From Vulcanimicrobiota bacterium (GTDB lineage: Bacteria; Vulcanimicrobiota; Vulcanimicrobiia; Vulcanimicrobiales; Vulcanimicrobiaceae): 64,000 bases of DNA. Positions within the stretch are counted from its first letter, which is position 1. Each line of letters opens with the position of its first letter. The notes under the pieces were generated by a model. The model worked only from the letters and a program-made list of their open reading frames with translations. It was not told the DNA's origin and did no database searches. The stretch spans positions 124,001 to 188,000 of the forward strand of contig PMSI01000003.1 in assembly GCA_003168375.1 (NCBI GenBank), read 5' to 3'. This document shows, piece by piece, positions 1-64,000 of the stretch. The translations under genes and the position numbers were made by a program.

Positions 1-2
1 TG

Positions 3-824
3 GTCGTCGTCACCGAGCCGGAGTTCGTGGAACGCGTCGAAGCGGTCGTCCATCCGCGCGTGCGCTACGCGTCGGTGCGGGTGGTGCGCGGCGGCCCGGA
101 TCGGCAGGCCAGCGTTGCGCAGGGGCTCGACGCGCTCTCCGACGAGGTCGCGGCGGTGCTCGTTCACGACGGCGCGCGGCCAATGGTGCGAACCTCCGAC
201 GTTCGTGCCGGGATGCGCGTCGTTCGCCAAGGCACCGCGTCGCTGCTCGCGACGCCGGTCGTCGACACGGTGAAGGCGGCCGACGCCGACGGCAAGGTGA
301 CGCGCACGCTGGACCGTACGTCGCTGTGGGCGGCGCAGACGCCCCAGTTCGCCACCGCGCGCGACCTGCGACGTGCGCACGCGGACGCGCTGCGGCGCGG
401 TCAGCCGCCCGCGACCGACGACGCGGTGCTGCTCGAACGCGCCGGCTTCGACGTCGTGATCGTGGAAGGTTCGCCGGAGAACTTCAAGGTGACGCTCGCC
501 GCCGATCTCTCGCGCGCCGAAGCGCTGCTGCGCGAGCGCGGCGAGGAGGGCGCGGCCGAGGAAGAGATCCTCGTCGTCGAGTGTTTCGTCGATCCGCGCG
601 CCGTCGATCACGTCCTGCTCGAGTTCGAGGCGCGCGACGCGCGCATCGACGAGATCGATCGCGATCTTCCGAGCGCGACCGTGATCCGCGCCTACGCAAC
701 GCGCGCGGCGCTCCGCGGCTTCGGCGCGCGCCTGCACGCGCTCGCCGGCGAGGACGCGCTCTTCACGACGCACCTCTCGCACTTGGCGCCACGCACGTCG
801 CCGCCGCTCGATCGCGAGCACTAG
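3..824 (+). CDS. ispD: IspD, 2-C-methyl-D-erythritol 4-phosphate cytidylyltransferase with an EF-G domain V-like C-terminal extension (5' partial)
   Basis: This enzyme transfers CMP from CTP to methylerythritol phosphate in the MEP isoprenoid pathway. The reading frame is already open at the window edge, so the N-terminus with the CTP-binding loop is missing. The visible part has family segments such as GGPDRQASV, VLVHDGARP, TPVVDTVK and the end motif GSPENFKVT. IspD normally ends about here, but this frame continues for about 95 residues (from about 540). The stretch from about 567 to 794 resembles EF-G domain V, including a matching ATVIRAY strand. The stop lies 2 bases before the likely ispF start, which is the usual ispDF arrangement. 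The IspD identity is firm. The identity of the extension is inferred from sequence pattern. Confidence 0.9.
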   Translation, partial: VVVTEPEFVERVEAVVHPRVRYASVRVVRGGPDRQASVAQGLDALSDEVAAVLVHDGARPMVRTSDVRAGMRVVRQGTASLLATPVVDTVKAADADGKVTRTLDRTSLWAAQTPQFATARDLRRAHADALRRGQPPATDDAVLLERAGFDVVIVEGSPENFKVTLAADLSRAEALLRERGEEGAAEEEILVVECFVDPRAVDHVLLEFEARDARIDEIDRDLPSATVIRAYATRAALRGFGARLHALAGEDALFTTHLSHLAPRTSPPLDREH

Positions 825-826
825 CT

Positions 827-1366
827 TTGCACCCGCACCAGTTCCGGGTCGGACACGGGTTCGACGCGCACCGGCTGGTCGAAGGACGACCGTTCGTCTT
901 GGGCGGCGTGCGCATCGAGCACGAGAAGGGCCCGCTCGGCCACAGCGACGCCGACGTGCTCTCGCACGCGATCGCGGACGCGCTGCTCGGTGCGTGCGCG
1001 CTGGGCGATCTCGGCGCTCACTTTCCGGAGACCGACCCGCAGTGGAAGGATGCCGACTCGCTACGGCTGCTGGCGGCCTGTCACGAGCTTGCGGTGCGCC
1101 ACGGCTGGACGATCGCCAACATCGATGCGACGGTGGTCGTGCAGCTCCCACGGTTGTCCTCGCACGTCCCGCTGATGCGCGACGCAATCGCGGACGCGCT
1201 CGGGCTCGACGTCGCCCGGATCAGTGTCAAAGCGAAGACGAGCGAGGGAATGGGCTATACGGGCGACGGTTCGGGGATCGCGGCGTATGCCGTCGTGCTG
1301 GCCGAAGCGCTCGATCGCCGCGACGGATCGTCGTCGTCGGCTTCCGCGGCGTCACCCGGCGGCTGA
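827..1366 (+). CDS. ispF: IspF, 2-C-methyl-D-erythritol 2,4-cyclodiphosphate synthase
   Basis: IspF cyclises CDP-ME-2-phosphate to ME-2,4-cyclodiphosphate in the MEP pathway. The protein begins with VGHGFDAHRL, carrying the metal-binding Asp and His. It then shows GHSDADVLSHAIADALLGA, FPETDPQWKDADS and the C-terminal KAKTSEGMGYTG signature. The TTG at 827 is the only plausible start between the ispD stop and VGHGFDAH. The predicted 179 residues exceed the usual 155-160 because of a serine/alanine-rich tail. The gene is directly downstream of ispD and surely in the same operon. Confidence 0.95.
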   Translation: MHPHQFRVGHGFDAHRLVEGRPFVLGGVRIEHEKGPLGHSDADVLSHAIADALLGACALGDLGAHFPETDPQWKDADSLRLLAACHELAVRHGWTIANIDATVVVQLPRLSSHVPLMRDAIADALGLDVARISVKAKTSEGMGYTGDGSGIAAYAVVLAEALDRRDGSSSSASAASPGG

Positions 1367-1705
1367 GCCGGTCTGCGGGCGGACGCGCACGAGCGCGCGA
1401 ACCGGTCGTCGTCGCCGAGTCCTCGAAAGGGCGCGAACCAGATCACAGCGCTTTGCCCTGGAGCTCCGCGGCGCGCAGGTCGAGCCCGCGAGTATCGTCG
1501 CGCTGGCGCCGACGCGCCGTCAGGTCATCATCCCACACCCCGGTAGCGGCGCATTCTGCGGCGACCGAGGAAAGCTCGGCTAGGAACCGCATCGCGCCGA
1601 CTACGCGCCGGCTCTCCGTCGTGGAGTCCATGGCCCAACGATAGCCGAGCCTTCCGGGCGGCTCTATCCGGGCCGGTACGGATGTTGGGCGCCGGAAGTA
1701 CGTAG
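1367..1705. other. Intergenic region between ispF and the convergent LuxR-type gene
   Basis: About 340 bases separate the 3' ends of ispF and the regulator on the other strand. It holds one small minus-strand frame (1443-1631, 62 codons, beginning MDSTTESRRVV) without a recognisable ribosome binding site or family. No clear terminator hairpin with a T-run was seen. The small frame may be a gene, but support is weak. Confidence 0.3.
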
Positions 1706-4477
1706 TTACGGCTCTGCAGCGCCGTTGAGCAGAGCCTCCAGCCCTCGCCGGCTCGTGACGCCGAGCTTGCGATAGATCGCGGCGATGTGCGTCTCCACGG
1801 TGCGCTCCGAGATCACCAGCCGTTCGGCGATCCGCCGCGTCGGATGGCCGGCGGCGACGAGTCCTGCGATCTCGCGCTCGCGTCCGGTGAGCGTCGCGTC
1901 GCCGCGCCGCCGCGTCCGGTCGAACCCGCCCACGTGCGTGATCCGTGCGACCTCGGCGCTCGCGCCCATCCGCCGGAAGAGCGCGACCGCCTCCGCGACG
2001 CGGCCGGCGAGCTCCAGCGCGTACGCTTCGTGAAGCGTCCAGCCCGCCTCGCGGAATGCGGCCGCGGCGGTCTCGGCGTGGGCAACCGATTCGTCGCGCC
2101 GTCGGCGGCGCAGCGCTTCGCGACCGTCGATCATCGCCAGAAAACCTTGCGCCGGAAGAGCTCCGGGGCGTTGGGCGATCTCGGCCGCCAATTCCCGCGC
2201 GCGTGCTCGGGTCGGGCCGTCTCCGTAGAGCGAGGTCGCGTCGAGCAGCCAGTACGGTACCTCGACCTCCTTGAAGATCGGGACCACGCGAGCCAGCACG
2301 TCACCGGCTTCCGCGATGCGATGCTCGGCGGCGAGCCGGTACGCGATCGTGGCGGCGAGGATGCCGACCGACGAAAACTGGACATCGTCGATCGCCGCGT
2401 CGAGCTCACCGTTGACGCGCTCGAGGTCGCCGTCGGCCCGCTGTCCTCGCAGCGTCGCCACCTGCAGCGAGATCGCCACCGACCAGCGGTGCACGACGGG
2501 GAGACCATGCTCGATCTCTTCGCTGCGCGCGAGCAGATCGGAGGCGCGGTCCAAATCACCCGCCAGTGCCGCCACCAGCGATTCGTTCTGCATCGTCCAC
2601 GCCGCGATTCGACTGATCTTGGTCTGCGCCGCGACGGCCCGCGATCGTGCATACAGCTCTTGCGCGCGCGCCAGCGTGCCGTATCCGAGTTCGAGGTTCG
2701 CCCAGTTGTTGTACGTGCGCATCAGCTGGTCGTAGTCGCTGATCTCGCGCGCCTCGGCGACCGCGACTTCAAAACGCGGCCGCGCTTCGTCGTAGCGACC
2801 CACGTAGCCGAGGGCGGTGGCGAAGGTGGCGGAGAAGCGCGCGCTGATGAACGGCTCGGGCTGCACGCCGAGCTGTTCGGCGCGTGTCAGCCGCTCGAGC
2901 GCCTCGGCCGCGCGGCCGTTCACCGTGAGTAGCCCGGCGACCATCAACTCCGCCTCGAAGCGCAGCGCCGGCTCGACCTCCGCGGTGGCCGCGAGCTCGT
3001 CGGCCGCACGGAGTCCCGCTTCGTAACGCCCGCTCTCGAAGAGGATCCTCGCTTTGCGGAGCGCGAGCCGGCGCGCAAGCCGCGGCTCGCCCGCGGCGTC
3101 GTGCGCTTCCGCGCCGCGGCCGAACCACTCGACCGCTTGGGCGAGATCGCCGAGTGCATACCATGAGTCGCCGGCGCGCGCGGCGAGGTTCGCGCGGTGC
3201 CCCTCGACGCCCAGGAGATAGGCGCGCACGTAGGCTCGCGCCGCGTCCGCATACGCGAACACCGCGTACGCATCGTCGCCGGCTCGCTCGCTCCAGCGCG
3301 CGGCAGCCTGCGCGTCGCCCGCGCGCCACAGATGGTCGGCGATCGCGGCTACGTCGGGAGATGCCTCAGCGGCGAGCGCCTGTGCGACCTTGGCGTGCAT
3401 GAGCTGCGTCTCGGCGCGCAGCATCTGCTCGTAGATCGCCTCGCGCGTAAGCGCGTGCCGGAACGCGAACGCGTCGGCTTCCTCGCCCGGCTGCTCGACG
3501 ACGAGCTGCAGCTCGCGCGCGCGGCGCAGCGCGGCGTAGACCGCCAGGAGATCGTGACCGGAGAACGAGGCGACGAAGCGCGCGGAGAACCGGCGGCCGA
3601 TCAATGCGGCATGCAGCAAGATCGCCCGATCGGTCTCCGTCAACGCGGAGAACCGCTCGCGGACCGCGATGCGGATGCTGGACGGTACGGTCGGGATCGC
3701 GTCCGCGTCGCGGTCCAGCCGCTCGAAGACGCCCCGCAGCAGCTCTTCGGCAAACAGCGGCCGGCCGTCGGAGAGCTCGCGGATCTCCGCCACCACGCTG
3801 CGCGAGACGCTGCGGTCACCGTCGCGGATCACGCTCGCGAGCAGCCGTTCGATCTGCTGCGCGGGCAGCGAGTTCAGCGTAATGACCGCCTGAGCGTCGC
3901 GCTCGAGCGCCAGGATCGAACGCGCCCGCGCGGAGTCGGATTCGATCTCGTCGACACGGTAGGTCAGGATAAACGTCACGTTGCGCCCGGCCAGCCGTTT
4001 CGAGAGAAAGCGCAGCAGGTCGAGCGTACCGGAGTCGGCCCAGTGCAGATCTTCGACGGCGAACAGCAGTCCGAGACCGCCTGCATCCGCCTCGGCCGCG
4101 ATCGACTCGGCAATCGCGTTGAAGCGGCGCATCTTCGCGTCGGCCCCGCCGTCGTCGACCGCAGGTACCACCGGAATGCCCAGCAGCTCGAGCGCTTCTT
4201 CGAGGGCGGCGTACGGCGCATTGGCGTATTCGCGCGTCGAGCCGATCGCCGTCCGATAGCCCTCCTCGCGCGCGACGCGCACCGCCTCTTCTACCAGCCG
4301 CGTCTTCCCGATCCCGGCCTCACCGCGAACGACGACGGTGACGGACGTGCGCTCCGCGGCCGCCCGCACCCGATCGAGCACGAACGCCAGCTCGGAAGAT
4401 CGCCCAATCAGCTCACGGCAGAACAACCCCGAGGATGACACCGCGCTCATCTTTCGCGCCTGAAGCGTCGATCGCAT
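1706..4477 (-). CDS. Large LuxR-family transcriptional regulator with N-terminal AAA/STAND ATPase
   Basis: This is a 923-residue MalT/LAL-type regulator. An N-terminal ATPase has a Walker A loop, GEAGIGKT, at about residues 52-59, and a Walker B-like FAVEDLHWAD. A long helical region rich in TPR-like repeats follows. A LuxR-type helix-turn-helix ends the protein (LTGREREIAGLVAAGH, then SERTVETHIAAIYRKLGV). Such proteins couple ligand and nucleotide binding to transcription activation. The effector and targets cannot be read from the sequence. The frame offers starts at 4477 and at 4450 (MSAVSSS). The gene converges on ispF and diverges from the small frame before gltX, so it is an insertion in the housekeeping backbone. 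Confidence 0.9.
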   Translation of the reverse strand: MRSTLQARKMSAVSSSGLFCRELIGRSSELAFVLDRVRAAAERTSVTVVVRGEAGIGKTRLVEEAVRVAREEGYRTAIGSTREYANAPYAALEEALELLGIPVVPAVDDGGADAKMRRFNAIAESIAAEADAGGLGLLFAVEDLHWADSGTLDLLRFLSKRLAGRNVTFILTYRVDEIESDSARARSILALERDAQAVITLNSLPAQQIERLLASVIRDGDRSVSRSVVAEIRELSDGRPLFAEELLRGVFERLDRDADAIPTVPSSIRIAVRERFSALTETDRAILLHAALIGRRFSARFVASFSGHDLLAVYAALRRARELQLVVEQPGEEADAFAFRHALTREAIYEQMLRAETQLMHAKVAQALAAEASPDVAAIADHLWRAGDAQAAARWSERAGDDAYAVFAYADAARAYVRAYLLGVEGHRANLAARAGDSWYALGDLAQAVEWFGRGAEAHDAAGEPRLARRLALRKARILFESGRYEAGLRAADELAATAEVEPALRFEAELMVAGLLTVNGRAAEALERLTRAEQLGVQPEPFISARFSATFATALGYVGRYDEARPRFEVAVAEAREISDYDQLMRTYNNWANLELGYGTLARAQELYARSRAVAAQTKISRIAAWTMQNESLVAALAGDLDRASDLLARSEEIEHGLPVVHRWSVAISLQVATLRGQRADGDLERVNGELDAAIDDVQFSSVGILAATIAYRLAAEHRIAEAGDVLARVVPIFKEVEVPYWLLDATSLYGDGPTRARARELAAEIAQRPGALPAQGFLAMIDGREALRRRRRDESVAHAETAAAAFREAGWTLHEAYALELAGRVAEAVALFRRMGASAEVARITHVGGFDRTRRRGDATLTGREREIAGLVAAGHPTRRIAERLVISERTVETHIAAIYRKLGVTSRRGLEALLNGAAEP

Positions 4478-4512
4478 GGTTCACCCCAGACCCCGGCGAA
4501 ACGAAGGTTACT

Positions 4513-4650
4513 ATGCAAACCATAACGGACGACCGCTTGCTCGATGATCTACTCGCCTCCTCGCTGCCGCCCAATCGCCCGCTCGAGGGCGGCGGTGACG
4601 AGCCACCGCCGGAGGGTGACGAAAACGAAGAGGAGACCCCACCGACCTGA
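4513..4650 (+). CDS. Possible small acidic protein (45 aa)
   Basis: A short frame begins MQTITDDRLLDDLL and ends in a proline- and glutamate-rich acidic tail. A purine-rich stretch, GAAGG, lies 5-6 bases before the ATG, which favours translation. The frame lies in the divergent gap between the LuxR-type regulator and gltX. No family is recognised, and it could be chance. Confidence 0.35.
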   Translation: MQTITDDRLLDDLLASSLPPNRPLEGGGDEPPPEGDENEEETPPT

Positions 4651-4700
4651 GATCGGGCCGGGCGGAGGAAGGCTTCGCCACGGGGCATCTTCCCAGGCGG

Positions 4701-6146
4701 ATGGACCGCCTCGACTACGCTCGCCCTCTGCGCGTGCGCTTCGCCTCTGCACCTGCGGCGACACTGCACGTCGGCAGCGCGCGGACCGCGTTGTTCAACT
4801 GGCTGCTCGCGCGCCGGACCGGTGGCACGTTCGTGGTGCGCATCGACGACCTCGAGGCCGCCGGCGCGCAGGGCGCGACCGGCGAGGCGATCCTGCGCGA
4901 CCTGCGCTGGCTGGGTCTCGATTGGGACGAGGGGCCGGAGCGCGGCGGAGCGGCGGGTCCGTACCGGCAGTCCGAACGCGCGGGCGTGTACCGCGAGCAC
5001 GCCGAGCGGCTTCTGGCGAACGGCGCTGCCTACGAGCGTGACGGCGCCGTGTGGTTCCGCGTGCCGCCCGGCACGACCGTCGTTCACGACGCGATCAAAG
5101 GAGACGTCGCGTTCGATCACGCCGCGATCGGTGACTTCGTGATCTGCAAGTCGAGCGGCGGCGCCACCTACAATCTGGCCGCCGCGGTCGACGACGCGAC
5201 GATGGCGATCGATGTGGTGCTGCGCGGCGACGAGCACCTCGACGATGCGCCGCGGCAGATACTGCTCGCGCGCGCCCTCGGCTACGAGCCGCGGCGCTAC
5301 GCGCACGCCGGCCTCGTGGTCGACGCCGGCAAGCACAAGCTCTCGAGGCAGCATGAGAGCGCCGGGATCGACGGCTTCCGGCGCGCCGGCTACCTTCCGG
5401 ACGCGATGGTGCAGCATCTCGCGCTGCTCGGGTGGTCGCCGCACGGCGCGAACGAGGCGCGCACGCTGCCCGAGCTCGCGAGGGTGTTCTCGATCGAACG
5501 CGTCGGCGGCTCGCCGTCCGTCTTCGACGTCGACCGGCTGCGGGCGTTCAACGCGCGCGCACTGCGCGCGCTGCCGCGCGACGAATATCGCGCCCTGATC
5601 GCCGGCGCGATGCAGCGAACGCGGCTGCTCGAGGATCCGGCTCCCGACGCCGCGTTGCGCTGGATCGACACGTTCATCGACGCGTTCGGCGCCGAGGTCC
5701 ACACGGTAGGAGAAGCGCTCGAGGAGATCGCGAGGCTGCGCGAGGAGTCGGTCACGATCCCGGCGCTCGAGCTGGAGCGCCTGCGCAGCCGCCAGGTGCT
5801 GTTCTTTCTCGACGCGGTCTCGCAGTACGTCGACGATCAGCCGGAGCTGCGCGACCTGCTGCTCGCGCACGACCTGCCGCAGATCGGCGCGGAGTTCGGG
5901 CTGTTGAAGGAAGACGCGCTGCAGGCCGTCCGTATGGCGCTGACCGGAACCCACGACGGACCGCCGCTGACGTTGCTTTTCCCGCTCCTGGGGCACGATC
6001 GCATCATGATCCGCATCGGCGCGGTCAGCTCGCACATTCTGCACGGTCGCGGGCTCGAGCCGATCAAGTACGGTCCGGGCGGTGTCCCGTTCGAGACGAT
6101 TCGGGCCACGCCGCCGGAACCTCCGAGCAACCGGGCGGGAACCTGA
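4701..6146 (+). CDS. gltX: Glutamyl-tRNA synthetase, divergent in the catalytic motifs
   Basis: This class I synthetase charges tRNA with glutamate. The fold signature is clear. A HIGH-type motif, HVGS (residues 23-26), is followed by RTALFNWLLARRTGG. The substrate-pocket segment ATYNLAAAVDD and the adjacent RGDEHLDDAPRQILL are also present, as is a KMSKS-type loop, KLSRQ (213-217). Several normally invariant residues differ. The usual FAPSPTG reads FASAPAA, the usual RIEDTD reads RIDDLE, and KLSKR reads KLSRQ. The C-terminal anticodon-binding part is alpha-helical. The gene lies between ispF and cysE as in Bacillus-type genomes. It is probably functional but unusual, and a second gltX elsewhere in the genome is possible. 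Confidence 0.85.
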   Translation: MDRLDYARPLRVRFASAPAATLHVGSARTALFNWLLARRTGGTFVVRIDDLEAAGAQGATGEAILRDLRWLGLDWDEGPERGGAAGPYRQSERAGVYREHAERLLANGAAYERDGAVWFRVPPGTTVVHDAIKGDVAFDHAAIGDFVICKSSGGATYNLAAAVDDATMAIDVVLRGDEHLDDAPRQILLARALGYEPRRYAHAGLVVDAGKHKLSRQHESAGIDGFRRAGYLPDAMVQHLALLGWSPHGANEARTLPELARVFSIERVGGSPSVFDVDRLRAFNARALRALPRDEYRALIAGAMQRTRLLEDPAPDAALRWIDTFIDAFGAEVHTVGEALEEIARLREESVTIPALELERLRSRQVLFFLDAVSQYVDDQPELRDLLLAHDLPQIGAEFGLLKEDALQAVRMALTGTHDGPPLTLLFPLLGHDRIMIRIGAVSSHILHGRGLEPIKYGPGGVPFETIRATPPEPPSNRAGT

Positions 6147-6163
6147 CGGGTCGTAAGAGCGTC

Positions 6164-6841
6164 GTGCCCGCGAACCCGTTCGAGACTTTCCTCGCCGATC
6201 TCCGCGCACCGGTCGAACGCGACCCGGCGGCGCACGGATATCTCGATGTCCTGCTCTCGTACCCGGGTTGGCGCGCCGTCTTGGCGCATCGCCTCGTCCA
6301 TGCGCTGCATCGCGCGAAGATACCGCTGCTGCCGCGTTTCCTCGCATCGATCTCGCGGTTCTGGACCGGGATCGAGATCGATCCGGGGGCGAAGATCGGC
6401 AAGGGCGTGTTCATCGATCACGGGATCGGCGTCGTCATCGGGGAGACAGCGGAGGTCGGCGACGGCTGCACGATCTATCAGGGCGTGACGCTCGGGGGGA
6501 CGTCGCTGCAGCGCACCAAGCGGCATCCGACACTGGGAAAAAACGTGACGGTAGGGTCAGGCGCCGCCATTCTGGGTGCTATTTTCATCGGCGACGGTGC
6601 GAAGATTGGCGCGAACTCCGTCGTCGTCAAGGACGTCCCGGCGAACGCGACCGTTGTCGGCATCCCCGGCCGCGTGGTGTTGCTCGACGGGAAACCGGTG
6701 GCACTCCCCGCCGACCGGGGTCCCCGCGTCGAAATGCCGGACCCCTACGCGCCCGTGCTCACGCAACTCGCCCAGCGCGTCGCAGAACTCGAAGCCCGGC
6801 TCGCCGAACTCGAACGGAAGAATGCCCCTTCGTCTGTATAA
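6164..6841 (+). CDS. cysE: Serine O-acetyltransferase
   Basis: CysE acetylates serine from acetyl-CoA, the first step of cysteine synthesis. A short helical N-domain (FETFLADLRAPVERDPAA) is followed by a left-handed beta-helix of hexapeptide repeats. The active-site segment GVFIDHGIGVVIGETAEVGD and the loop GVTLGGTSLQRTKRHPTLG are intact. The C-terminus continues with a helical, coiled-coil-like tail (LAQRVAELEARLAELERK). The GTG at 6164 is the first sensible start after the gltX stop. The 3' end overlaps the cysS start by 20 bases, so the genes are translationally linked. Confidence 0.93.
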   Translation: MPANPFETFLADLRAPVERDPAAHGYLDVLLSYPGWRAVLAHRLVHALHRAKIPLLPRFLASISRFWTGIEIDPGAKIGKGVFIDHGIGVVIGETAEVGDGCTIYQGVTLGGTSLQRTKRHPTLGKNVTVGSGAAILGAIFIGDGAKIGANSVVVKDVPANATVVGIPGRVVLLDGKPVALPADRGPRVEMPDPYAPVLTQLAQRVAELEARLAELERKNAPSSV

Positions 6842-8312
6842 CACCCGCACGCGCGCCGTCGAACCGCTGAAGCCGCTGGAGCCGGACCACGTCCGGGTCT
6901 ACGTCTGCGGACTCACGCCGTCGGCCGAGGCGCATCTGGGCCACGCGCGCTCGTTCCTGTTCTTCGACGTCTTGCGGCGCTACCTCGAGCACCCTCGCAA
7001 CGGCTGGCGCGTGACGTACGTGCAGAACGTCACCGACATCGACGACCGCTCGATCGCGACCGCACAGCGCGAGGGCACGACCTTCGATAGGGTCGTGGCA
7101 CGCTATTACGCCGCCTTCAAGGAAGCGATGCGCGTGCTCAACGTGCGCGAGCCCGACGTCGAACCGTACGCGACGAAGTACGTACCGGAGATCGTCGAGA
7201 TGATCGGCCAGCTGATCGAGCGCGGCCTCGCGTACGCCACCGACGACGGCGTCTACTACGACGTCGCCGCGTTCCCGCGCTACGGGGCGCTGAGTGGGAA
7301 AAACGTCGACGAGCTGCTCGTCGGGGCGCGCATCGCGGAGAACGAGCACAAGCACGATCCGCTCGACTTCGCGCTCTGGAAGTTCGCCAAGCCGGGTGAG
7401 CCGCAATGGGCGTCCCCCTGGGGTTCGGGCCGCCCGGGTTGGCACATCGAGTGCAGCGCGATGTCGCGCGCCCTGCTCGGCGTACCGTTCGATCTCCACG
7501 GCGGCGGCTACGACCTGATCTTCCCGCATCACGAGAACGAGATCGCGCAGAGCGAACCGTTGATGGACGCGCCGCCGATGGCGGAGATGTGGGTTCACGG
7601 CGGGCTGCTGAACTTCGAGAACCGCAAGATGTCCAAGTCGCTCGGCAACTTCGAGCCGCTCACCGACTTGCTGAAGCGCCACGACCCGTTCGCGATCCGC
7701 CTGCTCTTCTTGCAGACCGGTTATCAGAAGCCGATGAACTTCACCGAAGAGTCGATCGCCGCCGCGAAGAGCTCGCTCGACAAACTGGTGAGCGTCTTCA
7801 AGCGCGCCGAGAGCGCCGAGATCGAACCGGCGGGCCCCGGCGGGACGGTAGAGGCACCGGCTGCGCACCGCGCGGCGCTGTTCGCGCACCTCGACAACGA
7901 CATGAACACGGCCGGTGCGCTCGGCATCCTGCACGACCTGGCCGGCGATCTGCTGCGCTACGACGATCCGCGCGTCCGCGACGAGGGTCTCTCGCTGATG
8001 CGCGAAGTGTTCGGGCTGTTCGGGATCGAGGCGGCGCTCGACCGCGAACGGCCGGTCGAGTTCGACGAGCAATTCGTAGAACGTCTGCGCCGGCGGCTCG
8101 GCCCGGAGCTGCACCCTTCGACAGGCTCAGGGCAGAGTCTGAACGGCGAGTCGCCCGAGGCCGCGATCGAGTCGGTGATCGCGAAGCGCAACGAGGCACG
8201 CAAGAACAAGGACTTCGCGCTCGGCGACCGCCTGCGCGATGCCCTTGCCGCCGAAGGGGTGGCGCTCAAAGACTCCAAGGACGGGACGACGTGGACCGTC
8301 GCCGGCGCGTAG
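6822..8312 (+). CDS. cysS: Cysteinyl-tRNA synthetase
   Basis: CysS charges tRNA-Cys. The zinc-site cysteine in VYVCGLTPSAEAHLGHARSF, the HLGH motif, VTDIDDRSI, GWHIECSAM and the loop KMSKSLGN are all present. The 496-residue length is normal to slightly long. Near the C-terminus a linker insert, PSTGSGQS, comes from a dispersed DNA repeat (8114-8132). The helical C-terminal domain resumes after it. The ATG at 6822 lies inside the end of cysE, and the 3' end overlaps rlmB by 22 bases. cysE and cysS together tie cysteine supply to translation. Confidence 0.95.
   Translation: MPLRLYNTRTRAVEPLKPLEPDHVRVYVCGLTPSAEAHLGHARSFLFFDVLRRYLEHPRNGWRVTYVQNVTDIDDRSIATAQREGTTFDRVVARYYAAFKEAMRVLNVREPDVEPYATKYVPEIVEMIGQLIERGLAYATDDGVYYDVAAFPRYGALSGKNVDELLVGARIAENEHKHDPLDFALWKFAKPGEPQWASPWGSGRPGWHIECSAMSRALLGVPFDLHGGGYDLIFPHHENEIAQSEPLMDAPPMAEMWVHGGLLNFENRKMSKSLGNFEPLTDLLKRHDPFAIRLLFLQTGYQKPMNFTEESIAAAKSSLDKLVSVFKRAESAEIEPAGPGGTVEAPAAHRAALFAHLDNDMNTAGALGILHDLAGDLLRYDDPRVRDEGLSLMREVFGLFGIEAALDRERPVEFDEQFVERLRRRLGPELHPSTGSGQSLNGESPEAAIESVIAKRNEARKNKDFALGDRLRDALAAEGVALKDSKDGTTWTVAGA
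8114..8132. repeat. Copy 1 of a short dispersed repeat inside cysS
   Basis: The 19 bases beginning CCCTTCGACAGGCTCAGG match, with one core change, a second copy at 52328-52350 in the rplJ leader. Here the repeat is translated as a serine/glycine-rich linker (PSTGSGQS) in a part of CysS that normally lacks such an insert. This suggests a small mobile or spreading element. Confidence 0.7.
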
Positions 8313-9118
8313 GCGCGCACCGCCCGCCGGTCGAGGGCGCGCGCCGCGCGACGCGCATCGACTTCGACGACGTTGTGTACGGCGTCCACGCGGTCGACGA
8401 GATGCTGCTCGCCGGCGAGCCGCTGCGCCACATTCACGTCGGCGACGATCGCAAACGCGATCCCGCGCTGAAGAACCTGCTCGAGCGCGCGCGATCGGCC
8501 AACGTTCCGGTGCGCTTCGAGAGCCGCGCGTTCTTCGCGTCGTTCCCGTACAAGGCGCATCAAGGGGTCGTCGCGTTTGGCGAGCCGTTCGCCTACGCGA
8601 CGCTCGACGAGGTGCTGGCGCTGCGGCCGCGCGACCGGCCCGCACTGTTCGTCGTGCTCGACCACGTCACCGATCCGCACAACGCCGGCGCGATCGTGCG
8701 TTCGGCCGAATGCGCCGGCGCGACCGCGGTGATCCTGCCCGAACGGCGCAGCGCCGGGATCAATCCGACCGTGCGCAAGTCGTCGGCGGGTGCGACCGCC
8801 TACGTCCCGATCGCGCGCGTCGCCAACGTCGCGCAGGCGGTGCGCACGCTCAAGAAGGCGGGGATCTGGGTGTACGGCGCGGCGCTCGACCCGCAGGCGA
8901 AGGCGTATACGGAGGTCGCGCTCGACGGCGACGTCGCGCTGGTGATCGGTGCCGAAGGCGAAGGGATCACGCAACTGGTGAAGCGCGAGTGCGACGGCCT
9001 GGTCGAGATCCCGGTGCTCGGCCGTATCCCGTCGTTGAACGCGTCGGTCGCGGCCGGCGTCCTGCTCTACGAGGCGGTGCGGCAACGCCGTACAGCGTCG
9101 GACGGCGATGCGCCGTAG
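8291..9118 (+). CDS. rlmB: TrmH/SpoU-family 23S rRNA 2'-O-methyltransferase, RlmB type
   Basis: RlmB-type enzymes methylate a ribose 2'-OH in 23S rRNA using S-adenosylmethionine. An N-terminal substrate-binding domain opens with VVYGVHAVDEML. The SPOUT domain carries the three family motifs: LDHVTDPHNAGAIVRSAECAG, LVIGAEGEGI and IPVLGRIPSLNASVAAGVLLYE. The GTG at 8291 follows an AAGGA ribosome binding site and overlaps the end of cysS. The place after cysS matches the Bacillus order. The predicted length of 275 residues is normal. Confidence 0.92.
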   Translation: MDRRRRVGAHRPPVEGARRATRIDFDDVVYGVHAVDEMLLAGEPLRHIHVGDDRKRDPALKNLLERARSANVPVRFESRAFFASFPYKAHQGVVAFGEPFAYATLDEVLALRPRDRPALFVVLDHVTDPHNAGAIVRSAECAGATAVILPERRSAGINPTVRKSSAGATAYVPIARVANVAQAVRTLKKAGIWVYGAALDPQAKAYTEVALDGDVALVIGAEGEGITQLVKRECDGLVEIPVLGRIPSLNASVAAGVLLYEAVRQRRTASDGDAP

Positions 9119-10058
9119 CCTGCGCACCGCCGCGTGCGCGACATTTGCCGCGGCCGTCTGCGTGCTGGCGTGCGCGGCGCTCGCCGACGACGATCCGATC
9201 ATGGGCACGGGCCAAGAGCGCGAGCTGAATGTCGGCGGCCTCGCGCGCACCTACCGCACGGTTCATCCGCCGGGTGCTCCGCCGCAGCCCGCGCTGGTCG
9301 TGGTGCTGCACGGCGGTTTTGGAACGGGACAAGGCGCGCAGGACGCCTACGCCTGGGACGCGGTCGCGCGCACCGGGCGCGTGGTCATCGCCTATCCCGA
9401 CGGTGTCGGGCGTTCTTGGAACGGTGGGCGCTGCTGCGGCCCGGCGCAGTCGCGAAACGTCGACGACGTCGCGTTCCTGACCGAGGTGATCCGGGATCTC
9501 GAGCGGCGTGACGGCGTCGATCCGCGCCGCGTCTACGTCACCGGGATGTCGAACGGTGCGATCATGGCCTACCGGCTGGCGTGCGAAGGCCCGATCCCAC
9601 TGGCCGCGATCGGGCCCGTCGCCGGTGACCTCGAGGTCCCGTGTACGTCGCCGGTGGTGCCGGTTTCGGTGATGGCGATCCACGGCAGCGCCGACCAGAA
9701 CGTGCCCATCGGCGGCGGGATCGGCCGGAAGTCGTTCACCAAGACCGACCATGCGTCGGTCGCGGCGTCGCTCGCGCGGTGGCGAGCGATCGACCGGTGC
9801 CAGGAACAACCGGCGACGAGCCGCCGGGGGCCGGTCGTGCGGGAGACGACCGAGTGCGCCTCGACGGGCACCGCGATCGTCCTGATCACAATCGACGGCG
9901 CCGGCCACCAGTGGCCAGGAGCGAAGCCGCCGTCTTCTGAAGCCGCTCGCTTGCTCGGGCTCGATCCGCCGAGCGAATGGCTCGATGCGACCGATGCCCT
10001 GTGGTCGTTCTTCCAGCCACGCGTCGCAAGCAGCCCTGGGCCGAACGGCCGTCGCTGA
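9108..10058 (+). CDS. Secreted esterase of the PHB depolymerase/feruloyl esterase (LpqC) type
   Basis: The 316-residue protein begins with a signal peptide (hydrophobic ATFAAAVCVLACAALA). An alpha/beta-hydrolase domain follows. It has an oxyanion segment VVVLHGGFG, the nucleophile serine in GMSNGA, an acidic residue in HGSADQNVP and the catalytic histidine in GAGHQWPG. Relatives hydrolyse polyhydroxyalkanoates or feruloyl and acetyl esters of plant polymers, and the substrate cannot be told here. The start overlaps the rlmB end by 11 bases. This gene is not part of the Bacillus-type backbone and is probably a later insertion before sigH. Confidence 0.85.
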   Translation: MRRSLRTAACATFAAAVCVLACAALADDDPIMGTGQERELNVGGLARTYRTVHPPGAPPQPALVVVLHGGFGTGQGAQDAYAWDAVARTGRVVIAYPDGVGRSWNGGRCCGPAQSRNVDDVAFLTEVIRDLERRDGVDPRRVYVTGMSNGAIMAYRLACEGPIPLAAIGPVAGDLEVPCTSPVVPVSVMAIHGSADQNVPIGGGIGRKSFTKTDHASVAASLARWRAIDRCQEQPATSRRGPVVRETTECASTGTAIVLITIDGAGHQWPGAKPPSSEAARLLGLDPPSEWLDATDALWSFFQPRVASSPGPNGRR

Positions 10059-10073
10059 CCGGCTCGGTTGTCC

Positions 10074-10102
10074 TTGACCCGAAAGAAGGACCCTCCTATA
10101 CT
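10074..10102 (+). promoter_or_regulatory. Predicted sigma-70-type promoter of the SigH-like gene
   Basis: A -35 hexamer TTGACC (10074-10079) and a -10 hexamer TATACT (10097-10102) are separated by 17 bases, close to the consensus. The sigma-factor gene starts 77 bases downstream, leaving a leader of about 70 bases. Confidence 0.7.
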
Positions 10103-10178
10103 TAGACGGTCCTGCACGGCTCTGACGGGCTCCGGCCCGCGCTTTCGTGCTCGACCGTTTCCGGCAAGGTAGGTTACA

Positions 10179-10826
10179 TTGGCGATCGCAGCCCCCGTCG
10201 CCGAGCCCCTCGACTACCACGAGCGGCCCGACGAAGATCTCGTCTCAGCGGCGAAATCGGGCGACAACCTGGCGATGGAGTTCTTGCTCAACAAGTACAA
10301 GAATTTCGTCCGAATCAAGGCAAAGAGCTACTTCCTCATCGGCGCCGACCGTGAGGACATCATTCAGGAAGGGATGATCGGCCTCTACAAGGCCGTCCGC
10401 GACTTCAAAGCCGACAAGCTTTCGAGCTTCCGGGCCTTCGCAGAACTCTGCATCACCCGTCAGATCATCACTGCGATCAAGACCGCGACGCGGCAGAAGC
10501 ACATCCCGCTCAACCAGTACATCTCGCTCAACAAGCCGATCTACGACGAGGACAGCGAGCGAACGCTCCTCGACGTGATGCCTTCGCAGAAGACTTCGGA
10601 TCCCGAAGAGCTCGTGATCAATCAGGAGGTCTCCGAAGACATCAAGGCGCGCATCCAGGAGAATCTCTCCGACCTCGAGTCGCAAGTGCTCCTGTCATAT
10701 CTCGAAGGCAAGTCCTATCAGGAGATGGCGCGCGACCTGAACCGGCACGTGAAGTCGATCGACAACGCGCTTCAGCGCGTGAAGCGGAAGATCGAGAAGA
10801 ACCTGGCCGAGATCGAACTGCCTTGA
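10179..10826 (+). CDS. sigH: RNA polymerase sigma factor, SigH-like
   Basis: The protein (215 aa) is a compact sigma-70 family factor. It has a region 2 core (NKYKNFVRIKAKSYFLIGADREDIIQEGMIGLYKAVRDF) that binds the polymerase and the -10 element. Region 4 (LSDLESQVLLSYLEGKSYQEMARDLNRHVKSIDNALQRVKRKI) recognises the -35 element. Similarity and gene position (after rlmB, before the tRNA/rpmG/secE/nusG group) fit the SigH of Firmicutes. There it controls stationary phase and early sporulation. That role is not shown here. The TTG start at 10179 is preceded by AAGGTAGG. A hairpin at 10887-10919 follows the gene. Confidence 0.9.
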   Translation: MAIAAPVAEPLDYHERPDEDLVSAAKSGDNLAMEFLLNKYKNFVRIKAKSYFLIGADREDIIQEGMIGLYKAVRDFKADKLSSFRAFAELCITRQIITAIKTATRQKHIPLNQYISLNKPIYDEDSERTLLDVMPSQKTSDPEELVINQEVSEDIKARIQENLSDLESQVLLSYLEGKSYQEMARDLNRHVKSIDNALQRVKRKIEKNLAEIELP

Positions 10827-10886
10827 AAGGACCTAGGGGCGCGTAGCTGATCCGTCAGCCGACGCCTTCGAGGATCGAGACGGAGA

Positions 10887-10919
10887 GGAGAAGGCCCCGC
10901 CTAGTGCGGGGCCTTCTCC
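10887..10919. terminator. Hairpin terminator shared by sigH and the convergent ferredoxin-like gene
   Basis: A perfect 14-bp stem (GGAGAAGGCCCCGC and its complement) encloses a 5-base loop. It lies between sigH and the 3' end of the minus-strand gene, whose stop codon is within the hairpin. No long T-run follows, but the stability and position suit a bidirectional terminator. Confidence 0.7.
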
Positions 10920-11278
10920 GTTGCCGGCGCGGGTTGCGGCGCGAGCTCGCGCACGATCGTCTGGTAGATGAGCTCGCGATCCTCGAGCGGGTCGAAGACG
11001 AGACACTTTTGCTGCCCGCCGCGGCCGATGGGATCGATGAAGATCGTCACCCGGCCGGGCGCGCAGACGTCGAGGCACGTCGTGCCGGCCGCGCGGATCG
11101 CGCCCCAGTGGCCTTCGGCCTTGAGACGATCCTTGAGCCACTCACGGAGCTTCAGCCGCTCGTCGCCGGCGTGCTCCGGAAAGTCTTCGGGGAAGCGGAC
11201 GTTCAGGCACTTCTCGCAGACGAGCGCGAGCCCGCCGTCACGGCGCCACAACGGTCTAACTTCGATCGGTTCGCTCAC
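10901..11278 (-). CDS. 2Fe-2S ferredoxin-like (thioredoxin-fold) protein
   Basis: This 125-residue protein has the cysteine pattern of thioredoxin-like 2Fe-2S ferredoxins. A first pair sits in LVCEKCLN and a second in TTCLDVCAPGRVTIFIDP, the C-x3-C followed by a strand that typifies the family. Such small proteins are likely soluble electron carriers. The partner is unknown. The gene is 40 bases downstream of the minus-strand tRNA-Thr and may share its transcript. Its end lies in the terminator hairpin. Confidence 0.75.
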   Translation of the reverse strand: MSEPIEVRPLWRRDGGLALVCEKCLNVRFPEDFPEHAGDERLKLREWLKDRLKAEGHWGAIRAAGTTCLDVCAPGRVTIFIDPIGRGGQQKCLVFDPLEDRELIYQTIVRELAPQPAPATEKAPH

Positions 11279-11317
11279 GTTCTACGACGATTACTCTCGC
11301 ACGCGAGAAAGATGCAG

Positions 11318-11401
11318 AGCCGACGGTGGGATTCGAACCCACGGTGTGCTTGCGCAGTAGGCTTACAAAGCCTATCCCATCGACCGCTAGGGCACGTCGG
11401 C
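11318..11401 (-). tRNA. tRNA-Thr (anticodon UGU) with a long variable arm
   Basis: On the minus strand a 7-bp acceptor stem (GCCGACG paired with CGTCGGC) is perfect. The D-stem is CCC/GGG, the anticodon stem is TAGGC/GCCTA around the loop TTTGTAA, and the T-arm is canonical with GTTCGAATC. The anticodon reads UGU, threonine. The region between anticodon stem and T-stem is about 15 bases and can form a short stem (TGC/GCA), as in class II tRNAs such as Tyr, Ser and Leu. CCA is not encoded, unlike the other tRNAs in this window. The acceptor end (G1-C72, C2-G71, U73) resembles the second threonine tRNA here. Confidence 0.8.
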
Positions 11402-11496
11402 GTCGGCGCCATGTTCGGGCGGCGGATGCCGCGACTCCTCGCTTCGGCGATAGGAACGCTCCGCGAAGGCCGCGTATCAGAGCGGGTCCGCACCGT

Positions 11497-11584
11497 GGGT
11501 CGGTGGTCGAGTGGTTAATGGCACCGGGCTGTAAACCCGGCTCGCGAAGGCGATACGCAGGTTCAAATCCTGCCCGGCCCACCA
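11497..11584 (+). tRNA. tRNA-Tyr (anticodon GUA)
   Basis: The acceptor stem GGGTCGG pairs with CCGGCCC with one G-U pair. The anticodon loop is CTGTAAA, reading GUA. A class II variable arm (CTCGCGAAGGCGATACG) precedes the T-arm GCAGGTTCAAATCCTGC. CCA is encoded. The gene belongs to a cluster resembling the Thr-Tyr-Gly-Thr set that precedes tuf in many bacteria. Confidence 0.93.
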
Positions 11585-11652
11585 GTAAGCAAGCAGGCGG
11601 CGCGTGTCCGCACGGGACACGCGCCGCCGCTTCGCTAAGGACGCGATCGAGC

Positions 11653-11726
11653 GCGGGCGTTGCATAATGGTAATGCCCTTGCCTTCCAAGCAAGAGTCGC
11701 GGGTTCGATTCCCGCCGCCCGCTCCA
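11653..11726 (+). tRNA. tRNA-Gly (anticodon UCC)
   Basis: The acceptor GCGGGCG pairs fully with CGCCCGC. The anticodon loop is CTTCCAA, reading UCC. The T-arm is CGGGTTCGATTCCCG and CCA is encoded. A terminator follows directly, so the tRNA-Tyr/tRNA-Gly transcript ends here. Confidence 0.95.
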
Positions 11727-11733
11727 ATTCGAG

Positions 11734-11761
11734 GCCCCGCGACGGCGGGGCTTTTTCTTTT
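11734..11761 (+). terminator. Rho-independent terminator after tRNA-Gly
   Basis: A 7-bp G+C-only stem (GCCCCGC/GCGGGGC) with a 4-base loop is followed by a T-rich run (CTTTTTCTTTT). This is the clearest intrinsic terminator in the window. It separates the tRNAs from the defence-type gene that reads toward them. Confidence 0.9.
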
Positions 11762-11863
11762 CGCCGAGGACCCACGACCCAGTGGCACACACGAGCGCCA
11801 AGGTGGCGCTGCGAAGTCTGATCCCAAACGCCGCGTGCTCTCGACGGCGAGGGCTCGCTGAAT

Positions 11864-14800
11864 TCACGTACGCTCTAAGAACTCCGAAATAGGGGGATGT
11901 ACCGTTGAGTCGGCTGCCCGTGCTGCGGCGCGAAAGATGCGTAGGATCTGAGTCCTGACGTTGCCGGAGCGGTCTGCGATAGCGCTCTCAAGAGCCGGCA
12001 CGGTGTGGCGCGGTGCTACCAGGGCAACGCGCTGTTTAGAGACAACCGTCGTCCATTGATTCGCGACAGTTTCTCGAATGCTGCTAAGCGTCGGGTAGAG
12101 GGGATCGTGAAGGCCGAGAAACGCAACCCAAGCTTGTTCCGCCAACAGAATGGTGTCTGGCGTCCCGCCCCCGAGCAGGCCATGAGCCACTCCAGCGGCT
12201 AACCGCTCACGGTTTGTGATGTTGCCCGACCCGCGGAGCATTTTCAGCATCAGTTCGCGGTCGTCCATAAGATCGATTACGAGCGCAAGCCATCCGGCAA
12301 CATCAACCACACCAAACTCGTGGGCGTCACGTTGAATATCGTCGATAATGGCGCGGTCGGGCGCGCCGTCGGCGCAAAGACGAACAAGTACCGCCGCGAC
12401 GAGTTCCACGGTGGGCAAGGGACCGGCGTCGTATCTTCCGAGAGCCTCCATGTCGCGGCGATCGCGTTCGATCCCGGCAATTGTCTCGATCAGTTCACCT
12501 GTACGTCCAAGTCTGATCGCCCATGTGATGGATATGTGTCGAACGAGCGCTCCTACGGGCAGCGGATTCGCCATTAAGCGGTCGGCATGAGCATCAAGAA
12601 TCTCCGGTCTGTCGCCGACCTGCAGCTCGAACTGGGAGAGCGCCATCAATGCGATGTCCAAGCCGGGCGGGTTGTCCATGGGGGGCAGTGGATCCGGATT
12701 GCTCAAAAAGCCGACTGCGAAGAGACCTCCGTCTTGGTTCCGTTCTAGCGCGCGATCGCGTGCGGTTATCTCCATGAACACAGTGCCGACGCGCCGAGCG
12801 AGGTCGCTGACCGCCTCTTTTTCGGCGACGTGCTCCAAACCAAGCGCCTCGCTCGCGGCTGACGTTGCCAGACTTAGCGCCCGGTGACTATCGCCTGCCC
12901 GCCACGCCGCATAGGAAGCGTCGAATTTCAGGGCGCACGGCATAAGGGGAGCGGCAGGGCTGCTCTTTAGCATGTTCGCGGCGGACTCAAGGAGCGCGGC
13001 CGCATCGTCGAACCTCCTGAGGTTCCCGGCGTCGTTCGCGGCGAGTCTCATATCGAGCGCCGGTTCTGGATCGTCAGCCTCGTAGTCCAATGCGGCTTGT
13101 GCTTCGCGGAATAGATCGAACGACGACTGCCAATCAGCAGTCGCGTGGGCGATAGATGCCCGGGCCAACGTTAGCCGCGCTCGACGTCCGTATATTGCTT
13201 CGGCGTTGTCCACGACGGCAGTCGCACTTGTGGGATCGTCCGCGAACTCGGCCAACACGCGCGCGGTGCTCGTATAGCATTCGAGCGCGAAGGAGTCGAG
13301 TCCTAACGAGCTCACGAACACCGCAAACCGCTCAAGAGAGCGACCGAGGGATGCGAAGTCGGGTTCGTCGGCTGCGTGCTCATTGGCCACCAGTCCAGCT
13401 GCGACGCCGCGCCATATCATAGAGTGCACGCTGACGAAGCCAAGGAACCGTCGAGCGACATCTGGATCTTGAGGGCGAAGCTTCTCCGCAACGGACTCGA
13501 GATCGGATTGAGTTGCAACGCCAGAAAATATGTTTGTACCTGCCCAGTACGCAACGTCGCCGCATGCATCAGCAGAGTTCACCAACATGTCTTCAACGAG
13601 ACCCGATATGTCCGGCTGCTCGCGATGCAACTGCGCATCTACCTCTATCCAGCGAAACGCGTGGTCCATCATGGCCGGAACTGGTTCGGCCGGATATATT
13701 ACGACGTTTCCGTAGAACGAGTACAGCATCATCAGTCTGAACGGAGAATCGGCCATAGAGCCGGCCTCCATCTCGAACGCAGCCACAATTTTCCGCGCCT
13801 GGTCGGCAGCGTTCGCTACGCGCGCAACCCGGTATTGAGCGCATCGCAGAAGCCACAACGCAGCCGTATTTTGAAGGCCAGCGATTGGCGGAACATCAAT
13901 GCCTATCGCGGCAAACCAGCGATTCGTGCGCGATAGGGCAAGCCAGAAGTCTTCGTCGACACGCTGCACGAAGGACATGAGCAGCCCCTCGACCGTGCTC
14001 GCATCCTCGCCCCATAGCGCATGAAGTATGGCGGCCACAGCGTCACGGATGTCAACGGGATCACGCACGAGCAAGGAGCGCGCGATAGCGGAATGCGTCC
14101 GCTTGACCCATTGAGGGTCGTACGCGTATTCACCGGCGCGAGAGATAAGCGGGGAAGCCGAATACCGCTCGCTGCCGAGGGCTTCAATCCAGGGGCCGAC
14201 GAGGCGATCGAAAACGGTGCCTGCAGCCGCTATGGCGCCCTCCGGGGGAACCTCGGTCGCCGCGAGAGCGACGACATGCTCTCTGCGCGGGTTCGTCATC
14301 GTAACGAGACTCAGACGATACAGCAGCTCGCGATCTGGCGCATTGAGTGAAGCGATAAACCTGCGAGCCTCGGACATGACGTCGCCGACCTCCCGAGGCG
14401 CCTCGAAGATGTCGTCGACGGTAGGCTCGGGGAATGCGCTCGCGATCAGAGAGGCAGCTCGCGCCGCGACAAGCGTTGGATGTCCCGCGGTCGTCGCGAA
14501 TATAATGCGTCCCCACTTAGCGGCGCGATCCGCGGGCGCCGCTTGGGACTCTAAAAATGCAGCGACTTCTAGCTCGCTAAAGTTCTCCATGTTTACAACG
14601 AAGTCGTTGTTCGTCTCAGTCGCCGTCTGCACGCTTGGCGGTGGTGGCAAGAATGATGTGATGATCACCCGAGCGCCGACGCCGCGCACTTCGTCAATAA
14701 GCATCTTCAGAGCGCGGCCAAGTCGTGCCGCATCCCCAGACATATCGAGGTCGTCGACTAGGAGGCTGTAGGCCTCGGCGCTCTGTTGCGCCTGGCGAAC

Positions 14801-15871
14801 TGCTACCCGGAGAACCCGTTCGGATTCATCCGCATTGCGGTTGCGCAAGTCTACGCGCCGCCAGTCTCCGCCGACGCTGCGAGCGTAATCCAACGCTGAT
14901 CCGGTCTTCCCGGTGCCCGAAGAGCCAACGAGGAAGGCCAGGCCATGCGCGTCTACCCTTGCGGCAATCGGCTCGAACAACGTCGGACGCCGCCAGTATC
15001 GCGGAGGCATGGGCGGCATCTCGTCGAGGACAGGTTGTTCTTGTGGGACGTGTGGAGTGCGCATCCCTGACGCGAAAAGCGCGCTGTTAATAGGGATCGG
15101 GACTGACGTTGCTTGCTCGAACGTTATGCGCAGTTCCAGTAGGTCCAGGAACCGGTCAGTGCGTGCCACTGCCGCTTCCAAGACGCGATCAAAGAGCCGC
15201 GATAGGGCTTGCAGTGATTGTGCGGTGTTAAAACCCTTCCCCAAGCCGTACCGCGCAAGAGCGCGTTCAGCACGGTGACGTAAATCGGCCGGCTGCGCGG
15301 CCGAGACGTCGAAGGCGAATGGAATAAAAAGCCGTTCGCGAATTTCCTGTGGACCTGCAGCTGCGAGAAATGTTCGCAGAACTACTGGTAGTGCTTCTTC
15401 GTTTGAGAGCGCGCTGGCGATGGCACTAACGATTGGCACCCATAGGGCGGGATCGTCAATGCTGCGGGCTTCTTCCCAAAGCACCAATCCCGGGCGGTTC
15501 AACCCATACGGATTGCCTTTCTCGAGCCCGATGTCCGCAGTAGTGAGGTACGAAAAGCGTATCGCGCGATCAGGGTTTCGCGCGACGTGACCCCAGAAGT
15601 GCCCGATTGACTCGAGCACCTTACGTGATTTCAGGGTGACGTTGCCCGCTTCGCGCTTAACCTGGATGACGTCCGCGCCTGATCGTCGCAGTTTCTCGAT
15701 GTCCTCAGCGCCTTCAAGAAACAGTACGTCTGAGTCGTCCGTGAGTTCGAGCCACGCGACCAGGGACTGCCACCCTTGGTAGAGGTATCCACCAAAAGAG
15801 TCGACCGCTTCCCGGGCTGTCTCTCCCGTAAGGCGGCTTGGAATCCGGTCATGGTCCCGTTCGTGTGACAT
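11864..15871 (-). CDS. Cap4-like nuclease fused to a STAND NTPase with helical repeats (putative Avs-type antiviral protein)
   Basis: This 1335-residue protein has three parts. Residues about 20-125 match the DUF4297/Cap4 endonuclease pattern: GGYLYQGWQSLVAWL, an acidic pair in LEGAEDIEK (E56, D57), the QVK motif at 70-72, then FSYLTTADIG. A STAND-type P-loop ATPase follows, with Walker A GSSGTGKT (316-323) and Walker B SLLVDDLD (369-376). The remaining roughly 800 residues are alpha-helical, TPR-like repeats suited to sensing. Known antiviral STAND (Avs) proteins join such nucleases to an NTPase and a phage-protein sensor. The G+C content is visibly lower than that of the neighbours and the gene lies between tRNA genes, both signs of transfer. 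Domain assignments are by pattern, and the antiviral role is inferred. Confidence 0.8.
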   Translation of the reverse strand: MSHERDHDRIPSRLTGETAREAVDSFGGYLYQGWQSLVAWLELTDDSDVLFLEGAEDIEKLRRSGADVIQVKREAGNVTLKSRKVLESIGHFWGHVARNPDRAIRFSYLTTADIGLEKGNPYGLNRPGLVLWEEARSIDDPALWVPIVSAIASALSNEEALPVVLRTFLAAAGPQEIRERLFIPFAFDVSAAQPADLRHRAERALARYGLGKGFNTAQSLQALSRLFDRVLEAAVARTDRFLDLLELRITFEQATSVPIPINSALFASGMRTPHVPQEQPVLDEMPPMPPRYWRRPTLFEPIAARVDAHGLAFLVGSSGTGKTGSALDYARSVGGDWRRVDLRNRNADESERVLRVAVRQAQQSAEAYSLLVDDLDMSGDAARLGRALKMLIDEVRGVGARVIITSFLPPPPSVQTATETNNDFVVNMENFSELEVAAFLESQAAPADRAAKWGRIIFATTAGHPTLVAARAASLIASAFPEPTVDDIFEAPREVGDVMSEARRFIASLNAPDRELLYRLSLVTMTNPRREHVVALAATEVPPEGAIAAAGTVFDRLVGPWIEALGSERYSASPLISRAGEYAYDPQWVKRTHSAIARSLLVRDPVDIRDAVAAILHALWGEDASTVEGLLMSFVQRVDEDFWLALSRTNRWFAAIGIDVPPIAGLQNTAALWLLRCAQYRVARVANAADQARKIVAAFEMEAGSMADSPFRLMMLYSFYGNVVIYPAEPVPAMMDHAFRWIEVDAQLHREQPDISGLVEDMLVNSADACGDVAYWAGTNIFSGVATQSDLESVAEKLRPQDPDVARRFLGFVSVHSMIWRGVAAGLVANEHAADEPDFASLGRSLERFAVFVSSLGLDSFALECYTSTARVLAEFADDPTSATAVVDNAEAIYGRRARLTLARASIAHATADWQSSFDLFREAQAALDYEADDPEPALDMRLAANDAGNLRRFDDAAALLESAANMLKSSPAAPLMPCALKFDASYAAWRAGDSHRALSLATSAASEALGLEHVAEKEAVSDLARRVGTVFMEITARDRALERNQDGGLFAVGFLSNPDPLPPMDNPPGLDIALMALSQFELQVGDRPEILDAHADRLMANPLPVGALVRHISITWAIRLGRTGELIETIAGIERDRRDMEALGRYDAGPLPTVELVAAVLVRLCADGAPDRAIIDDIQRDAHEFGVVDVAGWLALVIDLMDDRELMLKMLRGSGNITNRERLAAGVAHGLLGGGTPDTILLAEQAWVAFLGLHDPLYPTLSSIRETVANQWTTVVSKQRVALVAPRHTVPALESAIADRSGNVRTQILRIFRAAARAADSTVHPPISEFLERT

Positions 15872-16341
15872 CGTCGCCTATTGATTCGCACCGACCGGCC
15901 GCGGCATCCCGCGTCGCGGCGACCGAGCGCCTGCTCAATTCTGCGATCCCACGCCATGACGCGGCACGAGTCGAGAATGCGACGCTCGCCCTGGACGGTC
16001 CGCGCGACGACCCGGCCACCTGATTTCGCGACCGACACACTGCGCACTATGCGGTTGTGCAGTCCGTCCGTGAGCTGCACGTTGACCCGTCCCGCCCCTG
16101 GAGGGCAACGGCCGACGACGTCGTCGCGACGCAGCCGATCACCGCACAGTGCGACAACCTCGGCGTTAACACGGCACTCTATACATTCGAGCGCGGCAAC
16201 GGCGAAGGCGAAGATGACAGCGGCAATTGGCATCACTGAGACGACGACGGTGGCCATCACGGAAACTGACAGAACGTAGTATTTTCTGCGGGGCGCGCAC
16301 TGTGCCGCACTGGTGGCACGGTGCGCGCGTAGCATGAGTAC
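15872..16341. other. Region between two divergent nuclease genes, with a weak minus-strand membrane-protein frame
   Basis: This 470-base stretch lies upstream of both nuclease genes and should hold their promoters. A minus-strand frame ending inside the large gene (15631-16353) contains one hydrophobic segment (VVVSVMPIAAVIFAFAVAAL) and a pair of cysteines. Its overlap with the large gene and its arginine-rich remainder make it doubtful. A strong inverted repeat sits at 16293-16328. Confidence 0.35.
16293..16328. promoter_or_regulatory. Long inverted repeat just upstream of the small nuclease gene
   Basis: Two 14-base arms (GCGCGCACTGTGCC and GGCACGGTGCGCGC) pair with a single T-G mismatch around an 8-base centre. 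The repeat ends 13 bases before the ATG at 16342. It could be an operator bound by a dimeric regulator or an RNA hairpin hiding the start region. There is no T-run, so it is not a typical terminator. Confidence 0.55.
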
Positions 16342-16875
16342 ATGAGTTATCAAGCGATCCCGGGCGTGTCGTTCTTGATCGATGACGAGTGCGGCGACTG
16401 CCAGTTAGAATTCGAACTCACGCCAGAGTTCGAAGCTAGATATGAACTGACGCCGCTGACCGGCAACGGGGCGAAGCGCAACACGAAGAAAATAGGCGAC
16501 ATCTCAGAGCTCCATGCGATCGTCGCCTTGACGAAGCTAGGCTACAAAGTGCTGATTCCGTTTGGGGAAAATCAACGCTACGATTTCGTCATTGATGACG
16601 GGGAGACGTTTTCGCGCGTGCAGGTCAAGACGGGCCAGCTGCGCGGCGATGTCATCCTTTACAGCTGTTCGAGTTCGCATGCCCATCGCGGCGGGACTTC
16701 GCGCCCCTATTTCGGGCAGATCGAGTATCTGGCGGTCTATTGCCCGGGGACTGAGAAGGTCTACCTGTTGCCCGAGAAGGAGTTGACGGCTACGAGAGCT
16801 CATCTTCGCCTGTCGCCGCCGCGGAATAATATGGTCAAGTCCATCCGCTGGGCGCGCGATTTCGAGCTGGCGTAG
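16342..16875 (+). CDS. Small PD-(D/E)XK-family nuclease
   Basis: The 177-residue protein has the core of a PD-(D/E)XK nuclease. A conserved glutamate (E56) sits in KKIGDISELHAIVALTKLGYKV. An aspartate (D81) lies in NQRYDFVIDDG, and QVK (94-96) lies in FSRVQVKTGQL. This fits the family typed as PD-(D/E)XK endonuclease, related to resolvase- or homing-type enzymes. The substrate is unknown. The reading frame ends inside the first 10 bases of tRNA-Thr, so this block abuts or was inserted at the tRNA. No clear ribosome binding site precedes the ATG. With the large divergent nuclease/NTPase gene it forms an accessory block. Confidence 0.75.
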   Translation: MSYQAIPGVSFLIDDECGDCQLEFELTPEFEARYELTPLTGNGAKRNTKKIGDISELHAIVALTKLGYKVLIPFGENQRYDFVIDDGETFSRVQVKTGQLRGDVILYSCSSSHAHRGGTSRPYFGQIEYLAVYCPGTEKVYLLPEKELTATRAHLRLSPPRNNMVKSIRWARDFELA

Positions 16876-16940
16876 CTTAGCGGTAAAGCACCTCGTTGGT
16901 AACGAGGAGACCGTGGGTTCAATCCCCACCGCCAGCTCCA
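16866..16940 (+). tRNA. tRNA-Thr (anticodon GGU)
   Basis: The acceptor GCTGGCG pairs with CGCCAGC. The anticodon loop is TTGGTAA, reading GGU, the T-arm is GTGGGTTCAATCCCCAC and CCA is encoded. The 5' end overlaps the end of the nuclease gene by 10 bases. It completes a Thr-Tyr-Gly-Thr tRNA set that is split by the nuclease block. Confidence 0.94.
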
Positions 16941-16948
16941 GATGCTAC

Positions 16949-16975
16949 CGAGACCCTCCCTACCAGAGGGTCTCG
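16949..16975 (+). terminator. Hairpin after tRNA-Thr
   Basis: A 10-bp inverted repeat (CGAGACCCTC/GAGGGTCTCG) with a 7-base loop follows the tRNA within 10 bases. The T-rich sequence behind it is short. It is a likely terminator or processing signal. Confidence 0.55.
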
Positions 16976-17002
16976 TCGCTTTCCTGAGTAGTCGTAGACC
17001 TC

Positions 17003-17962
17003 ATGCCTGCAGCGGTCTCGACCGATAGCGCGAAGCACGCGCTGCTTGAACGCCTGATCGACGACGCGAGTCTCTTTCCGCCGGCCGCGCTGCCGATGCG
17101 GGCGGCGCTGCGAGCGCACGCGCGGCTCCGCGAGAGCGCCTACTGGTGGGTGGCCGGCCGCTTCGTCGCCCCGGCGTCGCGGCTCGAGGAGCTCGCCGCG
17201 GCCCGCAATGCGGCCGACGAGCCGCTCGACCTCTCGGTCGTGCTCGACTCCGGCGCGTCGGGTGCGAAGGGCGACACCGTCCGTGCCGACCTCCACCGCG
17301 TGGACCGCCTCACCGGGCTCGACGGCGTGACCGTCTCCTCGCTCGAGGCGCGCCTGCCGAACGTCGCGCTCGACAGCGCGGCGATGCAGCGCATCGTCGC
17401 CGATATCGTCGAGCGCTACCCGAGCGCCGAGATCGCGTTCTGGTACGAGTCCGCATACGACGCCGGCTGGAACGCCACGCCCGAGAGCTGGCTCACGGTG
17501 CTCGCGGACGCGCGGGCGGCGGCGCCTGCAAACGTCACGATCGGCGCGAAGGTGCGCTGCGGCGGTGCGGCCGCGGGCGCGACCCCGTCGGTCGACGACC
17601 TGGCGGCGTTCCTGGTCGCCGCGCACGCGCACGACGTGCCGTGGAAAGCGACCGCGGGCCTGCACCATCCCGTCCGTGGCGAGCACGCTGCGGGCGGCGG
17701 CACGGTAGCGCACGGCTTCCTGAACGTCTTTTTCGCCGGCGCCGCGCTGCACGCCGGTGCGCTCGACGCGGCGCGCGTCGCCGAGGTGCTCGCCGAAACC
17801 GATCCGCGCGCGTTCGTCGTCGACCCGGTGCACGCCGCATGGCGCGACGTCCGTCTCGAGCCCGGGCAGATCGCGGCAGCCCGCGCGCGCTGCGTCGCGT
17901 TCGGCAGCTGCAGCTTCGACGAGCCGGTGAACGACCTGCGCGAGCTCGGCATCGTGTCGTGA
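17003..17962 (+). CDS. Conserved protein of unknown function, coupled to fumarylacetoacetase
   Basis: The product (319 aa) is a soluble, alanine-rich protein with no signal peptide. Recognisable segments such as KATAGLHHPVR and HGFLNVFFAGAALHAG recall an uncharacterised family that I cannot name. The last 4 bases overlap the GTG start of the fumarylacetoacetase gene, so the two are translationally coupled. The context suggests a role in aromatic amino acid (tyrosine/homogentisate) breakdown, but no catalytic motif was recognised. Confidence 0.7.
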   Translation: MPAAVSTDSAKHALLERLIDDASLFPPAALPMRAALRAHARLRESAYWWVAGRFVAPASRLEELAAARNAADEPLDLSVVLDSGASGAKGDTVRADLHRVDRLTGLDGVTVSSLEARLPNVALDSAAMQRIVADIVERYPSAEIAFWYESAYDAGWNATPESWLTVLADARAAAPANVTIGAKVRCGGAAAGATPSVDDLAAFLVAAHAHDVPWKATAGLHHPVRGEHAAGGGTVAHGFLNVFFAGAALHAGALDAARVAEVLAETDPRAFVVDPVHAAWRDVRLEPGQIAAARARCVAFGSCSFDEPVNDLRELGIVS

Positions 17963-19182
17963 TCGATCCGAGCGACTACGGGATCGACAACCTCCCGTTC
18001 GGCATCATCTCGGACGAAGGTCACGCGCTCAAACGTCCCGCCGTCGCCTTCGAGGACAAGGTCGTCGATCTCGATGCGCTCGTCCACAGCGGCCGCTTGG
18101 ACGCAGAGTCGCTGCTCGGCGCGGCGACGCTCAACGATTTCCTGGCCGAAGGTCCGGCGGTGTGGCGCGCGGTGCGCGCGCGACTGCGCCATCTGCTGAG
18201 CGCGGCGGCGAACGACGACGAGCGCGGTGCGGTCGCGAAGGCTATGCTGCCGCGCGACGCCGTGACGATGCACCTGCCGATCGCGGTCGGCGACTACGTC
18301 GACTTCTATTCCTCGCTCGAGCACGCGACCAACGTCGGTCGGATCCTGCGGCCGGGCGCCGAGCCGCTGCCGCCGAACTACCGTCACGTTCCGATCGGGT
18401 ATCACGGTCGTTCGGGGACGGTCGTCGTCAGCGGGACACCGGTGCGCAGACCGCACGGCCAGGTCAAGGCGGCCGATGCGGCGGCGCCGTCGTTCGGACC
18501 GACGGCGATGCTCGACGTCGAGCTCGAGATGGGGTGGATCGCCGGACCCGGCAGCGTCCACGGCGAGCCGATTCCGGCGGACGCCGTCCGCGAGCACGTC
18601 TTCGGCTACGTGCTGCTCAACGACTGGAGCGCGCGCGACATCCAAGCGTGGGAGTACCAGCCGCTGGGGCCGTTCCTCGCCAAGTCGTTCGCGACATCGA
18701 TCTCGCCGTGGATCGTGACGCTCGACGCCCTCGATCCGTTCCGCGCCGCCGAGCCGCAGCGCGATCCGGAGCCGTTGCCGTACTTGCAGTCGCGCGAGTC
18801 GTGGGCCTACGACGTCGAGCTGCAGATGCTGCTGCAGACCGAGCGCATGCGCACGCACGGGCACCCGCCGCTGACGGTCGCACGCACGAACCTGCGCGGG
18901 ATGTACTGGACGCTCGCGCAGCAGCTCGCGCACGTTACCTCGAACGGCGCGCACCTGCGTCCCGGAGACTTGTTCGGCACCGGCACGATCTCCGGCGCGG
19001 ATCCCGGCACGGAGGGTTCGCTGCTCGAGCTCACCCGGCGCGGCGCGAACCGCATCGCGCTGCCCGGCGGGGAGACGCGCGGATTCCTCGAGGACGGCGA
19101 CACCGTCGTCATCCGCGGGCGGGCGGTGCGCGGCGCGGCGCGCGTCGGGTTCGGCGAGCTGAGCGGCACCGTCGTCGGCTGA
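17959..19182 (+). CDS. fahA: Fumarylacetoacetase
   Basis: Fumarylacetoacetase cleaves fumarylacetoacetate to fumarate and acetoacetate, the last step of tyrosine degradation. The metal-binding and substrate motifs are present. They include DYVDFYSSLEHATNVG, PIGYHGRSGTVVVSGT, a DVELEMGWIAGPG segment with acidic metal ligands, and NDWSARDIQAWEYQPLGPFLAKSF. GTISGADPGTEGSLLEL lies near the end. The length of 407 residues is normal. The GTG start overlaps the previous stop. No other homogentisate-pathway gene is visible in the window. Confidence 0.92.
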   Translation: MIDPSDYGIDNLPFGIISDEGHALKRPAVAFEDKVVDLDALVHSGRLDAESLLGAATLNDFLAEGPAVWRAVRARLRHLLSAAANDDERGAVAKAMLPRDAVTMHLPIAVGDYVDFYSSLEHATNVGRILRPGAEPLPPNYRHVPIGYHGRSGTVVVSGTPVRRPHGQVKAADAAAPSFGPTAMLDVELEMGWIAGPGSVHGEPIPADAVREHVFGYVLLNDWSARDIQAWEYQPLGPFLAKSFATSISPWIVTLDALDPFRAAEPQRDPEPLPYLQSRESWAYDVELQMLLQTERMRTHGHPPLTVARTNLRGMYWTLAQQLAHVTSNGAHLRPGDLFGTGTISGADPGTEGSLLELTRRGANRIALPGGETRGFLEDGDTVVIRGRAVRGAARVGFGELSGTVVG

Positions 19183-19193
19183 CGCGCTTTGAC

Positions 19194-22100
19194 CTAGGCG
19201 CGCGCGATCAGGACGGCGCGCGCGTGCGCGCCGCGGTCGCCGAGGTTCGTCACCGTGAACTCGCGCGTGAGCTGCGAGATCAGGAACAAGCCCCGGCCGG
19301 ACTCGGCGTCGTGCGAGGGGCGCGCCGTGCGCATCGCGTAGCCGGGGCCGCCGTCGACGACGCTCAGCACGGGTGCAGCGGGATCCTCCCAGTTCACCTC
19401 CACGTCGATCGCACCGCGCGCGTACCGGACCGCGTTTCCGACGAGCTCGCCGAAGACGACCTCCGCAGCCCGGACGTCGACGTCGCGGCCGAACGAGCCG
19501 AGCGTCTCGACGAGCGCGTCGCGGACCTCATAGGTGCGGCGGGCCTCGCGCGGGTCGAAGCGCCAACGCAGCGTCCACCCGGGCGCAGTGGCCGGCGCGT
19601 CGGAGACGCGCATCGTGAGAACGGCGACGTCGTCGCGCACGCCGTCGTCCAGCACGCGCGCGACCAGCGAGGCCGCCGGCGCGTTGGCCTCCGCGACGGT
19701 GCGATCGTGCAACGCGGCAAAGACGCGGCGCTCGCCCTCGGCGATGTTGCGCGTCGACTCGACGAGACCGTCGGTGAAGAAGACGACCAGCGACGCGGGC
19801 GGCAGCACGATGCTGGCCGCCGCCGGCTGATAGCCGTCGCGCAATCCGAGCGGAAGGCCGCGTCCCGGCAGTTGACGCGTCGTGCCGTCCGGCGCTCGCA
19901 CGATCGGCGTCGGATGGCCCGCGGTCGCGTACGCGAGGGTGCGCGCTGCCCGGTCGACCACGCCGACCAGCGCGGTCACGATCGCGTCGGGATGGGCGCG
20001 GCGCAGTACCTTGTCGGCGGCGTCGAGCAGTCGGCCCGGATCCGTCTCGTAGGTTGCGAGCGTCTCGATCGCTTGGCGCATCCGGCCCATGATGACCGCG
20101 GCGGTGAGCCCGCGACCGGTGACGTCGCCGATCGACACGACGACGCGCCCGTCGGGAAGCGCGATCGCGTCGTACCAATCGCCGCCGATCTCCGCCTCGG
20201 TCGCACCCGGGAAATACACTGCGTCGAACGTGAGCCCGTCGACGGCGGGAAGGATCGCGGGCAGCATCGCGCGCTGCAGCGTCACGGCGACGCGATGCTC
20301 TCGTTCGTACAGCTGGGCGTTCTCGATCGCGACCGAGGCGCGCGTGGCGAGTTCGCCGAGCAGCGCGGCGTCATCGGGCGAGAACGCCGCGCGCCCGCGC
20401 AGCGTCAGGCTGCCCAGCTCGACGTCACGGTGGCGCAGCAGGACGCGCACGCTGGAGGCGTCGGCATCGAGCTCCGCGCGCCTGCGTACGACCGCGCGGT
20501 CGGGATTGAGCGCGATCGTCACCTCGTCCGCGAGCTCGGCGATCAGCACGTCCGCGAAGCGGCCGAGCAGCACGCCGAGATCGAGCGAGCTGGTCAGCAC
20601 CTCGCTCGCGCGCGCGATGATCTCGCGCATTCGCGCGAGCCGGCGCTCCTCACCGTAGAGCCGCGCGTTGTCGACGGTGACGGCGGCGCGCTTCGCGAGC
20701 AGCTCGGCCAACTGCACCTCATCGGGGCCGAGCGGTCGCGAGGGTCCGGCTGAAAGCAGCGTGATCGCTCCCAGCACGCTGCCGCGCGCGACGAGCGGAG
20801 CGATGATCAGCGACCGCGCGTCGAGTTTGGTCCAGCGCTCGCCCTCGAGTCGAGGCTGGAACATCGGTTCACCCGTGGCGATCGCGACGGCGACGTCACG
20901 CCGCAGCACGCTGGCGTCGTCGGCGACCGTTGCGTGGCGCGCAGGGTCGGCGTGCCACGCCGCGACCAAGCGCGGCTTCCCGTTGCGATCGCGCAGGTGG
21001 ATCAAGCAGACGTCGGAGCAGCACCCGGCGGCGAGTTCGGCGAGCGCCGGCAGCGTGCGTTCGACGTCGAGCGACGCAGCCAAAATCTCACCGGCATCGG
21101 CGAGCAGGCTATGCTGCTTCTCGATCGCCTTCCGCTCGGTCACATCCGTGAACATCCCCAACGATCCGGCGTACGCGCCGCCCGGGTCGAATAGCGGGTT
21201 GGACGCGACCATCGCCCACACGGCACGGCCATCCTTGTGGATCAGGCGCAGCTCGCCGCGGTACCCGGCTTGCGTCTGGTGTTGGGCGAGCTCGCGCCGT
21301 ACCTCTTCGCGCTCGGCGGGCTCGATGAAGTCGAAGATGCGCCGGTCGTACATCTCGTCCGGCTCGTAGCCGAGGATCTCCGTCAGGCGCGCGTTGACGT
21401 AGCGCGTGCGGTGGTCGCCATCGACGATCCAGACGCCTTCCTGTGCCGTGTCGATGATCCCGCGATAGCGTGCCTCGCTGGCCGCCAAGTCGCGGTACAG
21501 CCGCGCGTTGGCGAGCGCGACCGCGGCGCGCCGCGCGACTTCCTGCGCGTCGACGAGATCAGCTTGCGAGAAGCTGCGCCCCGTCCCGGCCGCAGCCCCG
21601 AACGTCAGCACGCCGACGCGCTCGCCGGCAGCGATCATCGGGACGTAGGCGATCGACGCCAGCGGCAGCGTGCTCACGAACGCGAAATGCTGCTCGCTCC
21701 ACGTCGTCGAGCGCAGCCAGGCCTCGTCACAGTTCGCGACGATCATCGGCTTGCCGGTGCTCAGCACGACGTTGATCGGATGCTGGCGCGCCTCCGGCGG
21801 TGGAGCGAATGTCCGCAGCGGCTCGCCGTCGGATGCCAGCCGTCCGGCGTCGACCGCGATGCGTTCCAGCCGGCCGTCGGCGTCGAAGGCGTCGACGAAC
21901 GCGAAGTCGGCGAAGTCTTCGCACATCGCCGACACAACGGTGCGCGCCGTGCGCTCGTACTCGAGCGATTCCGCGAAGGCGAGGCCGAGCCGGTCGAGCA
22001 TCGCGCGGCGCTGGGTGGCGCGATACTCGTCGTCAACGTCGGTGCTCGTCCCGTACCAGCGGACGATCGCGCCGTTCTCGTCCCGCACGGCGACGGCGCG

Positions 22101-22748
22101 TAGGACGAACCAGCGATACACGCCGTCGTGGCGCCGCAGCCGGTACGGCCGCTCGGGTCCGACCGCGCCGGCATCGGCCGCCGCGGTCCAGCGGGCAACG
22201 GCCTCGGCAGCATCGTCCGGGTGCAGCGCTTGCCCCCAGCCCGTGCCGAGCGAGTCCTCGAACGACGCGCCGGTATATTCGAGCCAGCGCCGGTTGACGT
22301 GCACGGCGTTGCCGTCGGCGTCGCTCGCCCAGACGAGTTGCGGGATGGAGTCGGCGAGCATCGCCAGCGCCTGCTCGGCGTTCCGGCGCTCGTCGACCGG
22401 CAGGACGGTGCCGTACCAGCACGTCACCTCGCCGTGCGCGCCGAGCGCGGGCACCGCGTGCGAGATCACCCAGCGGTACTCCCCGTCACGGTCCCGGATG
22501 CGGAACTCACTGCGGAACGGCGTCACCGCGGTCATCGCCTGCAGCCAGGCGTCGATCACCCAGCCGGCGTCGCTCGGATGGAGCACGTCGGCCCAGCCAC
22601 GCTCGAGCGCCATCGCTACCGGGACGCCGGTGAACCGTTCCCACGCGCCGTTCGCGAACGCGATCGTGCCGTCGGGGCGCGCGACGTACAGGATCGCCGG
22701 CGCGTGTTCCAGCAGCGCGCGCAGGTCGACGCCGGTCGTCTCGATCAG
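19194..22748 (-). CDS. Multi-PAS/GAF sensor with SpoIIE (PP2C) phosphatase and HATPase domains
   Basis: This long cytoplasmic signalling protein has PAS, PAS, GAF, PAS, GAF and GAF domains. A SpoIIE-type phosphatase (GGDWYDAIALPDGRVVVSIGDVTGRG) and an RsbW-like histidine-kinase ATPase (FGELVGNAVRYA, VDGGPGYAM) follow. Such proteins control anti-anti-sigma (STAS) proteins in partner-switching pathways, and one protein here combines phosphatase and kinase modules. The first ATG is at 22613, but PAS-like coding (LEHAPAILYVARPDGTIAFANGAWERFTG) continues upstream with no ATG, GTG or TTG before an in-frame stop. I therefore chose the CTG at 22748, which has GAGGG 10 bases before it. That start is uncertain. 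The gene follows malate synthase by 27 bases. Confidence 0.85.
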   Translation of the reverse strand: MIETTGVDLRALLEHAPAILYVARPDGTIAFANGAWERFTGVPVAMALERGWADVLHPSDAGWVIDAWLQAMTAVTPFRSEFRIRDRDGEYRWVISHAVPALGAHGEVTCWYGTVLPVDERRNAEQALAMLADSIPQLVWASDADGNAVHVNRRWLEYTGASFEDSLGTGWGQALHPDDAAEAVARWTAAADAGAVGPERPYRLRRHDGVYRWFVLRAVAVRDENGAIVRWYGTSTDVDDEYRATQRRAMLDRLGLAFAESLEYERTARTVVSAMCEDFADFAFVDAFDADGRLERIAVDAGRLASDGEPLRTFAPPPEARQHPINVVLSTGKPMIVANCDEAWLRSTTWSEQHFAFVSTLPLASIAYVPMIAAGERVGVLTFGAAAGTGRSFSQADLVDAQEVARRAAVALANARLYRDLAASEARYRGIIDTAQEGVWIVDGDHRTRYVNARLTEILGYEPDEMYDRRIFDFIEPAEREEVRRELAQHQTQAGYRGELRLIHKDGRAVWAMVASNPLFDPGGAYAGSLGMFTDVTERKAIEKQHSLLADAGEILAASLDVERTLPALAELAAGCCSDVCLIHLRDRNGKPRLVAAWHADPARHATVADDASVLRRDVAVAIATGEPMFQPRLEGERWTKLDARSLIIAPLVARGSVLGAITLLSAGPSRPLGPDEVQLAELLAKRAAVTVDNARLYGEERRLARMREIIARASEVLTSSLDLGVLLGRFADVLIAELADEVTIALNPDRAVVRRRAELDADASSVRVLLRHRDVELGSLTLRGRAAFSPDDAALLGELATRASVAIENAQLYEREHRVAVTLQRAMLPAILPAVDGLTFDAVYFPGATEAEIGGDWYDAIALPDGRVVVSIGDVTGRGLTAAVIMGRMRQAIETLATYETDPGRLLDAADKVLRRAHPDAIVTALVGVVDRAARTLAYATAGHPTPIVRAPDGTTRQLPGRGLPLGLRDGYQPAAASIVLPPASLVVFFTDGLVESTRNIAEGERRVFAALHDRTVAEANAPAASLVARVLDDGVRDDVAVLTMRVSDAPATAPGWTLRWRFDPREARRTYEVRDALVETLGSFGRDVDVRAAEVVFGELVGNAVRYARGAIDVEVNWEDPAAPVLSVVDGGPGYAMRTARPSHDAESGRGLFLISQLTREFTVTNLGDRGAHARAVLIARA

Positions 22749-22775
22749 GTTCGTGACACCCTCGGCAGGGAGGCG

Positions 22776-24323
22776 TTAGATCGGGTCGTGATAGCCCTCG
22801 GTGATCATCGCCTCGCTTTGACGACGGGCCTCGCGGAACTTCTCCGCTTCGGCGGGGTCCTGGGCCGCGGGCTCGGAGAGCAGCTTCGCGAGCTCCTCGC
22901 CGAAAAAGCGCGTGACGTCGGCGGCGCTGTGCATGCCGTGCCGAATACGCTGCGCGATCATCAGGCGGTAGATGCGGTCGGTCGCGAGATCTTCCATGAA
23001 GCCGTCGAGCAGCGAGGCGCCGAGTCCGCTCAGGTAGCCGTGACGATAGCGGATCACGGTGCGCACCGCGGCGCGCGTCCCCGTCTCCGTCTTTTGGCCG
23101 ACGCCCTCGATCGAGGGCAGTAGGTCGGGCGTCGCGTTCGCGCCGGGCTTGCGTTTGAAGCCTTGATTGGGCGCGGGGAACTGCGCCACCGCGATCGTGT
23201 TCTGGTCCGGGTGGCCGGTCCACGCGCCGTCGAAGAGGGCGTTGGACTCGTTGCGTTTGTCCTGTTCGAGCACAGCCAGCGCGCGCGCGTTCAGCTCGGG
23301 GTTGCTGCGATCCGGGAACAGCGCCGTCATCCCTCCGACGGCGAGCAAGCCGTGACGGTGTGAGACCTCGGGGATCCGCTCGCGTAGGTTCTGGAAGAAC
23401 GCGACGTCGTGCGGGATCGTGTTGCGATCGGGGAGCACCCAGTTCGGGTCTTCGAGATTGTAGTCGATCAGCGAGGCCATGTAGTCCCAGCGGCCGAGGT
23501 TCAGTCCGAGCAGATGGTCGCGCAGGTTGTACGCGAACTCTTCGATCTCGTACGCGAACGGGAACGCCTCGACCAGCGCCATCGCCTTGATCGCGTGCTC
23601 GTCGAGGCCTTTCGCGACGGCGACGGCTTGGAACACGTCGCGCCACCACAGGCCCTCTGCGGCCGACTCCGACTTCGAGATGTAGATCGCCAGCGGGTGC
23701 TTCAGCCGCGCGAAGTCGAGCTTGTAGACGAGGAGCGCGAGGTCGAACAGCGCGGCCGACGTGGGCTCCTCGTAGATCCCCGCCTGCGCGAGGTGCAGCC
23801 CGCGCACGCGGGTCCACAGCACGGTGTTCGACGGCTTGATCCCAACGACGTTGCCGCCGCGCTTCTTGTCGACGTAGGTGAGCTCGCCGTAGTACATCGC
23901 GATCGTGTTGTCGATTCCGCGAAGCGTCAGCGGGAACTCGTTCGCCATCGAGTCTTCGAGATCGACCATGACGGCCGGCGAGCCGGAGTTCAGCAGCTTG
24001 ACGCACAGTTCGTGGTCGTCGGCCGGGCCCGTCATCTGGTTGCGCTGGTCGCGAACCCAGTCGGGGATCTCGATCCGCCAGTCCCCTTGCGCTTCGGAGG
24101 CCGGCAGGTACTGTGGTTTGCGGCCCTGCTGGGAAGCCTCGAGCACCCGGCGGCGCGTCGCGATCAGGTCTTGCTGACGCGCGGTGAACGTCTCGTGGAG
24201 CGGCAGGTAGAACGCGGCGAAGCCGCGCGGCAGGTCGTTCTCGATCGAGAAGCCGGCGGGGGCGGTGCTCATCGGCGGGATGTGCTTGATGGCGGCAGCT
24301 GAGCCCGTCTGCGTCTGCATCAC
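22776..24323 (-). CDS. aceB: Malate synthase
   Basis: Malate synthase condenses glyoxylate with acetyl-CoA in the glyoxylate cycle. The 515-residue protein resembles the A (AceB) type. Recognisable parts are VDLEDSMAN with magnesium-binding acidic residues, an ARG-rich WTRVRGLHL segment, IYISKSESAAEGLWWRD, a GLNLGRWDYMASLI segment and a helical C-terminal plug. The start could be 24323 or the adjacent ATG. No isocitrate lyase is visible nearby. The gene probably leads the operon that continues into the PAS/SpoIIE gene. Confidence 0.9.
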   Translation of the reverse strand: MMQTQTGSAAAIKHIPPMSTAPAGFSIENDLPRGFAAFYLPLHETFTARQQDLIATRRRVLEASQQGRKPQYLPASEAQGDWRIEIPDWVRDQRNQMTGPADDHELCVKLLNSGSPAVMVDLEDSMANEFPLTLRGIDNTIAMYYGELTYVDKKRGGNVVGIKPSNTVLWTRVRGLHLAQAGIYEEPTSAALFDLALLVYKLDFARLKHPLAIYISKSESAAEGLWWRDVFQAVAVAKGLDEHAIKAMALVEAFPFAYEIEEFAYNLRDHLLGLNLGRWDYMASLIDYNLEDPNWVLPDRNTIPHDVAFFQNLRERIPEVSHRHGLLAVGGMTALFPDRSNPELNARALAVLEQDKRNESNALFDGAWTGHPDQNTIAVAQFPAPNQGFKRKPGANATPDLLPSIEGVGQKTETGTRAAVRTVIRYRHGYLSGLGASLLDGFMEDLATDRIYRLMIAQRIRHGMHSAADVTRFFGEELAKLLSEPAAQDPAEAEKFREARRQSEAMITEGYHDPI

Positions 24324-24391
24324 CAGCCATTCGCTACGCGGCGGTCCCGCCCCGGCCCGATGGGCGCACTCGTTCGCCGGATGCCGAAGGT

Positions 24392-24739
24392 ATGGGTATG
24401 GACGGTTCTCGTGCCTGGGGCAAACCGAAGATCTCGGACGAGGCGAAGCGGACGATCGCCGTCATCCGCAATCCCTCGTACGACTTCGCCTATCTCACGC
24501 AGCCGCTCCCGAAGCTGATGCTGCGGGCGCTGCTCATCAGCTGCCTCGAGGAAGGCTGGCGGCTGCCGGCGGTGACGCACGCGATCGTGGTCGCGTTCAC
24601 CAAGAGCGCGCCGGAGGAACTCCGCACGCCGGCCGGCGAGGTCGCACCGACGATCGAGGTGTGGGCCGGGGCGGTCGCCGAGCACGAGCTGGGGCCGCTC
24701 TGGCACGCCGAAGATACCAAGTGGATGGACGGCCCGTGA
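24392..24739 (+). CDS. Hypothetical protein (115 aa)
   Basis: A soluble frame rich in ordinary residues (KRTIAVIRNPSYDFAYLTQPLPKLMLRALLISCLEEGWRLPAVTHAIVVAF) diverges from malate synthase. A second ATG two codons in (24398) is an alternative start. No family was recognised. Its end is 41 bases before tRNA-Arg. Confidence 0.55.
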   Translation: MGMDGSRAWGKPKISDEAKRTIAVIRNPSYDFAYLTQPLPKLMLRALLISCLEEGWRLPAVTHAIVVAFTKSAPEELRTPAGEVAPTIEVWAGAVAEHELGPLWHAEDTKWMDGP

Positions 24740-24780
24740 CGGCATGAGCCGTCCTTGCGAGGCGGGAACGTCCGATGCGC

Positions 24781-24857
24781 GCGCCCGTAGCTCAACTGGA
24801 TAGAGCGAGGCACTCCTAAGGCCGAGGTTGGCGGTTCAAGTCCGCCCGGGCGCACCA
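24781..24857 (+). tRNA. tRNA-Arg (anticodon CCU)
   Basis: The acceptor GCGCCCG pairs with CGGGCGC. The anticodon loop CTCCTAA reads CCU, the T-arm is GGCGGTTCAAGTCCGCC and CCA is encoded. The anticodon stem is imperfect, with mismatches at its outer and inner ends. The gene lies antisense to the end of the decayed LrgA/LrgB frame. Confidence 0.88.
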
Positions 24858-25496
24858 CATCCTCTGCCGCTGCGCGGACGCGGCGCGCGCCGGAGCTAAG
24901 CGTCCGGCTGCAATTCCTTCGCTGCCGAAGATGCGCAGCGGCAGCGGTGCGAAGGCTGAGGTCAGGATCGCGCCGATGCCCAGCGAGACGCCGGCGACGG
25001 CCCCGGAGAGCTCGCTCTCGGTCGCGGCTTGCGCGGTGCCGAAGCCTGCGGCAAGCGCGGGATCGCCGTGCACGATGCGGGCGACTTCGATCGCAATCGC
25101 CGTCGTGGTCGACTTCGCCGCGAGCGTCGCTTCGAGAAGTTGTCCCAGCCGGAACGCGTGCGCGCAGACGATCGCGAGCGCCACCGTCGCCGGGCCGAGC
25201 AGGAAGGTCATGAACGTCTTCTCCGGCTCGTATGCGTCGACGTCGATGCGCACCAGCAGCAGCAGGGCGACGACGACAAAGCGGTACGCGCCGATCGTGA
25301 GGACGATAGCGCCGACCGTGAAGACGATCAGGCCGATACCCGCGCCGGCGCGCGCGAACGTCGCGCCGAACCCCATCACGCCGACGGTGACGGGAACGAA
25401 GAAGAAGGCGAGGTGCTTCGTCAGGAAGCCGCCGCCGAGCTCCAGCCATTCGATCTTGATCGCCCCTGCGGCGAGCGCGCCGAACAGCGATAGCAT
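24816..25496 (-). pseudogene. Decayed LrgA/LrgB (CidA/CidB) fusion
   Basis: The first half matches the middle and end of an LrgA/CidA holin-like protein (SLFGALAAGAIKIEWLE, KHLAFFFVPVTVGVM). The second half carries LrgB pieces: LLGPATVALAI, AKSTTTAIAIEVARIVHGDPALAA and FGTAQAATESELSGAVAGVSLGIGAILTSAF. The LrgA N-terminus is missing, and the LrgB pieces are brought together with the intervening sequence lost. The frame then runs into sequence antisense to tRNA-Arg before stopping. Several hydrophobic segments remain. These losses suggest a fused LrgAB membrane transporter that decayed, though a shortened functional protein cannot be excluded. Confidence 0.6.
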
Positions 25497-25608
25497 CGGA
25501 CGAGGGGCGAGCCGACACAGCCGGTTAACAAAGGCTTGCTTGGATTTTTACTGTGGCTAACGCGCGAGAAGGCCGCTTACCCGGCTCGCCCGACCGATAG
25601 AGTAGTGG

Positions 25609-27411
25609 ATGGAAGCTGACGAACTGGCGGCGCTCACCGCGCAGATGTCCGTGGCGATCGACCACCTGCGCGGAATCACGAAGGAGATCGCCGCGAACGC
25701 ACGCCAGCAGGCGGCCTCCCTGCGCGAAGTCGTCGAGACGACGCAGGAGGCCTCGCGCGAGCTCGCCGCCACGATCGGCGTGGTCCGTGCGGTCCGCGAC
25801 GACGTCGCCGATGCGAACTCCTCGCTCGGGATCGCCTCCGCCCAAATCGCCCAGCTTACCCAAGCCGTCGACCGGCTGGCCGAGCAGAGCCGGGCCGGCG
25901 CCGAAGCGATCGAGCAGCTGCTCGGCGTCAGCACCAGGATCAGCGAGGCGGTCGCGTTCGTCGAGGATGTTTCCCAGCAGACGAACCTGCTGGCGCTCAA
26001 CGCGTCGATCGAAGCGGCGCGCGCCGGCGTCCATGGGCGCGGCTTCGCCGTCGTCGCGGCGGAGATCCGCAAGCTCGCCGACTCGACTCGCACGGCGACT
26101 TCGCAGATGAACATGCTCTTGCGTGAGATCTCCGCCAAAGCGGTCAACGCGACCGACGTCGCGCGCGGAACGGAAGACGCCGCGCAGCTCGGCGCCGGTG
26201 CGTCGTCCGTTGCGGAGCAGGCGCTGGCGTCGATCGCCTCGGCCGTGGGGAGCGTCGCCGCGTCGTTCGAACGTGTCGATCGCACGATCGCCGCGCAAGC
26301 ATCGAGCACCGAAGAGCTCGAACGCGCGTCGCGCGGCGTCCTTGAGATCTCGCGCTTGCATCATACCGCCGCCGCCGAGAGCACGCTCTCGGTCAACGCG
26401 CTGGCCCACCACTTGAAACGGCTCACCAGCAGCGTCACATCGGCGCCGATCGTGCGCCGTCCCGACGTCCTGCGCGTCGCGACGATCTTGAACGATTCTC
26501 CGTCGGCCGCCGCCTGGCAGCGTTTCGCCTCGCTCGTGCGCGAGCGCACCGGCGGGGCGATCTCCGTCGAGCTCGAGATCCCGTACACCGGCAAGGGCCG
26601 CGGCGAGGTCAACGCGTTCGACGACCTGATCTCGGGCGAGCTCGCGCTGGCCTCGGTCGCGAGCTCGGTCGCGGGGAACGTCGTGCCGGCGGCGCAGCTG
26701 CTGGAATTGCCGTACCTGTTCGACAGCCCCGAGCACGCCGTCGCGGTGCTCGACTCGCCAGCGGGCCAAGAGATCCTCGACGATGCGGCCTCGGTCGGCC
26801 TCCTCGCGTGCGGCTACATGGAAAACGGGATGCGGCACTTCACCAGCAACGTGCAGCCGATTCGCGCGCCGGAGGACCTGCGCGGGCTGCGGTTGCGCGT
26901 GATGGAAGCGCCGGTCTACCTGTACTTCGCCGAAGCGCTCGGCGCGATCGCGACGACGTCGCCGTATTTCAAACTCGCCGACGCGCTGCGCAGCGGCGAT
27001 GCGCAAGCGCAGGAGAACCCGCTGATCAACATCCGCGGCCTCGACCTCCCGCGCGTCCAGCGGTATCTGACGCTGAGCGGGCACACCTACACGCCGCAGA
27101 TCGTGTTCGCCAACCCCGCGGCGATGGAGGCGCTCGGCGCACATCGGCCGGCCGTGGAGGAGGCGCTACGCGAGGCGATCGCGTGGCATCGCACGCGGGC
27201 GCGCGAGATGGAGCGTGAGGCGCTGGCCTGGCTGCGCACGCGGATGGAGATCACGGAGCTCAGCGCTTCGGAGCGCGAAGCGTTCCGCGCGGCGACGGCG
27301 GAGTCGGTCGACCGGCACATCGACCGGCTGGTCGGCGGGCGGTGTGCGAAGCTGCGCCGGGCGGCCACGGCGCTGCGCGGCGCGCGCGGAATGTCGGCTG
27401 TTCGCGCGTAG
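25609..27411 (+). CDS. Soluble chemoreceptor (MCP) signalling domain fused to a TRAP (DctP-type) solute-binding domain
   Basis: Residues 1 to about 275 are the coiled-coil signalling domain of methyl-accepting chemotaxis proteins. The kinase-control tip reads [22 protein letters not shown] (119-140), with [16 protein letters not shown] after it. Residues about 285-520 match the DctP family of TRAP periplasmic binding proteins: [27 protein letters not shown] and [18 protein letters not shown], with the ligand-binding arginine at about 430. There is no signal peptide and no transmembrane segment, so the sensor module should lie in the cytoplasm. A small ligand inside the cell may be sensed. No cheA or cheW gene is visible nearby. 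Both family assignments are strong. Confidence 0.88.
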
Positions 27412-27427
27412 CGAACGTCCGCGCACC

Positions 27428-27598
27428 TTGGACGACTCCGACCGGCGCTCGACGGAGCGCGAAGAGCGCCGCCGCAGCGACCGGCGGCGATCGCAAATCA
27501 GCATCTTCATTGAACGCCGTCTGGGCGATCGCCGCCGCGTACAACGCCGGCTGGTCGACGTCTTCCGGTCGTTCCTGGGACTGCCGCCGCTCGCGTGA
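27428..27598 (+). CDS. Arginine-rich small protein (56 aa) coupled to the diguanylate cyclase
   Basis: A TTG-initiated frame encodes a short, strongly basic protein with repeated ERR and DRR motifs (SDRRRSQISIFIERR, GDRRRVQRR) and a hydrophobic end. Its TGA overlaps the GTG start of the downstream diguanylate cyclase. This favours a real gene with translational coupling. It could bind nucleic acid or lipid head groups, but no family was recognised. Confidence 0.5.
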   Translation: MDDSDRRSTEREERRRSDRRRSQISIFIERRLGDRRRVQRRLVDVFRSFLGLPPLA

Positions 27599-29271
27599 TC
27601 GCTCGCCGCGCGTACTTGACCGTTCGCACCGCTTCGCTGCTCGCGGCGGCGGTCTCGATCGTACTCTGGGGATCCGCGGCCGTGCGGGCGCTCCGTCCGG
27701 ACGATCTCGCCTTCCTCCTGGGAGCGCTCGCCGTCACGCTGGCGCTCGGCTGGCTGCGCGCGCCCGCCGCCCATTTCGAGCGCAGCCGCCGGCCGACGCC
27801 CGAGAGCGACCGCGTCGGGCTGCTCGTCCCGCTGATCGTCGCTGTGCTCGCGCACGAGGGCTGGTTCTGGGCCGCTTGCTGCGCGCTGGTCGCGCAGCTC
27901 GTCCGGCCGCAGGGCCTGCGGCGCCATCCGTTCCCGGAGCGGCTGCTCACGGCGACGCTGCGCTTCCCCGCGCTCGCCGCTGCGGCGATCGTCGCCGGGC
28001 CGCTGCAGCGAGCCGCCGCGGTGACGCCGTCGATGGCGGCGCTGGCGGTGTTCGCCGCCATCGCGGCGACGTACGTCCTCGCGGTCGATCTGCTGTGGCT
28101 GGATCCGCTGATCGCGCTGCGCCAAACGCGCTCGCTGCTGCGCATCTGGCGACGGCATCTGGCCGACGGCGCGACCGTGCTCACCATCCTGGTCGAGACG
28201 TGCTGGGCGTACGGCGTCGCGCACGTCGCCGCCGCCGAGGGCGCGTTCCTCGGCGTCGCGCTGATGCTGCCGCTGGTGTTGATCGGAGCGCTGCTGCACC
28301 GGCTCGCACGCGCCAACGCGCGAGTGCATCGGCTCGCGCTCTCGCGCCAAGCCGTCGACGCGATGCTGCACGCCACCGATCCGCAGCCGCAGCTGCGATC
28401 GCTGCTCGAGTCGATCGACCCGCGGATCGTGCGCGAGTCGCTCGAGATCGCCGCGTTCGGGCGCGGGGGCACCGACCGGTGGTCGCGGTTGATGCGCTTC
28501 GGTGCGCCGGTCCCGGGCGACCTCGAGCGGCTCGGCGGCCGGGCGTTGCTCGAGGTCCAGGTGACCGGTGAAGACGTCGTGATCGAGCGCGAAGAGCACG
28601 GTTCGGTCCACGCGTATGCCGCCAACGACGCGGACGGCGGGCTGCGGGGTGCAATGGTCGTGTTCCGCACGCCCGAAGATGCGCCGCTCGTCGCATCGCG
28701 CGACTACGAGCGTGCCGCCGCGGAGATCGGCCCGCTGCTCGGCGAGTACGGCGCGATCGCCGCGACGCGGACCTTGGCGAGCATCGACACGCTGACCGGG
28801 CTGCCGAACCGCCGCGGGGTCGCTCGCGCGCTCGACGAGGCGATGACGCACGTTCGCAGCGGCGGCCGCTACGCGGTGCTCCTGCTCGACGTCGACCACT
28901 TCAAGTCGATCAACGACCTGCTCGGCCACCAGAGCGGCGATCGCGCCCTGGCGCAGATCGGCCGGATCATCGCCCAGAACGTCCGAGGCGTCGACGCCGC
29001 CGGCCGTTTCGGAGGCGAAGAGTTTCTCGTGCTGCTGCGCGACGCGTCACGCGAGCGCGCACTCCAGGTCGCCGAGCGCCTGCGCGGAGCGATCGAAGCG
29101 GGCGGCCTCGCCTATGCCGACGGCAAGCCCGTCACGGTCTCGGTCGGGGTCGCCTATGCGCGCTCGGCCGACGGCATCGGCGACGTGGTCGAGCGTGCCG
29201 ATCGCGCGCTCTACCGGGCGAAGAACACCGGCCGTAACCGGGTCGTCGAGTCTCCGCTCGTCGCGGTGTAG
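27595..29271 (+). CDS. Membrane diguanylate cyclase (GGDEF)
   Basis: The first 230 residues or so carry about six hydrophobic segments, forming a membrane sensor of unknown type. A linking region is followed by a GGDEF domain that begins at DTLTGLPNRRG. It has the substrate-binding VDHFKSINDLLGHQSGD and the active signature GGEEF. An RxxD inhibitory site (RGVD) lies five residues before it. The domain should make cyclic di-GMP with product feedback. The gene starts with GTG inside the end of the arginine-rich frame. It ends tail-to-tail with the CPXCG gene with no base between the stops. Confidence 0.9.
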   Translation: MIARRAYLTVRTASLLAAAVSIVLWGSAAVRALRPDDLAFLLGALAVTLALGWLRAPAAHFERSRRPTPESDRVGLLVPLIVAVLAHEGWFWAACCALVAQLVRPQGLRRHPFPERLLTATLRFPALAAAAIVAGPLQRAAAVTPSMAALAVFAAIAATYVLAVDLLWLDPLIALRQTRSLLRIWRRHLADGATVLTILVETCWAYGVAHVAAAEGAFLGVALMLPLVLIGALLHRLARANARVHRLALSRQAVDAMLHATDPQPQLRSLLESIDPRIVRESLEIAAFGRGGTDRWSRLMRFGAPVPGDLERLGGRALLEVQVTGEDVVIEREEHGSVHAYAANDADGGLRGAMVVFRTPEDAPLVASRDYERAAAEIGPLLGEYGAIAATRTLASIDTLTGLPNRRGVARALDEAMTHVRSGGRYAVLLLDVDHFKSINDLLGHQSGDRALAQIGRIIAQNVRGVDAAGRFGGEEFLVLLRDASRERALQVAERLRGAIEAGGLAYADGKPVTVSVGVAYARSADGIGDVVERADRALYRAKNTGRNRVVESPLVAV

Positions 29272-29463
29272 TTATTCGCGCTCGACGCGCTCGACGATCG
29301 CGTCGCCGTCGCGGTCGACCACGACCGAGAAGACGAGCGGGCGGCAGCAGACCGGGCAATCCTCGACCAGGGTCTGGCGGCGGCCGGCGGTCGGGTCGAT
29401 CCCCAAGGCATTCCGCTCGCCACAGCTGGGGCAGGCGTAGAGGGCGTCGGTCTCCAAGGGCAT
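29272..29463 (-). CDS. CPXCG-motif cysteine-rich protein (63 aa)
   Basis: This small protein has CPSCGE near the start and DCPVCCRP in the middle (LVEDCPVCCRPLVFSV), as in the CPXCG-motif cysteine-rich family. These are presumed zinc-binding. The function is unknown. The ATG at 29463 gives the usual family length. The IS1595 element is inserted 38 bases upstream and may have separated the gene from its promoter. Confidence 0.8.
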   Translation of the reverse strand: MPLETDALYACPSCGERNALGIDPTAGRRQTLVEDCPVCCRPLVFSVVVDRDGDAIVERVERE

Positions 29464-29493
29464 GGCTGGCGAAGGATGGTCCTGCTCCGGGGT

Positions 29494-29501
29494 GGCCGCC
29501 T
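29494..29501. repeat. Left target-site duplication of the IS1595 element
   Basis: The octamer GGCCGCCT is repeated exactly at 31857-31864 next to the right inverted repeat. Confidence 0.9.
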
Positions 29502-29526
29502 GGGTATAACATACTTGACGACAGTG
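29502..29526 (+). repeat. Left terminal inverted repeat of the IS1595 element
   Basis: Twenty-two of 25 bases match the right end (31832-31856) in inverse orientation. The differences are confined to three bases in the middle. Confidence 0.92.
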
Positions 29527-29593
29527 ATTCTGCCCTAAGGGGCGAAGCCTGCCTAGGTGACAGGGCGGCGCGCGCCTACCGGGAGGGCGCGCG

Positions 29594-29948
29594 ATGAGCC
29601 CACCGGAGCATCCCTTTGGATGGCCGCCGCGACCCCCAGGCAAAGATCATCTTGACTCGCTGGCAGCTAACTGGCGCGCGAAAATGCTCGCAGACTACGA
29701 AGCGGAAAGGACTAGGTTCCTATCTTCAGTTCTGCGGCCACTTCTTGAAGAACTCGGTCAAGAGATTGGTGTCCTCCCCCGTCGCCTTTTGCCCGATCCG
29801 CCTGAACCACCTGAGAACACGCAATCACCCAAAGAAGCTTCTCAATGTCCTGGAGACGGTTTCCAACCGCCTGAACGGCATGAAGAATCTGCGTCTCGTA
29901 ACCACTCGGCATCTGATACCCCCTCCGAAGCGTGCTATGATGCGGACA
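29594..29948 (+). CDS. Possible passenger protein in the IS1595 element (end uncertain)
   Basis: An ATG preceded by GGGAGGG opens a frame with helical sequence (DSLAANWRAKMLADYEAERTRFLSSVLRPLLEELGQEIG). The frame stays open to 30814, but after about 30090 it is antisense to a better-supported gene. The real extent is therefore unclear, and the end given here is nominal. The start region also overlaps a minus-strand small gene. It may be a real short or degraded gene. Confidence 0.3.
29712..29912 (-). CDS. Small passenger protein (66 aa) in the IS1595 element
   Basis: A helical small protein (ETQILHAVQAVGNRLQDIEKLLWVIACSQVV) has a strong ribosome binding site, GGAGGGGG, a few bases before its ATG. 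No family was recognised. It diverges from the next small passenger gene on the other strand. Confidence 0.5.
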   Translation of the reverse strand: MPSGYETQILHAVQAVGNRLQDIEKLLWVIACSQVVQADRAKGDGGGHQSLDRVLQEVAAELKIGT

Positions 29949-30086
29949 ATGTCGTCGCGCAAGCCGTTAGAGCCTCTGATCCCGCTGGAGCGATTCAAAG
30001 AATTGGTCGCGGCGATCGCACGTGTCCCGAAGGACGTGGCGACGAAGCCCAAGCCGGAGAAGCCGGAGCCGAAGAAGCAGGGTTAG
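29949..30086 (+). CDS. Small lysine/proline-rich passenger protein (45 aa)
   Basis: The frame encodes MSSRKPLEPLIPLERFKELVAAIARVPKD followed by a KPKPEKPEP tail. Short proteins of this form, with LEPLIPLERFK, occur next to mobile elements in other bacteria, to my recollection. An earlier pair of ATG codons (29937, 29940) is an alternative start. The function is unknown. Confidence 0.5.
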   Translation: MSSRKPLEPLIPLERFKELVAAIARVPKDVATKPKPEKPEPKKQG

Positions 30087-30088
30087 AC

Positions 30089-30847
30089 TCACCACGCTAT
30101 ATCGCGTTCTGCCTCACCCAGGGTCCATTCGACGAGCGCGCGGGCATTCATAAGTACCGCAAAGGCGGGCTCTTTTCCAACAATCTCCGGCTCGTTGAAC
30201 GCTACATTGAAGATTTGGAACACGTTGGGCTCCGGTTCTCCAACGCACCATCGGGCGATTACTACGTCTTTTTCCAGGCTTTGCCAGTCCCCACGCTTGG
30301 CGCTGAATTGGATCACACGCGCTGCTTCAGGGCCGATACTGTCTGCCGCCCCAAAGATACCTGTGGTCAAAAGTGCGCGGTGCTTGTCCGTAACGTCAAG
30401 ACGATGCAGGGTCCAGAAATAGCCAATTCCATCATCTCCCGCATATGGCTTCAAACTCCTGATAAATGCTTCACCGGCAGGTCCCAAAACTCGTATCTTT
30501 CCCTGCGTACCGGAATGATTGAACACTTCTCTCGACTTACAGATGGGGAACGCAATGTTTTCCAGGCGAGTGTTCGGATTGTGCCGCAAAGCGATGGCGC
30601 ACGCGAGATGATCGAGCGCGGAGCGCAGATTATGAACAGCGTCGCCTACGATTGCTATAACTGGACTTGGAATAATCGGGGTATGATATTGAATCTTCAG
30701 GATTTCGTGCAGTCCATCGGGCTCTGTCTCTTTGACGACCGTGTAACTGTCGGCAGCGAAGGTTGTCTGAACCCAAGCTCCAAACTCGAAGATGTGCTTG
30801 TCGGCCCGTTCTAGCTTCGCCCATGCACTCTGAAGCTGCGGAATCAC
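30089..30847 (-). CDS. Passenger protein with a GD-x-HNLRSALDHL motif, coupled to the transposase
   Basis: The 252-residue protein contains IVGDAVHNLRSALDHLACAIALR, a motif of a widespread uncharacterised family. The rest is soluble, with no signal peptide. Its GTG start overlaps the TGA of the transposase by 4 bases, so it is translated from the transposase message. It may serve the element or its host. No catalytic role is apparent. Confidence 0.65.
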   Translation of the reverse strand: MIPQLQSAWAKLERADKHIFEFGAWVQTTFAADSYTVVKETEPDGLHEILKIQYHTPIIPSPVIAIVGDAVHNLRSALDHLACAIALRHNPNTRLENIAFPICKSREVFNHSGTQGKIRVLGPAGEAFIRSLKPYAGDDGIGYFWTLHRLDVTDKHRALLTTGIFGAADSIGPEAARVIQFSAKRGDWQSLEKDVVIARWCVGEPEPNVFQIFNVAFNEPEIVGKEPAFAVLMNARALVEWTLGEAERDIAW

Positions 30848-31809
30848 GCCTTGGCGATCAGGCTCTTGTACGTCAACCGCTTTCCGTCTGCGCCTTTTAC
30901 CGCTTTCGCAAAGCGCGGCCCGTCCGTGTTTTGCCGCTCGTCAAAGCGATACACTTGCTCGGAGAGGTAGCGGTCCAGGTGACGCGGGTTGACGTGAATG
31001 TACGTCCCGCCGATGGTGCGCTTGAGCACGGCCCAAAAGCACTCGATGTTATTCGTGTGGACGTTCCCGCGAACGTACTCTTCGATGGAGTGATTCACCG
31101 ACGAGTGCGTCATAAAGTATTCGTTTATGTGCGTGTAGAGGTTCGACGCGTCGGTGTAGACCGTAGCGTCGTGGTGAATGCTATCGCGCATCTTCGGAAG
31201 CAGCGTCTTGTGCGACACGTCGCCCGGAATCTTCCAGGCGCGGACACGCCCGCCGCGTTCCACCATGCCGAACACCGCGGTTTTCTCGTCGCGGGGGTCG
31301 TTCGTCATGCCACGCGCTTCGCGGCGCTCGCGCAATTCGCGGCGCTTGGCCAGGGACTTGTTATGGTGCTTGCCGCCGATGTACGCCTCGTCCATTTCGA
31401 CGGTCCCGGTGAGCATGTCGAACGCGTCAGATTGCATGGCCTCGCGGATGCGGTGAAGCATGAACCAAGCCGTCCGCTGGGTGACCTTCAGCCCCCGCGC
31501 GATCTCGTAGGACGAGATGCCGTTACGGTTGCTTGCGATGAGCCAAAAGGCGGGAAGCCACTTGTCGAAGCCGATGGGCGAATCTTCAAAGACCGTCCCG
31601 AGCTTGGCCGTAAACTGTTGCTTGCACTCGTTGCAGTACCAGCGCCGACGTTTCGGCATATAGGCGACCGCAGCCGACCCGCAGCCCATCCGAGGGCACG
31701 CGACACCATGCGGCCAGCGGAGCTGGACGAAGAAGTCGTGCGCGACCTGCGGATCGGCGAACTGCCTGACCGCTTCGAGCATCGTGTCGGGAAGGGGCTG
31801 CTTGTCCAT
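30844..31809 (-). CDS. IS1595-family (ISXO2-like) transposase
   Basis: The 321-residue DDE transposase has an N-terminal zinc-binding region (ACPRMGCG, then WYCNECKQQF), a helix-turn-helix (GISSYEIARGLKVTQRTAWFMLHRIREAM) and the catalytic core. The core has VEMDEAYIGGK, YTDASNLY and a region with HTNNIECFWAVLKR containing the glutamate. The gene is complete and lies 23 bases inside the right end. Its 3' end is coupled to the passenger gene. Confidence 0.92.
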   Translation of the reverse strand: MDKQPLPDTMLEAVRQFADPQVAHDFFVQLRWPHGVACPRMGCGSAAVAYMPKRRRWYCNECKQQFTAKLGTVFEDSPIGFDKWLPAFWLIASNRNGISSYEIARGLKVTQRTAWFMLHRIREAMQSDAFDMLTGTVEMDEAYIGGKHHNKSLAKRRELRERREARGMTNDPRDEKTAVFGMVERGGRVRAWKIPGDVSHKTLLPKMRDSIHHDATVYTDASNLYTHINEYFMTHSSVNHSIEEYVRGNVHTNNIECFWAVLKRTIGGTYIHVNPRHLDRYLSEQVYRFDERQNTDGPRFAKAVKGADGKRLTYKSLIAKA

Positions 31810-31831
31810 GCCTAATTCTACCGCGCCAGGC

Positions 31832-31856
31832 CACTGTCGTCAAGTGATTTATACCC
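31832..31856 (-). repeat. Right terminal inverted repeat of the IS1595 element
   Basis: This is the inverse of the left end (29502-29526) with three central mismatches. It is bordered by GGCCGCCT. Confidence 0.92.
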
Positions 31857-31864
31857 GGCCGCCT
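31857..31864. repeat. Right target-site duplication of the IS1595 element
   Basis: The octamer GGCCGCCT matches 29494-29501 exactly. Confidence 0.9.
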
Positions 31865-31871
31865 CCTTCGG

Positions 31872-31900
31872 TTTACACTCGCCGGAGGCTGTGCTACACT
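31872..31900 (+). promoter_or_regulatory. Predicted promoter of the rpmG, tRNA-Trp, secE, nusG operon
   Basis: TTTACA (31872-31877) and TACACT (31895-31900) are separated by 17 bases. The IS1595 element ends 15 bases upstream, so the insertion spared the core promoter but removed any activator site further upstream. Confidence 0.65.
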
Positions 31901-31974
31901 CTCAGCCGGAACGGACCGCGCGTCCGTTTTCTTCATGTTTCCCGGCGTCCCGGCTCCCTTTCGAGAACACGACG

Positions 31975-32139
31975 ATGGCAAAAAAAGAGAACCGTGTGAT
32001 GGTCACGATGGCGTGCACCGAGTGCAAACGTCGCAACTACAACACGTTCAAGAACAAGCAGAAAACCTCGACCCGGCTCGAACTCAGCAAGTACTGCCGC
32101 TTTTGCCGTTGCCATAAGGCCCACCGGGAAACCAAATAG
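31975..32139 (+). CDS. rpmG: 50S ribosomal protein L33
   Basis: A 54-residue basic protein with [22 protein letters not shown] and a second pair in [13 protein letters not shown]. The two C-x2-C motifs bind zinc, so this is the zinc-containing form of L33. The ATG is followed by AAAAAA-rich codons. The gene precedes tRNA-Trp, secE and nusG as in many bacteria. Confidence 0.95.
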
Positions 32140-32168
32140 GTACGGGCGGGTAGCTCGCCGTGCCCTCT

Positions 32169-32244
32169 AGGGCGGTAGCTCAATTGGTAGAGTCCTGGTC
32201 TCCAAAACCAGTTGTTGCAGGTTCGAGTCCTGTCCGCCCTGCCA
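32169..32244 (+). tRNA. tRNA-Trp (anticodon CCA)
   Basis: The acceptor AGGGCGG pairs with CCGCCCT. The anticodon loop is CTCCAAA, the T-arm is GCAGGTTCGAGTCCTGT and CCA is encoded. Its place between rpmG and secE is a conserved bacterial arrangement. Confidence 0.96.
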
Positions 32245-32266
32245 ATCTTCTGCGGTACAAGGTAGT

Positions 32267-32530
32267 ATGAAGTCGACCCCCACCACTCGTCAGCCGGCGA
32301 AGCGTCCCGCCGTCACCCCCGCGCAGCGGGCGGCAAACGCGGCGCGGACCCGAGACTTCGTTCGCGGCATCGTCGCCGAGATGCGCCGTGTCACCTGGCC
32401 GACGCGCGAAGAATGGATCGCGGCGACGCTGCTGACCATCGCGCTGGTCGTCGGCGTGGGCATCTTCACGTACCTCTGTGACCTCGCGCTCGGCTACATC
32501 TTCGGTTGGCTGACCGGAGGCGCACGCTGA
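32267..32530 (+). CDS. secE: Preprotein translocase subunit SecE
   Basis: SecE stabilises the SecY channel. The 87-residue protein has the conserved amphipathic segment FVRGIVAEMRRVTWPTREEW. One C-terminal transmembrane helix (AATLLTIALVVGVGIFTYLCDLALG) follows, as in the short, single-helix SecE of most bacteria. The stop overlaps the nusG ATG by one base. Confidence 0.95.
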   Translation: MKSTPTTRQPAKRPAVTPAQRAANAARTRDFVRGIVAEMRRVTWPTREEWIAATLLTIALVVGVGIFTYLCDLALGYIFGWLTGGAR

Positions 32531-33156
32531 TGGATCAAGACGCGACCACCACCGTCACCGCGGTCACCGAGCCCGACGAGCAGGCCGCCGCGCCGGCGGC
32601 GCCGGCTCAGAAGAAGACCGACGATCGCAAGAAGTGGTACGTGATCCACACGTACTCCGGCTACGAGAACAAGGTCAAGGCGAACCTCGAGCGCCGCATC
32701 CACTCGATGAACATGCAGGACAAGATCTTCCGCGTGCTCGTCCCGATGGAAGACGAGGTCGAGTTCAAGGACGGCAAGCGTAAGATCACCCCCAAGAAAG
32801 TCTTCCCGGGCTACGTGCTCGTCGAGATGGACATGGACGACGCGTCCTGGTACGTCGTGCGCAACACCTCGGGCGTGACCGGATTCGTCGGCTCGCCGGG
32901 GTCAGGTGAGAAGCCCGTACCGTTGCAGGACAAAGAAGTGAAGACGATCCTCAAGCAGATGGGGATCGAGACGCCCAAACTCAAGATCGACTTTGCGAAG
33001 GGCGACCGGATCAAGGTCACCTCGGGACCGTTCTTCGACTTCACCGGGATCGTCGACGACATCCAGCCGGAAAAAGAAAAGGTTCGCGCGCTCATCTCGA
33101 TCTTCGGGCGCGAGACGCCGGTCGAGCTGGAGTTCTACCAGATCGAGAAGGTCTAG
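32530..33156 (+). CDS. nusG: Transcription termination/antitermination protein NusG
   Basis: NusG binds RNA polymerase and links it to ribosomes or Rho. The NGN domain is clear (KKWYVIHTYSGYENKVKANLERRI, FPGYVLVEMDMDDASWYVVRNT, TGFVG). The KOW motif follows (KGDRIKVTSGPFFDFTGIVDDI). An alanine-rich N-terminal extension of about 30 residues precedes the NGN domain. The length of 208 residues is normal. Confidence 0.96.
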   Translation: MDQDATTTVTAVTEPDEQAAAPAAPAQKKTDDRKKWYVIHTYSGYENKVKANLERRIHSMNMQDKIFRVLVPMEDEVEFKDGKRKITPKKVFPGYVLVEMDMDDASWYVVRNTSGVTGFVGSPGSGEKPVPLQDKEVKTILKQMGIETPKLKIDFAKGDRIKVTSGPFFDFTGIVDDIQPEKEKVRALISIFGRETPVELEFYQIEKV

Positions 33157-33163
33157 GCACGGT

Positions 33164-34014
33164 TTAGAGCGCGACGCCGCCGCCGGTGTAGATGGTCTTC
33201 CAGCTGGTGCCTTTGCGGGTGTAGATGGCGAAGGTGTGGGCGTCGTAGCCGAGGATGCGGGTGACGACGGCGGGCGTGTTGGGGGCGAGGTCGATCGCGT
33301 CGACGAGGGCTTCGCCGGTGCCGGTGAGCTCGGGGTTGCTTTGGGTGGTTTGCAGGCTGGTGAGTGTTGCGCGGAGCGTGCCGTTGGTGCGCTCGGCGAT
33401 GAAAAACAGGTGTTGGTCTTTGTGCGTCGTCGCGGCTCCGCTCACGAAGATCGTGCCGATGTATGCGGGGCCGTGGCCGAGATCGATTGCGGTCAGGTTG
33501 CGGACCTCGAGCGCGCTCGTGGGGGCGTTGCCGAGGGCGGACGTCGCGAGGGCGAGCGCCGCTTTGCGTTCTGCCGGCGTCAAGGCGCGGCGCGCTGAGG
33601 CGGCGTGACCGGTGAGGGTCGGTGATGCGAGCGCTTCGATGGTGACGCCCAGGTGCAGGCTCGGTGGAACGGTGATCGTGCGCTGCCGTTGGCGACCTTG
33701 GCGGGGACCGTCGCGATGGCGCGGCGGCCGAAGATCACGTGGACGTGGTTGCCGTTGGTCGCGATCGATGCGTTGGCTTCCATGCGCAGCTTGTCGGAAG
33801 GCTGTCCATCGGTTGGACCGGGGTTGACGAACGTGCCGTGGATGCGGACGGCGACGGGTTCGAGAAACCCGCCCTCGCCGATGGCGAAGATCGCGTCGCC
33901 GGCACCGGTGGGGACGGTGGGGTTGTCCAGGCTTGCGCCGGTCACGGTACCGCCGGGCACGGCGAAAAGGGCGGCGGCAAGAAATGCGGCGGCGGTTCGG
34001 TTCGAGTGGCGCAC
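33164..34014 (-). pseudogene. Secreted protein gene with a frameshift
   Basis: The N-terminal part has a signal peptide (AAAFLAAALFAVPGGTVTGA) and a repetitive secreted segment (DAIFAIGEGGFLEPVAVRIHG, NGNHVHVIFGRRAIATVP). The C-terminal part (LHLGVTIEALASP through TGTGEALVDAIDLAP) is in the neighbouring frame. The two meet near 33676-33690, where adding one base would restore a single protein of about 282 residues. The family was not recognised. A true mutation or a sequencing error would look the same. The GTG start at 34014 lies one base from the divergent ATG of the next gene. Confidence 0.65.
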
Positions 34015-34015
34015 G

Positions 34016-34501
34016 ATGCGTCCTTTGGCGACTCGCGGCTCGTTCCTCGCCGGTGCGACCTCGCTCGGTGTAAGCGCCGCCGCCGTGCCGTCCCGTGTTC
34101 GTTCGGCACAGGTGGTCGTGCGGCTCGTGGAGGCGAGCGGGACGACCGACACCGCGACGCTCGTGCACGCGTTCGAGAACCATCGTTACGACGCGGCGAA
34201 GGCGCAGCCGGCGTTCTTCCGCGCCTGCGATCACCAAGCGGTGCAGGAGACGTACTGCGCCGAGATGCTGCCGCGCGCGAAGCGCCGCGACCCGAACGAG
34301 TACTTCCGGATCGTCTCGGCGGTCGGCGGGGAGTTCGCCGCGGGCACCTGCAGCGATCCCGACAGTGCGAAGGCTGCCGCGATCATCGGCGCGGAGACCG
34401 TTCCCGCGCGAGCGGGCTACGAGCCGACGGATCCGCTAACCCCCCTCGCTTGTTTCGAGAGTTTTTTCCGACCGGTGCGCGAAGCGCGTGGGCAACGATA
34501 A
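34016..34501 (+). CDS. Hypothetical exported protein (161 aa)
   Basis: The protein begins with an arginine-containing hydrophobic leader (TRGSFLAGATSLGVSAAA) resembling a signal peptide. The mature part has four cysteines (FRACD, TYCAEM, GTCSDPD, LACFES), which could form disulphides. No family was recognised. The start almost touches the divergent frameshifted gene, and the stop overlaps the S1-protein start by one base. Confidence 0.6.
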   Translation: MRPLATRGSFLAGATSLGVSAAAVPSRVRSAQVVVRLVEASGTTDTATLVHAFENHRYDAAKAQPAFFRACDHQAVQETYCAEMLPRAKRRDPNEYFRIVSAVGGEFAAGTCSDPDSAKAAAIIGAETVPARAGYEPTDPLTPLACFESFFRPVREARGQR

Positions 34502-35841
34502 TGAGCGAGACCGACGCGTCCAAACACACGACCGCATCCGATGAACCGGCTGCATCCGCCGCCGCGGGGCCGTCGACCCCCGCGCTGGAGGCGAGCGCCG
34601 GAGCACCGGCGCCCGAGGCGCCGGTGGCCGAGATCCCAGTCGCCGAGGCGCCGGTTCCCGAACCGCACGCGGTTGAGGCTCCGGTGGCGGAGCCGCCGCC
34701 AGCTGAGCCGGCGGCGCTCGCGGAGGAGCCGATAGCGGCCGAAGCAGTGCCGGCAGAGGAGGCCGTGTCGGTCGAAGCGGATGCGGCGCCGCCGGAGGAG
34801 CCCATCTCAGCCGAGCCGGCGGCGACTCCGGCCGAGGCGGCGGCTGCGGAGCCGGTCGCACCGGCAGGCGCGCCCCCGTTGGGCGAACCGGCTGAGCCGA
34901 TCGCCGAGGCCGAGCCGGTGGCATCGGCAGCGCCTGCTGAGGCGGAGGTCGCTACCGGCGAGCCGGCGCGCAAGCCTCCGCCGCCGCCGAACCCGGCGAA
35001 CGAAGAGCGCCGTCTGCGCGCGCAGCAGGCCTGGGAGCACGTCGTCGCGGCCCGCGAGAGCGGCGAAGTGCTCACCGGAACGGTCACGACGGCGGTCAAG
35101 GGCGGCCTGCTCGTCGACGTCGGCGGGATTCGTGGTTTCTTGCCGGCCTCGCAAGTGCGCGTGCCGATCGGGACCGCGATCGACACGCTGGTCAAGACGA
35201 AGGTACCGCTCAAGGTGATCGATATCGATCAGGCACGCCGCCGTATCGTCGTGTCGAACCGCCGTGCGGCGGACGAAGAGCGTCGCTCGAAGCGCACGGA
35301 GCTGCTGCGGTCGCTGGCGGTCGGACAGGTGCGTGAAGGGGTCGTCGTGCGGCTGGCGGATTTCGGCGCGTTCGTCGACCTCGGCGGCGTCGATGGGTTG
35401 ATCCCGATGCGTGAGCTCGCGTTCGAGCGCGTCGAGAAATCGTCGGACGTCGTGAAGGTCGGCGACGTCCTTCCGGTCGAGGTCCTGCGGATCGACGAGA
35501 ACGGGAAAAAGATCTCGCTCTCGCGCAAGAACGCGCTGCCCGACCCGTGGCGCGATCACGCCAACGTGCTCAAGCAGGGCTCGACGGTCGAGGGTAAAGT
35601 CGTCGCCAAAGAGCCGCGGCTGCAGGTCGAGATCGCACCGGGTGTCGTCGGCAGCATTCGCGACAGCGACGCCGATCCGGCCGACTACGAGATCGGCGAA
35701 GCGATCGAGGTGCTGGTGCGGCGGGTCGACCGCGCGACGCGCCGGATCACGCTCACGACGCTGCACGGCGCGTCAGCCGTACCGCCGCCTTCGAGCACGG
35801 GCTTTGCCCCGCTCGGCGTGGAGCTCGGCCGCCGCCCCTAG
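34501..35841 (+). CDS. S1-domain RNA-binding protein with a long acidic Ala/Pro/Glu-rich N-terminus
   Basis: After about 160 low-complexity residues rich in alanine, proline and glutamate, S1-type RNA-binding folds follow. The first begins GEVLTGTVTTAVKGGLLVDVGGIRGFLPASQV. The second is GQVREGVVVRLADFGAFVDLGGVDGLIPMREL. A third, weaker one is GSTVEGKVVAKEPRLQVEIAPGVVGSI. This resembles short ribosomal protein S1 homologues, which help load mRNA on the 30S subunit. With three domains it differs from the six-domain E. coli protein, so the exact role is open. Confidence 0.8.
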   Translation: MSETDASKHTTASDEPAASAAAGPSTPALEASAGAPAPEAPVAEIPVAEAPVPEPHAVEAPVAEPPPAEPAALAEEPIAAEAVPAEEAVSVEADAAPPEEPISAEPAATPAEAAAAEPVAPAGAPPLGEPAEPIAEAEPVASAAPAEAEVATGEPARKPPPPPNPANEERRLRAQQAWEHVVAARESGEVLTGTVTTAVKGGLLVDVGGIRGFLPASQVRVPIGTAIDTLVKTKVPLKVIDIDQARRRIVVSNRRAADEERRSKRTELLRSLAVGQVREGVVVRLADFGAFVDLGGVDGLIPMRELAFERVEKSSDVVKVGDVLPVEVLRIDENGKKISLSRKNALPDPWRDHANVLKQGSTVEGKVVAKEPRLQVEIAPGVVGSIRDSDADPADYEIGEAIEVLVRRVDRATRRITLTTLHGASAVPPPSSTGFAPLGVELGRRP

Positions 35842-35979
35842 GACTCGGCGTGGCCGAGGTTCGTCGATTCTCAGCGAAGCGGGACTCAAACTTTACCGCA
35901 CGTTCCCAGGCGAAGCGTACTGCGGTGACGACGTATCGGCGCATCCAGCTCACGTTCTTCTAGAACAGGTGGTACCTTC

Positions 35980-37062
35980 ATGATGTCGCGCACGAGGGGC
36001 GTTTTCGCGGCGCTCAGTATCGCTATTCTCGCGGGGTGCGGCGGTGGCGCGCACTCCGTCCCGTCTGACGGCCGCACGGCGGCAACGCTGCAAGGCGGCG
36101 CGCAGAAGACGACGTCGACACTCAAGGATGGAACGTTGTACTACGCGACGAGGTCGACCGTGTACGCGTTGCCGCTCAACGCGAAGGGTAACGCGGCGGC
36201 CACGCGGTCGATCACGCCGCATCCCGAGCAGCAAGGGATCACGACCGCGGTCGCGACGAACGCGGACGGCACACTCGACGTGCAGCAGAACTACTTCGAC
36301 GACACCGGCGAGCATTGCCGCGTCGACGTCGAGCCCGCCGACGCCAACGGCTCGCCGGCCTCGACCACGGTCGCGTGCGACGCGACTCCGGGGACGCAAG
36401 GCGACGGCGTGGCGCGCAACGGCTTCGGCGGCTTCGACATCCTCTACAATACCCCGAACAGCTTCATCGTCAAGCGCTTCGCGACCGACGGCGCAGCGCT
36501 GCAGAACACTCTCACGCTCGGACCGCCGGGATTCGCCGGCCTCTACCTCGCGACCGACCGCGGCGGCCGCGACTATCTCGTCAATAGCGGCGGCGAGATC
36601 CGCCAGTACCGGCGCCACGCGACGTCGGTCGACAACACGCTGGAGGACTGCACGGTCAGCGCGTTCTACGGCGACGGACCGCTCGCGGTCGCGTCTGACA
36701 AGGCGATCTACCTGGTGGTGAGGACCGAGGGCGACCTCGCGAACTCGACCATCCAGGCGATCACGAGTTGCCCCGCGAGCGGTCCGGCGACCGTCTCACG
36801 CACGATCGGACCGTTCCCGACGACCTACATCAGCGCGATGGCGGTCGACAACGCCGGCCGCCTCTACGTCGGGCTCAACGCGATCGACGGCGCGTCGCCG
36901 TCGACGATCGCGGTATTCGACGCCACTGCGAACGGCGCACCGGCGCCGCAGCGGACCATCTCCCCGAACCCGGGGACGAACTTCATCCGCGGCCTCGCGA
37001 CCTACGAACCGCCCGCGACCCCCGCGCCCTCGCCGACACCGTCGCCGGCTCCGACGCCGTGA
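35980..37062 (+). CDS. Lipoprotein, possibly a beta-propeller
   Basis: A lipoprotein signal with the lipobox LAGC is followed by repeated short segments of the form YYATRSTVYALPLN, LYLATDRGGRDYLVN and RLYVGLNAID. These suggest a beta-propeller. The C-terminus is a PSPTPSPAPTP linker-like tail. Proteins of this form are common as secreted proteins of unknown function in related high-G+C bacteria. A hairpin follows the stop. Confidence 0.7.
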   Translation: MMSRTRGVFAALSIAILAGCGGGAHSVPSDGRTAATLQGGAQKTTSTLKDGTLYYATRSTVYALPLNAKGNAAATRSITPHPEQQGITTAVATNADGTLDVQQNYFDDTGEHCRVDVEPADANGSPASTTVACDATPGTQGDGVARNGFGGFDILYNTPNSFIVKRFATDGAALQNTLTLGPPGFAGLYLATDRGGRDYLVNSGGEIRQYRRHATSVDNTLEDCTVSAFYGDGPLAVASDKAIYLVVRTEGDLANSTIQAITSCPASGPATVSRTIGPFPTTYISAMAVDNAGRLYVGLNAIDGASPSTIAVFDATANGAPAPQRTISPNPGTNFIRGLATYEPPATPAPSPTPSPAPTP

Positions 37063-37069
37063 CTCCGGT

Positions 37070-37103
37070 CCCGCCTTCTCGTCCGGCAGGGCGAGAGGGC
37101 GGG
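37070..37103. terminator. Hairpin between the lipoprotein gene and the convergent STAS gene
   Basis: Twelve-base arms (CCCGCCTTCTCG and CGAGAGGGCGGG) pair with one wobble around a 10-base loop. The position between convergent ends favours a bidirectional terminator. Confidence 0.6.
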
Positions 37104-37116
37104 CCGCGGGACGCTC

Positions 37117-37404
37117 CTAGACGGGTTCGCCCACGCGCTCCTCGACGATATCGAAGAGGTGCGTCAGTCCGACGAGCTCGAGGATGCGGCGGAACTGAAA
37201 CGTCGCACCCCGGACGCGCACTCTGCGCGGACCGACGCGTCGCGCGAACTCGACGAACGCGGTGATCGCCGTCGAGTCGAGAAAGCTCACCTGCTCGAGA
37301 TCGAGCTCGCACGGACCGTCGATCGCGTCGAGCATCTGCTGCGTCTCGGTGCGATTGCTCATATCGAGCGCGCCGGTAAATCTCACTGCTCGAAGCGTCT
37401 CCAT
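37117..37404 (-). CDS. STAS-domain anti-anti-sigma factor
   Basis: The 95-residue protein is a single STAS domain with the phosphorylatable serine in FLDSTAITAFVEFA and the preceding ELDLEQVSFL strand. It would bind an anti-sigma kinase when unphosphorylated. The two SpoIIE-type phosphatases in this window (19194-22748 and 57344-58705) could dephosphorylate such a protein, but no sigma/anti-sigma partner is adjacent. Confidence 0.82.
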   Translation of the reverse strand: METLRAVRFTGALDMSNRTETQQMLDAIDGPCELDLEQVSFLDSTAITAFVEFARRVGPRRVRVRGATFQFRRILELVGLTHLFDIVEERVGEPV

Positions 37405-37563
37405 CGCCGTCCTCCGCCGTTTCCCTGGCAGTAAGAATCTCGGTTCCGAAAACCTGTGCGCGGAGGCCGGGGCGTAAAGAATCAGCGAAACGCGACCCGA
37501 GTGTGATGCGCATCAAGTTTGGGTTTCTCGGGCGCTCGTTCCCGGCTTGCAGCGTCCGGTTCC

Positions 37564-39057
37564 ATGCCACGTCGGCCCGAGGCCGGAGTTCGCGCGTTCC
37601 TGACCGAAACGGGTGCCGGGCTGATGATCGACGCCTTCCACACCGTGGCGATCGGGACGCGCGACGAGATCGCGCGTGCTCTGCGGCAACGTGGCCCGAG
37701 GTCGGCTGCGGGTCGGCTGCTCGACGCGGTCTTGGCGCAGTACGATGGGGACGTCGATGCGGCGATCCGCCAACTGCGCTCGCTCGTTGCATCGGGCGGG
37801 GCTGAAGGTTCGTACGCGGCCGACGTCTTGGCTCCCATCCTCATGATGCGATCTGGGCATGAGTCCGAGATCGCGGCGCTTGCGGAGACGCTCGGCAGCA
37901 ACGGCTGGCCCGCGTCCGCGGCGGTCTTCCGGGCGCACATCGCGGCGCATGAGGGCGCGTCGTCGGACGCGTGCGCCCACGTCGAGCGCGCGACGCGTCT
38001 GCTCGAGACGGAAGAGGACGCGGTGATTCGGTTCCGGCTCGAGCAGCGGCTGGCGCGCGTCGCGTTCTATCTGCACGACTACGACTCCGCGATGCAGTTG
38101 GCGCTGCGCAGTGCCGCCGGCGCCTCGAGGCTTGCGGCATGGCGAGCCGCAGCGGCGGGGTATTCGATTCTATACAACATCCATGCGGACGTCACCGGCG
38201 ATGTCGCCGAAGCAGACCACTATGCCGGTCTCGCGCGGATCGCAGCCGCGCGATCGGATGACGCGTCCTTCCTGCACGCCGCGCTCGTCGCCGAGTTCGA
38301 GCTCGCGGTGCAGTCGGCCGACGAGCCGCGCATCGCGGTGCTCCGCCGCGAGATTCGTCGCCGGCTCCTCCCGCCGCAGTACGCGGAACACTTCGCGCTG
38401 GCGTTCTCGGAAGCGTTGCTGACATCGTTGACCGACCAACGTGCCTTCATGTCCGTGCTGCAGGTGCTGCGCGATGCGGGCGACCGCAGCCGCGGCGAGC
38501 GGGCGCTGTGCACCGCCTTGATCGGCGTGGCGCACGCCGCGGAGTTCGACGACGCGGCGGCCAGGTCCGAGATCCGGGAAGCGATACGGATCCTCGGCCG
38601 GCCGCGAAGCTCGGAGCCGGCGTTCGAGAAGCGCTATCGACGGCTCGCGCGTGTCGCGGCGGCGGTAACGTGCCTGCTCGTCGGCGACAACGTCCGCGCC
38701 GGGCGTACGCTTCGCACTGCTGAGATGGCCGCCGGCAGCGGCGAGGAACATCTCGTGCAGGTTGCGCGGTCGGGAGCAATCGCATCGGCGCCGCGCTGGC
38801 AGCGGGCGTTCGCGACGCTGTTCGCCGGAGCGTTCGCTGCGAGGCGGGCGGCGGAGCTTCCCGTGCAGCTCACCGCGGCGGAGCTCGACGTGCTCCGCCT
38901 GTTGGCGGCGGGATACGGAGCAAAGCGAATCGCGCGCGAGAGCGGACGCAGCGTCAACACGGTCTACAACCACACGCGTTCGATCTTGGCGAAGTTCGAC
39001 GCAGAGCGGACGGCCGAGGCGGTGATGATCGCGCGGCGGATCGGCATGCTGACGTAG
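37564..39057 (+). CDS. LuxR-type DNA-binding regulator with helical repeats
   Basis: The C-terminal helix-turn-helix (LTAAELDVLRLLAAGYGAKRIARESGRSVNTVYNHTRSILAKF) is of the LuxR/FixJ type. The preceding 400 residues are helical and TPR-like, without an obvious P-loop. The start at 37564 (MPRRPEAG) is chosen because it begins the structured part, but 37519 is possible. The targets are unknown. An inverted repeat lies 34 bases after the stop. Confidence 0.75.
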   Translation: MPRRPEAGVRAFLTETGAGLMIDAFHTVAIGTRDEIARALRQRGPRSAAGRLLDAVLAQYDGDVDAAIRQLRSLVASGGAEGSYAADVLAPILMMRSGHESEIAALAETLGSNGWPASAAVFRAHIAAHEGASSDACAHVERATRLLETEEDAVIRFRLEQRLARVAFYLHDYDSAMQLALRSAAGASRLAAWRAAAAGYSILYNIHADVTGDVAEADHYAGLARIAAARSDDASFLHAALVAEFELAVQSADEPRIAVLRREIRRRLLPPQYAEHFALAFSEALLTSLTDQRAFMSVLQVLRDAGDRSRGERALCTALIGVAHAAEFDDAAARSEIREAIRILGRPRSSEPAFEKRYRRLARVAAAVTCLLVGDNVRAGRTLRTAEMAAGSGEEHLVQVARSGAIASAPRWQRAFATLFAGAFAARRAAELPVQLTAAELDVLRLLAAGYGAKRIARESGRSVNTVYNHTRSILAKFDAERTAEAVMIARRIGMLT

Positions 39058-39090
39058 GACGGCTCGGCGCTCCAACGGAGCGTCTAGTCA

Positions 39091-39123
39091 AACGTGACCG
39101 CAGCGCATTTTCGCGGTCACGTT
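39091..39123. promoter_or_regulatory. Perfect 11-bp inverted repeat between the LuxR-type regulator and a small gene
   Basis: AACGTGACCGC and its exact complement enclose an 11-base A/T-containing loop. No T-run follows. It lies about 37 bases before the strong ribosome binding site of the small gene at 39160, so an operator or leader hairpin is as likely as a terminator. Confidence 0.5.
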
Positions 39124-39159
39124 ACGGTCGGGCGGCATCACGTAAGGAGGGTGCCGCCC

Positions 39160-39279
39160 ATGATCGTTGCTGTGCTCTCAATGTTGCGCGTGTTCTCTGA
39201 GCCGGCCGCCGCGACGGGTGCGAACGCGGTCGCGGCGCCGGCGCCCGCGGCCGACACCGTACCGCCGCTCGCCATGTAG
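39160..39279 (+). CDS. Small hydrophobic peptide (39 aa)
   Basis: The frame MIVAVLSMLRVFSEPAAATGANAVAAPAP has a near-perfect ribosome binding site, TAAGGAGGG, 8 bases before the ATG. It has a hydrophobic start and an alanine/proline-rich end. No family was recognised. The ribosome binding site is one of the strongest in the window. Confidence 0.5.
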   Translation: MIVAVLSMLRVFSEPAAATGANAVAAPAPAADTVPPLAM

Positions 39280-39324
39280 GGGAAGCCGTTGCGTTCGGGG
39301 GTGGACACACGTGGCGTTGGCATC

Positions 39325-39465
39325 ATGGCGTTGCTGGACTTTCTTCTCGGCCTCTCGATCGACGAGGTGGCCGTGCGGTATCGAATCACGCGGACCGCGG
39401 CCGAAAACGAGCTGCGCGAGATACTCCTCGCGTACGGTTTCGACGCTCGGGGTTCGGATCGTTGA
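39325..39465 (+). CDS. Small helix-turn-helix-like protein (46 aa)
   Basis: The frame encodes MALLDFLLGLSIDEVAVRYRITRTAAENELREILLAYGFD, a short helical protein of the kind seen in winged-helix or helix-turn-helix mini-proteins. The TGA overlaps the TTG start of the following LysR-type domain (TTGA). This is good evidence that both are translated. Confidence 0.5.
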   Translation: MALLDFLLGLSIDEVAVRYRITRTAAENELREILLAYGFDARGSDR

Positions 39466-39755
39466 ATCTCGAACAACGAAGCGCCAAACGGCCGCGGCTC
39501 GACCTCAGGCAGCTCGACGCCTTCGTCGCCGTCGCGGAGGAGCTGCATTTCGGCCGCGCGGCCGCGCGCATCCATATCGCGCAGTCGCCGCTCAGCCGCA
39601 TCATTCAAAAGCTGGAGGTGGAGTTCGATACACCGCTCTTCGTGCGAAACAACCGCAACGTTCGACTGACCCCGGCCGGCGACGCGCTGCTCGAGGGCGC
39701 GCGAGAGTTGCTGGAGCTGGCAGATCTCGTCGCTGCTCGAGTGGCGTCGATCTAA
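39462..39755 (+). CDS. LysR-type DNA-binding domain without an effector domain (97 aa)
   Basis: The protein is a single LysR winged helix ([46 protein letters not shown], then [17 protein letters not shown]). It ends at about residue 97, where a full LysR regulator of about 300 residues would continue into its ligand-binding domain. Either the gene was truncated or it is a stand-alone regulator. Its coupled neighbour at 39325 favours the second. A short hairpin, GACCGAAACGGTC, follows the stop. Confidence 0.7.
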
Positions 39756-40095
39756 GACCGAAACGGTCGCAAAGCGCCTCGAATCGTTGCGCGGCGGTCT
39801 CGGGTGGGGCACGCTATCGCGAGTGGGGCCGGCAGCGACGGGTGTGTCGCCCGGCCTTCCGGGTGCTGGGCGACCTAGAGCCGAGACGACCCGACCGACT
39901 CACGGTCAGCAACCGCGTCAGCGCCGCCGGGCCGCGGGTTGTCCCCGCTCGGGGCTGCATGGTAAGATGGGGCGTTGCGCCTCGGAGTACGCGGGGCCGC
40001 GCTCGGTTGCCCACCCCGGCAGCCGGCGTGTTCACCAGCGGGGGAGATGGCTTCGGTCGGCTGCGCCGCACGAAGCCTGTCGAAAGGAACAATCT
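39756..40095. other. Leader and promoter region of rplK-rplA
   Basis: This gap of 340 bases holds the promoter at 39939-39968 and a leader of about 120 bases before rplK. I saw no protein frame of note. A fragment near 40074 (GCCTGTCGAAAGG) resembles half of the dispersed repeat found in cysS and the rplJ leader. Confidence 0.5.
39939..39968 (+). promoter_or_regulatory. Predicted promoter of rplK-rplA
   Basis: TTGTCC (39939-39944) and TAAGAT (39963-39968) are separated by 18 bases. The rplK start is 128 bases downstream, long enough for a regulatory leader. Confidence 0.5.
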
Positions 40096-40518
40096 GTGGC
40101 TAAGAGAGTCGTCGGGAAGATCGGTCTCGCTCTTCCCGCCGGGAAGGCGACACCTGCGCCTCCCGTCGGTCCGGCGTTGGGCCCCTATTCGCTCAACATC
40201 ATGGACTTCTGCAAGCAGTACAACGATCGGACGAAGGCCCAAGAAGGCTTCATCATTCCGGTCGAAATCACGGTCTTCGAAGACCGCACGTTCACGTTCA
40301 TCACGAAGACGCCGCCTGCGTCGTTCCTGATCAAGCGCGCGCTCGGCCTCGAGTCGGGCTCAAAAGAACCGAACCGGAACAAGGTCGGGAAGCTGACCGA
40401 GGCTCAGGTCCGCGAGATCGCGCAGGCCAAGATGCCCGACCTCAACGCGAACGACGAAGCCGCCGCGATGAAGATCGTTGCGGGCACCGCGCGTTCGATG
40501 GGCGTGGACGTCGCCTGA
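40096..40518 (+). CDS. rplK: 50S ribosomal protein L11
   Basis: L11 forms the factor-binding stalk base with 23S rRNA. Recognised parts are [21 protein letters not shown], the RNA-binding C-domain with [15 protein letters not shown] and the terminal [11 protein letters not shown]. The length of 140 residues is normal. The GTG start is preceded by AAAGGAAC. The stop overlaps the rplA ATG by one base. Confidence 0.96.
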
Positions 40519-41225
40519 TGCAAAAGCACGGGAAGCGCTACCGCGCGCTCGCGAGCGCGTTCGAAGCTGACCGCCTCTACGATCCCAGCGAAGCGACGCA
40601 GATCGTGAAGCGCAACGCGACCGCGAAGTTCAACGAGACGATCGAGATCCACATCAAGCTCGGCGTCGATCCGAAAAAGTCAGATCAGAACGTCCGCGGC
40701 ACCGTGAACCTGCCGCACGGCACGGGACGCATCGTGCGCGTCATCGCGTTCGCGCGCGGTGACGCCGCGAAGGCTGCGCAGGAAGCCGGCGCCGACGTCG
40801 TCGGCGAGGCCGATCTGATCGAACGCGTCAAGGGCGGCTTCGCCGACTTCGACGTCGCGGTCGCGACGCCGGACATGATGCCGTCGATCGGTAAAGAGCT
40901 GGGCCGCATCCTGGCCCAGAAGATGCCGAACCCGAAGGCCGGCACCGTCTCGCCGAACATCGCCCAGGCCGTGCGCGACATCAAAGCCGGTAAGGTGGAG
41001 TACCGCCTCGACAAGACGGGGATCGTGCACACGATCGTCGGCAAAGCGAACTTCGAGGACAAGCAGCTCACCGAGAACTTCGGCGCGCTGCTCGACGCGA
41101 TCGTGCGCGCAAAGCCGTCGGCTTCGAAGGGCACGTACCTGCGCTCGATCACGCTGACCTCGACGATGGGCCCCGGCGTCAAGGTCGACCCGACCCGGGT
41201 GAAGCCGACTGCCACCACGGCGTAG
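40518..41225 (+). CDS. rplA: 50S ribosomal protein L1
   Basis: L1 builds the L1 stalk that moves E-site tRNA, and it often represses its own operon. Motifs are [51 protein letters not shown] and [20 protein letters not shown]. The length of 235 residues is normal. In most bacteria rplJ follows at once, but here about 11 kb of unrelated genes intervenes. Confidence 0.96.
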
Positions 41226-41568
41226 TCGGACGACACTTTTTATGCTTTATCGGAACGCTGGGCGAAAGCATTCGGTGAACTGTAAATCTGCGTGACTTTG
41301 ACGAAAACACAGCGTTCGAACGTTACGTATTAGCACGAGGCGTCCCACTTTTGCTGCGTTCAGGGGATTCGGCCAGCGTCGACTTGCGCGGCAAGACGTC
41401 GCACACTACATTAACGGCGCACGAGCACCTAGGGCGACTCTGAAGATTTAAGGTTGGCGAATCTGGATGGGCGTCGCGCCGATCTGAGCATAGGCTTGGC
41501 CTCATTTCGGTTCATTTACTGGCCGCTTCCGGCCCGATGAACGCGGTTCCGGCCCGGCTTTCCCGGTA

Positions 41569-41706
41569 TTACGCCGTCTTCAGCCGCAATAGTCGGTTCT
41601 TCTGCGTGAGAAGATTCGACAATGCGCACAGCACGTGAAGTCGATTCGTGTTCTTCGCGAGGCCGCGATAGCGCACTTTGCAGAACCCGAAGATGCCCTT
41701 GATTAT
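41569..41706 (-). pseudogene. IS5-family transposase C-terminal fragment
   Basis: The minus strand encodes IKGIFGFCKVRYRGLAKNTNRLHVLCALSNLL to a normal-looking stop. This matches the conserved end of IS5-type transposases (KVRYRGLAKN). The rest of the gene is missing upstream. Confidence 0.75.
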
Positions 41707-41710
41707 CCCA

Positions 41711-41941
41711 AACACGTCGGCCTACAATCTCGGGAACTTCCTCCGCACGCTCGCGACTCCCGATGTGATTGCGGATTGGTCGCTCACGAGGCTGCGTGAG
41801 AAGCTGATCAAGATCGGTGCCAAGGTCGTCAGCCACGGTCGCAGCAGGCCGATGCGCGCCTCACCTCGTGCCGAACCGACGGCCCGGCTTGCCGAGGCCG
41901 CCGAAAATTGCCGGAATCATCCGGCTTCGACTCGAATAGGA
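41711..41941 (+). pseudogene. IS1380-family transposase C-terminal fragment
   Basis: The plus strand encodes SAYNLGNFLRTLATPDVIADWSLTRLREKLIKIGAKVVSHGR, the typical end region of IS1380 transposases. A frameshifted tail, PKIAGIIRLRLE, ends at about 41941. The N-terminal part is absent. Confidence 0.75.
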
Positions 41942-42079
41942 GGGTTTGCCTTCATTGCGATTCAAGCGTACAGGCGACCGGTGCGCATCGATAAAAATCA
42001 AGCGCAAGGGGGCCGCCCGACCGCTACACGGTAGCCAGTCGGCGTTTCGTCTTCTAAGCCGCGCAACTCGTCGTCCGCT

Positions 42080-42616
42080 ATGCAGGCGTGGAGGCTTACT
42101 TTGGACAGCAGCGTCGTTTTGAAGATTTTTCTGGTGGTTGCCGTCCTCGCGATCGTTTTGCTTCTTTGGCTGGCAAACTACCGTCAGAGCACCCCGCTCG
42201 CGCAGTCGGACCTCACAGCGCGTGGTTACGGAATTCGGCGCTACTGGTTCTGGTGCACGCTGATCGTCGCCTTCGCCGTATATGCGATCACGATCCCCGC
42301 GTTTCCGTACCGCAAGGCGCAGGCGTCCGTGAATGCCCGGCACTACTCGGTCATCGCGCAGCAGTACGGCTTCACGCTACCGGCGGTCGTCCCGCTCGAT
42401 ACGCCGGTCGTCTTCGACGTCACGGCAAAAGACGTCAATCACGGCTTCGGGATTTACGATCCGGGTGGACGCGTTATCACTCAAGTTCAGGCGATGCCGC
42501 TGTACGTAAATCATCTCGCGGTTACGTTTACCGTTCCCGGCCGGTATAGGGTGCGCTGTCTAGAATTTTGCGGGATTGCGCATGCTGCGATGCAGGGAAG
42601 TTTCGACGTCAAATGA
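42080..42616 (+). CDS. coxB: Cytochrome c oxidase subunit II (CuA)
   Basis: Two transmembrane helices (VLKIFLVVAVLAIVLLLWLA and FWCTLIVAFAVYAITI) precede a cupredoxin domain. The CuA ligands are visible in DVNHGFGIYDPGG and in RCLEFCGIAHAAM. The protein (178 aa) is short, as in ba3-type oxidases. It accepts electrons from cytochrome c. The stop overlaps the start of subunit I. Confidence 0.88.
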   Translation: MQAWRLTLDSSVVLKIFLVVAVLAIVLLLWLANYRQSTPLAQSDLTARGYGIRRYWFWCTLIVAFAVYAITIPAFPYRKAQASVNARHYSVIAQQYGFTLPAVVPLDTPVVFDVTAKDVNHGFGIYDPGGRVITQVQAMPLYVNHLAVTFTVPGRYRVRCLEFCGIAHAAMQGSFDVK

Positions 42617-44085
42617 GTACGGCAATCGACGACGCCGGCGATCGTCGCGGCAAACGCGTGATGTGGACGTACATCGTATGCGGATTGTCGATCTTCACGT
42701 TGATGCTGCTCGTGGGTATTCTGCTGCGCGGTTCGCAAGCCGCCTGGTTCGCGCTCGATGCCGGCGTGTTCTACTCGCTGCTGAGCTTGCACGGCGTCGG
42801 CATGCTCACGGCTTTGACCATCTCTGGTCTGGGCACGCTATGGTATCTGGTGAACCGCGAGACGCCGCTCAATGAAGGCGTTGCGTACGTCGCCTTTAGT
42901 TTGTTCGTCGGAGGCGTTGCAGCCGTAATCGTCAGCGTGGTCGTTGGACACTACGGGGCATTGTGGACGATGCTCTATCCGCTGCCGTTCGTCGGCACAT
43001 ACTGGCCGAGTTGGGCGACCGGGGCCTGGCTGATCGGTACGCTGCTCGTGATGGTCGGCTTCACCATCTGGTGCGCGCAGATCTTAGGTGCGCTGGTCGT
43101 GCGTTTCGGCGGCCTAAACGGGATGCTGGGCATCGATTACGTTTTGCGCAACCGCGCGTTCGTTCAGAGCGGAAAAGAACCGCCGGCGCCCGAGATGTTC
43201 GCCGCCGCGATTACGGCGATCGACGGCTTCATCGCCGCGACGGCAGGCTTGCTGGTCGGCATCGCGCTGCTCGTCCATTGGCTCGACCCCACCGTCGCAC
43301 TCGACCCGTTATGGGCCAAGAATCTCACGTATATGTTTGGACATACTTTCGCCAATCTCACGATGTACATGGCGGTCGCCGGCATCTACGTGGGGCTGCC
43401 GCTGTGCACGAAACGCAGTTATCACACGTCGGTGCAGCTGACCGTTGCGTGGTGGGCCACGCTGACGTTCGTTATTATCGCATATTTCCACCACTTGTAC
43501 ATGGATTTCGCCCAAGCCCAATCGGTGCAATACATCGGCGAGATCGCTTCGTACCTGGCGGCGATTCCGGTCGTGGTCGTCACGGTGTACGGCGGGGTGC
43601 TGCTGGTGCATCGCTCGGGAATGCGCTGGACGCTGGGTTCGATGTTCCTGTTCGCCGGTATGATCGGCTGGGTCGTCGGCGGCTTCGCTGCGGTCCTGGA
43701 CGCGACGATCCCGGTCAACGTCGACCTGCACAACACGCTGTGGGTTCCCGGGCACTTCCACACGTATCTGCTCGAGGGCGTCGTTCTCTTCACGCTGGGC
43801 TGGGTGTTCGTGAACCTCGAAGCGCGCAGCGGCGGGCAGACCAGCGCGCTGGTGCGTTGGCTGGTCGGCGTCGGGATGTTCGGCGGCGGGGCGCTGTTCT
43901 TGCTCTCGTTTTATCTGGCGGGCGCAGCGGGCGTGCCGCGCCGCTACGCCGTCGAGCCTGCGCCCGGACCGTTCTTCGCAAACATCGCGACGATCGGCGC
44001 GCTCGTTCTGCTCGCGGGTTTTATCTTGGCCGCGAGCGAGGCGCTACGCCTAGCGCGGCTCAAGCCCGCGCACGTGCCGTTGTGA
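42613..44085 (+). CDS. Haem-copper oxidase subunit I, B-type (ba3-like)
   Basis: The 490-residue integral membrane protein carries the oxygen-reducing site. The helices contain SLHGVGMLTALT (haem ligand region), FGHTFANLTMYMAVAG (CuB ligand region) and IAYFHHLYMDF (the HH pair). The proximal ligands lie in LHNTLWVPGHFHTYLLEGVV. The A-type HPEVY motif is replaced, which points to the B family. There is no subunit III gene in the operon. The cytochrome c gene is coupled at the end by a GTGA overlap. Confidence 0.87.
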   Translation: MSTAIDDAGDRRGKRVMWTYIVCGLSIFTLMLLVGILLRGSQAAWFALDAGVFYSLLSLHGVGMLTALTISGLGTLWYLVNRETPLNEGVAYVAFSLFVGGVAAVIVSVVVGHYGALWTMLYPLPFVGTYWPSWATGAWLIGTLLVMVGFTIWCAQILGALVVRFGGLNGMLGIDYVLRNRAFVQSGKEPPAPEMFAAAITAIDGFIAATAGLLVGIALLVHWLDPTVALDPLWAKNLTYMFGHTFANLTMYMAVAGIYVGLPLCTKRSYHTSVQLTVAWWATLTFVIIAYFHHLYMDFAQAQSVQYIGEIASYLAAIPVVVVTVYGGVLLVHRSGMRWTLGSMFLFAGMIGWVVGGFAAVLDATIPVNVDLHNTLWVPGHFHTYLLEGVVLFTLGWVFVNLEARSGGQTSALVRWLVGVGMFGGGALFLLSFYLAGAAGVPRRYAVEPAPGPFFANIATIGALVLLAGFILAASEALRLARLKPAHVPL

Positions 44086-44813
44086 ACTCGCGCCGAACGA
44101 CTGCGGCGGTTATTTTGGCCGTCACGGTGGCAGGCGCGGTGCTGCCGCCGCTCTTAGGTGCGGCAGACCTGCCGACGGCCCAGCACCATCTCGCGCACTC
44201 GGCGCTGATCGCGGGTGCGGTTTTCGCGGGCGTTCTCTTCGCGTTGCCGTCGCGCGATACGCAAGTCGGTCACTACGGTTGGCTGCTGACGGCAACGCTC
44301 GCACCGATCGCGGCGATGCTGCTCATGTGGCCGTCGAAGTACACGTGGTTCGAGGTGCATCCGGCTGGCCACGTGGTCGAACACCTCGGCCTCGTCGGGT
44401 TGGGCTTTCTGTCCGGCTACGCGGGACAACGCTACGCCGCCGGCATCGGGTGGGCCAGCGGCTTGAGCTTGTTCGCAATGGCCTTCGCGTCGGCATGGGG
44501 CTTCGGCGTCGCTCCCCCGGGCGCGATCGCCGCATCGGTTTCGCCGCACGCGACCAAAGCCGGCAGCGCCGTTGCCGGCCCACCGGATCCGGTTCGCGGG
44601 AAAACGCTGTTCGCACAAAACTGCGCCGCGTGCCACGGGTCAAACGGCGGGGGCGGTCAAGGGCCTTCCCTGCTGCACGAACGCGAGCGCAAGAGCTTCA
44701 CGCTCGCTCAGCAGTGGATCATCGATCCCGCGCCGCCGATGCCGAAGCTTTATCCGGCCAGCCTCTCGCGCACCGACGTCCGCGACGTCGCCGCCTACGT
44801 CGAGCAGCTTTGA
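44082..44813 (+). CDS. Membrane-anchored cytochrome c of the oxidase operon
   Basis: About five hydrophobic segments (for example HSALIAGAVFAGVLFALP, LLTATLAPIAAMLLMWP and HLGLVGLGFLSGYAG) make up the first two-thirds. They are followed by a soluble class I cytochrome c domain with the haem motif CAACH and an axial-ligand methionine candidate in PAPPMPKLYP. It probably donates electrons to the CuA subunit. The N-terminal membrane part is unusual for an oxidase cytochrome c and may be a family-specific third subunit. Confidence 0.8.
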   Translation: MNSRRTTAAVILAVTVAGAVLPPLLGAADLPTAQHHLAHSALIAGAVFAGVLFALPSRDTQVGHYGWLLTATLAPIAAMLLMWPSKYTWFEVHPAGHVVEHLGLVGLGFLSGYAGQRYAAGIGWASGLSLFAMAFASAWGFGVAPPGAIAASVSPHATKAGSAVAGPPDPVRGKTLFAQNCAACHGSNGGGGQGPSLLHERERKSFTLAQQWIIDPAPPMPKLYPASLSRTDVRDVAAYVEQL

Positions 44814-44947
44814 TGAACCGCACAATTGTCCGCGCAACGCAGCAGAAAGAACTTCGATCAGCACCAGCCGAGCGACGCCACGAGGAGTTCGAGCATCTTG
44901 CGGTGCCACTTGCGTGGCATAGTATGGATTGTCTGGCGAGGTGAGCG

Positions 44948-45849
44948 ATGGACGATGGTATGGTGGAGATCGGCGGTGGTGAGTCTCTCATGGGATCGGA
45001 TTCGTTCTATCCTGAGGAGCGGCCGGTCCGACTCACGCGCGTCGAGCGGTTTCACATCGACCGGCATCATGTGACGAACGACCAGTTCGCGCGGTTCATC
45101 GAGGCGACTGGCTATGTGACGGTGGCGGAGCGTCCGCTGCAGCTTGGTGACGTGCCGGGCGCGCCGGTACAGGCGTATCCGGCCGGCTCGCTCGTGTTCC
45201 GGCAGACCGCAGGCCCGGTGGACTTGGGCGACTCGCGCACCTGGTGGGCGTATGTGCCGGGCGCGCAATGGCGGCATCCGCAGGGTCCCGGGAGCTCGCT
45301 TGACGGTCTCGGCGATCACCCGGTGGTGCACGTCGCGTACGACGATGCGGAAGCCTACGCGAGCTAGGCGGGAAAGGCGCTGCCGACCGAAGCGGAGTGG
45401 GAGTTTGCGGCGCGGGGCGGGCTCGAGGGGAAGCATTTACCTGGGGTGACGAGCTCGAGCCGAACGGAACGATCATGGCGAATACGTGGCAGGGCGAGTT
45501 TCCGTGGCAGAACACCGTGCGTGACGGCTACGAGCGCACCTCACCCGCCGGCGCGTTTCCCGCGAACGGATACGGGCTGTATGACATGGCGGGCAACGCC
45601 TGGGAGTGGACGTGCGACTGGTATCGTGCGGAGGGTGACGCGCCGCCGGCGAGTCCGTGCTGTGCGCCGGTCGACGAAAGTTACGATGCGAGCTCGCCGG
45701 AGATTCGTATCCCGCGCAAAGTGCTCAAGGGCGGCTCACACCTGTGCGCGCCGAACTACTGCCTACGTTTCCGCCCCGCGGCGCGAATGCCGCAGATGAT
45801 CGACACCGGGATGAGTCACCTGGGATTTCGGTGCGTACGCCGCGGCTAG
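44948..45849 (+). pseudogene. Formylglycine-generating-enzyme-like (SUMF1) gene with a nonsense codon and a frameshift
   Basis: The first part (VEIGGGESLMGSDSFYPEERPVRLTRVERFHIDRHHVTNDQFARFIEATGY) is a typical SUMF1/FGE beginning. It runs into a TAG at 45365-45367 where a tryptophan codon would be expected before [19 protein letters not shown] second lesion near 45425-45440 shifts the frame before [12 protein letters not shown]. The rest ([28 protein letters not shown] to GFRCVRRG) follows in the new frame. The normal gene would modify a sulphatase cysteine or act as a related oxygenase. Two independent defects make inactivation likely. Confidence 0.8.
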
Positions 45850-46805
45850 TGCCGCGATGACATGAGGACCGAGATCGCCTCCATCACGATTCCGGTGCGG
45901 CCGCCGCGCGGCGTGCATGAGTCGCGCGGGACGCCGATGACCGGCCCGATGCCCCCGCCGAGCGTGCCGCCACCCGGGATTCGCTCCGTCCACACGCCGC
46001 CGGGATTGGTCGGCGGAGTCTTCACGCCGCCGCCCTGGCCGGGATCCGGTGCCCGGCCCGGTGTCGTCGTCGTCGTCACCGGTTCGGTTCTCGAGGCGGT
46101 TGCGTTCGCGGTCTCCGTCGCCGCTGCGGGCTCGCTGCGCGGCTGCGTTCGCGGCGCCGGCTCAACCGCGGCCGCGGCGTTCGCCTGGGCGTGCGCGCGG
46201 TGCGTCGCTTCCCAGGCTGCGAGTTGCCCGGCGGCCGTCTGCGGACCGCCGGCCTGCGGCAGCGCTTGGGGCTGCGAGCGTGCACGTTCGTGAACGCGCG
46301 GGTTCGCGCGCGCGGGCAGCGCTTCGCGAACCGGCAGCGGGTGCGTCGCAGGGCGCACGACGGTGTGGTTCACCGCAACCGGCGCGAGGGTGTGGTGCTG
46401 TACCGCAGGCGCGTTGGGTGCGACGACCGGTTGATGCGTGACGTGTACCGGAGCGCTTGCGACGCGGTGTCGAACCACCGGCGGTGCATGCCGCAGCGGA
46501 ACCGCGACCGCAGCCGCGTGCTGTGCTGCCGGCGGAACTGTCGCATGTCCGCGAGTGATGCCGCTGCCGAAGTAGCCGGCGGCGATCGAGACCCCTGCGG
46601 TCACCGCGAGCAGCGCCGGACCCCAGCGGCGGGTCGTCCAGGCGAGGATCTCGCGCTGCGTCCGCGGCGGCTCTTGCGCGAAGAGCGCCGGGTTCTCGCG
46701 TATCAGGCGCTCCGCCAGGAACGGATCCTCGAGCGAGGCCAGACGCACGTCGAGAACGTCAGGGACGTCGAGAATGACAGGTCTGGAGGGTAGCTCAATC
46801 GCCAT
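45846..46805 (-). CDS. Membrane-anchored protein with a His/Pro/Ala-rich exported domain
   Basis: An N-terminal cytoplasmic part ([37 protein letters not shown]) is followed by one transmembrane segment ([19 protein letters not shown]). A long low-complexity region rich in histidine, proline, alanine and glutamine comes next, then a Gly-rich end. No enzymatic domain was recognised. The start at 46805 is preferred because the upstream extension is antisense-like arginine-rich sequence. Confidence 0.6.
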
Positions 46806-46920
46806 GGTCGTCCCTCGTCTTCGCGCGCAGCGGGTTGCGTCAACGCTACGGAGATAGGCCGAGATACGGCTGAGGCGAGCATGGAGTCCGTTGCGCTTGA
46901 TCGAACTGCTCCGCTGAGCG

Positions 46921-47487
46921 ATGGACCCGCACAATCTTGCCCTCGCGTATTCGCTGAGCAGCGTCTCGGGACTGCGAGCGTCGTTGACGATTCTCGCGCT
47001 GACGGTCGCGATCCACATGCACGCCTTTGCACCGCCGGGCTCGATGGCGTGGGTTGGTTCCGACCAGACGCTGATCGTCGTGGCGATCCTCGCCGTGCTG
47101 GATTTCTGCGTGGACAAGATCCCCGGCGTCGATCACGTCGTGCATGCCGTGCACGCGGTGCTCGCGCCGGTCGCCGGCGGGATCGCCGCGACGACGGTCG
47201 ACCCGTCCGGCGGCGGCGTGATGACGGTCGTCGCGCTGCTCGGCGGCGCGAACGCGCTCGGCATTCACGGCCTGCGCGCCACGACGCGCGCCGGCAGTTC
47301 CGCCGCCTCGCTCGGTGCGCTCAATCCCGTCCTGAGCATCGTCGAAGATGTTTTCGCGCTCGCCGGGTTGGCGCTGGCGTTCATCGCACCGTTCGTCATG
47401 GCGGTCGTCGCGCTGCTCGCGACGATCGTGTTCGTCTTCGTCGGCCGGCGCCTGGTCGGCTCGCTGCGCGCCCCGCGAGCCTCGTGA
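46921..47487 (+). CDS. DUF4126-family membrane protein
   Basis: A 188-residue protein with about four transmembrane segments and a characteristic SGLRASLTILALTVAIH opening. FCVDKIPGVDHVVHAVH and a small-residue-rich GGANALGIHGLRATTRAGS region follow. The function is unknown. The stop overlaps the GTG start of the PrpD-family gene. Confidence 0.75.
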   Translation: MDPHNLALAYSLSSVSGLRASLTILALTVAIHMHAFAPPGSMAWVGSDQTLIVVAILAVLDFCVDKIPGVDHVVHAVHAVLAPVAGGIAATTVDPSGGGVMTVVALLGGANALGIHGLRATTRAGSSAASLGALNPVLSIVEDVFALAGLALAFIAPFVMAVVALLATIVFVFVGRRLVGSLRAPRAS

Positions 47488-48869
47488 CGGGCAGCGCGCT
47501 CGCCCGGGGCGTCACCGCCGCCGTGGCGGAGCGTGCGCTGGCGGTCGATGCCGCGGCATTGGCGACGCCGACGACCGAGCACGCGAAGCAGGCCGTGCTC
47601 GATCTGCTCGGGAGCGCGGTACGAGCGCGGTTCGAAGCTCCGACCAGCGCGGCGGTGCATCAGGCGCTGACGTCGCTCGGGTCTGCCGGTGCGTGTACGG
47701 CGGTCGGCTACGGCGCGCTGTTTTCGCCCCAGTACGCGGCGCTGCTCAACGCGTGCAACTTTCACGTCCTCGATTTCGACGACACGCACGAGCGCTCGTC
47801 GCTGCACCCGGGGGCGCCGGTCGTCGGCGCGGCGCTGGCAGCGGCGGAGCGGCTCGGCGCCGGCGGCGCGCGTCTCGTTGCAGCGATCGTCGCCGGATAT
47901 GACGTTGCGGTGCGCGTGGGGTTGGCGCTCGATCCCGCGGCGCACTACGCGCGCGGGTTTCATCCGACGGCGACCGCCGGCGTGTTCGGCGCGACCGCTG
48001 CGGTCGCGGTGCTGAACGGTGACTCGCCGGAGACCCTCGCGAGCGCGTTCGGGATCAACCTGAGCCAGGCTGCCGGTTCGCTGCAGTTCAGCGTGGACGG
48101 TGCCGCGACGAAGCCGGTGCAGGTCGGTTTCGCGGCCCACAATGCCGTGCTGGCGCGCGAGCTGGCGGCGGCCGGCGTACGCGGACCGGGAGCGGCGTTC
48201 GAGGGGCGCAGCGGTTTGCTGCACGCGTACTCCGATGGTGCCGATGCGGCGGAGCTGCTGGAGCGCTGGGACGGTGTGCACGAGATCGACCGGACCGCGT
48301 TCAAGCCGTATCCGTGTTGCCGGTACATGCATGCGGCGATCGATCAGCTGGCGGCAATCGTGCGCGAGCACCGGCTCGATCCTGCTCGCGTCGAGCGCGT
48401 CCGCGTCAGTTTGCCGGCGGCGGGGATGCGGCTGTGCGCGTATCCCGAGGAGCGCAAGCGGCGGCCGGAAACGGTCGTCGACGCGCAGTTCAGCATGTAC
48501 TATACGGCCGCCGCGACGATCGCGTGGGGGAGCGTTCGGTGGGACGACTTTGCGCGGCGCGACGCGCCGGAGATCGCCGCGCTGATCGAGCGGATCTTCG
48601 TCGATGAAGATCCGGCCGTCGAGGCGCTGGTGCCGTCGATGGCCGCGCTGGTCGTGGTCGACGCCGGTGACGTGCACGAGCGGCGGATCGCGCCGAGCCC
48701 GCGCGGCGAGCCGGAGAGCCCGCTCGAGTGGCCGGAACTGATCGAGAAGTTCGATCGGCTGGCGGGGATCGGATACAGGCCGGAGCGCCGCGCCCGCATC
48801 GTCGGGCTCGTGCGGATGCTGGACGAACTCGACGACGTGCGCGTTCTCACCGCCGAGCTCGGCGGCTAG
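47484..48869 (+). CDS. MmgE/PrpD-family protein
   Basis: The family includes 2-methylcitrate dehydratase and cis-aconitate decarboxylase. Visible features are AALLNACNFHVLDFDDTHERSSLHPGAPVV, AGYDVAVRVG, GFHPTATAGVFGATAAVAVLNG and KPYPCCRYMHAAIDQL. The length of 461 residues is typical. The substrate is not determined. The operon with an acyl-CoA ligase and a CaiB-type transferase suggests a carboxylic acid broken down as a CoA ester. Confidence 0.82.
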   Translation: MTGSALARGVTAAVAERALAVDAAALATPTTEHAKQAVLDLLGSAVRARFEAPTSAAVHQALTSLGSAGACTAVGYGALFSPQYAALLNACNFHVLDFDDTHERSSLHPGAPVVGAALAAAERLGAGGARLVAAIVAGYDVAVRVGLALDPAAHYARGFHPTATAGVFGATAAVAVLNGDSPETLASAFGINLSQAAGSLQFSVDGAATKPVQVGFAAHNAVLARELAAAGVRGPGAAFEGRSGLLHAYSDGADAAELLERWDGVHEIDRTAFKPYPCCRYMHAAIDQLAAIVREHRLDPARVERVRVSLPAAGMRLCAYPEERKRRPETVVDAQFSMYYTAAATIAWGSVRWDDFARRDAPEIAALIERIFVDEDPAVEALVPSMAALVVVDAGDVHERRIAPSPRGEPESPLEWPELIEKFDRLAGIGYRPERRARIVGLVRMLDELDDVRVLTAELGG

Positions 48870-48874
48870 CGCTC

Positions 48875-50344
48875 GTGCGAGCGGCGACGACCGCGGCGCT
48901 GCATTTCGGCGCGCTCGTTCGGGATGCGGAGACGCTGGCCGAACGCGCGAGGGGCCTCGCCGGCGGGCTGGCGCATTTCGGTCTGCGCGAGGGCGACGCG
49001 GTCGCCGTGTTGCTGCGCAACGACCCGGCCTATGCCGACGTCATGCTCGGCTGCCGCATCGCCGGGATCTACTACTGTTCGCTGAACTGGCACTTCACGC
49101 CGGCCGAGCTGGAGTACATCCTGAACGACTGCGGCGCGCGCGCGGTGATCGGGCACGCCGATCTGCTGCGCGCGGCCTCAGCCGTATTGCCGCGCGATGC
49201 TCCCGTCCTGGCCGTCGGAGCGGGGCCTGGCTTCATCGAGTACGAGAGCTGGCTCGATGCGCAGGCACCGTACGACGGGCCGCTGGTGTCACCGCGCGGG
49301 TTGATGGGGTACACGTCGGGGACGACGGGCCATCCGAAGGGCGTCCGCCGTCATCCCGTGCCGATCGAGCAGTTGCCCGCACAGCAGGCGGCGATGCTCG
49401 CGGTCGTGCGCGACGTCTACGGTATCCGGGCCGGCTGTCGCACGCTGGTATCGGCGCCGTTGTACCACAGTGCGCCGTCGTCGATCGCGCAGCATACGCT
49501 GCTGATCGGCGAACGGCTCGTGCTCGCGCCGCGGTTCGACGCCGAAGAGACGCTCGCGCTCATCGAGCGGCATCGCGTCGACGTCGCGTACCTCACGCCC
49601 ACGATGTACGTGCGCATGATCCGGTTGCCGGACGCGGTGTGGGCACGCTACGACATCTCCTCGCTCCGCTTCGTCGCCTCGACCGGTGCACCGTGTGCGC
49701 CCGAGGTGAAGCGCGCGATCATCGAACGTCTCGGGCCGGTGGTCCACGAAACCTATGCATCGACCGAAGCCGGGTTGATCACGCTGGCGACGAGCGCCGA
49801 TGCGCTGGCGCGGCCCGGCACGGCCGGAAGGGCGGTCGGCGGAGCGGTGCTGCGCATCCTCGACGACGACGGTCGCGAGTGCGCGCCGGGCGAGATCGGA
49901 ACGATCTACGCGCGTCAGCCGGCCTATCCCGATTTCGACTATGCGAACCTGCCGGAGGCGCGCCGCGCGATCGAGCGCGAAGGGTTGACCACGCTCGGCG
50001 ACATGGGGTACGTCGATCGCGACGGCTATCTCTTCGTCTGCGACCGTTCGTCCGACATGGTGATCTCGGGCGGCGTGAACATCTATCCGGCAGAGATCGA
50101 GCACGCGCTCTTGCGGTTGCCGGGCGTCCTCGACTGTGCCGTCATCGGGCTGCCCGATGCGGAATTCGGCGAGCGGCTGCACGCCGTCGTGCAACCCGCG
50201 TCCGGAGCCGCGCTCGATCCCGATCGGCTCGCGGCACAGCTGCGGGAGTCGCTGGCGGGGTACAAGGTTCCGCGCACGTTTGCGTTCACCGAAGCCCTGC
50301 CGCGCGACGACAACGGCAAGATCGCGAAGCGGCGCTTGCGATGA
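48875..50344 (+). CDS. AMP-dependent acyl-CoA synthetase
   Basis: The enzyme activates a carboxylate with ATP and CoA. The adenylate motif reads YTSGTTGHPKGV. HETYASTEAG, TLGDMGYVDRDGYLFVCDRSSDMVISGGVNIYPAEIE and the catalytic lysine region DDNGKIAKRRL follow. The GTG start at 48875 lies 5 bases after the preceding stop. The N-terminal region is short compared with many homologues. Confidence 0.85.
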   Translation: MRAATTAALHFGALVRDAETLAERARGLAGGLAHFGLREGDAVAVLLRNDPAYADVMLGCRIAGIYYCSLNWHFTPAELEYILNDCGARAVIGHADLLRAASAVLPRDAPVLAVGAGPGFIEYESWLDAQAPYDGPLVSPRGLMGYTSGTTGHPKGVRRHPVPIEQLPAQQAAMLAVVRDVYGIRAGCRTLVSAPLYHSAPSSIAQHTLLIGERLVLAPRFDAEETLALIERHRVDVAYLTPTMYVRMIRLPDAVWARYDISSLRFVASTGAPCAPEVKRAIIERLGPVVHETYASTEAGLITLATSADALARPGTAGRAVGGAVLRILDDDGRECAPGEIGTIYARQPAYPDFDYANLPEARRAIEREGLTTLGDMGYVDRDGYLFVCDRSSDMVISGGVNIYPAEIEHALLRLPGVLDCAVIGLPDAEFGERLHAVVQPASGAALDPDRLAAQLRESLAGYKVPRTFAFTEALPRDDNGKIAKRRLR

Positions 50345-51438
50345 GCGGACCGCTCGCCGGCGTGAAGGTCGTCGACCTGTCGCGTCTCGTGCCGGGACCG
50401 TACTGCTCCCTGCTGCTGGCGGAGCGGGGCGCCGACGTGATCGTGGTGCGCGGGGGACCGGGTTCGGCGCCGATCGGCGCGTTCGCGCGCGGCAAACGCT
50501 TCGTGACTCTCGACCTGCGCGATCCGCTGGGACGTTCTGCGCTCCACCGCCTCGTCCGCGACGCGGACGTGGTGCTCGAGGGATTCCGGCCGGGCGTCGC
50601 CGCGCGGCTCGGCGCGGGCTACGACGAGCTCGCCGCGCTGAATCCGCGGCTCGTCTATTGCTCGCTGACCGGCTACGGTCAGGCCGGTCCGCGCAGCGGC
50701 GACGCGGGGCACGACATCAACTACCTCGCGATCGGTGGCGTCCTCGGCGCGCTCGGGCCGGCAGACGGCGATCCGCTGCCGCCGCTGAATTTAGTTGCGG
50801 ATTTCGCGGCCGGGTCGATGATGGCAGCGTTCGCGATCGCGACGGCTCTGTTCGAGCGTGGGCGCAGCGGACGCGGAACGTTCCTCGACGTCGCGATGAT
50901 CGACGGCTGTCTCTCGATGATGGAGTTCCACCGCGCGGCGTGGCGGACGCCGGTGATGCCGGATCGCGGTGACGGCGTGCTGAGCGGGCGCGCGCCGGCG
51001 TACCGCACGTACCGCTGCGCCGACGGGCGCTACGTCGCCGTCGGCGCGCTCGAGCGACCGTTGTTCCTGACGCTGTGGCATGGGCTCGGTCTCGGCGAGC
51101 CCGTCCCCGATCATCGCGATCCGGCGTGCTGGGCCCAAACGTCGCAGCGGCTGGAAGCGGCGTTCGCGGCCGCCGGTCGCGACGTGTGGGCGAGCCGCTT
51201 CGCCGGGATCGACGCGTGCGTGACGCCGGTCTTCGCGCCCGATGAAGCGCTGGGCGACCCGCACGTGCGCGAGCGGAGGGCGTCCGCCGGCTCCGCGGCG
51301 TCGGAAGCGCTGCCCGGCGACCGGACGGAAGCGGTGCTTCGCGCAGCCGGAGCGACGGAGGCTGAGATCGGCGCCGCGCTGTTGGCGCGCGATGCCGCCG
51401 CCGGTGAGCCGGCGCCGTGGCCCTCGCGCCCCGATTGA
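50341..51438 (+). CDS. CaiB/BaiF-family CoA transferase or acyl-CoA racemase
   Basis: The 365-residue protein begins GVKVVDLSRLVPGPYCSLLLAERGADVI. It has the active-site aspartate context GDAGHDINYLAIGG seen in alpha-methylacyl-CoA racemases. Known members move CoA between carboxylates or epimerise 2-methylacyl-CoA. The racemase-like HDINY segment favours the second. Its start overlaps the ligase stop, so the three genes form one coupled operon. Confidence 0.82.
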   Translation: MSGPLAGVKVVDLSRLVPGPYCSLLLAERGADVIVVRGGPGSAPIGAFARGKRFVTLDLRDPLGRSALHRLVRDADVVLEGFRPGVAARLGAGYDELAALNPRLVYCSLTGYGQAGPRSGDAGHDINYLAIGGVLGALGPADGDPLPPLNLVADFAAGSMMAAFAIATALFERGRSGRGTFLDVAMIDGCLSMMEFHRAAWRTPVMPDRGDGVLSGRAPAYRTYRCADGRYVAVGALERPLFLTLWHGLGLGEPVPDHRDPACWAQTSQRLEAAFAAAGRDVWASRFAGIDACVTPVFAPDEALGDPHVRERRASAGSAASEALPGDRTEAVLRAAGATEAEIGAALLARDAAAGEPAPWPSRPD

Positions 51439-51442
51439 ATCG

Positions 51443-52207
51443 TTAGGCCGCCTCGCGGCGCACGCGCTTGCGGATCCCGGTGCGCGCGAAATCGAAATGG
51501 CGCGAGGAGCGTTCGACCGCCGAGTCCGGGACCGTCTTGAGCGAGGCGCGCGTGGCGCCGAGCGCGTGCGCAAGTGCGAGCCGCTCCCCGAGCAGCGCGG
51601 TGTGAACACCGCGGCCGCGGAACGCCGGCAGCACCGCACCGCTTACCAGCAGCGCCAAGTCGTCGTAGACCACAAGCCCGGCGACACCGACGTCCTGGCC
51701 GTCGAGTGAGGCGACGCAAAGGACCTGCGCCACCGCGGCCGACGCCTCGAGCGTGTGTCGCAGCGGCCCTTGCTCGGGGCCCCAGTCCGCGAACGCGCGC
51801 GTCGCGAGCTCGGTCCAGGCGCGGCGGTTCGTCGTGGTCCGCACGTCGACAGGGCCGGGCGCGGTCGCGGGTCGGGTCGGTCCCTCGAGGATCGCCAGGG
51901 TGAGGTCCTCGACCGCGTAGCCGCGCGCGCGCAGCAGCTCGCCGTCGCGGCCGAGCACCGCCTCGTCCAGCTCGAAGCGCGCCGGATGGGCCCGGGCCCC
52001 GTAGAACTCCTCGACGACCGTCAGGTCGTCTTCCCGCAGAGGGCGCGTCAAGCCGGCGCCGACGGCGAAATCGAGCATCGAGTCGGCCACGTAGATGGCA
52101 TAGCCGCCGGCGACCGGGATCGCCCCGTCGCCGGCCGTTCCGGCGTCGACGTTCCGGTTGCGCAGGTAGGCGGCCCAGAGCGCGGCCTCGACGCGATCGG
52201 GAATCAT
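51443..52207 (-). CDS. GNAT-family N-acetyltransferase
   Basis: The C-terminal half shows a GNAT acetyl-CoA site (SGAVLPAFRGRGVHTALLGERLALAHALGATRA). The N-terminal half has an extra domain of about 110 residues. The acceptor is unknown. The 3' end faces the CaiB-type gene, with its stop directly after that one. The 5' end diverges from the rplJ promoter. Confidence 0.78.
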   Translation of the reverse strand: MIPDRVEAALWAAYLRNRNVDAGTAGDGAIPVAGGYAIYVADSMLDFAVGAGLTRPLREDDLTVVEEFYGARAHPARFELDEAVLGRDGELLRARGYAVEDLTLAILEGPTRPATAPGPVDVRTTTNRRAWTELATRAFADWGPEQGPLRHTLEASAAVAQVLCVASLDGQDVGVAGLVVYDDLALLVSGAVLPAFRGRGVHTALLGERLALAHALGATRASLKTVPDSAVERSSRHFDFARTGIRKRVRREAA

Positions 52208-52209
52208 CG

Positions 52210-52239
52210 TTGACTCCGTGCGTCAGCGCGTGATATAAG
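52210..52239 (+). promoter_or_regulatory. Predicted promoter of rplJ-rplL
   Basis: TTGACT (52210-52215) and TATAAG (52234-52239) are separated by 18 bases. It leaves a leader of about 210 bases before rplJ, which contains the dispersed repeat and a terminator-like hairpin. Confidence 0.65.
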
Positions 52240-52327
52240 GTGCTTTGGCTCCAATGACCGCAGGTCGACCACCGGGTCGATAATGTTCGTTCAACCGAAC
52301 GCACGCCTGCCGAGGACGCGCCCTTCG

Positions 52328-52350
52328 CCCTTCGACAAGCTCAGGATGAC
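52328..52350. repeat. Copy 2 of the short dispersed repeat, in the rplJ leader
   Basis: CCCTTCGACAAGCTCAGGAT shares its core with 8114-8132 inside cysS. The sequence is an imperfect palindrome (CTTCGACAAGCTCAGG). It lies between the rplJ promoter and the attenuator-like hairpin. Confidence 0.7.
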
Positions 52351-52404
52351 ACCGAGTCCGCTCGGCACGACGTCATCGCCTGGTTTTCGCGAGATCGATC
52401 CGTG

Positions 52405-52440
52405 CGCCTCGCCCCTGTCGGCGGAGGCGTTTTTGTTTCC
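52405..52440 (+). promoter_or_regulatory. Terminator-like hairpin in the rplJ leader (possible L10 attenuator)
   Basis: Arms CGCCTCGCC (52405-52413) and GGCGGAGGCG (52420-52429) pair with one bulged base. They are followed at once by TTTTTGTTT. The ATG of rplJ is 16 bases after the T-run. A terminator so close to the gene suggests transcription attenuation, in which L10 or ribosomal signals change the leader fold. Confidence 0.6.
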
Positions 52441-52455
52441 CTTTCGGAGCACACG

Positions 52456-53001
52456 ATGCCGACCGCGAAAAAAGAAGCGACGATCGAAGCACTCCGCAAG
52501 AAGATTGCGAGCGCGAAGAACCTGTTCTTCACGAACTACCAAGGTCTGACCGTCGCACAGATCAGCAAGCTCCGCAACGAGCTTCGCAAGGACGGCAGCA
52601 CCTACGGCGTGGTGAAGAACACCCTCTTCAAGCGTGCGGCGAGCGATGAGCTTGCCGCCGGGCTCGACGACGTTCTTGCGGGTCCGACGGGCGTCGTCTT
52701 CGCCGGCGCAGATCCCGTCGCACCGGCCAAAGCCATCAAGACGTTCTCGGACCAGACCAAAGCGGTCGCCGTCAAAGCCGCCTACATCGATGGAAAGTTC
52801 GTCGACGCGGCGCAGGTCCAGGCGCTCGCCGCCCTTCCTCCCAAATCGGAGCTGCTCGCGCGCCTCGTCGGCACGCTCAGCTCGCCGCTCGTCGGTCTCG
52901 TTCGAGTCCTCAGCGGCAACCAGAGCGGCCTCGTCCGCGTCCTCAATGCGATCCGCGAGCAGAAGAGCGCGGATCAGCCCGCTGCGCAATCAGGAGCATA
53001 G
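52456..53001 (+). CDS. rplJ: 50S ribosomal protein L10
   Basis: L10 anchors the L7/L12 stalk. Motifs include [49 protein letters not shown]-terminal helix that binds L12 dimers has the repeat-like [30 protein letters not shown]. The length of 181 residues is normal. The Shine-Dalgarno is GGAG. Confidence 0.96.
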
Positions 53002-53009
53002 CTGTAGTC

Positions 53010-53378
53010 ATGGCACTCGCCGAACTCATCGATCAGATCGACAAACTCACCGTCCTCGAGCTCGCTGACCTCGTTCATCAGCTCGAAGACAAGTACGGCG
53101 TGAGCGCCGCCGCGCCGGTCGCGGCCGCTGCGCCCGCCGCCGCCGCCGCCGCGCCGGCCGAAGCGAAGACCGAATTCGACGTCATCCTCGAAGAGGCGGG
53201 CCCGGAGAAGATCAAGGTCATCAAGGCCGTCCGCGAAGTCACCTCGCTCGGGCTCACCGAAGCGAAAGCGTTCGTCGAGAGTGCGCCCAAGCCGGTCAAG
53301 GAAGGCATCCCCAAAGACGAGGCCGACGCGATCGCCAAGAAGCTGTCGGAAGCCGGCGCAAAGGTCAGCGTCAAGTAA
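53010..53378 (+). CDS. rplL: 50S ribosomal protein L7/L12
   Basis: L12 recruits translation factors. An N-terminal dimerisation helix ([31 protein letters not shown]) and an alanine-rich hinge lead into the C-domain ([36 protein letters not shown]). The end is [13 protein letters not shown]. The length of 122 residues is normal. A strong terminator follows. Confidence 0.97.
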
Positions 53379-53403
53379 ATCTGCGCTCTTCGCCGCAGCG
53401 AGA

Positions 53404-53440
53404 GAGAAAGGCCCGCGCCGGTTTGGCGCGGGCCTTTCTC
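53404..53440. terminator. Strong hairpin terminator after rplL
   Basis: A perfect 16-bp stem (GAGAAAGGCCCGCGCC and complement) with a 5-base loop. The A-rich and T-rich bases at the stem foot suit termination from either side, and the cyclophilin gene converges here. Confidence 0.85.
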
Positions 53441-53444
53441 GTTG

Positions 53445-54011
53445 TCAGCGGGTACGCCTGATCGAGATGATCGTGATCGGCGGGGTGAGCGATTCGCCGC
53501 CGGCGCTCGCCGTGTGGATCTTGTGGACGACGTCCATCCCGCGCACGACGTGACCGAACGCGGCGTAGCCCGGTCCGGTCGGGCCGCCGGCGTCGAGGAA
53601 GCGGTCGTCACCGATGTCGATGAAGAACTCCGTCGTCGCGGAGTTCGGCTCGGCAGTGCGCGCCATCGCGATAACGCCGTCGGTGTTGTGCAGTCCGGTC
53701 TTGCTCGTCGGCTCGAGCGCGATCGGCACGATCATGGGATTCGCGGCCTGGGGGTTCAGGCCGCCTTGAATCACCTCAATACTCGACTGCGGTTCGGTGG
53801 CGCGGCGCACGGTGCGGTAGAACGTCGCTCCGTCGTAGGCGTGCGTGTCGACGTAGTGAAGAAAGTTCTTCACGGTGAGCGGCGCGTGCGTCGCGTCGAG
53901 CCGCACGACGATCGTGCCGGCCGAGGTCTTGATCGCAACGTCGGTACCGCCGGACGGGGCGGCGGCGACGGTCGCGAACACGAGCCCCGCCGCGAGGAGA
54001 AACCGGCGCAT
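53445..54011 (-). CDS. Exported peptidyl-prolyl isomerase, cyclophilin type
   Basis: A signal peptide (RRFLLAAGLVFATVAAAPSG) precedes a cyclophilin fold with VKNFLHYVDTHAYDGATFYRTV, VIQGG and MARTAEPNSATTEFFIDIGDDRFLD. YAAFGHVVRGMDVVHKI lies near the end. It should speed proline isomerisation of exported proteins. The ATG at 54011 overlaps the TGA of the M13 peptidase gene, so the two are coupled. Confidence 0.88.
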   Translation of the reverse strand: MRRFLLAAGLVFATVAAAPSGGTDVAIKTSAGTIVVRLDATHAPLTVKNFLHYVDTHAYDGATFYRTVRRATEPQSSIEVIQGGLNPQAANPMIVPIALEPTSKTGLHNTDGVIAMARTAEPNSATTEFFIDIGDDRFLDAGGPTGPGYAAFGHVVRGMDVVHKIHTASAGGESLTPPITIISIRRTR

Positions 54012-56086
54012 CACCAGATCTGGCACCGGTCCTTACGTACCATCGCATCGGTCGCGGCGCATGCGAACGCCGTCTGGAATTCAGGCATGTTCGAGAGTGT
54101 GCCGATGATCCGCAGCCGATCGTTCGGATGCGGATCGAGGACGGCTAGCCGTCGCGTGTATTCCTCGGTCTGAATCGAGCGCCACACCTGCGCGTACGCG
54201 AGGAAGAAGCGCTGCTCCGGCGTGTATCCGTCGATCTTGCGGTGTGCCTTGAACTGGGCGGTCCGGCGGAAGGCCTTGAAGGCGATCGTCGTGCCGCCCA
54301 GGTCGGCGATCGCTTCGCCCTCCACGAGCTTGCCGTTCATGTGCACGCCGGGCAGCGACTCCAGCCCGTCGTACTCATCGACGATGCACTGAGCGCGCTT
54401 CTCGAACGCGACCGTGTCCTGCGGCGTCCACCAATCCTGCAGGTTCCCCTTCTCGTCGAACTGCCGGCCCTGATCGTCGAACCCGTGCGTCATCTCGTGG
54501 CCGATCACCGCGCCGACTGCGCCGTAGTTCACCGCATCGTCCGCCGTCGCGTTGAAGAAGGGCGGCTGGAGGATCCCGGCGGGGAACACGATCTCGTTGT
54601 TCGTCGGGTTGTAGTACGCGTTGACCGTCGGCGGCGTCATCCCCCACAGAGTGCGATCGGTCGGCTTTCCGATGCGCGCGACGTCGCGGGCGTGATTCCA
54701 GTTGCGCACGTTCTGCACGACCGATCCGTACGGCGCCCCGTCGGCGATCGTCAGGCTCGAGTAGTCGACCCAGGTGTCGGGATACCCGATCTTCTTGGTG
54801 AAGGCGGAGAGCTTTTGCGCCGCCCGCTGTTTCGTCTGCGGTCCCATCCAGTCCAGCCCGCCGATGTCGTCGTGCAGCACGGATTGGAGGTTGTCGACGA
54901 GCTCCTTGGCGCGCGTCTTCGCGGCAGGCGGGAAGTTCTGGGCCGCGTACGCCTTGCCGAGCGGCGTGCGCAACGAGAAGTCGGCGGCGGAGCTGCAGCG
55001 CTGCCAGCGCGGCAGCTGCTCCTTGACGCCGTACAGCACGCCGCTGCGGAAGGCGAAGCTCGCATCGGAAAACCGCTTCGGCAGGGTGTTCGCGTACGAA
55101 TCGACGACGTGGAAGCGCAGGTACGTCTTCCAGTCCGGCAGCGGCGTCGCGGCGAGCGCCGCATCGTACGCGGTGACGAACGCCGGAATGCTGATGTCGA
55201 TCGAGTCGAACGCGGGCGCACCGAACTGCGCGAAGAACGCGCTCCAGGGGATGTGCGAGCCGATCGCCGGCAATTTCGCGACGTCGGTAGGGTGATACGT
55301 CGCCTTGGGATCGCGCAGCTCGACGCGGGTTGGCATCGCCTTGGCGAGCGTGGTCTCGAGCGCGACGACCGCGTCGGCCTCTTTCGCCGCGGTCGACGGA
55401 TCGTCGCCGAGGTTCGCAAGCTGGGACGCGACGTAGTCATGATACGCGGTGCGGAGCTTCACGCTGCGCTCGTCGTCCTTGAGATAGTAGTCGCGGTCCG
55501 GCAGACCGAGCCCGCCCAGCCCGATGGTGGCGATCGTGCGCGAGGAGTCCTTGGTATCCGGTTCGGAGCCGAAATCGAGGCCGTCGTTGACCCCGACCGT
55601 CTGCAGCGTTGCGATCTCGGTCGCCAACGAGGGGACGTCGGAGACGCCGCCGACCGCGCGCAGCAGCGGATCGACGGGTACGGTCCCGGCCTTCTCGATC
55701 GCGGCCTCGTCCATGCACGCGCGGTAGAACGAGCCGAGCTTCTGCGTGTCGCTGCCCGCCGGCGCAGTCGTCGTTTTGGCCGCGTCCTCGAGGATCGCGT
55801 GCAGCGCTTCGCGGTTGTGCTGCGCGAGCTCGTCAAAGCTGCCCCAGCTCGGATGCCCCGCCGGGATCGCCGTCTTCTTGCGCCAGCCGCCGGTCGCGAA
55901 TTGATAGAAGTCGTCGCAAGCCTTGCAGGTCGGGTCGATGGCGGTCGGATCGAGCGCGGGCGCGTTCGCGCTCGCCGGCCCGCTCGCGGCGCGGGCGCCG
56001 ACGGCGAGGGACGGGAGCGTGGTCGCGACCAGCGCCGTGAGCGCCGCTGCGCCCAAGGCGCGCACGGCGAGCCGGATCGGGTGCAC
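54011..56086 (-). CDS. M13-family (neprilysin-like) zinc metalloendopeptidase
   Basis: The 691-residue protein has a signal peptide (LGAAALTALVATTLPSLAVGARA). A short N-terminal cysteine pair (DPTCKACDDFYQFATGGW) follows. The zinc motif is HEMTH in AVIGHEMTHGFDDQG. A downstream glutamate lies in EGEAIADLGG, and NPTNNEIVFPAGILQPPFF is a typical substrate-site segment. M13 enzymes cleave peptides outside the cytoplasm. The gene starts the operon with the cyclophilin. Confidence 0.92.
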   Translation of the reverse strand: MHPIRLAVRALGAAALTALVATTLPSLAVGARAASGPASANAPALDPTAIDPTCKACDDFYQFATGGWRKKTAIPAGHPSWGSFDELAQHNREALHAILEDAAKTTTAPAGSDTQKLGSFYRACMDEAAIEKAGTVPVDPLLRAVGGVSDVPSLATEIATLQTVGVNDGLDFGSEPDTKDSSRTIATIGLGGLGLPDRDYYLKDDERSVKLRTAYHDYVASQLANLGDDPSTAAKEADAVVALETTLAKAMPTRVELRDPKATYHPTDVAKLPAIGSHIPWSAFFAQFGAPAFDSIDISIPAFVTAYDAALAATPLPDWKTYLRFHVVDSYANTLPKRFSDASFAFRSGVLYGVKEQLPRWQRCSSAADFSLRTPLGKAYAAQNFPPAAKTRAKELVDNLQSVLHDDIGGLDWMGPQTKQRAAQKLSAFTKKIGYPDTWVDYSSLTIADGAPYGSVVQNVRNWNHARDVARIGKPTDRTLWGMTPPTVNAYYNPTNNEIVFPAGILQPPFFNATADDAVNYGAVGAVIGHEMTHGFDDQGRQFDEKGNLQDWWTPQDTVAFEKRAQCIVDEYDGLESLPGVHMNGKLVEGEAIADLGGTTIAFKAFRRTAQFKAHRKIDGYTPEQRFFLAYAQVWRSIQTEEYTRRLAVLDPHPNDRLRIIGTLSNMPEFQTAFACAATDAMVRKDRCQIW

Positions 56087-56187
56087 GAGATATCTCCGAA
56101 AGAAATAGGAAAGCGCGGGAATCCCGGGCTTTTACGGCCTCGGGCGAGAGGCCTCCCGAATCGGGCAAGGCCTCATCGTTCAGGCGG

Positions 56188-57069
56188 TCAGAACTTGTAG
56201 CCGGAGCCCGGCGGGAACATGCCCTTCGGCTTCTTGGCCACCTTGGGGTAAGCGGTCGTGCTGGCCGTCGTCGCGTGCGGCGACTGGCCGAGCGCCGTCG
56301 CCGCCGTCATGCTCGACGAGAACCGGCCGAAAGTCCCCGGATCGTTCCGGAACTCCTGTTGCAGGGCTGCGATGCGCGCTTCGTCCGTCGGATGGTCCGA
56401 GAGGAAGTTCGGCATCGCGCTCGAGTTCAGCGTCTCGAACCGCTTGAAGAGCCACACCATCCCCCACGGGTTCGAACCGGCGGCTGCGCACGTCTGCGCG
56501 CCCTTGTAGTCGGCGGCGGTCTCGACGTCGCGCGAGTAGCGCAGCGTCTGGACCTGGAAGAGCCCGCCCGCCACGGTGTCGATCGTCCGGCTGTACCGCC
56601 CGCCCGTCGCGATGTTCGCGAGGATGTCGCCGATCGAGTACGCGGTCGAGGCCCGCTGCTGCTTCTGATAGAGGTGGAGCACGTCGTGATGGATGTTGTG
56701 CGAGGTCTCGTGGCAGAGCACGCCGGCCAGCTCCTCGCGGTTCTGGACGAACTTCATCAGCGAGTCGGTCACGTAGACGTTCCCGCCCGGCACGGCGAAC
56801 GCGTTCGGCTGGTTCTCGTGGACCAGGATGAACGTGAACGGGTGGAAATACTGCGGATCGGCGACGCGCTTGATCTGCTGGGCGATCGGATTCAGGACCG
56901 CGTAGTACGGTGAGCTGGAGATGATTTCGCCCTTTTGCTGCAGTGTTTGGTACTCTTGCTGGCCGATTTGCGTCTCGACCTGATTGTCGTTCGATTGCGC
57001 AGCCGCGGGCGCGATGCTGCCGGCGAGGGCGACACCGGCACTCAGGGCAATGGCGAGCAGGCGATTCAT
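56188..57069 (-). CDS. M48-family zinc metalloprotease, secreted
   Basis: A signal peptide (LLAIALSAGVALAGSIAPAAAQ) is followed by an M48 domain: NAFAVPGGNVYVTDSLM, HETSHNIHHDVLH (zinc motif HExxH) and a SRDVETAADYKGAQ segment with the third ligand glutamate. Family members (BepA, LoiP) repair the cell envelope. The start at 57069 is preceded by GGAGG. The end has a lysine/proline-rich tail. Confidence 0.88.
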   Translation of the reverse strand: MNRLLAIALSAGVALAGSIAPAAAQSNDNQVETQIGQQEYQTLQQKGEIISSSPYYAVLNPIAQQIKRVADPQYFHPFTFILVHENQPNAFAVPGGNVYVTDSLMKFVQNREELAGVLCHETSHNIHHDVLHLYQKQQRASTAYSIGDILANIATGGRYSRTIDTVAGGLFQVQTLRYSRDVETAADYKGAQTCAAAGSNPWGMVWLFKRFETLNSSAMPNFLSDHPTDEARIAALQQEFRNDPGTFGRFSSSMTAATALGQSPHATTASTTAYPKVAKKPKGMFPPGSGYKF

Positions 57070-57181
57070 GGGTCCTCCGGTTCGTCGGCGGCGCGCCGTC
57101 GATTCATCGTACCCAGGAGGAACGTTCGCAACGACGCCAGGGTTCGCACCAAGGGGCGCGGAACGGTGCCGACCGTCCGGC

Positions 57182-57255
57182 GCGGGTGTGATGTAATGGT
57201 AGCCTGCGACCTTCCCAAGGTTGATGCGCGGGTTCGATTCCCGCCACCCGCTCCA
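57182..57255 (+). tRNA. tRNA-Gly (anticodon CCC)
   Basis: The acceptor GCGGGTG pairs with CACCCGC. The anticodon loop TTCCCAA reads CCC on a CGACC/GGTTG stem, the T-arm is CGGGTTCGATTCCCG and CCA is encoded. The D-stem has one mismatch. Confidence 0.88.
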
Positions 57256-57263
57256 GCGCTCCG

Positions 57264-57337
57264 GGCGACGTAGCCAAGTGGTAAGGCAGAGCTCTGCAAA
57301 AGCTCCACCCCCAGTTCGATTCTGGGCGTCGCCTCCA
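57264..57337 (+). tRNA. tRNA-Cys (anticodon GCA)
   Basis: The acceptor GGCGACG pairs with CGTCGCC. The anticodon loop CTGCAAA reads GCA, the T-arm is CCAGTTCGATTCTGG and CCA is encoded. The next gene starts 6 bases after the encoded CCA. Confidence 0.93.
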
Positions 57338-57343
57338 ATCATC

Positions 57344-58705
57344 GTGCTGGTGGCGGCCTTCCTGGCCACCGCTCTCGCCGGCCCCCTGATCGGCGTCCGC
57401 CAGCTCGACGCCGCGTCGGGTGCCCAGATTCGCTTGGCGAACGCCCGCTCGGACCTCGACGCGCTGCTGCGGATCCAGCTCGCCGAAGAGACCTCACTGC
57501 GCGGCTACGTCTCGACCCATGACCCGCTGTTCCTCGACGAGGACAAGCCGCCGAACCCGGCCTTCGACCGGCAGGCGCTCGCGTTCGAACAGCGGCTGCG
57601 CGACGCCGCGATATCGGACGCCGTCGCGACCGTCGAGGACATGCGCCGCCGCCATACGGAGTGGGAGCAGACCGTCGCCCAGCCGCTGCTGCGGAACTCC
57701 GCGTCGCGCGAAGCGTACACGCTGCAGAAGAACGGCAAGCTCATCACCGACCAGATGAGCCAGGACGCCGCGTATTTGCGCGGCGAGCTCAGCGGTGCGA
57801 GCGACGCCGTGGAACGGAGTCTGCGCCGGCGCATCAACGCCACCGTCGCGATCAGCGCCGGGATCGTCACGCTGTTCGCGATCGTCGCGCTCTGGTACGC
57901 GATCGGGCGGGCGACCGCCGTTGCGCGGCTCGCCCAGGGACAAGAACTCGTCGACGCGCTGCAACGGACGCTGCGCGTCGGCGGTCAGCGGCCGCCGCGC
58001 ACGCAGATGGGTTTCGCGTACGCCTCGGCGACGCGCGAGGCGCTCATCGGCGGCGACCTGCTCGACGCGTGGCGCGCGAGCCCGAAGCTCGGCTGGTTTC
58101 TCATCGCGGACGCCAGCGGCAAGGGGATCGAGGCGGCGCGGCACGCTGCGTTCGCGCAATACGCGATCCGCGCCCTCGCCGCCGGTGCCGACGACCCGGC
58201 CGACGTGGTGGGCCGCTTCAACCGGCTGTTCCTCGACACGTTCGAGGATCCGTCGGTCTTCGTCGTGCTGTTCCTCGGCGCGTTCGACGCGCAGACGCAG
58301 ACGCTGCGCTACGCCAGCGCCGGGCACGGGACCGCGTACGTGCGGCGCGGGTCACTGATCGAGCAGTTGCCGCCGACCGGGTCGATCATCGGGATCGACA
58401 AGGACGAGCGATACGGGACGGAGATCGTGCCGCTGCGCGTCGGCGACCTCGTGCTGCTCGCGACCGACGGACTCAGCGAGGCGCGCAACGCCGAAGGCGA
58501 GATGCTCGGCGAGGATCGCGTCGTCTCGCTGATGCGCGAGGCGCCATCCGATCCGCAGGCGCTGTGCGACCTCCTGGTGGTGTCGGCCGATGCGTACAGC
58601 GGGGGCGTTCAAGACGACTTGGCGATCATCGCGCTGCGCGTCGTCCACGACGACGCGAGTGCGGAGACCTCGTTCAGCCCGATCGGGGAGATCTCGGCCC
58701 CGTAG
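57344..58705 (+). CDS. Membrane sensor phosphatase: CHASE3-like and SpoIIE (PP2C) domains
   Basis: A first transmembrane helix starts the protein directly (LVAAFLATALAGPLIG). A CHASE3-type extracellular segment follows (RSDLDALLRIQLAEETSLRGYVSTHDPLFLDED), then a second helix (AISAGIVTLFAIVALWYAIG). A SpoIIE/RsbU-type phosphatase ends it (FLIADASGKGIEAARHAAFAQYAIRA, LRYASAGHGTAYVRRG, LLATDGLSEARN, GGVQDDLAIIALRV). It would dephosphorylate an anti-anti-sigma factor in response to an outside signal. Upstream starts lie in tRNA-Cys, so the GTG at 57344 is the first realistic one. The gene is probably read through from the tRNA promoter. Confidence 0.83.
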   Translation: MLVAAFLATALAGPLIGVRQLDAASGAQIRLANARSDLDALLRIQLAEETSLRGYVSTHDPLFLDEDKPPNPAFDRQALAFEQRLRDAAISDAVATVEDMRRRHTEWEQTVAQPLLRNSASREAYTLQKNGKLITDQMSQDAAYLRGELSGASDAVERSLRRRINATVAISAGIVTLFAIVALWYAIGRATAVARLAQGQELVDALQRTLRVGGQRPPRTQMGFAYASATREALIGGDLLDAWRASPKLGWFLIADASGKGIEAARHAAFAQYAIRALAAGADDPADVVGRFNRLFLDTFEDPSVFVVLFLGAFDAQTQTLRYASAGHGTAYVRRGSLIEQLPPTGSIIGIDKDERYGTEIVPLRVGDLVLLATDGLSEARNAEGEMLGEDRVVSLMREAPSDPQALCDLLVVSADAYSGGVQDDLAIIALRVVHDDASAETSFSPIGEISAP

Positions 58706-58753
58706 GCGGCCATCGAAGAAGACCGCGGCCCCACGGCGAAGGGCGGCAAGGTC

Positions 58754-59533
58754 GTGTTGGCTCGCCGGATCGTTCCCTGTCTCGACATCAAGGACGGCCG
58801 GGTCGTCAAGGGTGTCCGCTTCGTCGACCTGAGCGATGCCGGCGATCCGGTCGCACTCGCCCGCCGCTACGAGGCGGAGGGGGCGGATGAGCTCGTCTTC
58901 CTCGACATCACCGCTACGGTGGAAGGGCGCCGGGCGACGCTGGCGGTCGTCCGCGCCGTCGCGCGCGAGCTCACGATCCCGTTCGCCGTCGGCGGCGGGG
59001 TGCGCGGGGTCGAGGACGTCAACGATCTGCTGCGCGCCGGCTGCGACAAGGTGAGCATGAACTCGGCCGCGGTGCGCGATCCCGAGTTGATCGCGGCGGC
59101 CTCGCGGCGATTCGGCGCGCAGTGCGTGGTCGTCGCGATCGACGCGCGCAGAGCTCCCGGCGTGCCGTCGGGGTTCGAGGTCGTCATCGACGGCGGCCGG
59201 ACCGCGACCGGCCTCGACGCGGTCGCCTGGGCAGCCGAGTGCGAGCGGCTCGGCGCCGGCGAGCTGCTGGTGACCTCGATCGATCGCGACGGGACCCGCG
59301 ACGGCTACGACATCGCGCTGACGCGCGCGATACGGGACGCGTGCAATCTGCCGGTGATCGCTTCGGGGGGCGCGGGCGCGATCGCGGACTTTGCGGCGGT
59401 GTTCCGCGAGGCCGACGCCGACGCCGCGCTCGCGGCGTCGCTGTTCCACTACGCCGAGCTCTCGATCGGCGACCTGAAGGACGCCTTGGCCGCCGACGGC
59501 ATCGTCGTTCGGCGCGAAACGGTGCCGGTATGA
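58754..59533 (+). CDS. hisF: Imidazole glycerol phosphate synthase cyclase subunit
   Basis: HisF closes the imidazole ring of histidine from PRFAR and ammonia. It is a TIM barrel with [19 protein letters not shown] (first catalytic Asp), [23 protein letters not shown], a [14 protein letters not shown] segment carrying the second catalytic Asp, and [12 protein letters not shown]. The length of 259 residues is normal. The stop overlaps the hisIE start. Confidence 0.96.
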
Positions 59534-60174
59534 CGGCGCTCCCCGAGGTGCGCTGGGATGCGGACGGACTCGCGCCGGTGGTGATCGCCGACGCGACGAC
59601 CGGCGCGGTGCTCACGCTCGCGTACGCCAACCGCGAAGCGCTCGAGCGGACGATCGCGACGCGCTCGTCCTGGCTCTGGAGCCGTTCGCGCGGCGAGCTC
59701 TGGAACAAGGGCGCGACGTCCGGGAACACGCAACGCGTCGTCTCCGTCTCCGTCGACTGCGACGCCGATGCGCTGCTCTATCGCGTGGTCCCGAACGGAC
59801 CGGCCTGTCACACCGGCGCCGCGTCGTGCTTCGCGACAACGCTGCCATTGGACGGTGCCGACGAGCCGCCGGAAGGCGCGGCGTTCGCGACGGCGCTCGC
59901 CGCGCTCGCGCGGACCATCGTACAGCGCAAGCTGCATCCGGTCGAGGGCTCGTACACCGCGAAGCTGTTCGCCGGCGGCGTCGACCGCATCGGCAAGAAG
60001 ATCGGCGAAGAGGCGACCGAGGTCGTGATCGCCGCCAAGAACGCCGACCGCGGTGAACTGGTGTGGGAGACCGCCGACCTGTTCTATCACGCGCTCGTGC
60101 TCCTCGCGGAGCGCGGCGTGCCGCTTGACGACGTGGGAGCCGAGTTATCGCGACGCGCCAAACCCACGGATTGA
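59530..60174 (+). CDS. hisI: Bifunctional phosphoribosyl-AMP cyclohydrolase/phosphoribosyl-ATP pyrophosphatase
   Basis: The N-domain (HisI) has [22 protein letters not shown], the metal-binding [12 protein letters not shown] and a [11 protein letters not shown] segment. The C-domain (HisE) follows with [39 protein letters not shown]. Together they carry out two successive early steps of histidine synthesis. The length of 214 residues is usual for the fusion. The TGA overlaps the TTG start of recG. Confidence 0.94.
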
Positions 60175-62195
60175 GCTCCCTGGCCGGCATCGGTCCGGAG
60201 ACTGCGGCGAAGTTCGCGGAGGTCGGCGTCGCAACGCCGGCCGAGCTGCTCGCCTACATCCCGCGCGCCTACCGCGACTGGCGCGAGCCGATGCCGATCG
60301 GCAGCCTGCGCGAAGGCGAGGCGATCATCGTCGGCCGCGTGCTGCGCGTCAAGGAGCGCCGCGGGCGGCGCGCGACGCTGATCACCGCGGCGCTGCAGGA
60401 CGACACCGGGATGATCGAAGCGAAGTGGTTCGGCCGCCAGTACCTCGCCGGCCGGATCGCGCCCGGCGACCGGTTGTTCGTCGCGGGACGCGTGGCTCGC
60501 GCCGGCCTGCTGCCCGAGATCAACGTCGCCCAGCACCGCGCGCTCCGCGAGAACGAAGTGTGGCAGGGCGAGATCGTCCCCGTGTACGCCGCGACGAAAG
60601 AGCTGTCGACGCGCACGATCCGTACCGTGATCGCCAAGAACCTCGATCGGCTGATCGCGCAGCAGACCGACGCGCTGCCGCCCGCGCTCGTGCAGCGCTT
60701 CGGTTTCCCGCCGCTGGCACGAGCCTGGCGCGAAGTGCACGCGCCGCACGACCTCGAGGCTGCCGCGCGCGCGAAAGAACGGATCGTCTTCGACGAGTTC
60801 TTCTCGATCGCGCTCGCCGCCGCGGTGAAGCGCGCGCGGCGCGAAGCGGCGGGCGGCGCGCGCGCTCTGACGCTCCCTGGCGGGTTCTGGGACCGATTCA
60901 TCGCCCAGCTGCCGTTCGAACCGACCGCGGCGCAGCGCCGCGTCATCGAACGGATCTGGGTCGACATGGGCCGTACCGCACCGATGAACCTGCTGCTGCA
61001 GGGAGACGTCGGGAGCGGAAAGACGCTGGTCGCCGCGGCGGCGATCGTGCTCGCGCACGAGGGCGGGATCCAATCGGCGCTCATGGCGCCGACCGAGATC
61101 CTCGCGGCGCAGCACGCCGCCAAACTCGCGCCGCTGCTGTTGCCGTTCGGCGTCACGGTCGAAGCGGTGTTCGGCTCGCTCGGCGCGCGCGAGCGCCGCC
61201 GCGCCGAGGAACACATCGCGTCCGGTCAAGCCGCGCTGGCCGTCGGTACCCACGCGCTCCTGACGGAGAGCGTGACGTTCGCGAACCTGGGCCTCGTCAT
61301 CATCGACGAGCAGCACCGGTTCGGCGTCAACCAGCGGCGGTCGATGCGCGAGAAGAGCGCGGCCCCGCACACGCTGGCGATGACGGCGACGCCGATCCCG
61401 CGCACCCTCGCGCAAACCCGCTACGCCGACATGGACTTGGCGGTGATCGACGAGCTCCCGCCGGGCCGCACGCCGATTCGCACGTTCGTGCTCCGCGAAA
61501 GCTACAAGCCGCGCGCGTACGAGCTCGTGCGCAAGAACGCCGCCGAGGGCCGCCAAGCCTATGTCGTCGCCCCGGTGATCGATGCGTCTGATTCGGCGCT
61601 GACCGGCGCGCTCGCCGAAGCCGAGCGGCTCGAGAAGAAGGTCTTCCCCGACCTGCGCGTCGCCGTGCTCCACGGGAAGCTGCCGGGCCGCGAAAAGGAC
61701 GCCGTTATGGAGCGCTTCAAGCGCGGCGAGATCGACGTGCTGGTCGCGACGACGGTGGTCGAGGTCGGCGTCGACGTCGCGAACGCGTCGGTGATGATCG
61801 TCCTCGACGCGAATCGTTACGGTCTCGCGCAGCTCCATCAGCTGCGCGGCCGGGTAGGCCGCGGGGTGGCGGAGTCGATCTGCGTGCTGATCGCGCCGGA
61901 CGACGCAGGCGAGGTCGAACGCCTGACGGTGCTGGAGAAGACGACCGACGGCTTCGAGATCGCGAACGAGGACTTGCGGCTGCGCAAAGCGGGACAGCTC
62001 GCCGGGACGCAGCAGGCCGGCGACTCCACCCTGATCGGCGACATCGTCGACGACTTCGCGCTCTACATGCGCGCGAAGGAAGCCGCCGACGCGATCGTGG
62101 CGAGCGATCCCGAGTTGAGCGATCCCGAGCACCGTCCGCTGCTGACGCTCCTCGACGAGAACGCCTCCGCGCGCGCGATGCTGGTCACCGCGTGA
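60171..62195 (+). CDS. recG: ATP-dependent DNA helicase RecG
   Basis: RecG rewinds stalled forks and branch points. An N-terminal wedge/OB domain ([39 protein letters not shown]) is followed by the helicase motor. The motor has GDVGSGKT (motif I), [18 protein letters not shown] (motif II), [10 protein letters not shown] and [19 protein letters not shown], with a QLRGRVGRG segment near the end. The TTG start overlaps hisIE. Confidence 0.96.
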
Positions 62196-62878
62196 TTGGG
62201 ATCGGGTTCGATTTCGATCATACGCTCGGCGTCGACAACGGCCTCGAACGGCAGGCGCTGTGCGCCTACGCGGAGGAACTCGGCCGTCCGCTCGATCCTG
62301 GGGATGCCGCCTGGCGCACGCGGCTCGAGGCGCTGCTGGCGGACTTTCGGGCGGACGCGACGACGATGGACGAGATGATGCGCCGTTTCGCGGAGGCGCT
62401 CGGCGCCCGCGATGTGAGCGCCGAACGCTGGCGCGATATCTGCTACGCGCTCGTCGATACGCTGGTGTCCCCGGTCGATGGTGCGCGCGAGACGCTCGCC
62501 GCACTGCGCGCGCGGGGCGTGCCGGCGGCGATCCTCACCAACGGCTGGACGCCGCTGCAGCAGAAGAAGATCGCGCGCGCGCTCGGCGACGACGGCCTCG
62601 CGCTGCGCGTGCTGGTGAGCGACGTGCTGCACGTGGTGAAACCGGCGCGGGCGGCGTTCGACGCGCTGGTCGACGCGCTTGGTGTGCCGCGCGAGCGCGC
62701 CTGGTACGTCGGCGACAACACCCGCGGCGACGTCGGCGGCGCGCTCGCAGCAGGGCTGCGCGCGGTGTGGTTCGACTGGGAAGGGCAGAGTTATCCACAG
62801 GACCTGCCCCCGCCGACCCTGCGAATCGGCACCTTGCGGGAGCTGGAGACGCTGATCGAGAACAGCATCGCTCCATAA
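62192..62878 (+). CDS. HAD-superfamily hydrolase
   Basis: The nucleophile motif is FDFDHTLGVDNG, motif II is ILTNGW, motif III is the lysine in VVKPAR and motif IV is YVGDNTRGDVGGALAAG. This is a subclass IA phosphatase with a helical cap. The substrate is unknown. The start overlaps recG by 4 bases. Confidence 0.87.
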   Translation: MIGIGFDFDHTLGVDNGLERQALCAYAEELGRPLDPGDAAWRTRLEALLADFRADATTMDEMMRRFAEALGARDVSAERWRDICYALVDTLVSPVDGARETLAALRARGVPAAILTNGWTPLQQKKIARALGDDGLALRVLVSDVLHVVKPARAAFDALVDALGVPRERAWYVGDNTRGDVGGALAAGLRAVWFDWEGQSYPQDLPPPTLRIGTLRELETLIENSIAP

Positions 62879-62883
62879 CTCTT

Positions 62884-63444
62884 ATGGGAACGCTGACCAT
62901 CACCGGCGGCACGCTGCGCAGCCGGCGTGTTCCGTCGCCGCCCGGACGGGCGGTTCGACCGACACCCGCTCGCGTGAAGGAAGCGCTGTTCTCGATTCTC
63001 GGCTCACGCGTCGACGACGCCCGTGTCCTGGACCTGTTCGCGGGCAGCGGGGCGCTGGGATTCGAGTCGCTCTCGCGCGGAGCGGCCCACGTCACGTTCG
63101 TCGAAAAACACCGCCCGACCGCGGACGCGCTCCGCGCGGCGGCGCGTGATCTCGGCCTCGCCGAGCACGTCGAGGTGATCGCGGCGCCGGCCGAGCGAGC
63201 CGTCAGCGCCGTGCGCGGCCGCTACGACCTCGTCTTCGCCGACCCGCCGTACGCTCACCCATATCCGGGCGCCGCCTTGGGCACGCTGCGCGCGCGGCGC
63301 GCGATCGACGCCGCGACGACCGTCGTTTACGAACACTCGGCGCGCGACCCCGCGCCCGCCGATCCCTCCATGCAACTCGAGCGCAGCGAACGCTACGGCG
63401 AAGTGACGCTCGAGTTCATGCGCCCCGCCGAGGAGGCCGCATGA
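62884..63444 (+). CDS. rsmD: 16S rRNA (guanine-N2) methyltransferase RsmD
   Basis: The enzyme methylates G966 of 16S rRNA in E. coli. Motifs are ITGGTLRSRRVPSPPGRAVRPTPARVKEALFSIL, the SAM-binding VLDLFAGSGALGFESLSRGA, and DLVFADPPYAHPY. The length of 186 residues is normal. The ATG at 62884 follows the previous stop by 5 bases, and the stop overlaps the coaD ATG. Confidence 0.92.
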   Translation: MGTLTITGGTLRSRRVPSPPGRAVRPTPARVKEALFSILGSRVDDARVLDLFAGSGALGFESLSRGAAHVTFVEKHRPTADALRAAARDLGLAEHVEVIAAPAERAVSAVRGRYDLVFADPPYAHPYPGAALGTLRARRAIDAATTVVYEHSARDPAPADPSMQLERSERYGEVTLEFMRPAEEAA

Positions 63445-63953
63445 ACGGCCGACCGGGCCAAATCCACGCGGCGGTCTATCCCGGCTCGTTCGACCCGATG
63501 ACGCGCGGTCACCTCGACGTGATCGAGCGCGCCGCTGCGGTGTTCGACAAGGTTACGGTGGCCGTGGTCGTCAACCCGCAGAAGAGCGCACCGCTGTTCA
63601 CGCTCGACGAGCGGGAACGGATGATCTGCGAGGCGGTTGCGCATCTGGAGAACGTGAACGTCACGCATTTTCAGGGCTTGCTGGCCGACTTCGTCAAGCG
63701 CGAGAGCGCGACCGTCATCGTGAAGGGGCTTCGAGTCGTGTCGGACTTCGAGAGCGAGATGTCGACCGCGCTGATGAACCGCTCGCTCTCCGGCGTCGAT
63801 ACCGTGTTCCTGCCGAGTGATCCGCGCTGGTCGTTTGTGAGCTCGACGCTCGTCAAAGAAGTCTACAACCTCGGCGCCGACGTGTCCGAGTACGTTCCGC
63901 TCGCCGTCCTGCACGTGATGCAGTCGAAACGCCCCGCACCCCGCCCCGCCTAG
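63441..63953 (+). CDS. coaD: Phosphopantetheine adenylyltransferase
   Basis: CoaD makes dephospho-CoA from phosphopantetheine and ATP. The T-x-GH motif lies in AVYPGSFDPMTRGHLDVIERAA. The C-terminal motif is IVKGLRVVSDFESEMSTALMNRSL and the end is SSTLVKEVYNLG. The length of 170 residues is typical. The rsmD-coaD pair is common in many bacteria. Confidence 0.95.
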   Translation: MNGRPGQIHAAVYPGSFDPMTRGHLDVIERAAAVFDKVTVAVVVNPQKSAPLFTLDERERMICEAVAHLENVNVTHFQGLLADFVKRESATVIVKGLRVVSDFESEMSTALMNRSLSGVDTVFLPSDPRWSFVSSTLVKEVYNLGADVSEYVPLAVLHVMQSKRPAPRPA

Positions 63954-63963
63954 GAGGTAGCGC

Positions 63964-64000
63964 ATGTCCGTCTATCGCGTGATCGACAAGCTCGAAGCAT
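63964..64000 (+). CDS. Start of an unidentified gene (3' cut by the window edge)
   Basis: A strong ribosome binding site, AGGAGG, lies 6 bases before an ATG whose product begins MSVYRVIDKLEA. Only 12 codons are visible. The gene is probably in the coaD operon. The function cannot be told. Confidence 0.6.
   Translation, partial: MSVYRVIDKLEA

Follow-up and report, generated by a model that had tools for sequence, protein, structure and literature searches.

How does a tRNA with the anticodon and acceptor stem of threonine come to carry the long variable (V) arm of a class II tRNA? The question is raised by one gene in the stretch of 64,000 nucleotides analyzed here (the window), where the original prediction, made from the letters alone, had placed a class II-like tRNA-Thr(UGU) without an encoded CCA at 11318–11401. 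ARAGORN calls a tRNA-Thr(tgt) at 11317–11401 on the minus strand, and the Rfam tRNA model RF00005 matches 11318–11401 on the same strand with 57.2 bits compared to a gathering score of 29, which confirms the gene at its exact coordinates. Its parts follow along the minus strand: the 5′ strand of the acceptor stem, GCCGACG (11395–11401); positions 8 to 26 (TGCCCTAGCGGTCGATGGGA; 11375–11394), with a D arm of three base pairs (CCC/GGG) and an unpaired T.T at 13–22; the anticodon arm TAGGC-TTTGTAA-GCCTA (11358–11374), in which ARAGORN assigns the anticodon UGU (11365–11367); a V segment of 15 nt (CTGCGCAAGCACACC; 11343–11357), in which TGC at 11354–11356 can pair with GCA at 11347–11349 around a GCAA loop (11350–11353), followed by CACC; the T arm GTGGG-TTCGAAT-CCCAC (11326–11342); the 3′ strand of the acceptor stem, CGTCGGC (11319–11325); and the discriminator U73 (11318), after which CCA is absent. 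All seven acceptor pairs and all five T-arm pairs form, giving a 7/5 composition, with a 5-bp anticodon stem and the anticodon in a 7-nt loop. Thus, the perfect stems, the TTTGTAA loop, the fifteen-base V segment with its TGC/GCA stem, and the CCC/GGG D stem that had been described could each be read directly. By structure the gene is class II, having a V segment of at least 10 nt with a stem and a 13–22 pair that is not Watson–Crick; by family it is not, its anticodon and acceptor being other than those of Ser, Leu, or Tyr. In single-sequence folding the minimum-energy fold of the window tRNA differs from the cloverleaf, which the genes of three relatives (G001, G007, and G054) do give; the cloverleaf we propose for the window tRNA rests on covariation and on tRNA models.

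The genome that contains the window (G000; Eremiobacterota, 4.43 Mb in 7 contigs, 97% complete) has, as far as we found, no other gene for this isoacceptor. A second tRNA-Thr(UGU), which the original prediction had suggested looking for, was not among the 72 ARAGORN genes (8 in the window and 64 in stretches around RF00005 matches), of which one has the anticodon UGU. Outside the tRNA array, the threonine anticodons GGU and CGU belong to class I tRNAs whose V loops measure 5 nt, including the tRNA-Thr(GGU) at 16866–16940 (plus strand; ARAGORN) that served as comparison gene. The seven other tRNAs of the window encode CCA and this one does not, as had been noted. We rejected this as a special sign: CCA is likewise missing from 15 of the 44 tRNA genes outside the 28-tRNA array, so the weight first placed on it falls away. 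The array itself (contig C7, 182.5–186.3 kb; L045) holds 28 tRNA genes, among them Thr(CGU) and Thr(GGU) and no Thr(UGU), and, going by the excerpted account in PMC12803027, the tRNA array units of Mycobacterium avium plasmids are much like it.

To place the gene among its relatives, we searched the 117 genomes of the class with a pattern consisting of the UGU loop and the T arm. The pattern matched 102 genomes, and 101 genes from 100 genomes were parsed; the 17 genomes without a parsed gene comprise 15 with no pattern match, one with only a 3′ fragment (G037), and one with Ns (G095). Both short and long V forms were present: 58 genes have a V segment of 4 to 5 nt, 7 of 6 to 11 nt, and 36 of 13 to 19 nt (4 nt, 1 gene; 5 nt, 57; 6 nt, 3; 7 nt, 2; 11 nt, 2; 13 nt, 11; 14 nt, 9; 15 nt, 10; 16 nt, 3; 18 nt, 2; 19 nt, 1). 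The window's own family (f1) contains both classes, also within single genera (g1, g29, g41, g46, and g47), whereas family f3, with ten parsed genes, shows only the 5-nt V segment. Outside the class, 32 genomes of the phylum gave two stray pattern matches (G138 and G140). One genome, G066, has two tRNA-Thr(UGU) genes on separate contigs (C52 and C54; L089 and L090), one with a 5-nt V segment and an odd D arm and one of class II with 15 nt. We additionally observed 3′ halves of tRNA-Thr(UGU) with no 5′ half in G042 (L064) and G037 (L066), which look like attachment-site remnants of integrated elements.

If the long V segment is a structured arm, its two strands should vary together. A V stem of 3 bp occurs in 18 genes, 16 of them distinct; in these, 100% of V-pair cells are paired, and all three pairs vary on both sides (TGC/GCA, GAC/GTC, CGC/GCG, CCC/GGG, and CTG/CAG). 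Taken jointly, the V and anticodon helices have 99.2% of their cells paired, compared to 16 to 50% in slid controls. A GNRA-type motif is present in all 36 genes with a V segment of at least 13 nt (in five, the automatic stem finder chose another register), and the stem lengthens with the V arm (for example, CCCA-GAAA-TGGG and GTGTCA-GAAA-TGGCAC). We conclude from this covariation that the long V arm is a real helix. The same data bear on whether the gene is a pseudogene or an artefact of assembly. Many of the relatives are MAGs, and two g46 genomes are listed with 5 to 7% contamination; against this stand the perfect stems and their covariation, the presence of the long-armed gene in single-contig and few-contig genomes (G006 and G105), an identical gene in G000 and G004, and the same class swap in isolated phages (described below). 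We therefore give the pseudogene or artefact reading almost no weight, and the sequencing error that had been entertained at first fails on the occurrence of the long-armed gene in other genomes, including the single-contig G006.

Genes of this shape might be expected wherever tRNA structure has loosened in general. We rejected this, since among the four isoacceptor types searched we recognized long arms only in Thr(UGU). The single-contig relative G006 (99% complete) has 45 ARAGORN tRNAs with one Thr(UGU), whose V segment is 15 nt, and its 34 other tRNAs outside Ser, Leu, and Tyr have 4 to 5 nt; in G105, Thr(UGU) has 18 nt and 36 others have 4 to 6 nt. Across the class, tRNA-like strings for Thr(CGU), Lys(UUU), and Thr(GGU) have a 5-nt V segment as judged by eye, for Thr(GGU) among the matches listed. 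By the same inspection, which left stray longer strings unfolded, we recognized no long-armed Lys(UUU) or Thr(CGU) in the class and no long-armed Thr(GGU) among the matches listed.

The D arm changes with the V arm. Of the 38 genes whose V segment is at least 10 nt long, 37 lack the 13–22 pair, compared to 19 of the 63 with a shorter one (Fisher p 2.5e-12, a value that ignores relatedness). The 19 short-armed genes without the pair include a group with D arms like TGGCTCAGCGGCTACAGCA (13–22 C.C) and V segments of 5, 6, and 7 nt; D arms resembling these are joined to V segments of 11 nt (G017) and 15 nt (G066) as well. Judged by sequence, these genes look like intermediates in which the 13–22 pair was lost first.

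By its sequence the gene still belongs with the threonine tRNAs. U73 is present in all 101 parsed genes, and the acceptor strand GCCGACG is shared by 31 of the 38 long-armed genes and by 47 of the remaining 63. In 31 of the 38 genes with a V segment of at least 10 nt, acceptor and T arm are identical to those of some short-armed gene. The acceptor stem GCCGACG/CGTCGGC and U73 of the window gene are those of tRNA-Thr(CGU) of the same genome, in agreement with the threonine identity first read from its acceptor bases. According to the excerpted text of PMC9976931, threonine identity depends on acceptor pairs and the anticodon, and position 73 mostly plays a minor part. Codon usage speaks to the same point. 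At ACA columns of rpoB and ThrRS, the only two genes compared, the modal residue of other genomes is threonine in 29 of 41 cases for genomes with a V segment of at least 10 nt and 47 of 72 for short-armed genomes; the threonine fractions are 0.66 and 0.61, respectively, compared to 0.76 to 0.80 for ACC/ACG. Thus, ACA appears to be read as threonine.

A recoding or mistranslating tRNA would nevertheless have a long V arm for good reason: the arm would make it a substrate of SerRS (or LeuRS), and ACA would be translated as serine or leucine. Nematode nev-tRNAs offer the precedent, being extra genes with a class II body and an anticodon of a class I family that are charged with leucine. The long V arm and the Ser-like D arms in several genera agree with such a reading, as does tRNA-Ser(UGA) of the window genome (L044; contig C7, 59 kb), which likewise has U73 and not the usual G73. 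We consider it very improbable because threonine predominates at ACA columns, where the serine fraction is 0.079 in genomes with a V segment of at least 10 nt compared to 0.037 in short-armed genomes (few codons in either case) and the leucine fraction in the former is 0.012; the acceptor stem is that of tRNA-Thr(CGU); and the gene is the only UGU isoacceptor found. In addition, ThrRS, for which the window genome has one match over the family cut-off, keeps its editing domain (tRNA_SAD), and SerRS reportedly reads the long arm together with G73, according to the excerpted text of PMC7609411. The early suggestion of a suppressor-like tRNA is thus not supported for a gene that is the only UGU isoacceptor found and whose codon stands at threonine positions. 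Of the two original alternatives, evolutionary remodelling is the one that the comparison bears out, and a class II tRNA-Thr is indeed unusual. As a side observation, the usual layout of ThrRS has an N-terminal TGS domain ahead of the editing domain, and the ThrRS frame of the window genome (L266; contig C1, 3957–5618; 591 aa) has no room for one there; that of a class I genome, G029, looks alike.

We next consider where the remodelling took place. The divergent neighbor tRNA-Tyr(GUA) (11497–11584, plus strand; ARAGORN) and tRNA-Gly(UCC) (11653–11726, plus strand; ARAGORN) are kept in relatives, and an ORF of 125 aa downstream of tRNA-Thr(UGU) (10901–11278, minus strand) was used to locate the homologous locus; database relatives of this flanking ORF are Eremiobacterota/WPS-2 MAGs. 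We compared five genome pairs within genus g46: over 300 nt downstream of the gene, identity is 85 to 91%, also in the two pairs of opposite tRNA class (G100/G104, 91%; G102/G103, 88%), and upstream flanks are less similar (62–71%). With flanks alike and tRNA classes different, the locus appears to stay in place while the tRNA body is exchanged. Farther along, between tRNA-Gly(UCC) and tRNA-Thr(GGU), lie a large protein (11864–15871, minus strand) with an LmuA/DUF4297-like start and an AAA region and a PD-(D/E)XK protein (16342–16875, plus strand). The corresponding gap in relatives is about 0.6 to 0.9 kb (G008 and G004) or 11 nt (G020) and therefore looks like an insertion hot spot. The defence-type island originally placed beside the tRNA is plausible from weak LmuA/DUF4297 and Cap4-nuclease-like matches of this neighbor gene, although nothing links the neighbor to the tRNA.

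To estimate the number of exchanges, we used a tree built with FastTree from rpoB and ThrRS (1134 + 565 columns) of 101 genomes, mostly MAGs. Eight genomes with the gene and no marker were left out of the tree, and nine with a marker and no parsed gene were pruned, so changes were counted on 92 leaves, with class II defined as a V segment of at least 10 nt (this includes two stemless 11-nt genes). Parsimony requires 22 changes, with a lower bound of 19 when nodes with support below 0.9 are opened, and shuffled labels give a mean of 28.3 (range 19–34). Because 22 is only modestly below the shuffled mean, the class of the tRNA is barely inherited along this tree. Twelve sister pairs are of opposite class, some at a distance of about 0.01 (G100/G104, support 0.95; G102/G103, support 0.63); support is weak at key nodes such as the latter and G001/G007 (0.10).

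What could supply the new lower halves? The candidates are in-place change via intermediates, recombination among relatives, and phage genes. Gene conversion by a class II tRNA of the genome itself was unsupported: the two tRNA sets tested yielded no donor for the D arm, the best D-arm scores being 9/20 (G006) and 13/22 (G105). The D arm of G054 equals that of tRNA-Gln(UUG) in G006 and G105, through either origin or convergence. A scan of viral contigs for long-armed UGU tRNAs gave at least 120 stretches; among the 120 matches listed, 44 parse as tRNA-Thr(UGU) with V segments of 11 to 22 nt (L347 and L362 with doubt), of which 42 start G1–C72, C2–G71, and in these stretches ARAGORN finds 42 genes for a long-armed Thr(tgt). 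The class II alleles could accordingly have come from phages as entire tRNA genes, displacing the chromosomal copy. The D arms of G062 and G043 (20/20) and of G017 and G066 (19/19) are identical to those of viral class II Thr(UGU), and this group is the best or tied-best D-arm match for 28 of 38 genes with a V segment of at least 10 nt, in a comparison that the viral pool of 637 tRNAs, ten times the own-genome pool of 64, biases toward viral best matches. However, the acceptor and T arm of 31 of the 38 chromosomal genes are found in class I relatives, whereas the viral genes among the matches listed have other acceptors; the shared upper halves argue against simple whole-gene import in most cases. 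Moreover, 41 of the viral stretches have a G+C content of 30 to 52% and so do not obviously come from these hosts. We regard replacement by whole phage genes as possible and, on balance, unlikely.

T5-like phages of E. coli and Salmonella show, by sequence, the same swap at a single locus. Immediately downstream of two small ORFs, T5.060–T5.059, T5 has a 75-nt class I tRNA-Thr(UGU), and Lindwurm and SE11 have an 87-nt class II tRNA-Thr(UGU), between flanks that are 71 to 87% (upstream) and 95 to 96% (downstream) identical. In 17 further T5-like phages, picked from 60 rows across 410 flank records, ARAGORN gave 4 class II genes, 12 class I genes, and 1 without. An ORF of 55 aa (phrog_15108) follows the tRNA in 6 of 6 class II phages (L505, L506, L512, L514, L520, and L521) whereas none of the 13 class I T5-like phages has it annotated next to tRNA-Thr(UGU); the database holds 88 records with the class II phage tRNA and 88 with the ORF, each at 95% identity or more. 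The two may form a two-gene cassette.

Phage and host alleles of both classes raise the possibility of an arms race, in which tRNA-Thr(UGU) is targeted by tRNA-cutting immune effectors and changes in the D and V arms are an escape by phages and hosts. According to the excerpted text of PMC12409363, tRNA-Thr(UGU) of E. coli is a prime target for cutting by AriB of PARIS. The restriction of recognized long arms to Thr(UGU), as against Thr(GGU), Thr(CGU), and Lys(UUU), agrees with such targeting, as does the 55-aa ORF that travels with the class II allele. Among the 117 genomes of the class, DUF4435 (PF14491), which we take to be the AriB family, was absent from all 117, and a link to PARIS was rejected; AAA_13 (PF13166), which presumably covers PrrC and RloC, matched in 7, 2 of them over the cut-off. 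The cut itself falls in the anticodon stem, with a UAAU target site; 20 of 38 long-armed genes have U39 of that site, compared to 13 of 63 short-armed genes, opposite to what escape predicts. Lys(UUU), the other AriB target, has no long-armed form that we recognized in the class. We consider an escape from tRNA-cutting effectors doubtful, and give no better chance to its broader form, in which molecular conflict in bacteria and phages would center on tRNA-Thr(UGU), its two bodies, class I and class II, would be interchangeable alleles, and tRNA-attacking effectors would keep both in circulation by selecting against the commoner one. If this were true, the whole tRNA core would be a replaceable immune-escape part and not a fixed feature of an amino acid family.

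In our preferred explanation, which we hold to be probable, the window gene is a working, ACA-reading threonine tRNA, the sole UGU gene found, whose lower half (D, anticodon, and V arms) has been repeatedly exchanged. By sequence, the upper half (acceptor stem, U73, and mostly the T arm) and the anticodon are those of the class I tRNA-Thr of relatives, and the D arm, anticodon stem, and V arm are built as a class II core with a V hairpin. ThrRS would charge both forms because it reads the acceptor stem and the anticodon and not the V arm, so that D/V cores could be exchanged provided that they fit each other. Alleles of both classes may form one mixed pool and recombine with each other, which would bring about the exchange. 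Few threonine codons are ACA (41 of 2109 in rpoB and ThrRS of long-armed genomes and 72 of 2781 in short-armed genomes), and fitness losses would therefore be small; this rarity would relax selection, yet it leaves the retention of a well-formed helix unexplained.

On this account, the only ACA-reading tRNA found in the genome crosses the line between class I and class II, and has done so many times in its family, with intermediates whose V segments are 6, 7, and 11 nt and whose 13–22 pair is already lost. The many switches and the intermediates make what separates the two classes directly testable, and T5-like phages of E. coli, with both alleles at one locus, would allow charging, decoding, and nuclease sensitivity to be compared in ordinary laboratory strains. 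In the excerpted text of reviews, long variable arms are confined to the tRNAs for Ser, Leu, Tyr, and Sec, together with selC* tRNA-Cys and allo-tRNAs. We found no description of a class II tRNA-Thr in the titles and abstracts of the open-licence literature; since the phage gene already bears the label tRNA-Thr in records of T5-like phages, an account in older or subscription literature is possible.

Set against known systems, the window gene is like the class II tRNAs (Ser, Leu, and bacterial Tyr) in its V arm of more than 10 nt with a hairpin, its 3-bp D stem, and its 13–22 pair that is not Watson–Crick, and unlike them in its threonine anticodon, threonine-type acceptor, U73, and role as the sole ACA isoacceptor found. 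With ordinary class I bacterial tRNA-Thr(UGU) it shares the anticodon loop, acceptor stem, T arm, and locus, but its D and V arms are of class II type. Like nematode nev-tRNAs it joins a class II body to the anticodon of a class I family; unlike them it is no extra copy but the sole UGU gene, and its codon appears to mean threonine. The selC* tRNA-Cys and allo-tRNAs, as described in the excerpted text of PMC7609411, also have a long V arm outside Ser, Leu, and Tyr, but with lengthened acceptor and anticodon stems, whereas the window gene is 7/5 with a 5-bp anticodon stem. The same architecture is found in the phage class II genes, tRNA-Thr(UGU) of T5-like phages and long-armed tRNA-Lys(CUU/UUU) of named phages of Ruegeria, Rhodobacter, and Mesorhizobium (L428–L431); across 71 nt, the window tRNA and the Lys(CUU) gene from Roseobacter phage DSS3P8 have 80.6% identity. 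The phage genes differ in having other acceptor stems, in being phage-borne, and in being annotated merely as tRNA-Thr or tRNA-Lys or not at all.

Follow-up and report, generated by a model that had tools for sequence, protein, structure and literature searches.

A probable selfish homing endonuclease gene at tRNA-Thr(GGU) in the Eremiobacterota, behind a predicted LexA box

The tRNA cluster and its insertion

The window analysed here is a stretch of 64,000 nucleotides from a member of the phylum Eremiobacterota (WPS-2), and was compared with a set of 149 genomes of the phylum. It contains a tRNA cluster within which lie two protein-coding genes, P0001 and P0002, both recovered exactly where a first-pass annotation of this DNA had placed them. 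The features of the locus are as follows.

11317-11401, minus strand: tRNA-Thr(UGU), called by ARAGORN and Rfam
11497-11584, plus strand: tRNA-Tyr(GUA), called by ARAGORN and Rfam
11653-11726, plus strand: tRNA-Gly(UCC), the left edge of the insertion, called by ARAGORN and Rfam
11731-11754, plus strand: terminator-like hairpin after tRNA-Gly, of 10 pairs followed by a T-rich stretch, suggestive only
11864-15871, minus strand: P0001, 1335 amino acids, Cap4/DUF4297/LmuA-like nuclease with NTPase and repeats
16302-16319, plus strand: 18-bp palindrome GTGCCGCACTGGTGGCAC, a predicted LexA/SOS box, the motif also being found upstream of recA and lexA throughout the phylum
16330-16335, plus strand: TAGCAT, predicted -10 box (TANNNT), 6 nt before the ATG
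16342-16875, plus strand: P0002, 177 amino acids, free-standing PD-(D/E)XK protein of the I-Ssp6803I homing endonuclease family (PF11645)
16866-16940, plus strand: tRNA-Thr(GGU), called by ARAGORN and Rfam, overlapping P0002 at 16866-16875

The hairpin after tRNA-Gly has the longest stem among sites of its kind in the region, the number of which is not above chance. A search of the genome for this tRNA-Thr(GGU) gene gave no second match at E<=0.001.

The distance between tRNA-Gly(UCC) and tRNA-Thr(GGU) is 5139 bp here, whereas in several other genera, where the gap is unoccupied, the two genes are separated by 5-17 bp (5 bp in L081, 10 bp in L087, 8 bp in L089 and 17 bp in L090). The block has therefore been inserted into what was a closely spaced tRNA cluster in the ancestor, as the first-pass annotation had proposed. 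The same annotation had likened the flanking genes to the thrU-tyrU-glyT-thrT cluster of E. coli; this holds for the set of genes but not for their collinearity, tRNA-Thr(UGU) being on the minus strand here. In some relatives (L072, L079 and L087) this gene is on the plus strand. The lower G+C content ascribed to the block was borne out, with local values of approximately 0.59-0.62 against approximately 0.70 in the surroundings. The idea that it forms part of a tRNA-borne defence island was not, as the genes that occupy the same gap in other species have no defence-like look; on a reading of their sequences, rather than a gene-by-gene search, they appear mostly metabolic or signalling in nature. 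Elsewhere in the window, the genes for nusG (32506-33156) and ribosomal protein L1 (40518-41225), which are usually close neighbours, are more than 7 kb apart and possibly mark another cluster that has been opened up.

The homing endonuclease gene and its tRNA

P0002 matches the Pfam family PF11645 (PDDEXK_5) with an E-value of 3.1e-34 and 118.4 bits, against a curated cut-off of 26.1, and a sequence search of the PDB returned a single match, to I-Ssp6803I (2ost, 5.9e-6). In an AlphaFold model built with 18 related sequences the core is predicted with confidence from about residue 50 onward, and the model superposes on 2ost_A with a Z of 15.0 across 130 residues, the next chains scoring 9.8; the fold is also like that of Holliday-junction resolvases, at a lower Z than for I-Ssp6803I. 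The motifs picked out earlier, E56, D81 and QVK 94-96, are present and conserved in relatives (E56 in 17 of 18 and D81, Q94 and K96 in all 18). Because of the PF11645 match, the fold match to 2ost and the conservation of E56, D81, Q94 and K96, P0002 is, as judged from sequence and model, a homing-endonuclease-family protein of the I-Ssp6803I PD-(D/E)XK family with an intact active site. This is a kind of protein that had not been considered when P0002 was taken for one half of a defence pair, and it replaces that assignment. A hidden group I intron at the site was also considered and was rejected, as Rfam recognised none at 10500-18000; the P0002 gene is free-standing. Carriage by a group I intron is a feature of the type member I-Ssp6803I and not of the protein family.

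The 3' end of the homing endonuclease gene (HEG) lies inside tRNA-Thr(GGU), as was seen in the first-pass annotation. Its last codons, GAG CTG GCG TAG, enter the tRNA, which starts with GCTGGCG; the first 10 nt of the tRNA are thus the final codons and stop of P0002, with the TAG itself formed by tRNA nucleotides 8-10. The intact HEG frame stops at the same tRNA codon in nine genomes belonging to two sister genera (g1 and g19). In other genera the HEG ends approximately 70 bp upstream of tRNA-Thr, so the overlap is not general; G015 and G102 have the HEG on the downstream side of tRNA-Thr, pointing in the opposite direction. A stretch of approximately 70 bp before tRNA-Thr was observed to be conserved in L067, L069, L074, L079 and L080 and in HEG-bearing relatives. 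It is present whether or not a HEG can be recognised in these other genera, and is perhaps the tRNA promoter. A promoter for tRNA-Thr was not found in the host genus. A LexA-repressed promoter alone would be insufficient for the supply of an essential tRNA-Thr, and an 'addiction' of the tRNA to the HEG promoter alone would sit uneasily with a repressed promoter.

A family search found PF11645 in 33 of the 149 Eremiobacterota genomes, and in 29 of these 33 the HEG adjoins tRNA-Thr(GGU), a count that is our own tally from PF11645 positions, a search for tRNA-Thr(GGU), site readings and tRNA scans. In G053, G054 and G103 the PF11645 gene is inside a split tRNA, the exons of which we read as tRNA-fMet (ARAGORN called one as Met and two as Ser); a group I intron was recognised by Rfam in two of these three loci. 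In G059 a PF11645 fragment is found at a contig end, approximately 260 bp before tRNA-Lys. Homology searches beyond the phylum gave four genome loci, in four other phyla, each of them next to a tRNA, which is Asn in Roseisolibacter, His in Acidobacteriota, Thr(UGU) in Uhrbacteria and Arg in Halogeometricum, and on a viral contig the HEG is located between tRNA-Ser(GCU) and tRNA-Ser(UGA). A universal linkage of PF11645 to tRNA genes was rejected, since two Acidobacteriota genomes, G236 and G417 (L151, L152 and L155-L172), each contain at least ten divergent copies, nearly all of them away from tRNAs.

At the Acidobacteriota locus next to tRNA-His (L127) the C-terminal frame of the HEG was seen to run into a tRNA-like 3' half, comprising the T-arm and the 3' strand of the acceptor stem; no matching tRNA 5' half was seen beside this HEG. 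In the Uhrbacteria tRNA cluster (L131, 4349-4978), two tRNA genes, of which one was read as Thr(GGU), are interrupted by group I introns that lack an open frame. They are followed by tRNA-Thr(UGU), and an I-Ssp6803I-like gene begins directly at the 3' end of this last tRNA. Going by its sequence, this cluster looks like material for collaborative homing.

Across the phylum the tRNA-Thr(GGU) site is found in intact, decayed, stacked and empty states. Frameshifted or truncated copies of the HEG are present in G007, G009, G034 and G118 and a remnant in G010. Within the host genus, decay or loss was seen in G006, G007, G009 and G010, and the family search found the HEG in nine of ten congeners. 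Such a range of intact, broken, stacked and empty sites is the pattern expected of a selfish homing gene. Values of dN/dS for intact pairs were approximately 0.09 (G028/G110), 0.13 (G000/G004), 0.18 (two copies in G077) and 0.23 (G108/G109), and the HEG is under purifying selection. In a tree of the HEG, which has moderate support, G117 groups with genus g44 and not with its congeners, RecA placing it in g25, and the two copies of G002 fall in different lineages; inheritance of the HEG within the host genus may be mostly vertical.

The stacked locus of G002 (L053, 10526-12010) has two PD-(D/E)XK HEGs of different lineages in tandem at tRNA-Thr, and the gene between them has a translation that we read as HNH-like. 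The outer HEG ends in ELA-stop, and of tRNA-Thr only nucleotides 1-11 follow it; this looks as though another unit had inserted into the tRNA near nucleotide 11, bringing with it a new 5' end. This footprint is the best sign of insertion but is a single case, most of which could be explained by a conserved HEG C-terminus. No flanking tRNA duplicate of at least 12 nt was found at the element in the window, a duplicated tRNA piece being seen solely at the stacked locus of G002.

The upstream palindrome and predicted SOS control

The palindrome GTGCCGCACTGGTGGCAC upstream of the P0002 ATG is the sole palindrome of its type within the 64 kb, and the 18-bp consensus of the motif is RTGCC-N8-GGCAY. 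Allowing a single mismatch over the eight positions, it was found in 24 of 26 HEG upstream regions (8.7% in dinucleotide shuffles), and as a perfect palindrome in 19 of the 26 (0.4% in the shuffles), these regions being drawn from related species and hence partly dependent on one another. The G000 genome has 24 occurrences of the strict pattern, counting both strands, compared with 2 for the reversed control, and the motif is therefore genome-wide. It stands before recA in all 24 Eremiobacterota genomes tested for that gene and before lexA in 25 of 27, and in some genomes it is also found before ssb and radA; it precedes recA even in G016, G023 and G029, in which no HEG was found. Some of the genome-wide sites stand before genes that have no evident link to DNA damage. 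Since the palindrome is common to the upstream regions of recA, lexA and the HEG, the simplest reading of these comparisons is that it is very probably the LexA/SOS box of the phylum.

At the HEG the order box-N10-TANNNT-N6-ATG is kept in 16 species and was found zero times in shuffled sequence. Because the predicted -10 box is just 6 nt before the ATG, transcription would be expected to start at or beside the ATG, giving a leaderless HEG message. A sigma-54 reading of the TGGCAC half-site was rejected, as the GC at -12 is not conserved between species.

The same predicted box was also observed in front of HNH-type endonuclease genes, in L225 (G000, C2 near 256942) and L206 (G004) and further in L073 near 6642 (G119), L066, L075 and L067. 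Several of these share the box-N10-TANNNT-N6-ATG layout, and in genus g25 one boxed HNH-type gene is flanked by tRNA-Thr(UGU) and tRNA-Tyr of this cluster. In G000, three near-identical IS605 OrfB/TnpB-like genes (L224, L226 and L229) are each preceded by a predicted LexA box. A literature search, mostly of sources outside the subscription journals, found neither a homing endonuclease reported to be under LexA control, nor a LexA motif for the Eremiobacterota, nor a homing endonuclease ending inside a tRNA.

The large neighbour and the competing explanations

P0001 can be divided into a nuclease region (residues ~19-235), a P-loop AAA/STAND-like NTPase (~300-540) and helical TPR-like repeats that extend to the C-terminus. 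The motifs previously described (E53/E56/D57, QVK 70-72, GSSGTGKT and SLLVDDLD) are present and conserved in relatives, with E53, D57, G319 and K322 of the P-loop and D374 invariant in eight sequences. The N-terminal region matched the PADLOC models for LmuA (1.6e-8) and DUF4297 (1.7e-5); Pfam matches to Cap4_nuclease and AAA were weak and below the cut-offs, and that to NCBIfam DUF4297_antiphage was far under its cut-off. A profile that included seven plasmid relatives matched Cdc48-type NTPases in the PDB and the DUF4297 structure 8ziq (4.5e-5), and some of the plasmid relatives match TPR families. AlphaFold, run without an alignment on residues 1-560, gave a pLDDT of 37 and an unusable model. 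The profile matches agree with the original description of P0001 as a Cap4/DUF4297-like nuclease joined to a P-loop NTPase and TPR-like repeats.

In having an N-terminal Cap4-like nuclease, P0001 is similar to Lamassu LmuA, DUF4297-HerA and CBASS Cap4, but it differs from these systems in being a single gene with scores mostly below curated cut-offs, and no LmuB, CD-NTase or HerA gene was found beside it in the window, where its neighbours are tRNAs, the HEG and frames lacking matches of these kinds. Its nuclease-NTPase-repeat layout resembles that of Avs (STAND) proteins, but no Avs model was found among the PADLOC matches up to E=1, a search in which a divergent member could be missed. Full-length P0001 was found in this genome only among the 149 of the phylum, one other having a weak C-terminal match. 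Its distant relatives, 21-26% identical in alignment, are single genes on proteobacterial plasmids, next to which no LmuB, CD-NTase or HerA and no PDDEXK-type partner is annotated. By analogy, P0001 is plausibly a stand-alone defence protein, and probably a single-gene nuclease-NTPase-TPR system of the abortive-infection type. The defence role suggested in the first-pass annotation is therefore plausible for P0001, which resembles defence nucleases, but does not hold for a paired system with P0002: P0002-type genes are present at the tRNA in many relatives, and the two genes were never found together elsewhere in related genomes. As P0001 is not co-inherited with P0002-type genes, it is an incidental neighbour of the HEG, an unrelated newcomer in the same opened-up gap.

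That P0001 and P0002 form one anti-phage module, pairing a nuclease-STAND sensor with a small effector nuclease within a tRNA-borne defence island, would be in keeping with their adjacent and divergent arrangement, their lower G+C content and the likeness of P0001 to defence nucleases. We regard this as highly improbable, and it is largely refuted by co-occurrence, relatives of P0002 being found in 33 genomes of the phylum and P0001 in one. It also fits poorly with the solitary state of the plasmid relatives of P0001, with the character of the genes found in the same gap elsewhere, with a best match of P0002 to a homing endonuclease family and with the 250 bp upstream of P0001, in which there is no close copy of the predicted LexA box. 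P0002 might instead be a domesticated protein that no longer homes and has taken on a host role, for instance that of a damage-induced nuclease or repair factor, its tie to the tRNA being a historical chance. The retention of the HEG in most congeners, the purifying selection, the regulatory box held in common with recA and lexA and the lower-scoring likeness to Holliday-junction resolvases would all be consistent with this. Domestication is nevertheless unlikely given the frequent decay or loss in the same genus, the empty sites elsewhere, the stacking of two HEG lineages and the best match to I-Ssp6803I, well above the resolvases.

It is also rather doubtful that the palindrome is the operator of some other regulator, or of the HEG itself, and not a LexA box. 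Autorepression is known for I-TevI, and genome-wide sites that precede genes without an obvious damage link might point in this direction, but a different operator is hard to reconcile with the presence of the palindrome before nearly every lexA, a gene that is normally autoregulated, and every recA tested, as well as before ssb and radA in some genomes. Self-regulation by the HEG would not explain the box before recA in the HEG-less genomes.

Homing endonucleases are textbook selfish genes, and the explanation that we favour, and consider probable, is that P0002 is a selfish free-standing HEG on tRNA-Thr(GGU) that is controlled by LexA and unrelated to P0001. Under this explanation the HEG would not be expressed before RecA is activated, by DNA damage or by single-stranded DNA entering the cell, and LexA is removed. 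The leaderless message would then be translated and the enzyme would cut a tRNA-Thr locus without the HEG, at or beside the tRNA, following which RecA-dependent repair from the carrier would copy the HEG together with the tRNA end (intronless homing). LexA control, the leaderless start, the cutting of unoccupied tRNA-Thr loci and the repair-driven copying are steps that we infer. RNase P cleaves at the tRNA 5' end, and because this processing would strip the HEG stop codon from the message, the tRNA and the HEG message would be alternatives, with one transcript serving either as tRNA or as mRNA. A wider proposal, which we offer tentatively, is that unrelated DNA-breaking selfish genes (the PD-(D/E)XK HEG, HNH-type genes and IS605-type OrfB/TnpB) may each have gained the host LexA box, timing their spread to the activation of RecA by damage or DNA uptake, and that the joining of the PD-(D/E)XK frame to an essential tRNA may cause tRNA maturation and the endonuclease message to compete for one transcript.

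I-Ssp6803I (PDB 2OST) comes from a cyanobacterium, where it is the homing endonuclease of a group I intron within a tRNA-fMet gene (Bonocora and Shub 2001, as cited in PMC3984707). P0002 shares with it the Pfam family, the fold (Z 15.0), the catalytic residues and a tRNA-gene habitat, and intron-borne versions are also found in the Eremiobacterota; unlike I-Ssp6803I, P0002 is free-standing and intron-free, has its stop codon supplied by the tRNA, is located at tRNA-Thr(GGU) and has a box common to recA and lexA. SegB of phage T4 is a free-standing homing endonuclease of the GIY-YIG type, encoded in the tRNA region of T4 (PMC2988022; PMC13096335). Both are thus free-standing endonucleases in a tRNA cluster, and intronless homing, known for SegB, would be shared by P0002. 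SegB differs in its unrelated nuclease fold, in being phage-borne and not chromosomal and in having phage promoters where P0002 has a predicted LexA box; it sits between tRNA genes (Arg/Ile) with no tRNA overlap described in the cited passages, whereas P0002 overlaps its tRNA.

To our knowledge, little has been established about the regulation and persistence of free-standing chromosomal homing endonucleases in bacteria. If the explanation that we favour is correct, homing would be coupled to the moment at which recombination is active and foreign DNA is possibly present. The comparisons also yield a predicted SOS-box consensus, open to testing, for a phylum that has received little study, and a route to asking why tRNA genes attract mobile nucleases.

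What the first reader, a model, noticed from the sequence alone, without database searches (positions are those of the whole stretch)
25609..27411. Soluble chemoreceptor fused to a TRAP (DctP) solute-binding domain
An intact MCP signalling hairpin (residues 119-140 and neighbours) is joined to a C-terminal DctP-like binding domain with its arginine and [11 protein letters not shown] region, without signal peptide or membrane helix. DctP proteins normally work outside the cytoplasmic membrane. A cytoplasmic binding protein on a chemoreceptor would imply sensing of an internal carboxylate or other metabolite. I know of no common receptor built in this order.
Basis: partly seen in the sequence, partly recalled or inferred. 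Interest (0 to 1): 0.72.

Follow-up and report, generated by a model that had tools for sequence, protein, structure and literature searches.

The report
Chemoreceptor with an internal acid sensor
A bacterium of the phylum Eremiobacterota has a soluble chemotaxis receptor whose sensor is a solute-binding domain that normally works outside the cell membrane, so it probably steers swimming by an organic acid already inside the cell; its relatives have also joined the same internal sensor to double-headed receptors and to DNA-binding regulators.

Summary
The 600-aa ORF at 25609-27411 joins an MCP signalling hairpin (E 4e-29) to a complete DctP domain (E 1e-53). It has no signal peptide or membrane helix, and an in-frame stop two codons upstream rules out a longer N-terminus. 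AlphaFold2 gives a hairpin (3-138/140-277) and a well-predicted DctP fold (Z 39 to sugar-acid-binding DctPAm) that keeps the carboxylate-binding arginine (R430).

It is not a one-off. Thirty full-length MCP-DctP matches lie in 28 of 149 genomes of the phylum (Eremiobacterota/Vulcanimicrobiota), all in one family. They include a paralogue in the same genome and double-headed MCP-DctP-MCP forms. Three more proteins carry a MarR DNA-binding domain on the same kind of DctP; these must be cytoplasmic, and two sit in ABC-transporter operons. All the fused DctP domains form one clade (100/100), separate from every secreted DctP compared. No fusion turned up in the other phyla sampled, nor in the literature searched.

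The host genome has one CheA, one CheW, CheR, CheB, CheY and flagellins. Best reading: a cytoplasmic chemoreceptor sensing an intracellular carboxylate. Neither ligand nor signalling has been tested.

The parts
25609..27411 (+). Complete MCP-DctP gene (600 aa, ATG to TAG)
   Evidence: coding-like codon GC and no hydrophobic segment; purifying selection
25603..25605 (+). In-frame TAG stop two codons before the start: excludes a longer N-terminus
   Evidence: read directly
25615..26022 (+). N-terminal helix of the MCP hairpin (residues 3-138)
   Evidence: AlphaFold2 model; MCPsignal match 80-243
25966..26073 (+). Hairpin tip (residues 120-155), the CheA/CheW and trimer contact region in known receptors; canonical except V141 where ARAGE usually has E
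26026..26439 (+). C-terminal helix of the MCP hairpin (residues 140-277), running back to the base of the hairpin
26440..26457 (+). Short linker (residues 278-283) between hairpin base and sensor domain
26458..27387 (+). DctP (family 7 solute-binding) domain, residues 284-593
   Evidence: Pfam; PDB sequence; AlphaFold2; Foldseek; VIA-align
26896..26898 (+). Codon of R430, at the position of the conserved carboxylate-binding arginine of TRAP solute-binding proteins (SiaP Arg-147)
   Evidence: Invariant in A1, nearly invariant in 55 rows; aligned with solved DctP proteins; role of the arginine: PMC4646407
27010..27021 (+). QENP motif of the DctP core (residues 468-471)

Best explanation
A cytoplasmic chemoreceptor. 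Dimers of the long helical hairpin are expected to join, through the conserved tip, the chemosensory array that contains the genome's single CheA and CheW. A DctP 'Venus flytrap' sits at the other end of the hairpin, joined by a six-residue linker to the C-terminal helix, where ordinary receptors have HAMP and membrane segments. A carboxylate inside the cell, probably a small organic or sugar acid, is held by R430; closure of the flytrap would change the packing of the C-helix and so CheA activity, CheY-P and flagellar rotation. Shown here: the architecture, the fold, the absence of a membrane or signal segment, the conserved arginine, the family and its single DctP lineage, the full Che set. 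Inferred: location inside the cell (strongly), array membership, ligand class, direction of signalling.
For: ORF and upstream stop; both Pfam domains; no hydrophobic segment. Two-helix hairpin and DctP domain with pLDDT mostly 85-98; Z 39.2, rmsd 1.9 over 305 residues to DctPAm. R430 and QENP conserved. Family of 30 full-length fusions in 28 genomes. The same DctP lineage is also fused to MarR winged helices, which must meet DNA, in one 100/100 clade with the receptor forms. Two MarR-DctP genes head HAAT/Liv-type ABC transporter operons, as expected of a sensor of an imported compound. Single CheA and CheW, CheY, a CheC-like protein and FlhA beside them (named by reading the translations), CheR and CheB, three flagellins. 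dN/dS near 0.29.
Against: No ligand, location or kinase measurement exists. Canonical methylation sites were not found by eye in the hairpin. The gene neighbourhood is not conserved in G008, so context says nothing about the ligand. A close relative (G004) keeps only codons 478-600 of the gene, so it is dispensable there, unless that is an assembly fault. Tip residue V141 departs from the usual glutamate.
Confidence: 0.72

Rival explanations
1. The DctP domain no longer binds a small molecule and serves as a structural part, for instance to pair receptors or to space two array layers, as suggested by the double-headed forms.
For: Double-headed MCP-DctP-MCP forms are more numerous than single ones and resemble the array scaffold DosM of Vibrio cholerae (PMC7534058). 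The N-terminal tip of the double-headed forms is altered: ETQ, GLG, EVG in place of QTN, GRG, EVR.
Against: R430, QENP and the hinge regions are conserved across all forms; a spacer need not keep them. DctP on MarR has no array to scaffold. The window's own protein has one head.
Confidence: 0.13
2. The DctP domain senses a protein partner, such as a transporter subunit or its state, and not a free metabolite.
For: Solute-binding proteins dock on membrane partners and on receptors in other systems (PMC9602780). The genome has three TRAP DctM subunits.
Against: TRAP SBPs dock on the outer face; this domain has no route there. No transporter gene lies next to the gene.
Confidence: 0.08
3. The protein, or its DctP half, is exported and acts outside the membrane.
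For: Every DctP outside this clade that was examined is secreted.
Against: No signal peptide, no hydrophobic segment, upstream stop. MCP tips work with cytoplasmic CheA/CheW. The same DctP clade carries MarR DNA-binding domains.
Confidence: 0.03
4. An artefact: mis-assembly or a chance frame joining two neighbouring genes.
For: In a few genomes MCP and dctP genes are neighbours, e.g. Treponema saccharophilum.
Against: The same junction is found full-length in 28 independent genomes, with purifying selection over both halves.
Confidence: 0.01

Closest known systems
TRAP transporter solute-binding proteins, DctP family (e.g. DctPAm 7bco, 4p47, 4pdh; SiaP)
   Same: Whole fold, conserved carboxylate-binding arginine, QENP and ENGxRHxT motifs; about 30% identity.
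   Different: No signal peptide; fused to a signalling hairpin; no TRAP membrane genes beside it; forms a separate clade from secreted relatives, including those of the same phylum.
Cytoplasmic (membrane-free) chemoreceptors such as TlpD, HemAT and the PAS-bearing soluble receptors (from memory)
   Same: Soluble receptor with a standard hairpin tip; TlpD-type receptors also carry their sensor C-terminally.
   Different: The sensor here is a large two-lobed solute-binding domain, not CZB, PAS, GAF or globin.
DosM of Vibrio cholerae (double signalling domain receptor; PMC7534058)
   Same: The relatives MCP-DctP-MCP have one signalling domain at each end of a soluble protein.
   Different: A DctP domain lies in the middle. 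The window's protein has one head only. No F9 system or triple CheW was looked for in relatives.
Solute-binding-protein-like sensor domains in other sensors (from memory, e.g. Venus-flytrap histidine kinases, LacI-type regulators; general remark in PMC9602780)
   Same: A transport-type binding fold reused as a sensor.
   Different: A DctP-type domain in a cytoplasmic chemoreceptor or on a MarR wing was not found described in the searches made.

Membership tests
Methyl-accepting chemotaxis protein (chemoreceptor) | MCPsignal domain with the conserved hairpin tip | tested here: met
   PF00015, E 4.4e-29; tip aligned with T. maritima and E. coli receptors; other fusions
Methyl-accepting chemotaxis protein (chemoreceptor) | Long antiparallel helical hairpin | tested here: met
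   Helices 3-138 and 140-277, monomer model with pLDDT about 70-85 there
Methyl-accepting chemotaxis protein (chemoreceptor) | Partner proteins CheA and CheW in the same genome | tested here: met
   One CheA, one CheW; CheR, CheB; CheY by reading the translation
Methyl-accepting chemotaxis protein (chemoreceptor) | Methylation sites used by CheR/CheB | tested here: inconclusive
   No canonical site seen by eye; consensus varies between classes
Cytoplasmic chemoreceptor | No transmembrane helix and no signal peptide | tested here: met
Cytoplasmic chemoreceptor | Located in a cytoplasmic or membrane-associated array | not testable with these tools
   needs microscopy or cryo-electron tomography
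DctP family TRAP solute-binding protein | DctP fold | tested here: met
   Pfam; Foldseek E 3.6e-25; Z 39
DctP family TRAP solute-binding protein | Conserved arginine that holds the ligand carboxylate (96.8% of the family, PMC4646407) | tested here: met
   R430
DctP family TRAP solute-binding protein | Export signal and work outside the cytoplasmic membrane | tested here: not met
   no signal peptide or hydrophobic segment, upstream stop
DctP family TRAP solute-binding protein | Companion DctQ/DctM genes | tested here: not met
   none adjacent; the genome's three DctM genes lie elsewhere. DctQ was not searched
DosM-type double signalling domain receptor | MCP domain at both ends | tested here: not met
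   The window's protein has one; its relatives L049, L053-L059 have two

The most novel reading that the evidence does not exclude
A solute-binding domain of the TRAP type was taken into the cytoplasm once in the Eremiobacterota and became a portable intracellular acid sensor. It was then moved between single-headed chemoreceptors, double-headed array-spanning chemoreceptors and MarR-type transcription factors, letting these bacteria steer and regulate by internal carboxylate level.
Probability: 0.55. Interest if true: 0.75.

Novelty: new variant of a known kind. Interest (0 to 1): 0.62.

Why it matters
DctP proteins are textbook extracytoplasmic parts of TRAP transporters. A lineage that lives inside the cell and drives chemotaxis and transcription would add a sensor type to cytoplasmic chemoreceptors, whose ligands are mostly unknown. 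It would also give a directly testable case of swimming steered by an internal metabolite: the domain is soluble, of a well-studied fold, and has one diagnostic arginine to mutate. The MCP-DctP-MCP relatives would add a double-headed receptor with an identifiable sensor in the middle.

Tried and rejected
Missed upstream start: rejected, in-frame stop at 25603. Chance fusion or mis-assembly: rejected by 28 genomes. Ligand from gene context of the window (malate synthase, LrgAB, GGDEF): rejected, because the G008 orthologue has none of these neighbours, and the neighbours of the other fusions looked at are unrelated to each other. Plasmids: no record covering 80% of the query among 4754 with a match. 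34 genomes of other phyla: no listed match spanning both domains, though the listing was cut. 398 Pseudomonadota genomes: none at E 1e-75, with only three candidates scored in each genome shown. These searches are samples and do not prove absence. Literature: no paper found with both terms; the library lacks most subscription papers, including the main reviews of cytoplasmic chemoreceptors. A tree of the MCP halves shows separate groups for single, N-terminal and C-terminal heads, but it was a quick tree with long branches and partly wrong automatic labels, so it is used only lightly.

Full report
What is there. The window carries a 600-residue ORF at 25609-27411 (+). The in-frame codon TAG at 25603-25605 closes the frame two codons before the ATG, so the objection of a missed start is excluded. 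Pfam finds MCPsignal (80-243, E 4.4e-29) and DctP (296-570, E 1.3e-53). No window of 19 residues reaches hydropathy 1.6. The closest solved structures by sequence are DctP proteins such as 4p47 and 4pdh, and for the hairpin the receptors 6s18 and 2ch7.

Structure. AlphaFold2 with a 55-row alignment built from the window and from loci of the genome scan gives mean pLDDT 85.6: helices 3-138 and 140-277, then a DctP fold from about 284, mostly pLDDT 85-98. Foldseek ranks 4p47 first (E 3.6e-25); VIA-align gives Z 39.2, rmsd 1.9 over 305 residues to the sugar-acid binder DctPAm. The domain is joined where the C-helix returns to the base of the hairpin, the place taken by HAMP and membrane segments in ordinary receptors (inference from the model and general knowledge). 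The arginine that holds the ligand carboxylate in TRAP solute-binding proteins, present in 96.8% of the family (PMC4646407), lies at R430, and is invariant or nearly so among relatives. Its equivalence to SiaP Arg-147 rests on alignment with solved DctP proteins, not on a superposition with SiaP itself.

Family. The own genome holds a second MCP-DctP (39% identity). Among relatives there are three designs: MCP-DctP (G008 at 77%, G007, G001, G005), MCP-DctP-MCP of about 880-980 residues (eight shown, more), and MarR-DctP (L050, L051, L060). A profile of the fusion run over 149 genomes of the phylum gives 30 full-length matches in 28 genomes, all in one family, plus a fragment in a second family (G040) and a few partial matches. 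The DctP profile shows a clear gap between the fused domains (E 1e-94 or better) and secreted ones (E 6e-60 or weaker). Contig titles name the group as Candidatus Eremiobacterota, placed in Vulcanimicrobiota.

One internal lineage. In a maximum-likelihood tree of 83 DctP domains the 32 fused ones (7 single, 22 double, 3 MarR) lie on one side of a branch with 100/100 support and length 0.84, apart from 51 secreted ones, including 16 of the same phylum; the double-headed and MarR groups are each 100/100. The single-headed group is not resolved as one clade. The tree is unrooted and some branches are long, so a single move inside the cell is the simplest reading, not a proof. MarR-DctP proteins must act on DNA, which is the best available evidence that this DctP lineage works in the cytoplasm. 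Two of them are followed by a Peripla_BP_6 binding protein and Liv-type permeases, as expected of a regulator that senses an imported compound.

The chemosensory setting. The genome has exactly two CheW-domain hits, a CheA and a CheW, adjacent. Around them the translations read as a CheY, a CheC-like protein, a PilZ-like protein and FlhA (named by reading, not by a profile search). CheR and CheB and three flagellin hits lie elsewhere. There are eight MCP domains in seven ORFs, two of these ORFs being MCP-DctP. With one CheA, this receptor has only one kinase to talk to. The hairpin tip is nearly canonical; V141 replaces the usual glutamate of ARAGE in the window protein and in G008. In the double-headed relatives the N-terminal tip is altered (ETQ, GLG, EVG) while the C-terminal one keeps [16 protein letters not shown], which suggests that the two heads are not equivalent.

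Selection. Against G008, dN/dS is about 0.29 overall, 0.26 for the MCP half and 0.32 for DctP, and about 0.14 over the tip. Both halves are maintained.

Function. I take it to be a cytoplasmic chemoreceptor for an internal carboxylate. The closest solved proteins bind organic and sugar acids, so an acid of that kind is the first guess; the identity is unknown. Array membership and the effect on CheA are inferred. The main rival is that DctP is a structural part, given DosM, the double-headed scaffold of V. cholerae (PMC7534058); conservation of R430 in all designs, MarR fusions included, speaks against it.

Novelty. The kinds of parts are known and a soluble receptor with a C-terminal sensor is known, so I file it as a new variant of a known kind. 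No MCP-DctP protein was found in plasmids, in 34 genomes of other phyla or in 398 Pseudomonadota genomes, and no paper was found with the relevant pairs of terms. These searches are samples with stated limits.

Noticed in passing
L049, L053-L059 (relatives G005, G020, G003, G036, G019, G022, G033, G018): Double-headed soluble receptors MCP-DctP-MCP, about 880-980 aa, with non-equivalent hairpin tips; AlphaFold2 of L066 gives long helical segments on either side of a DctP domain.
   Followed up: yes
L050:8575-10005, L051:7675-9156, L060:8165-9715: MarR winged helix fused to the same internal DctP lineage; in L050 and L051 followed by Liv/HAAT-type ABC transporter genes.
   Followed up: partly
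L185:3548-6172 (-) (G000:C6, about 443.5-446.2 kb): A soluble receptor of about 875 aa in the own genome with two MCP domains and no DctP.
   Followed up: no
L062:7021-7389 against window 24857-27040: In relative G004 the region from near tRNA-Arg to codon 477 of the MCP-DctP gene, with LrgAB, is missing, leaving a 123-codon remnant between malate synthase and GGDEF: recent deletion or assembly fault.
   Followed up: partly
24781-25496: tRNA-Arg (24781-24857) overlaps the end of a short LrgA-LrgB-like ORF (24816-25496, -), whose Pfam match is partial: possibly a decayed gene beside a tRNA.
   Followed up: no
19194-22613 (-): 1139-aa PAS/GAF sensor with SpoIIE phosphatase and a HATPase_c_2 domain (anti-sigma-factor-like kinase).
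   Followed up: no
27595-29271 (+): GGDEF protein directly downstream on the same strand; link not conserved in G008.
   Followed up: partly
30844-31809 (-): IS1595-type transposase.
   Followed up: no
H1, NZ_AP025289.1 46879-48784 (Treponema saccharophilum plasmid): Separate MCP and dctP genes side by side: a possible functional pairing of the two proteins outside this phylum.
   Followed up: no
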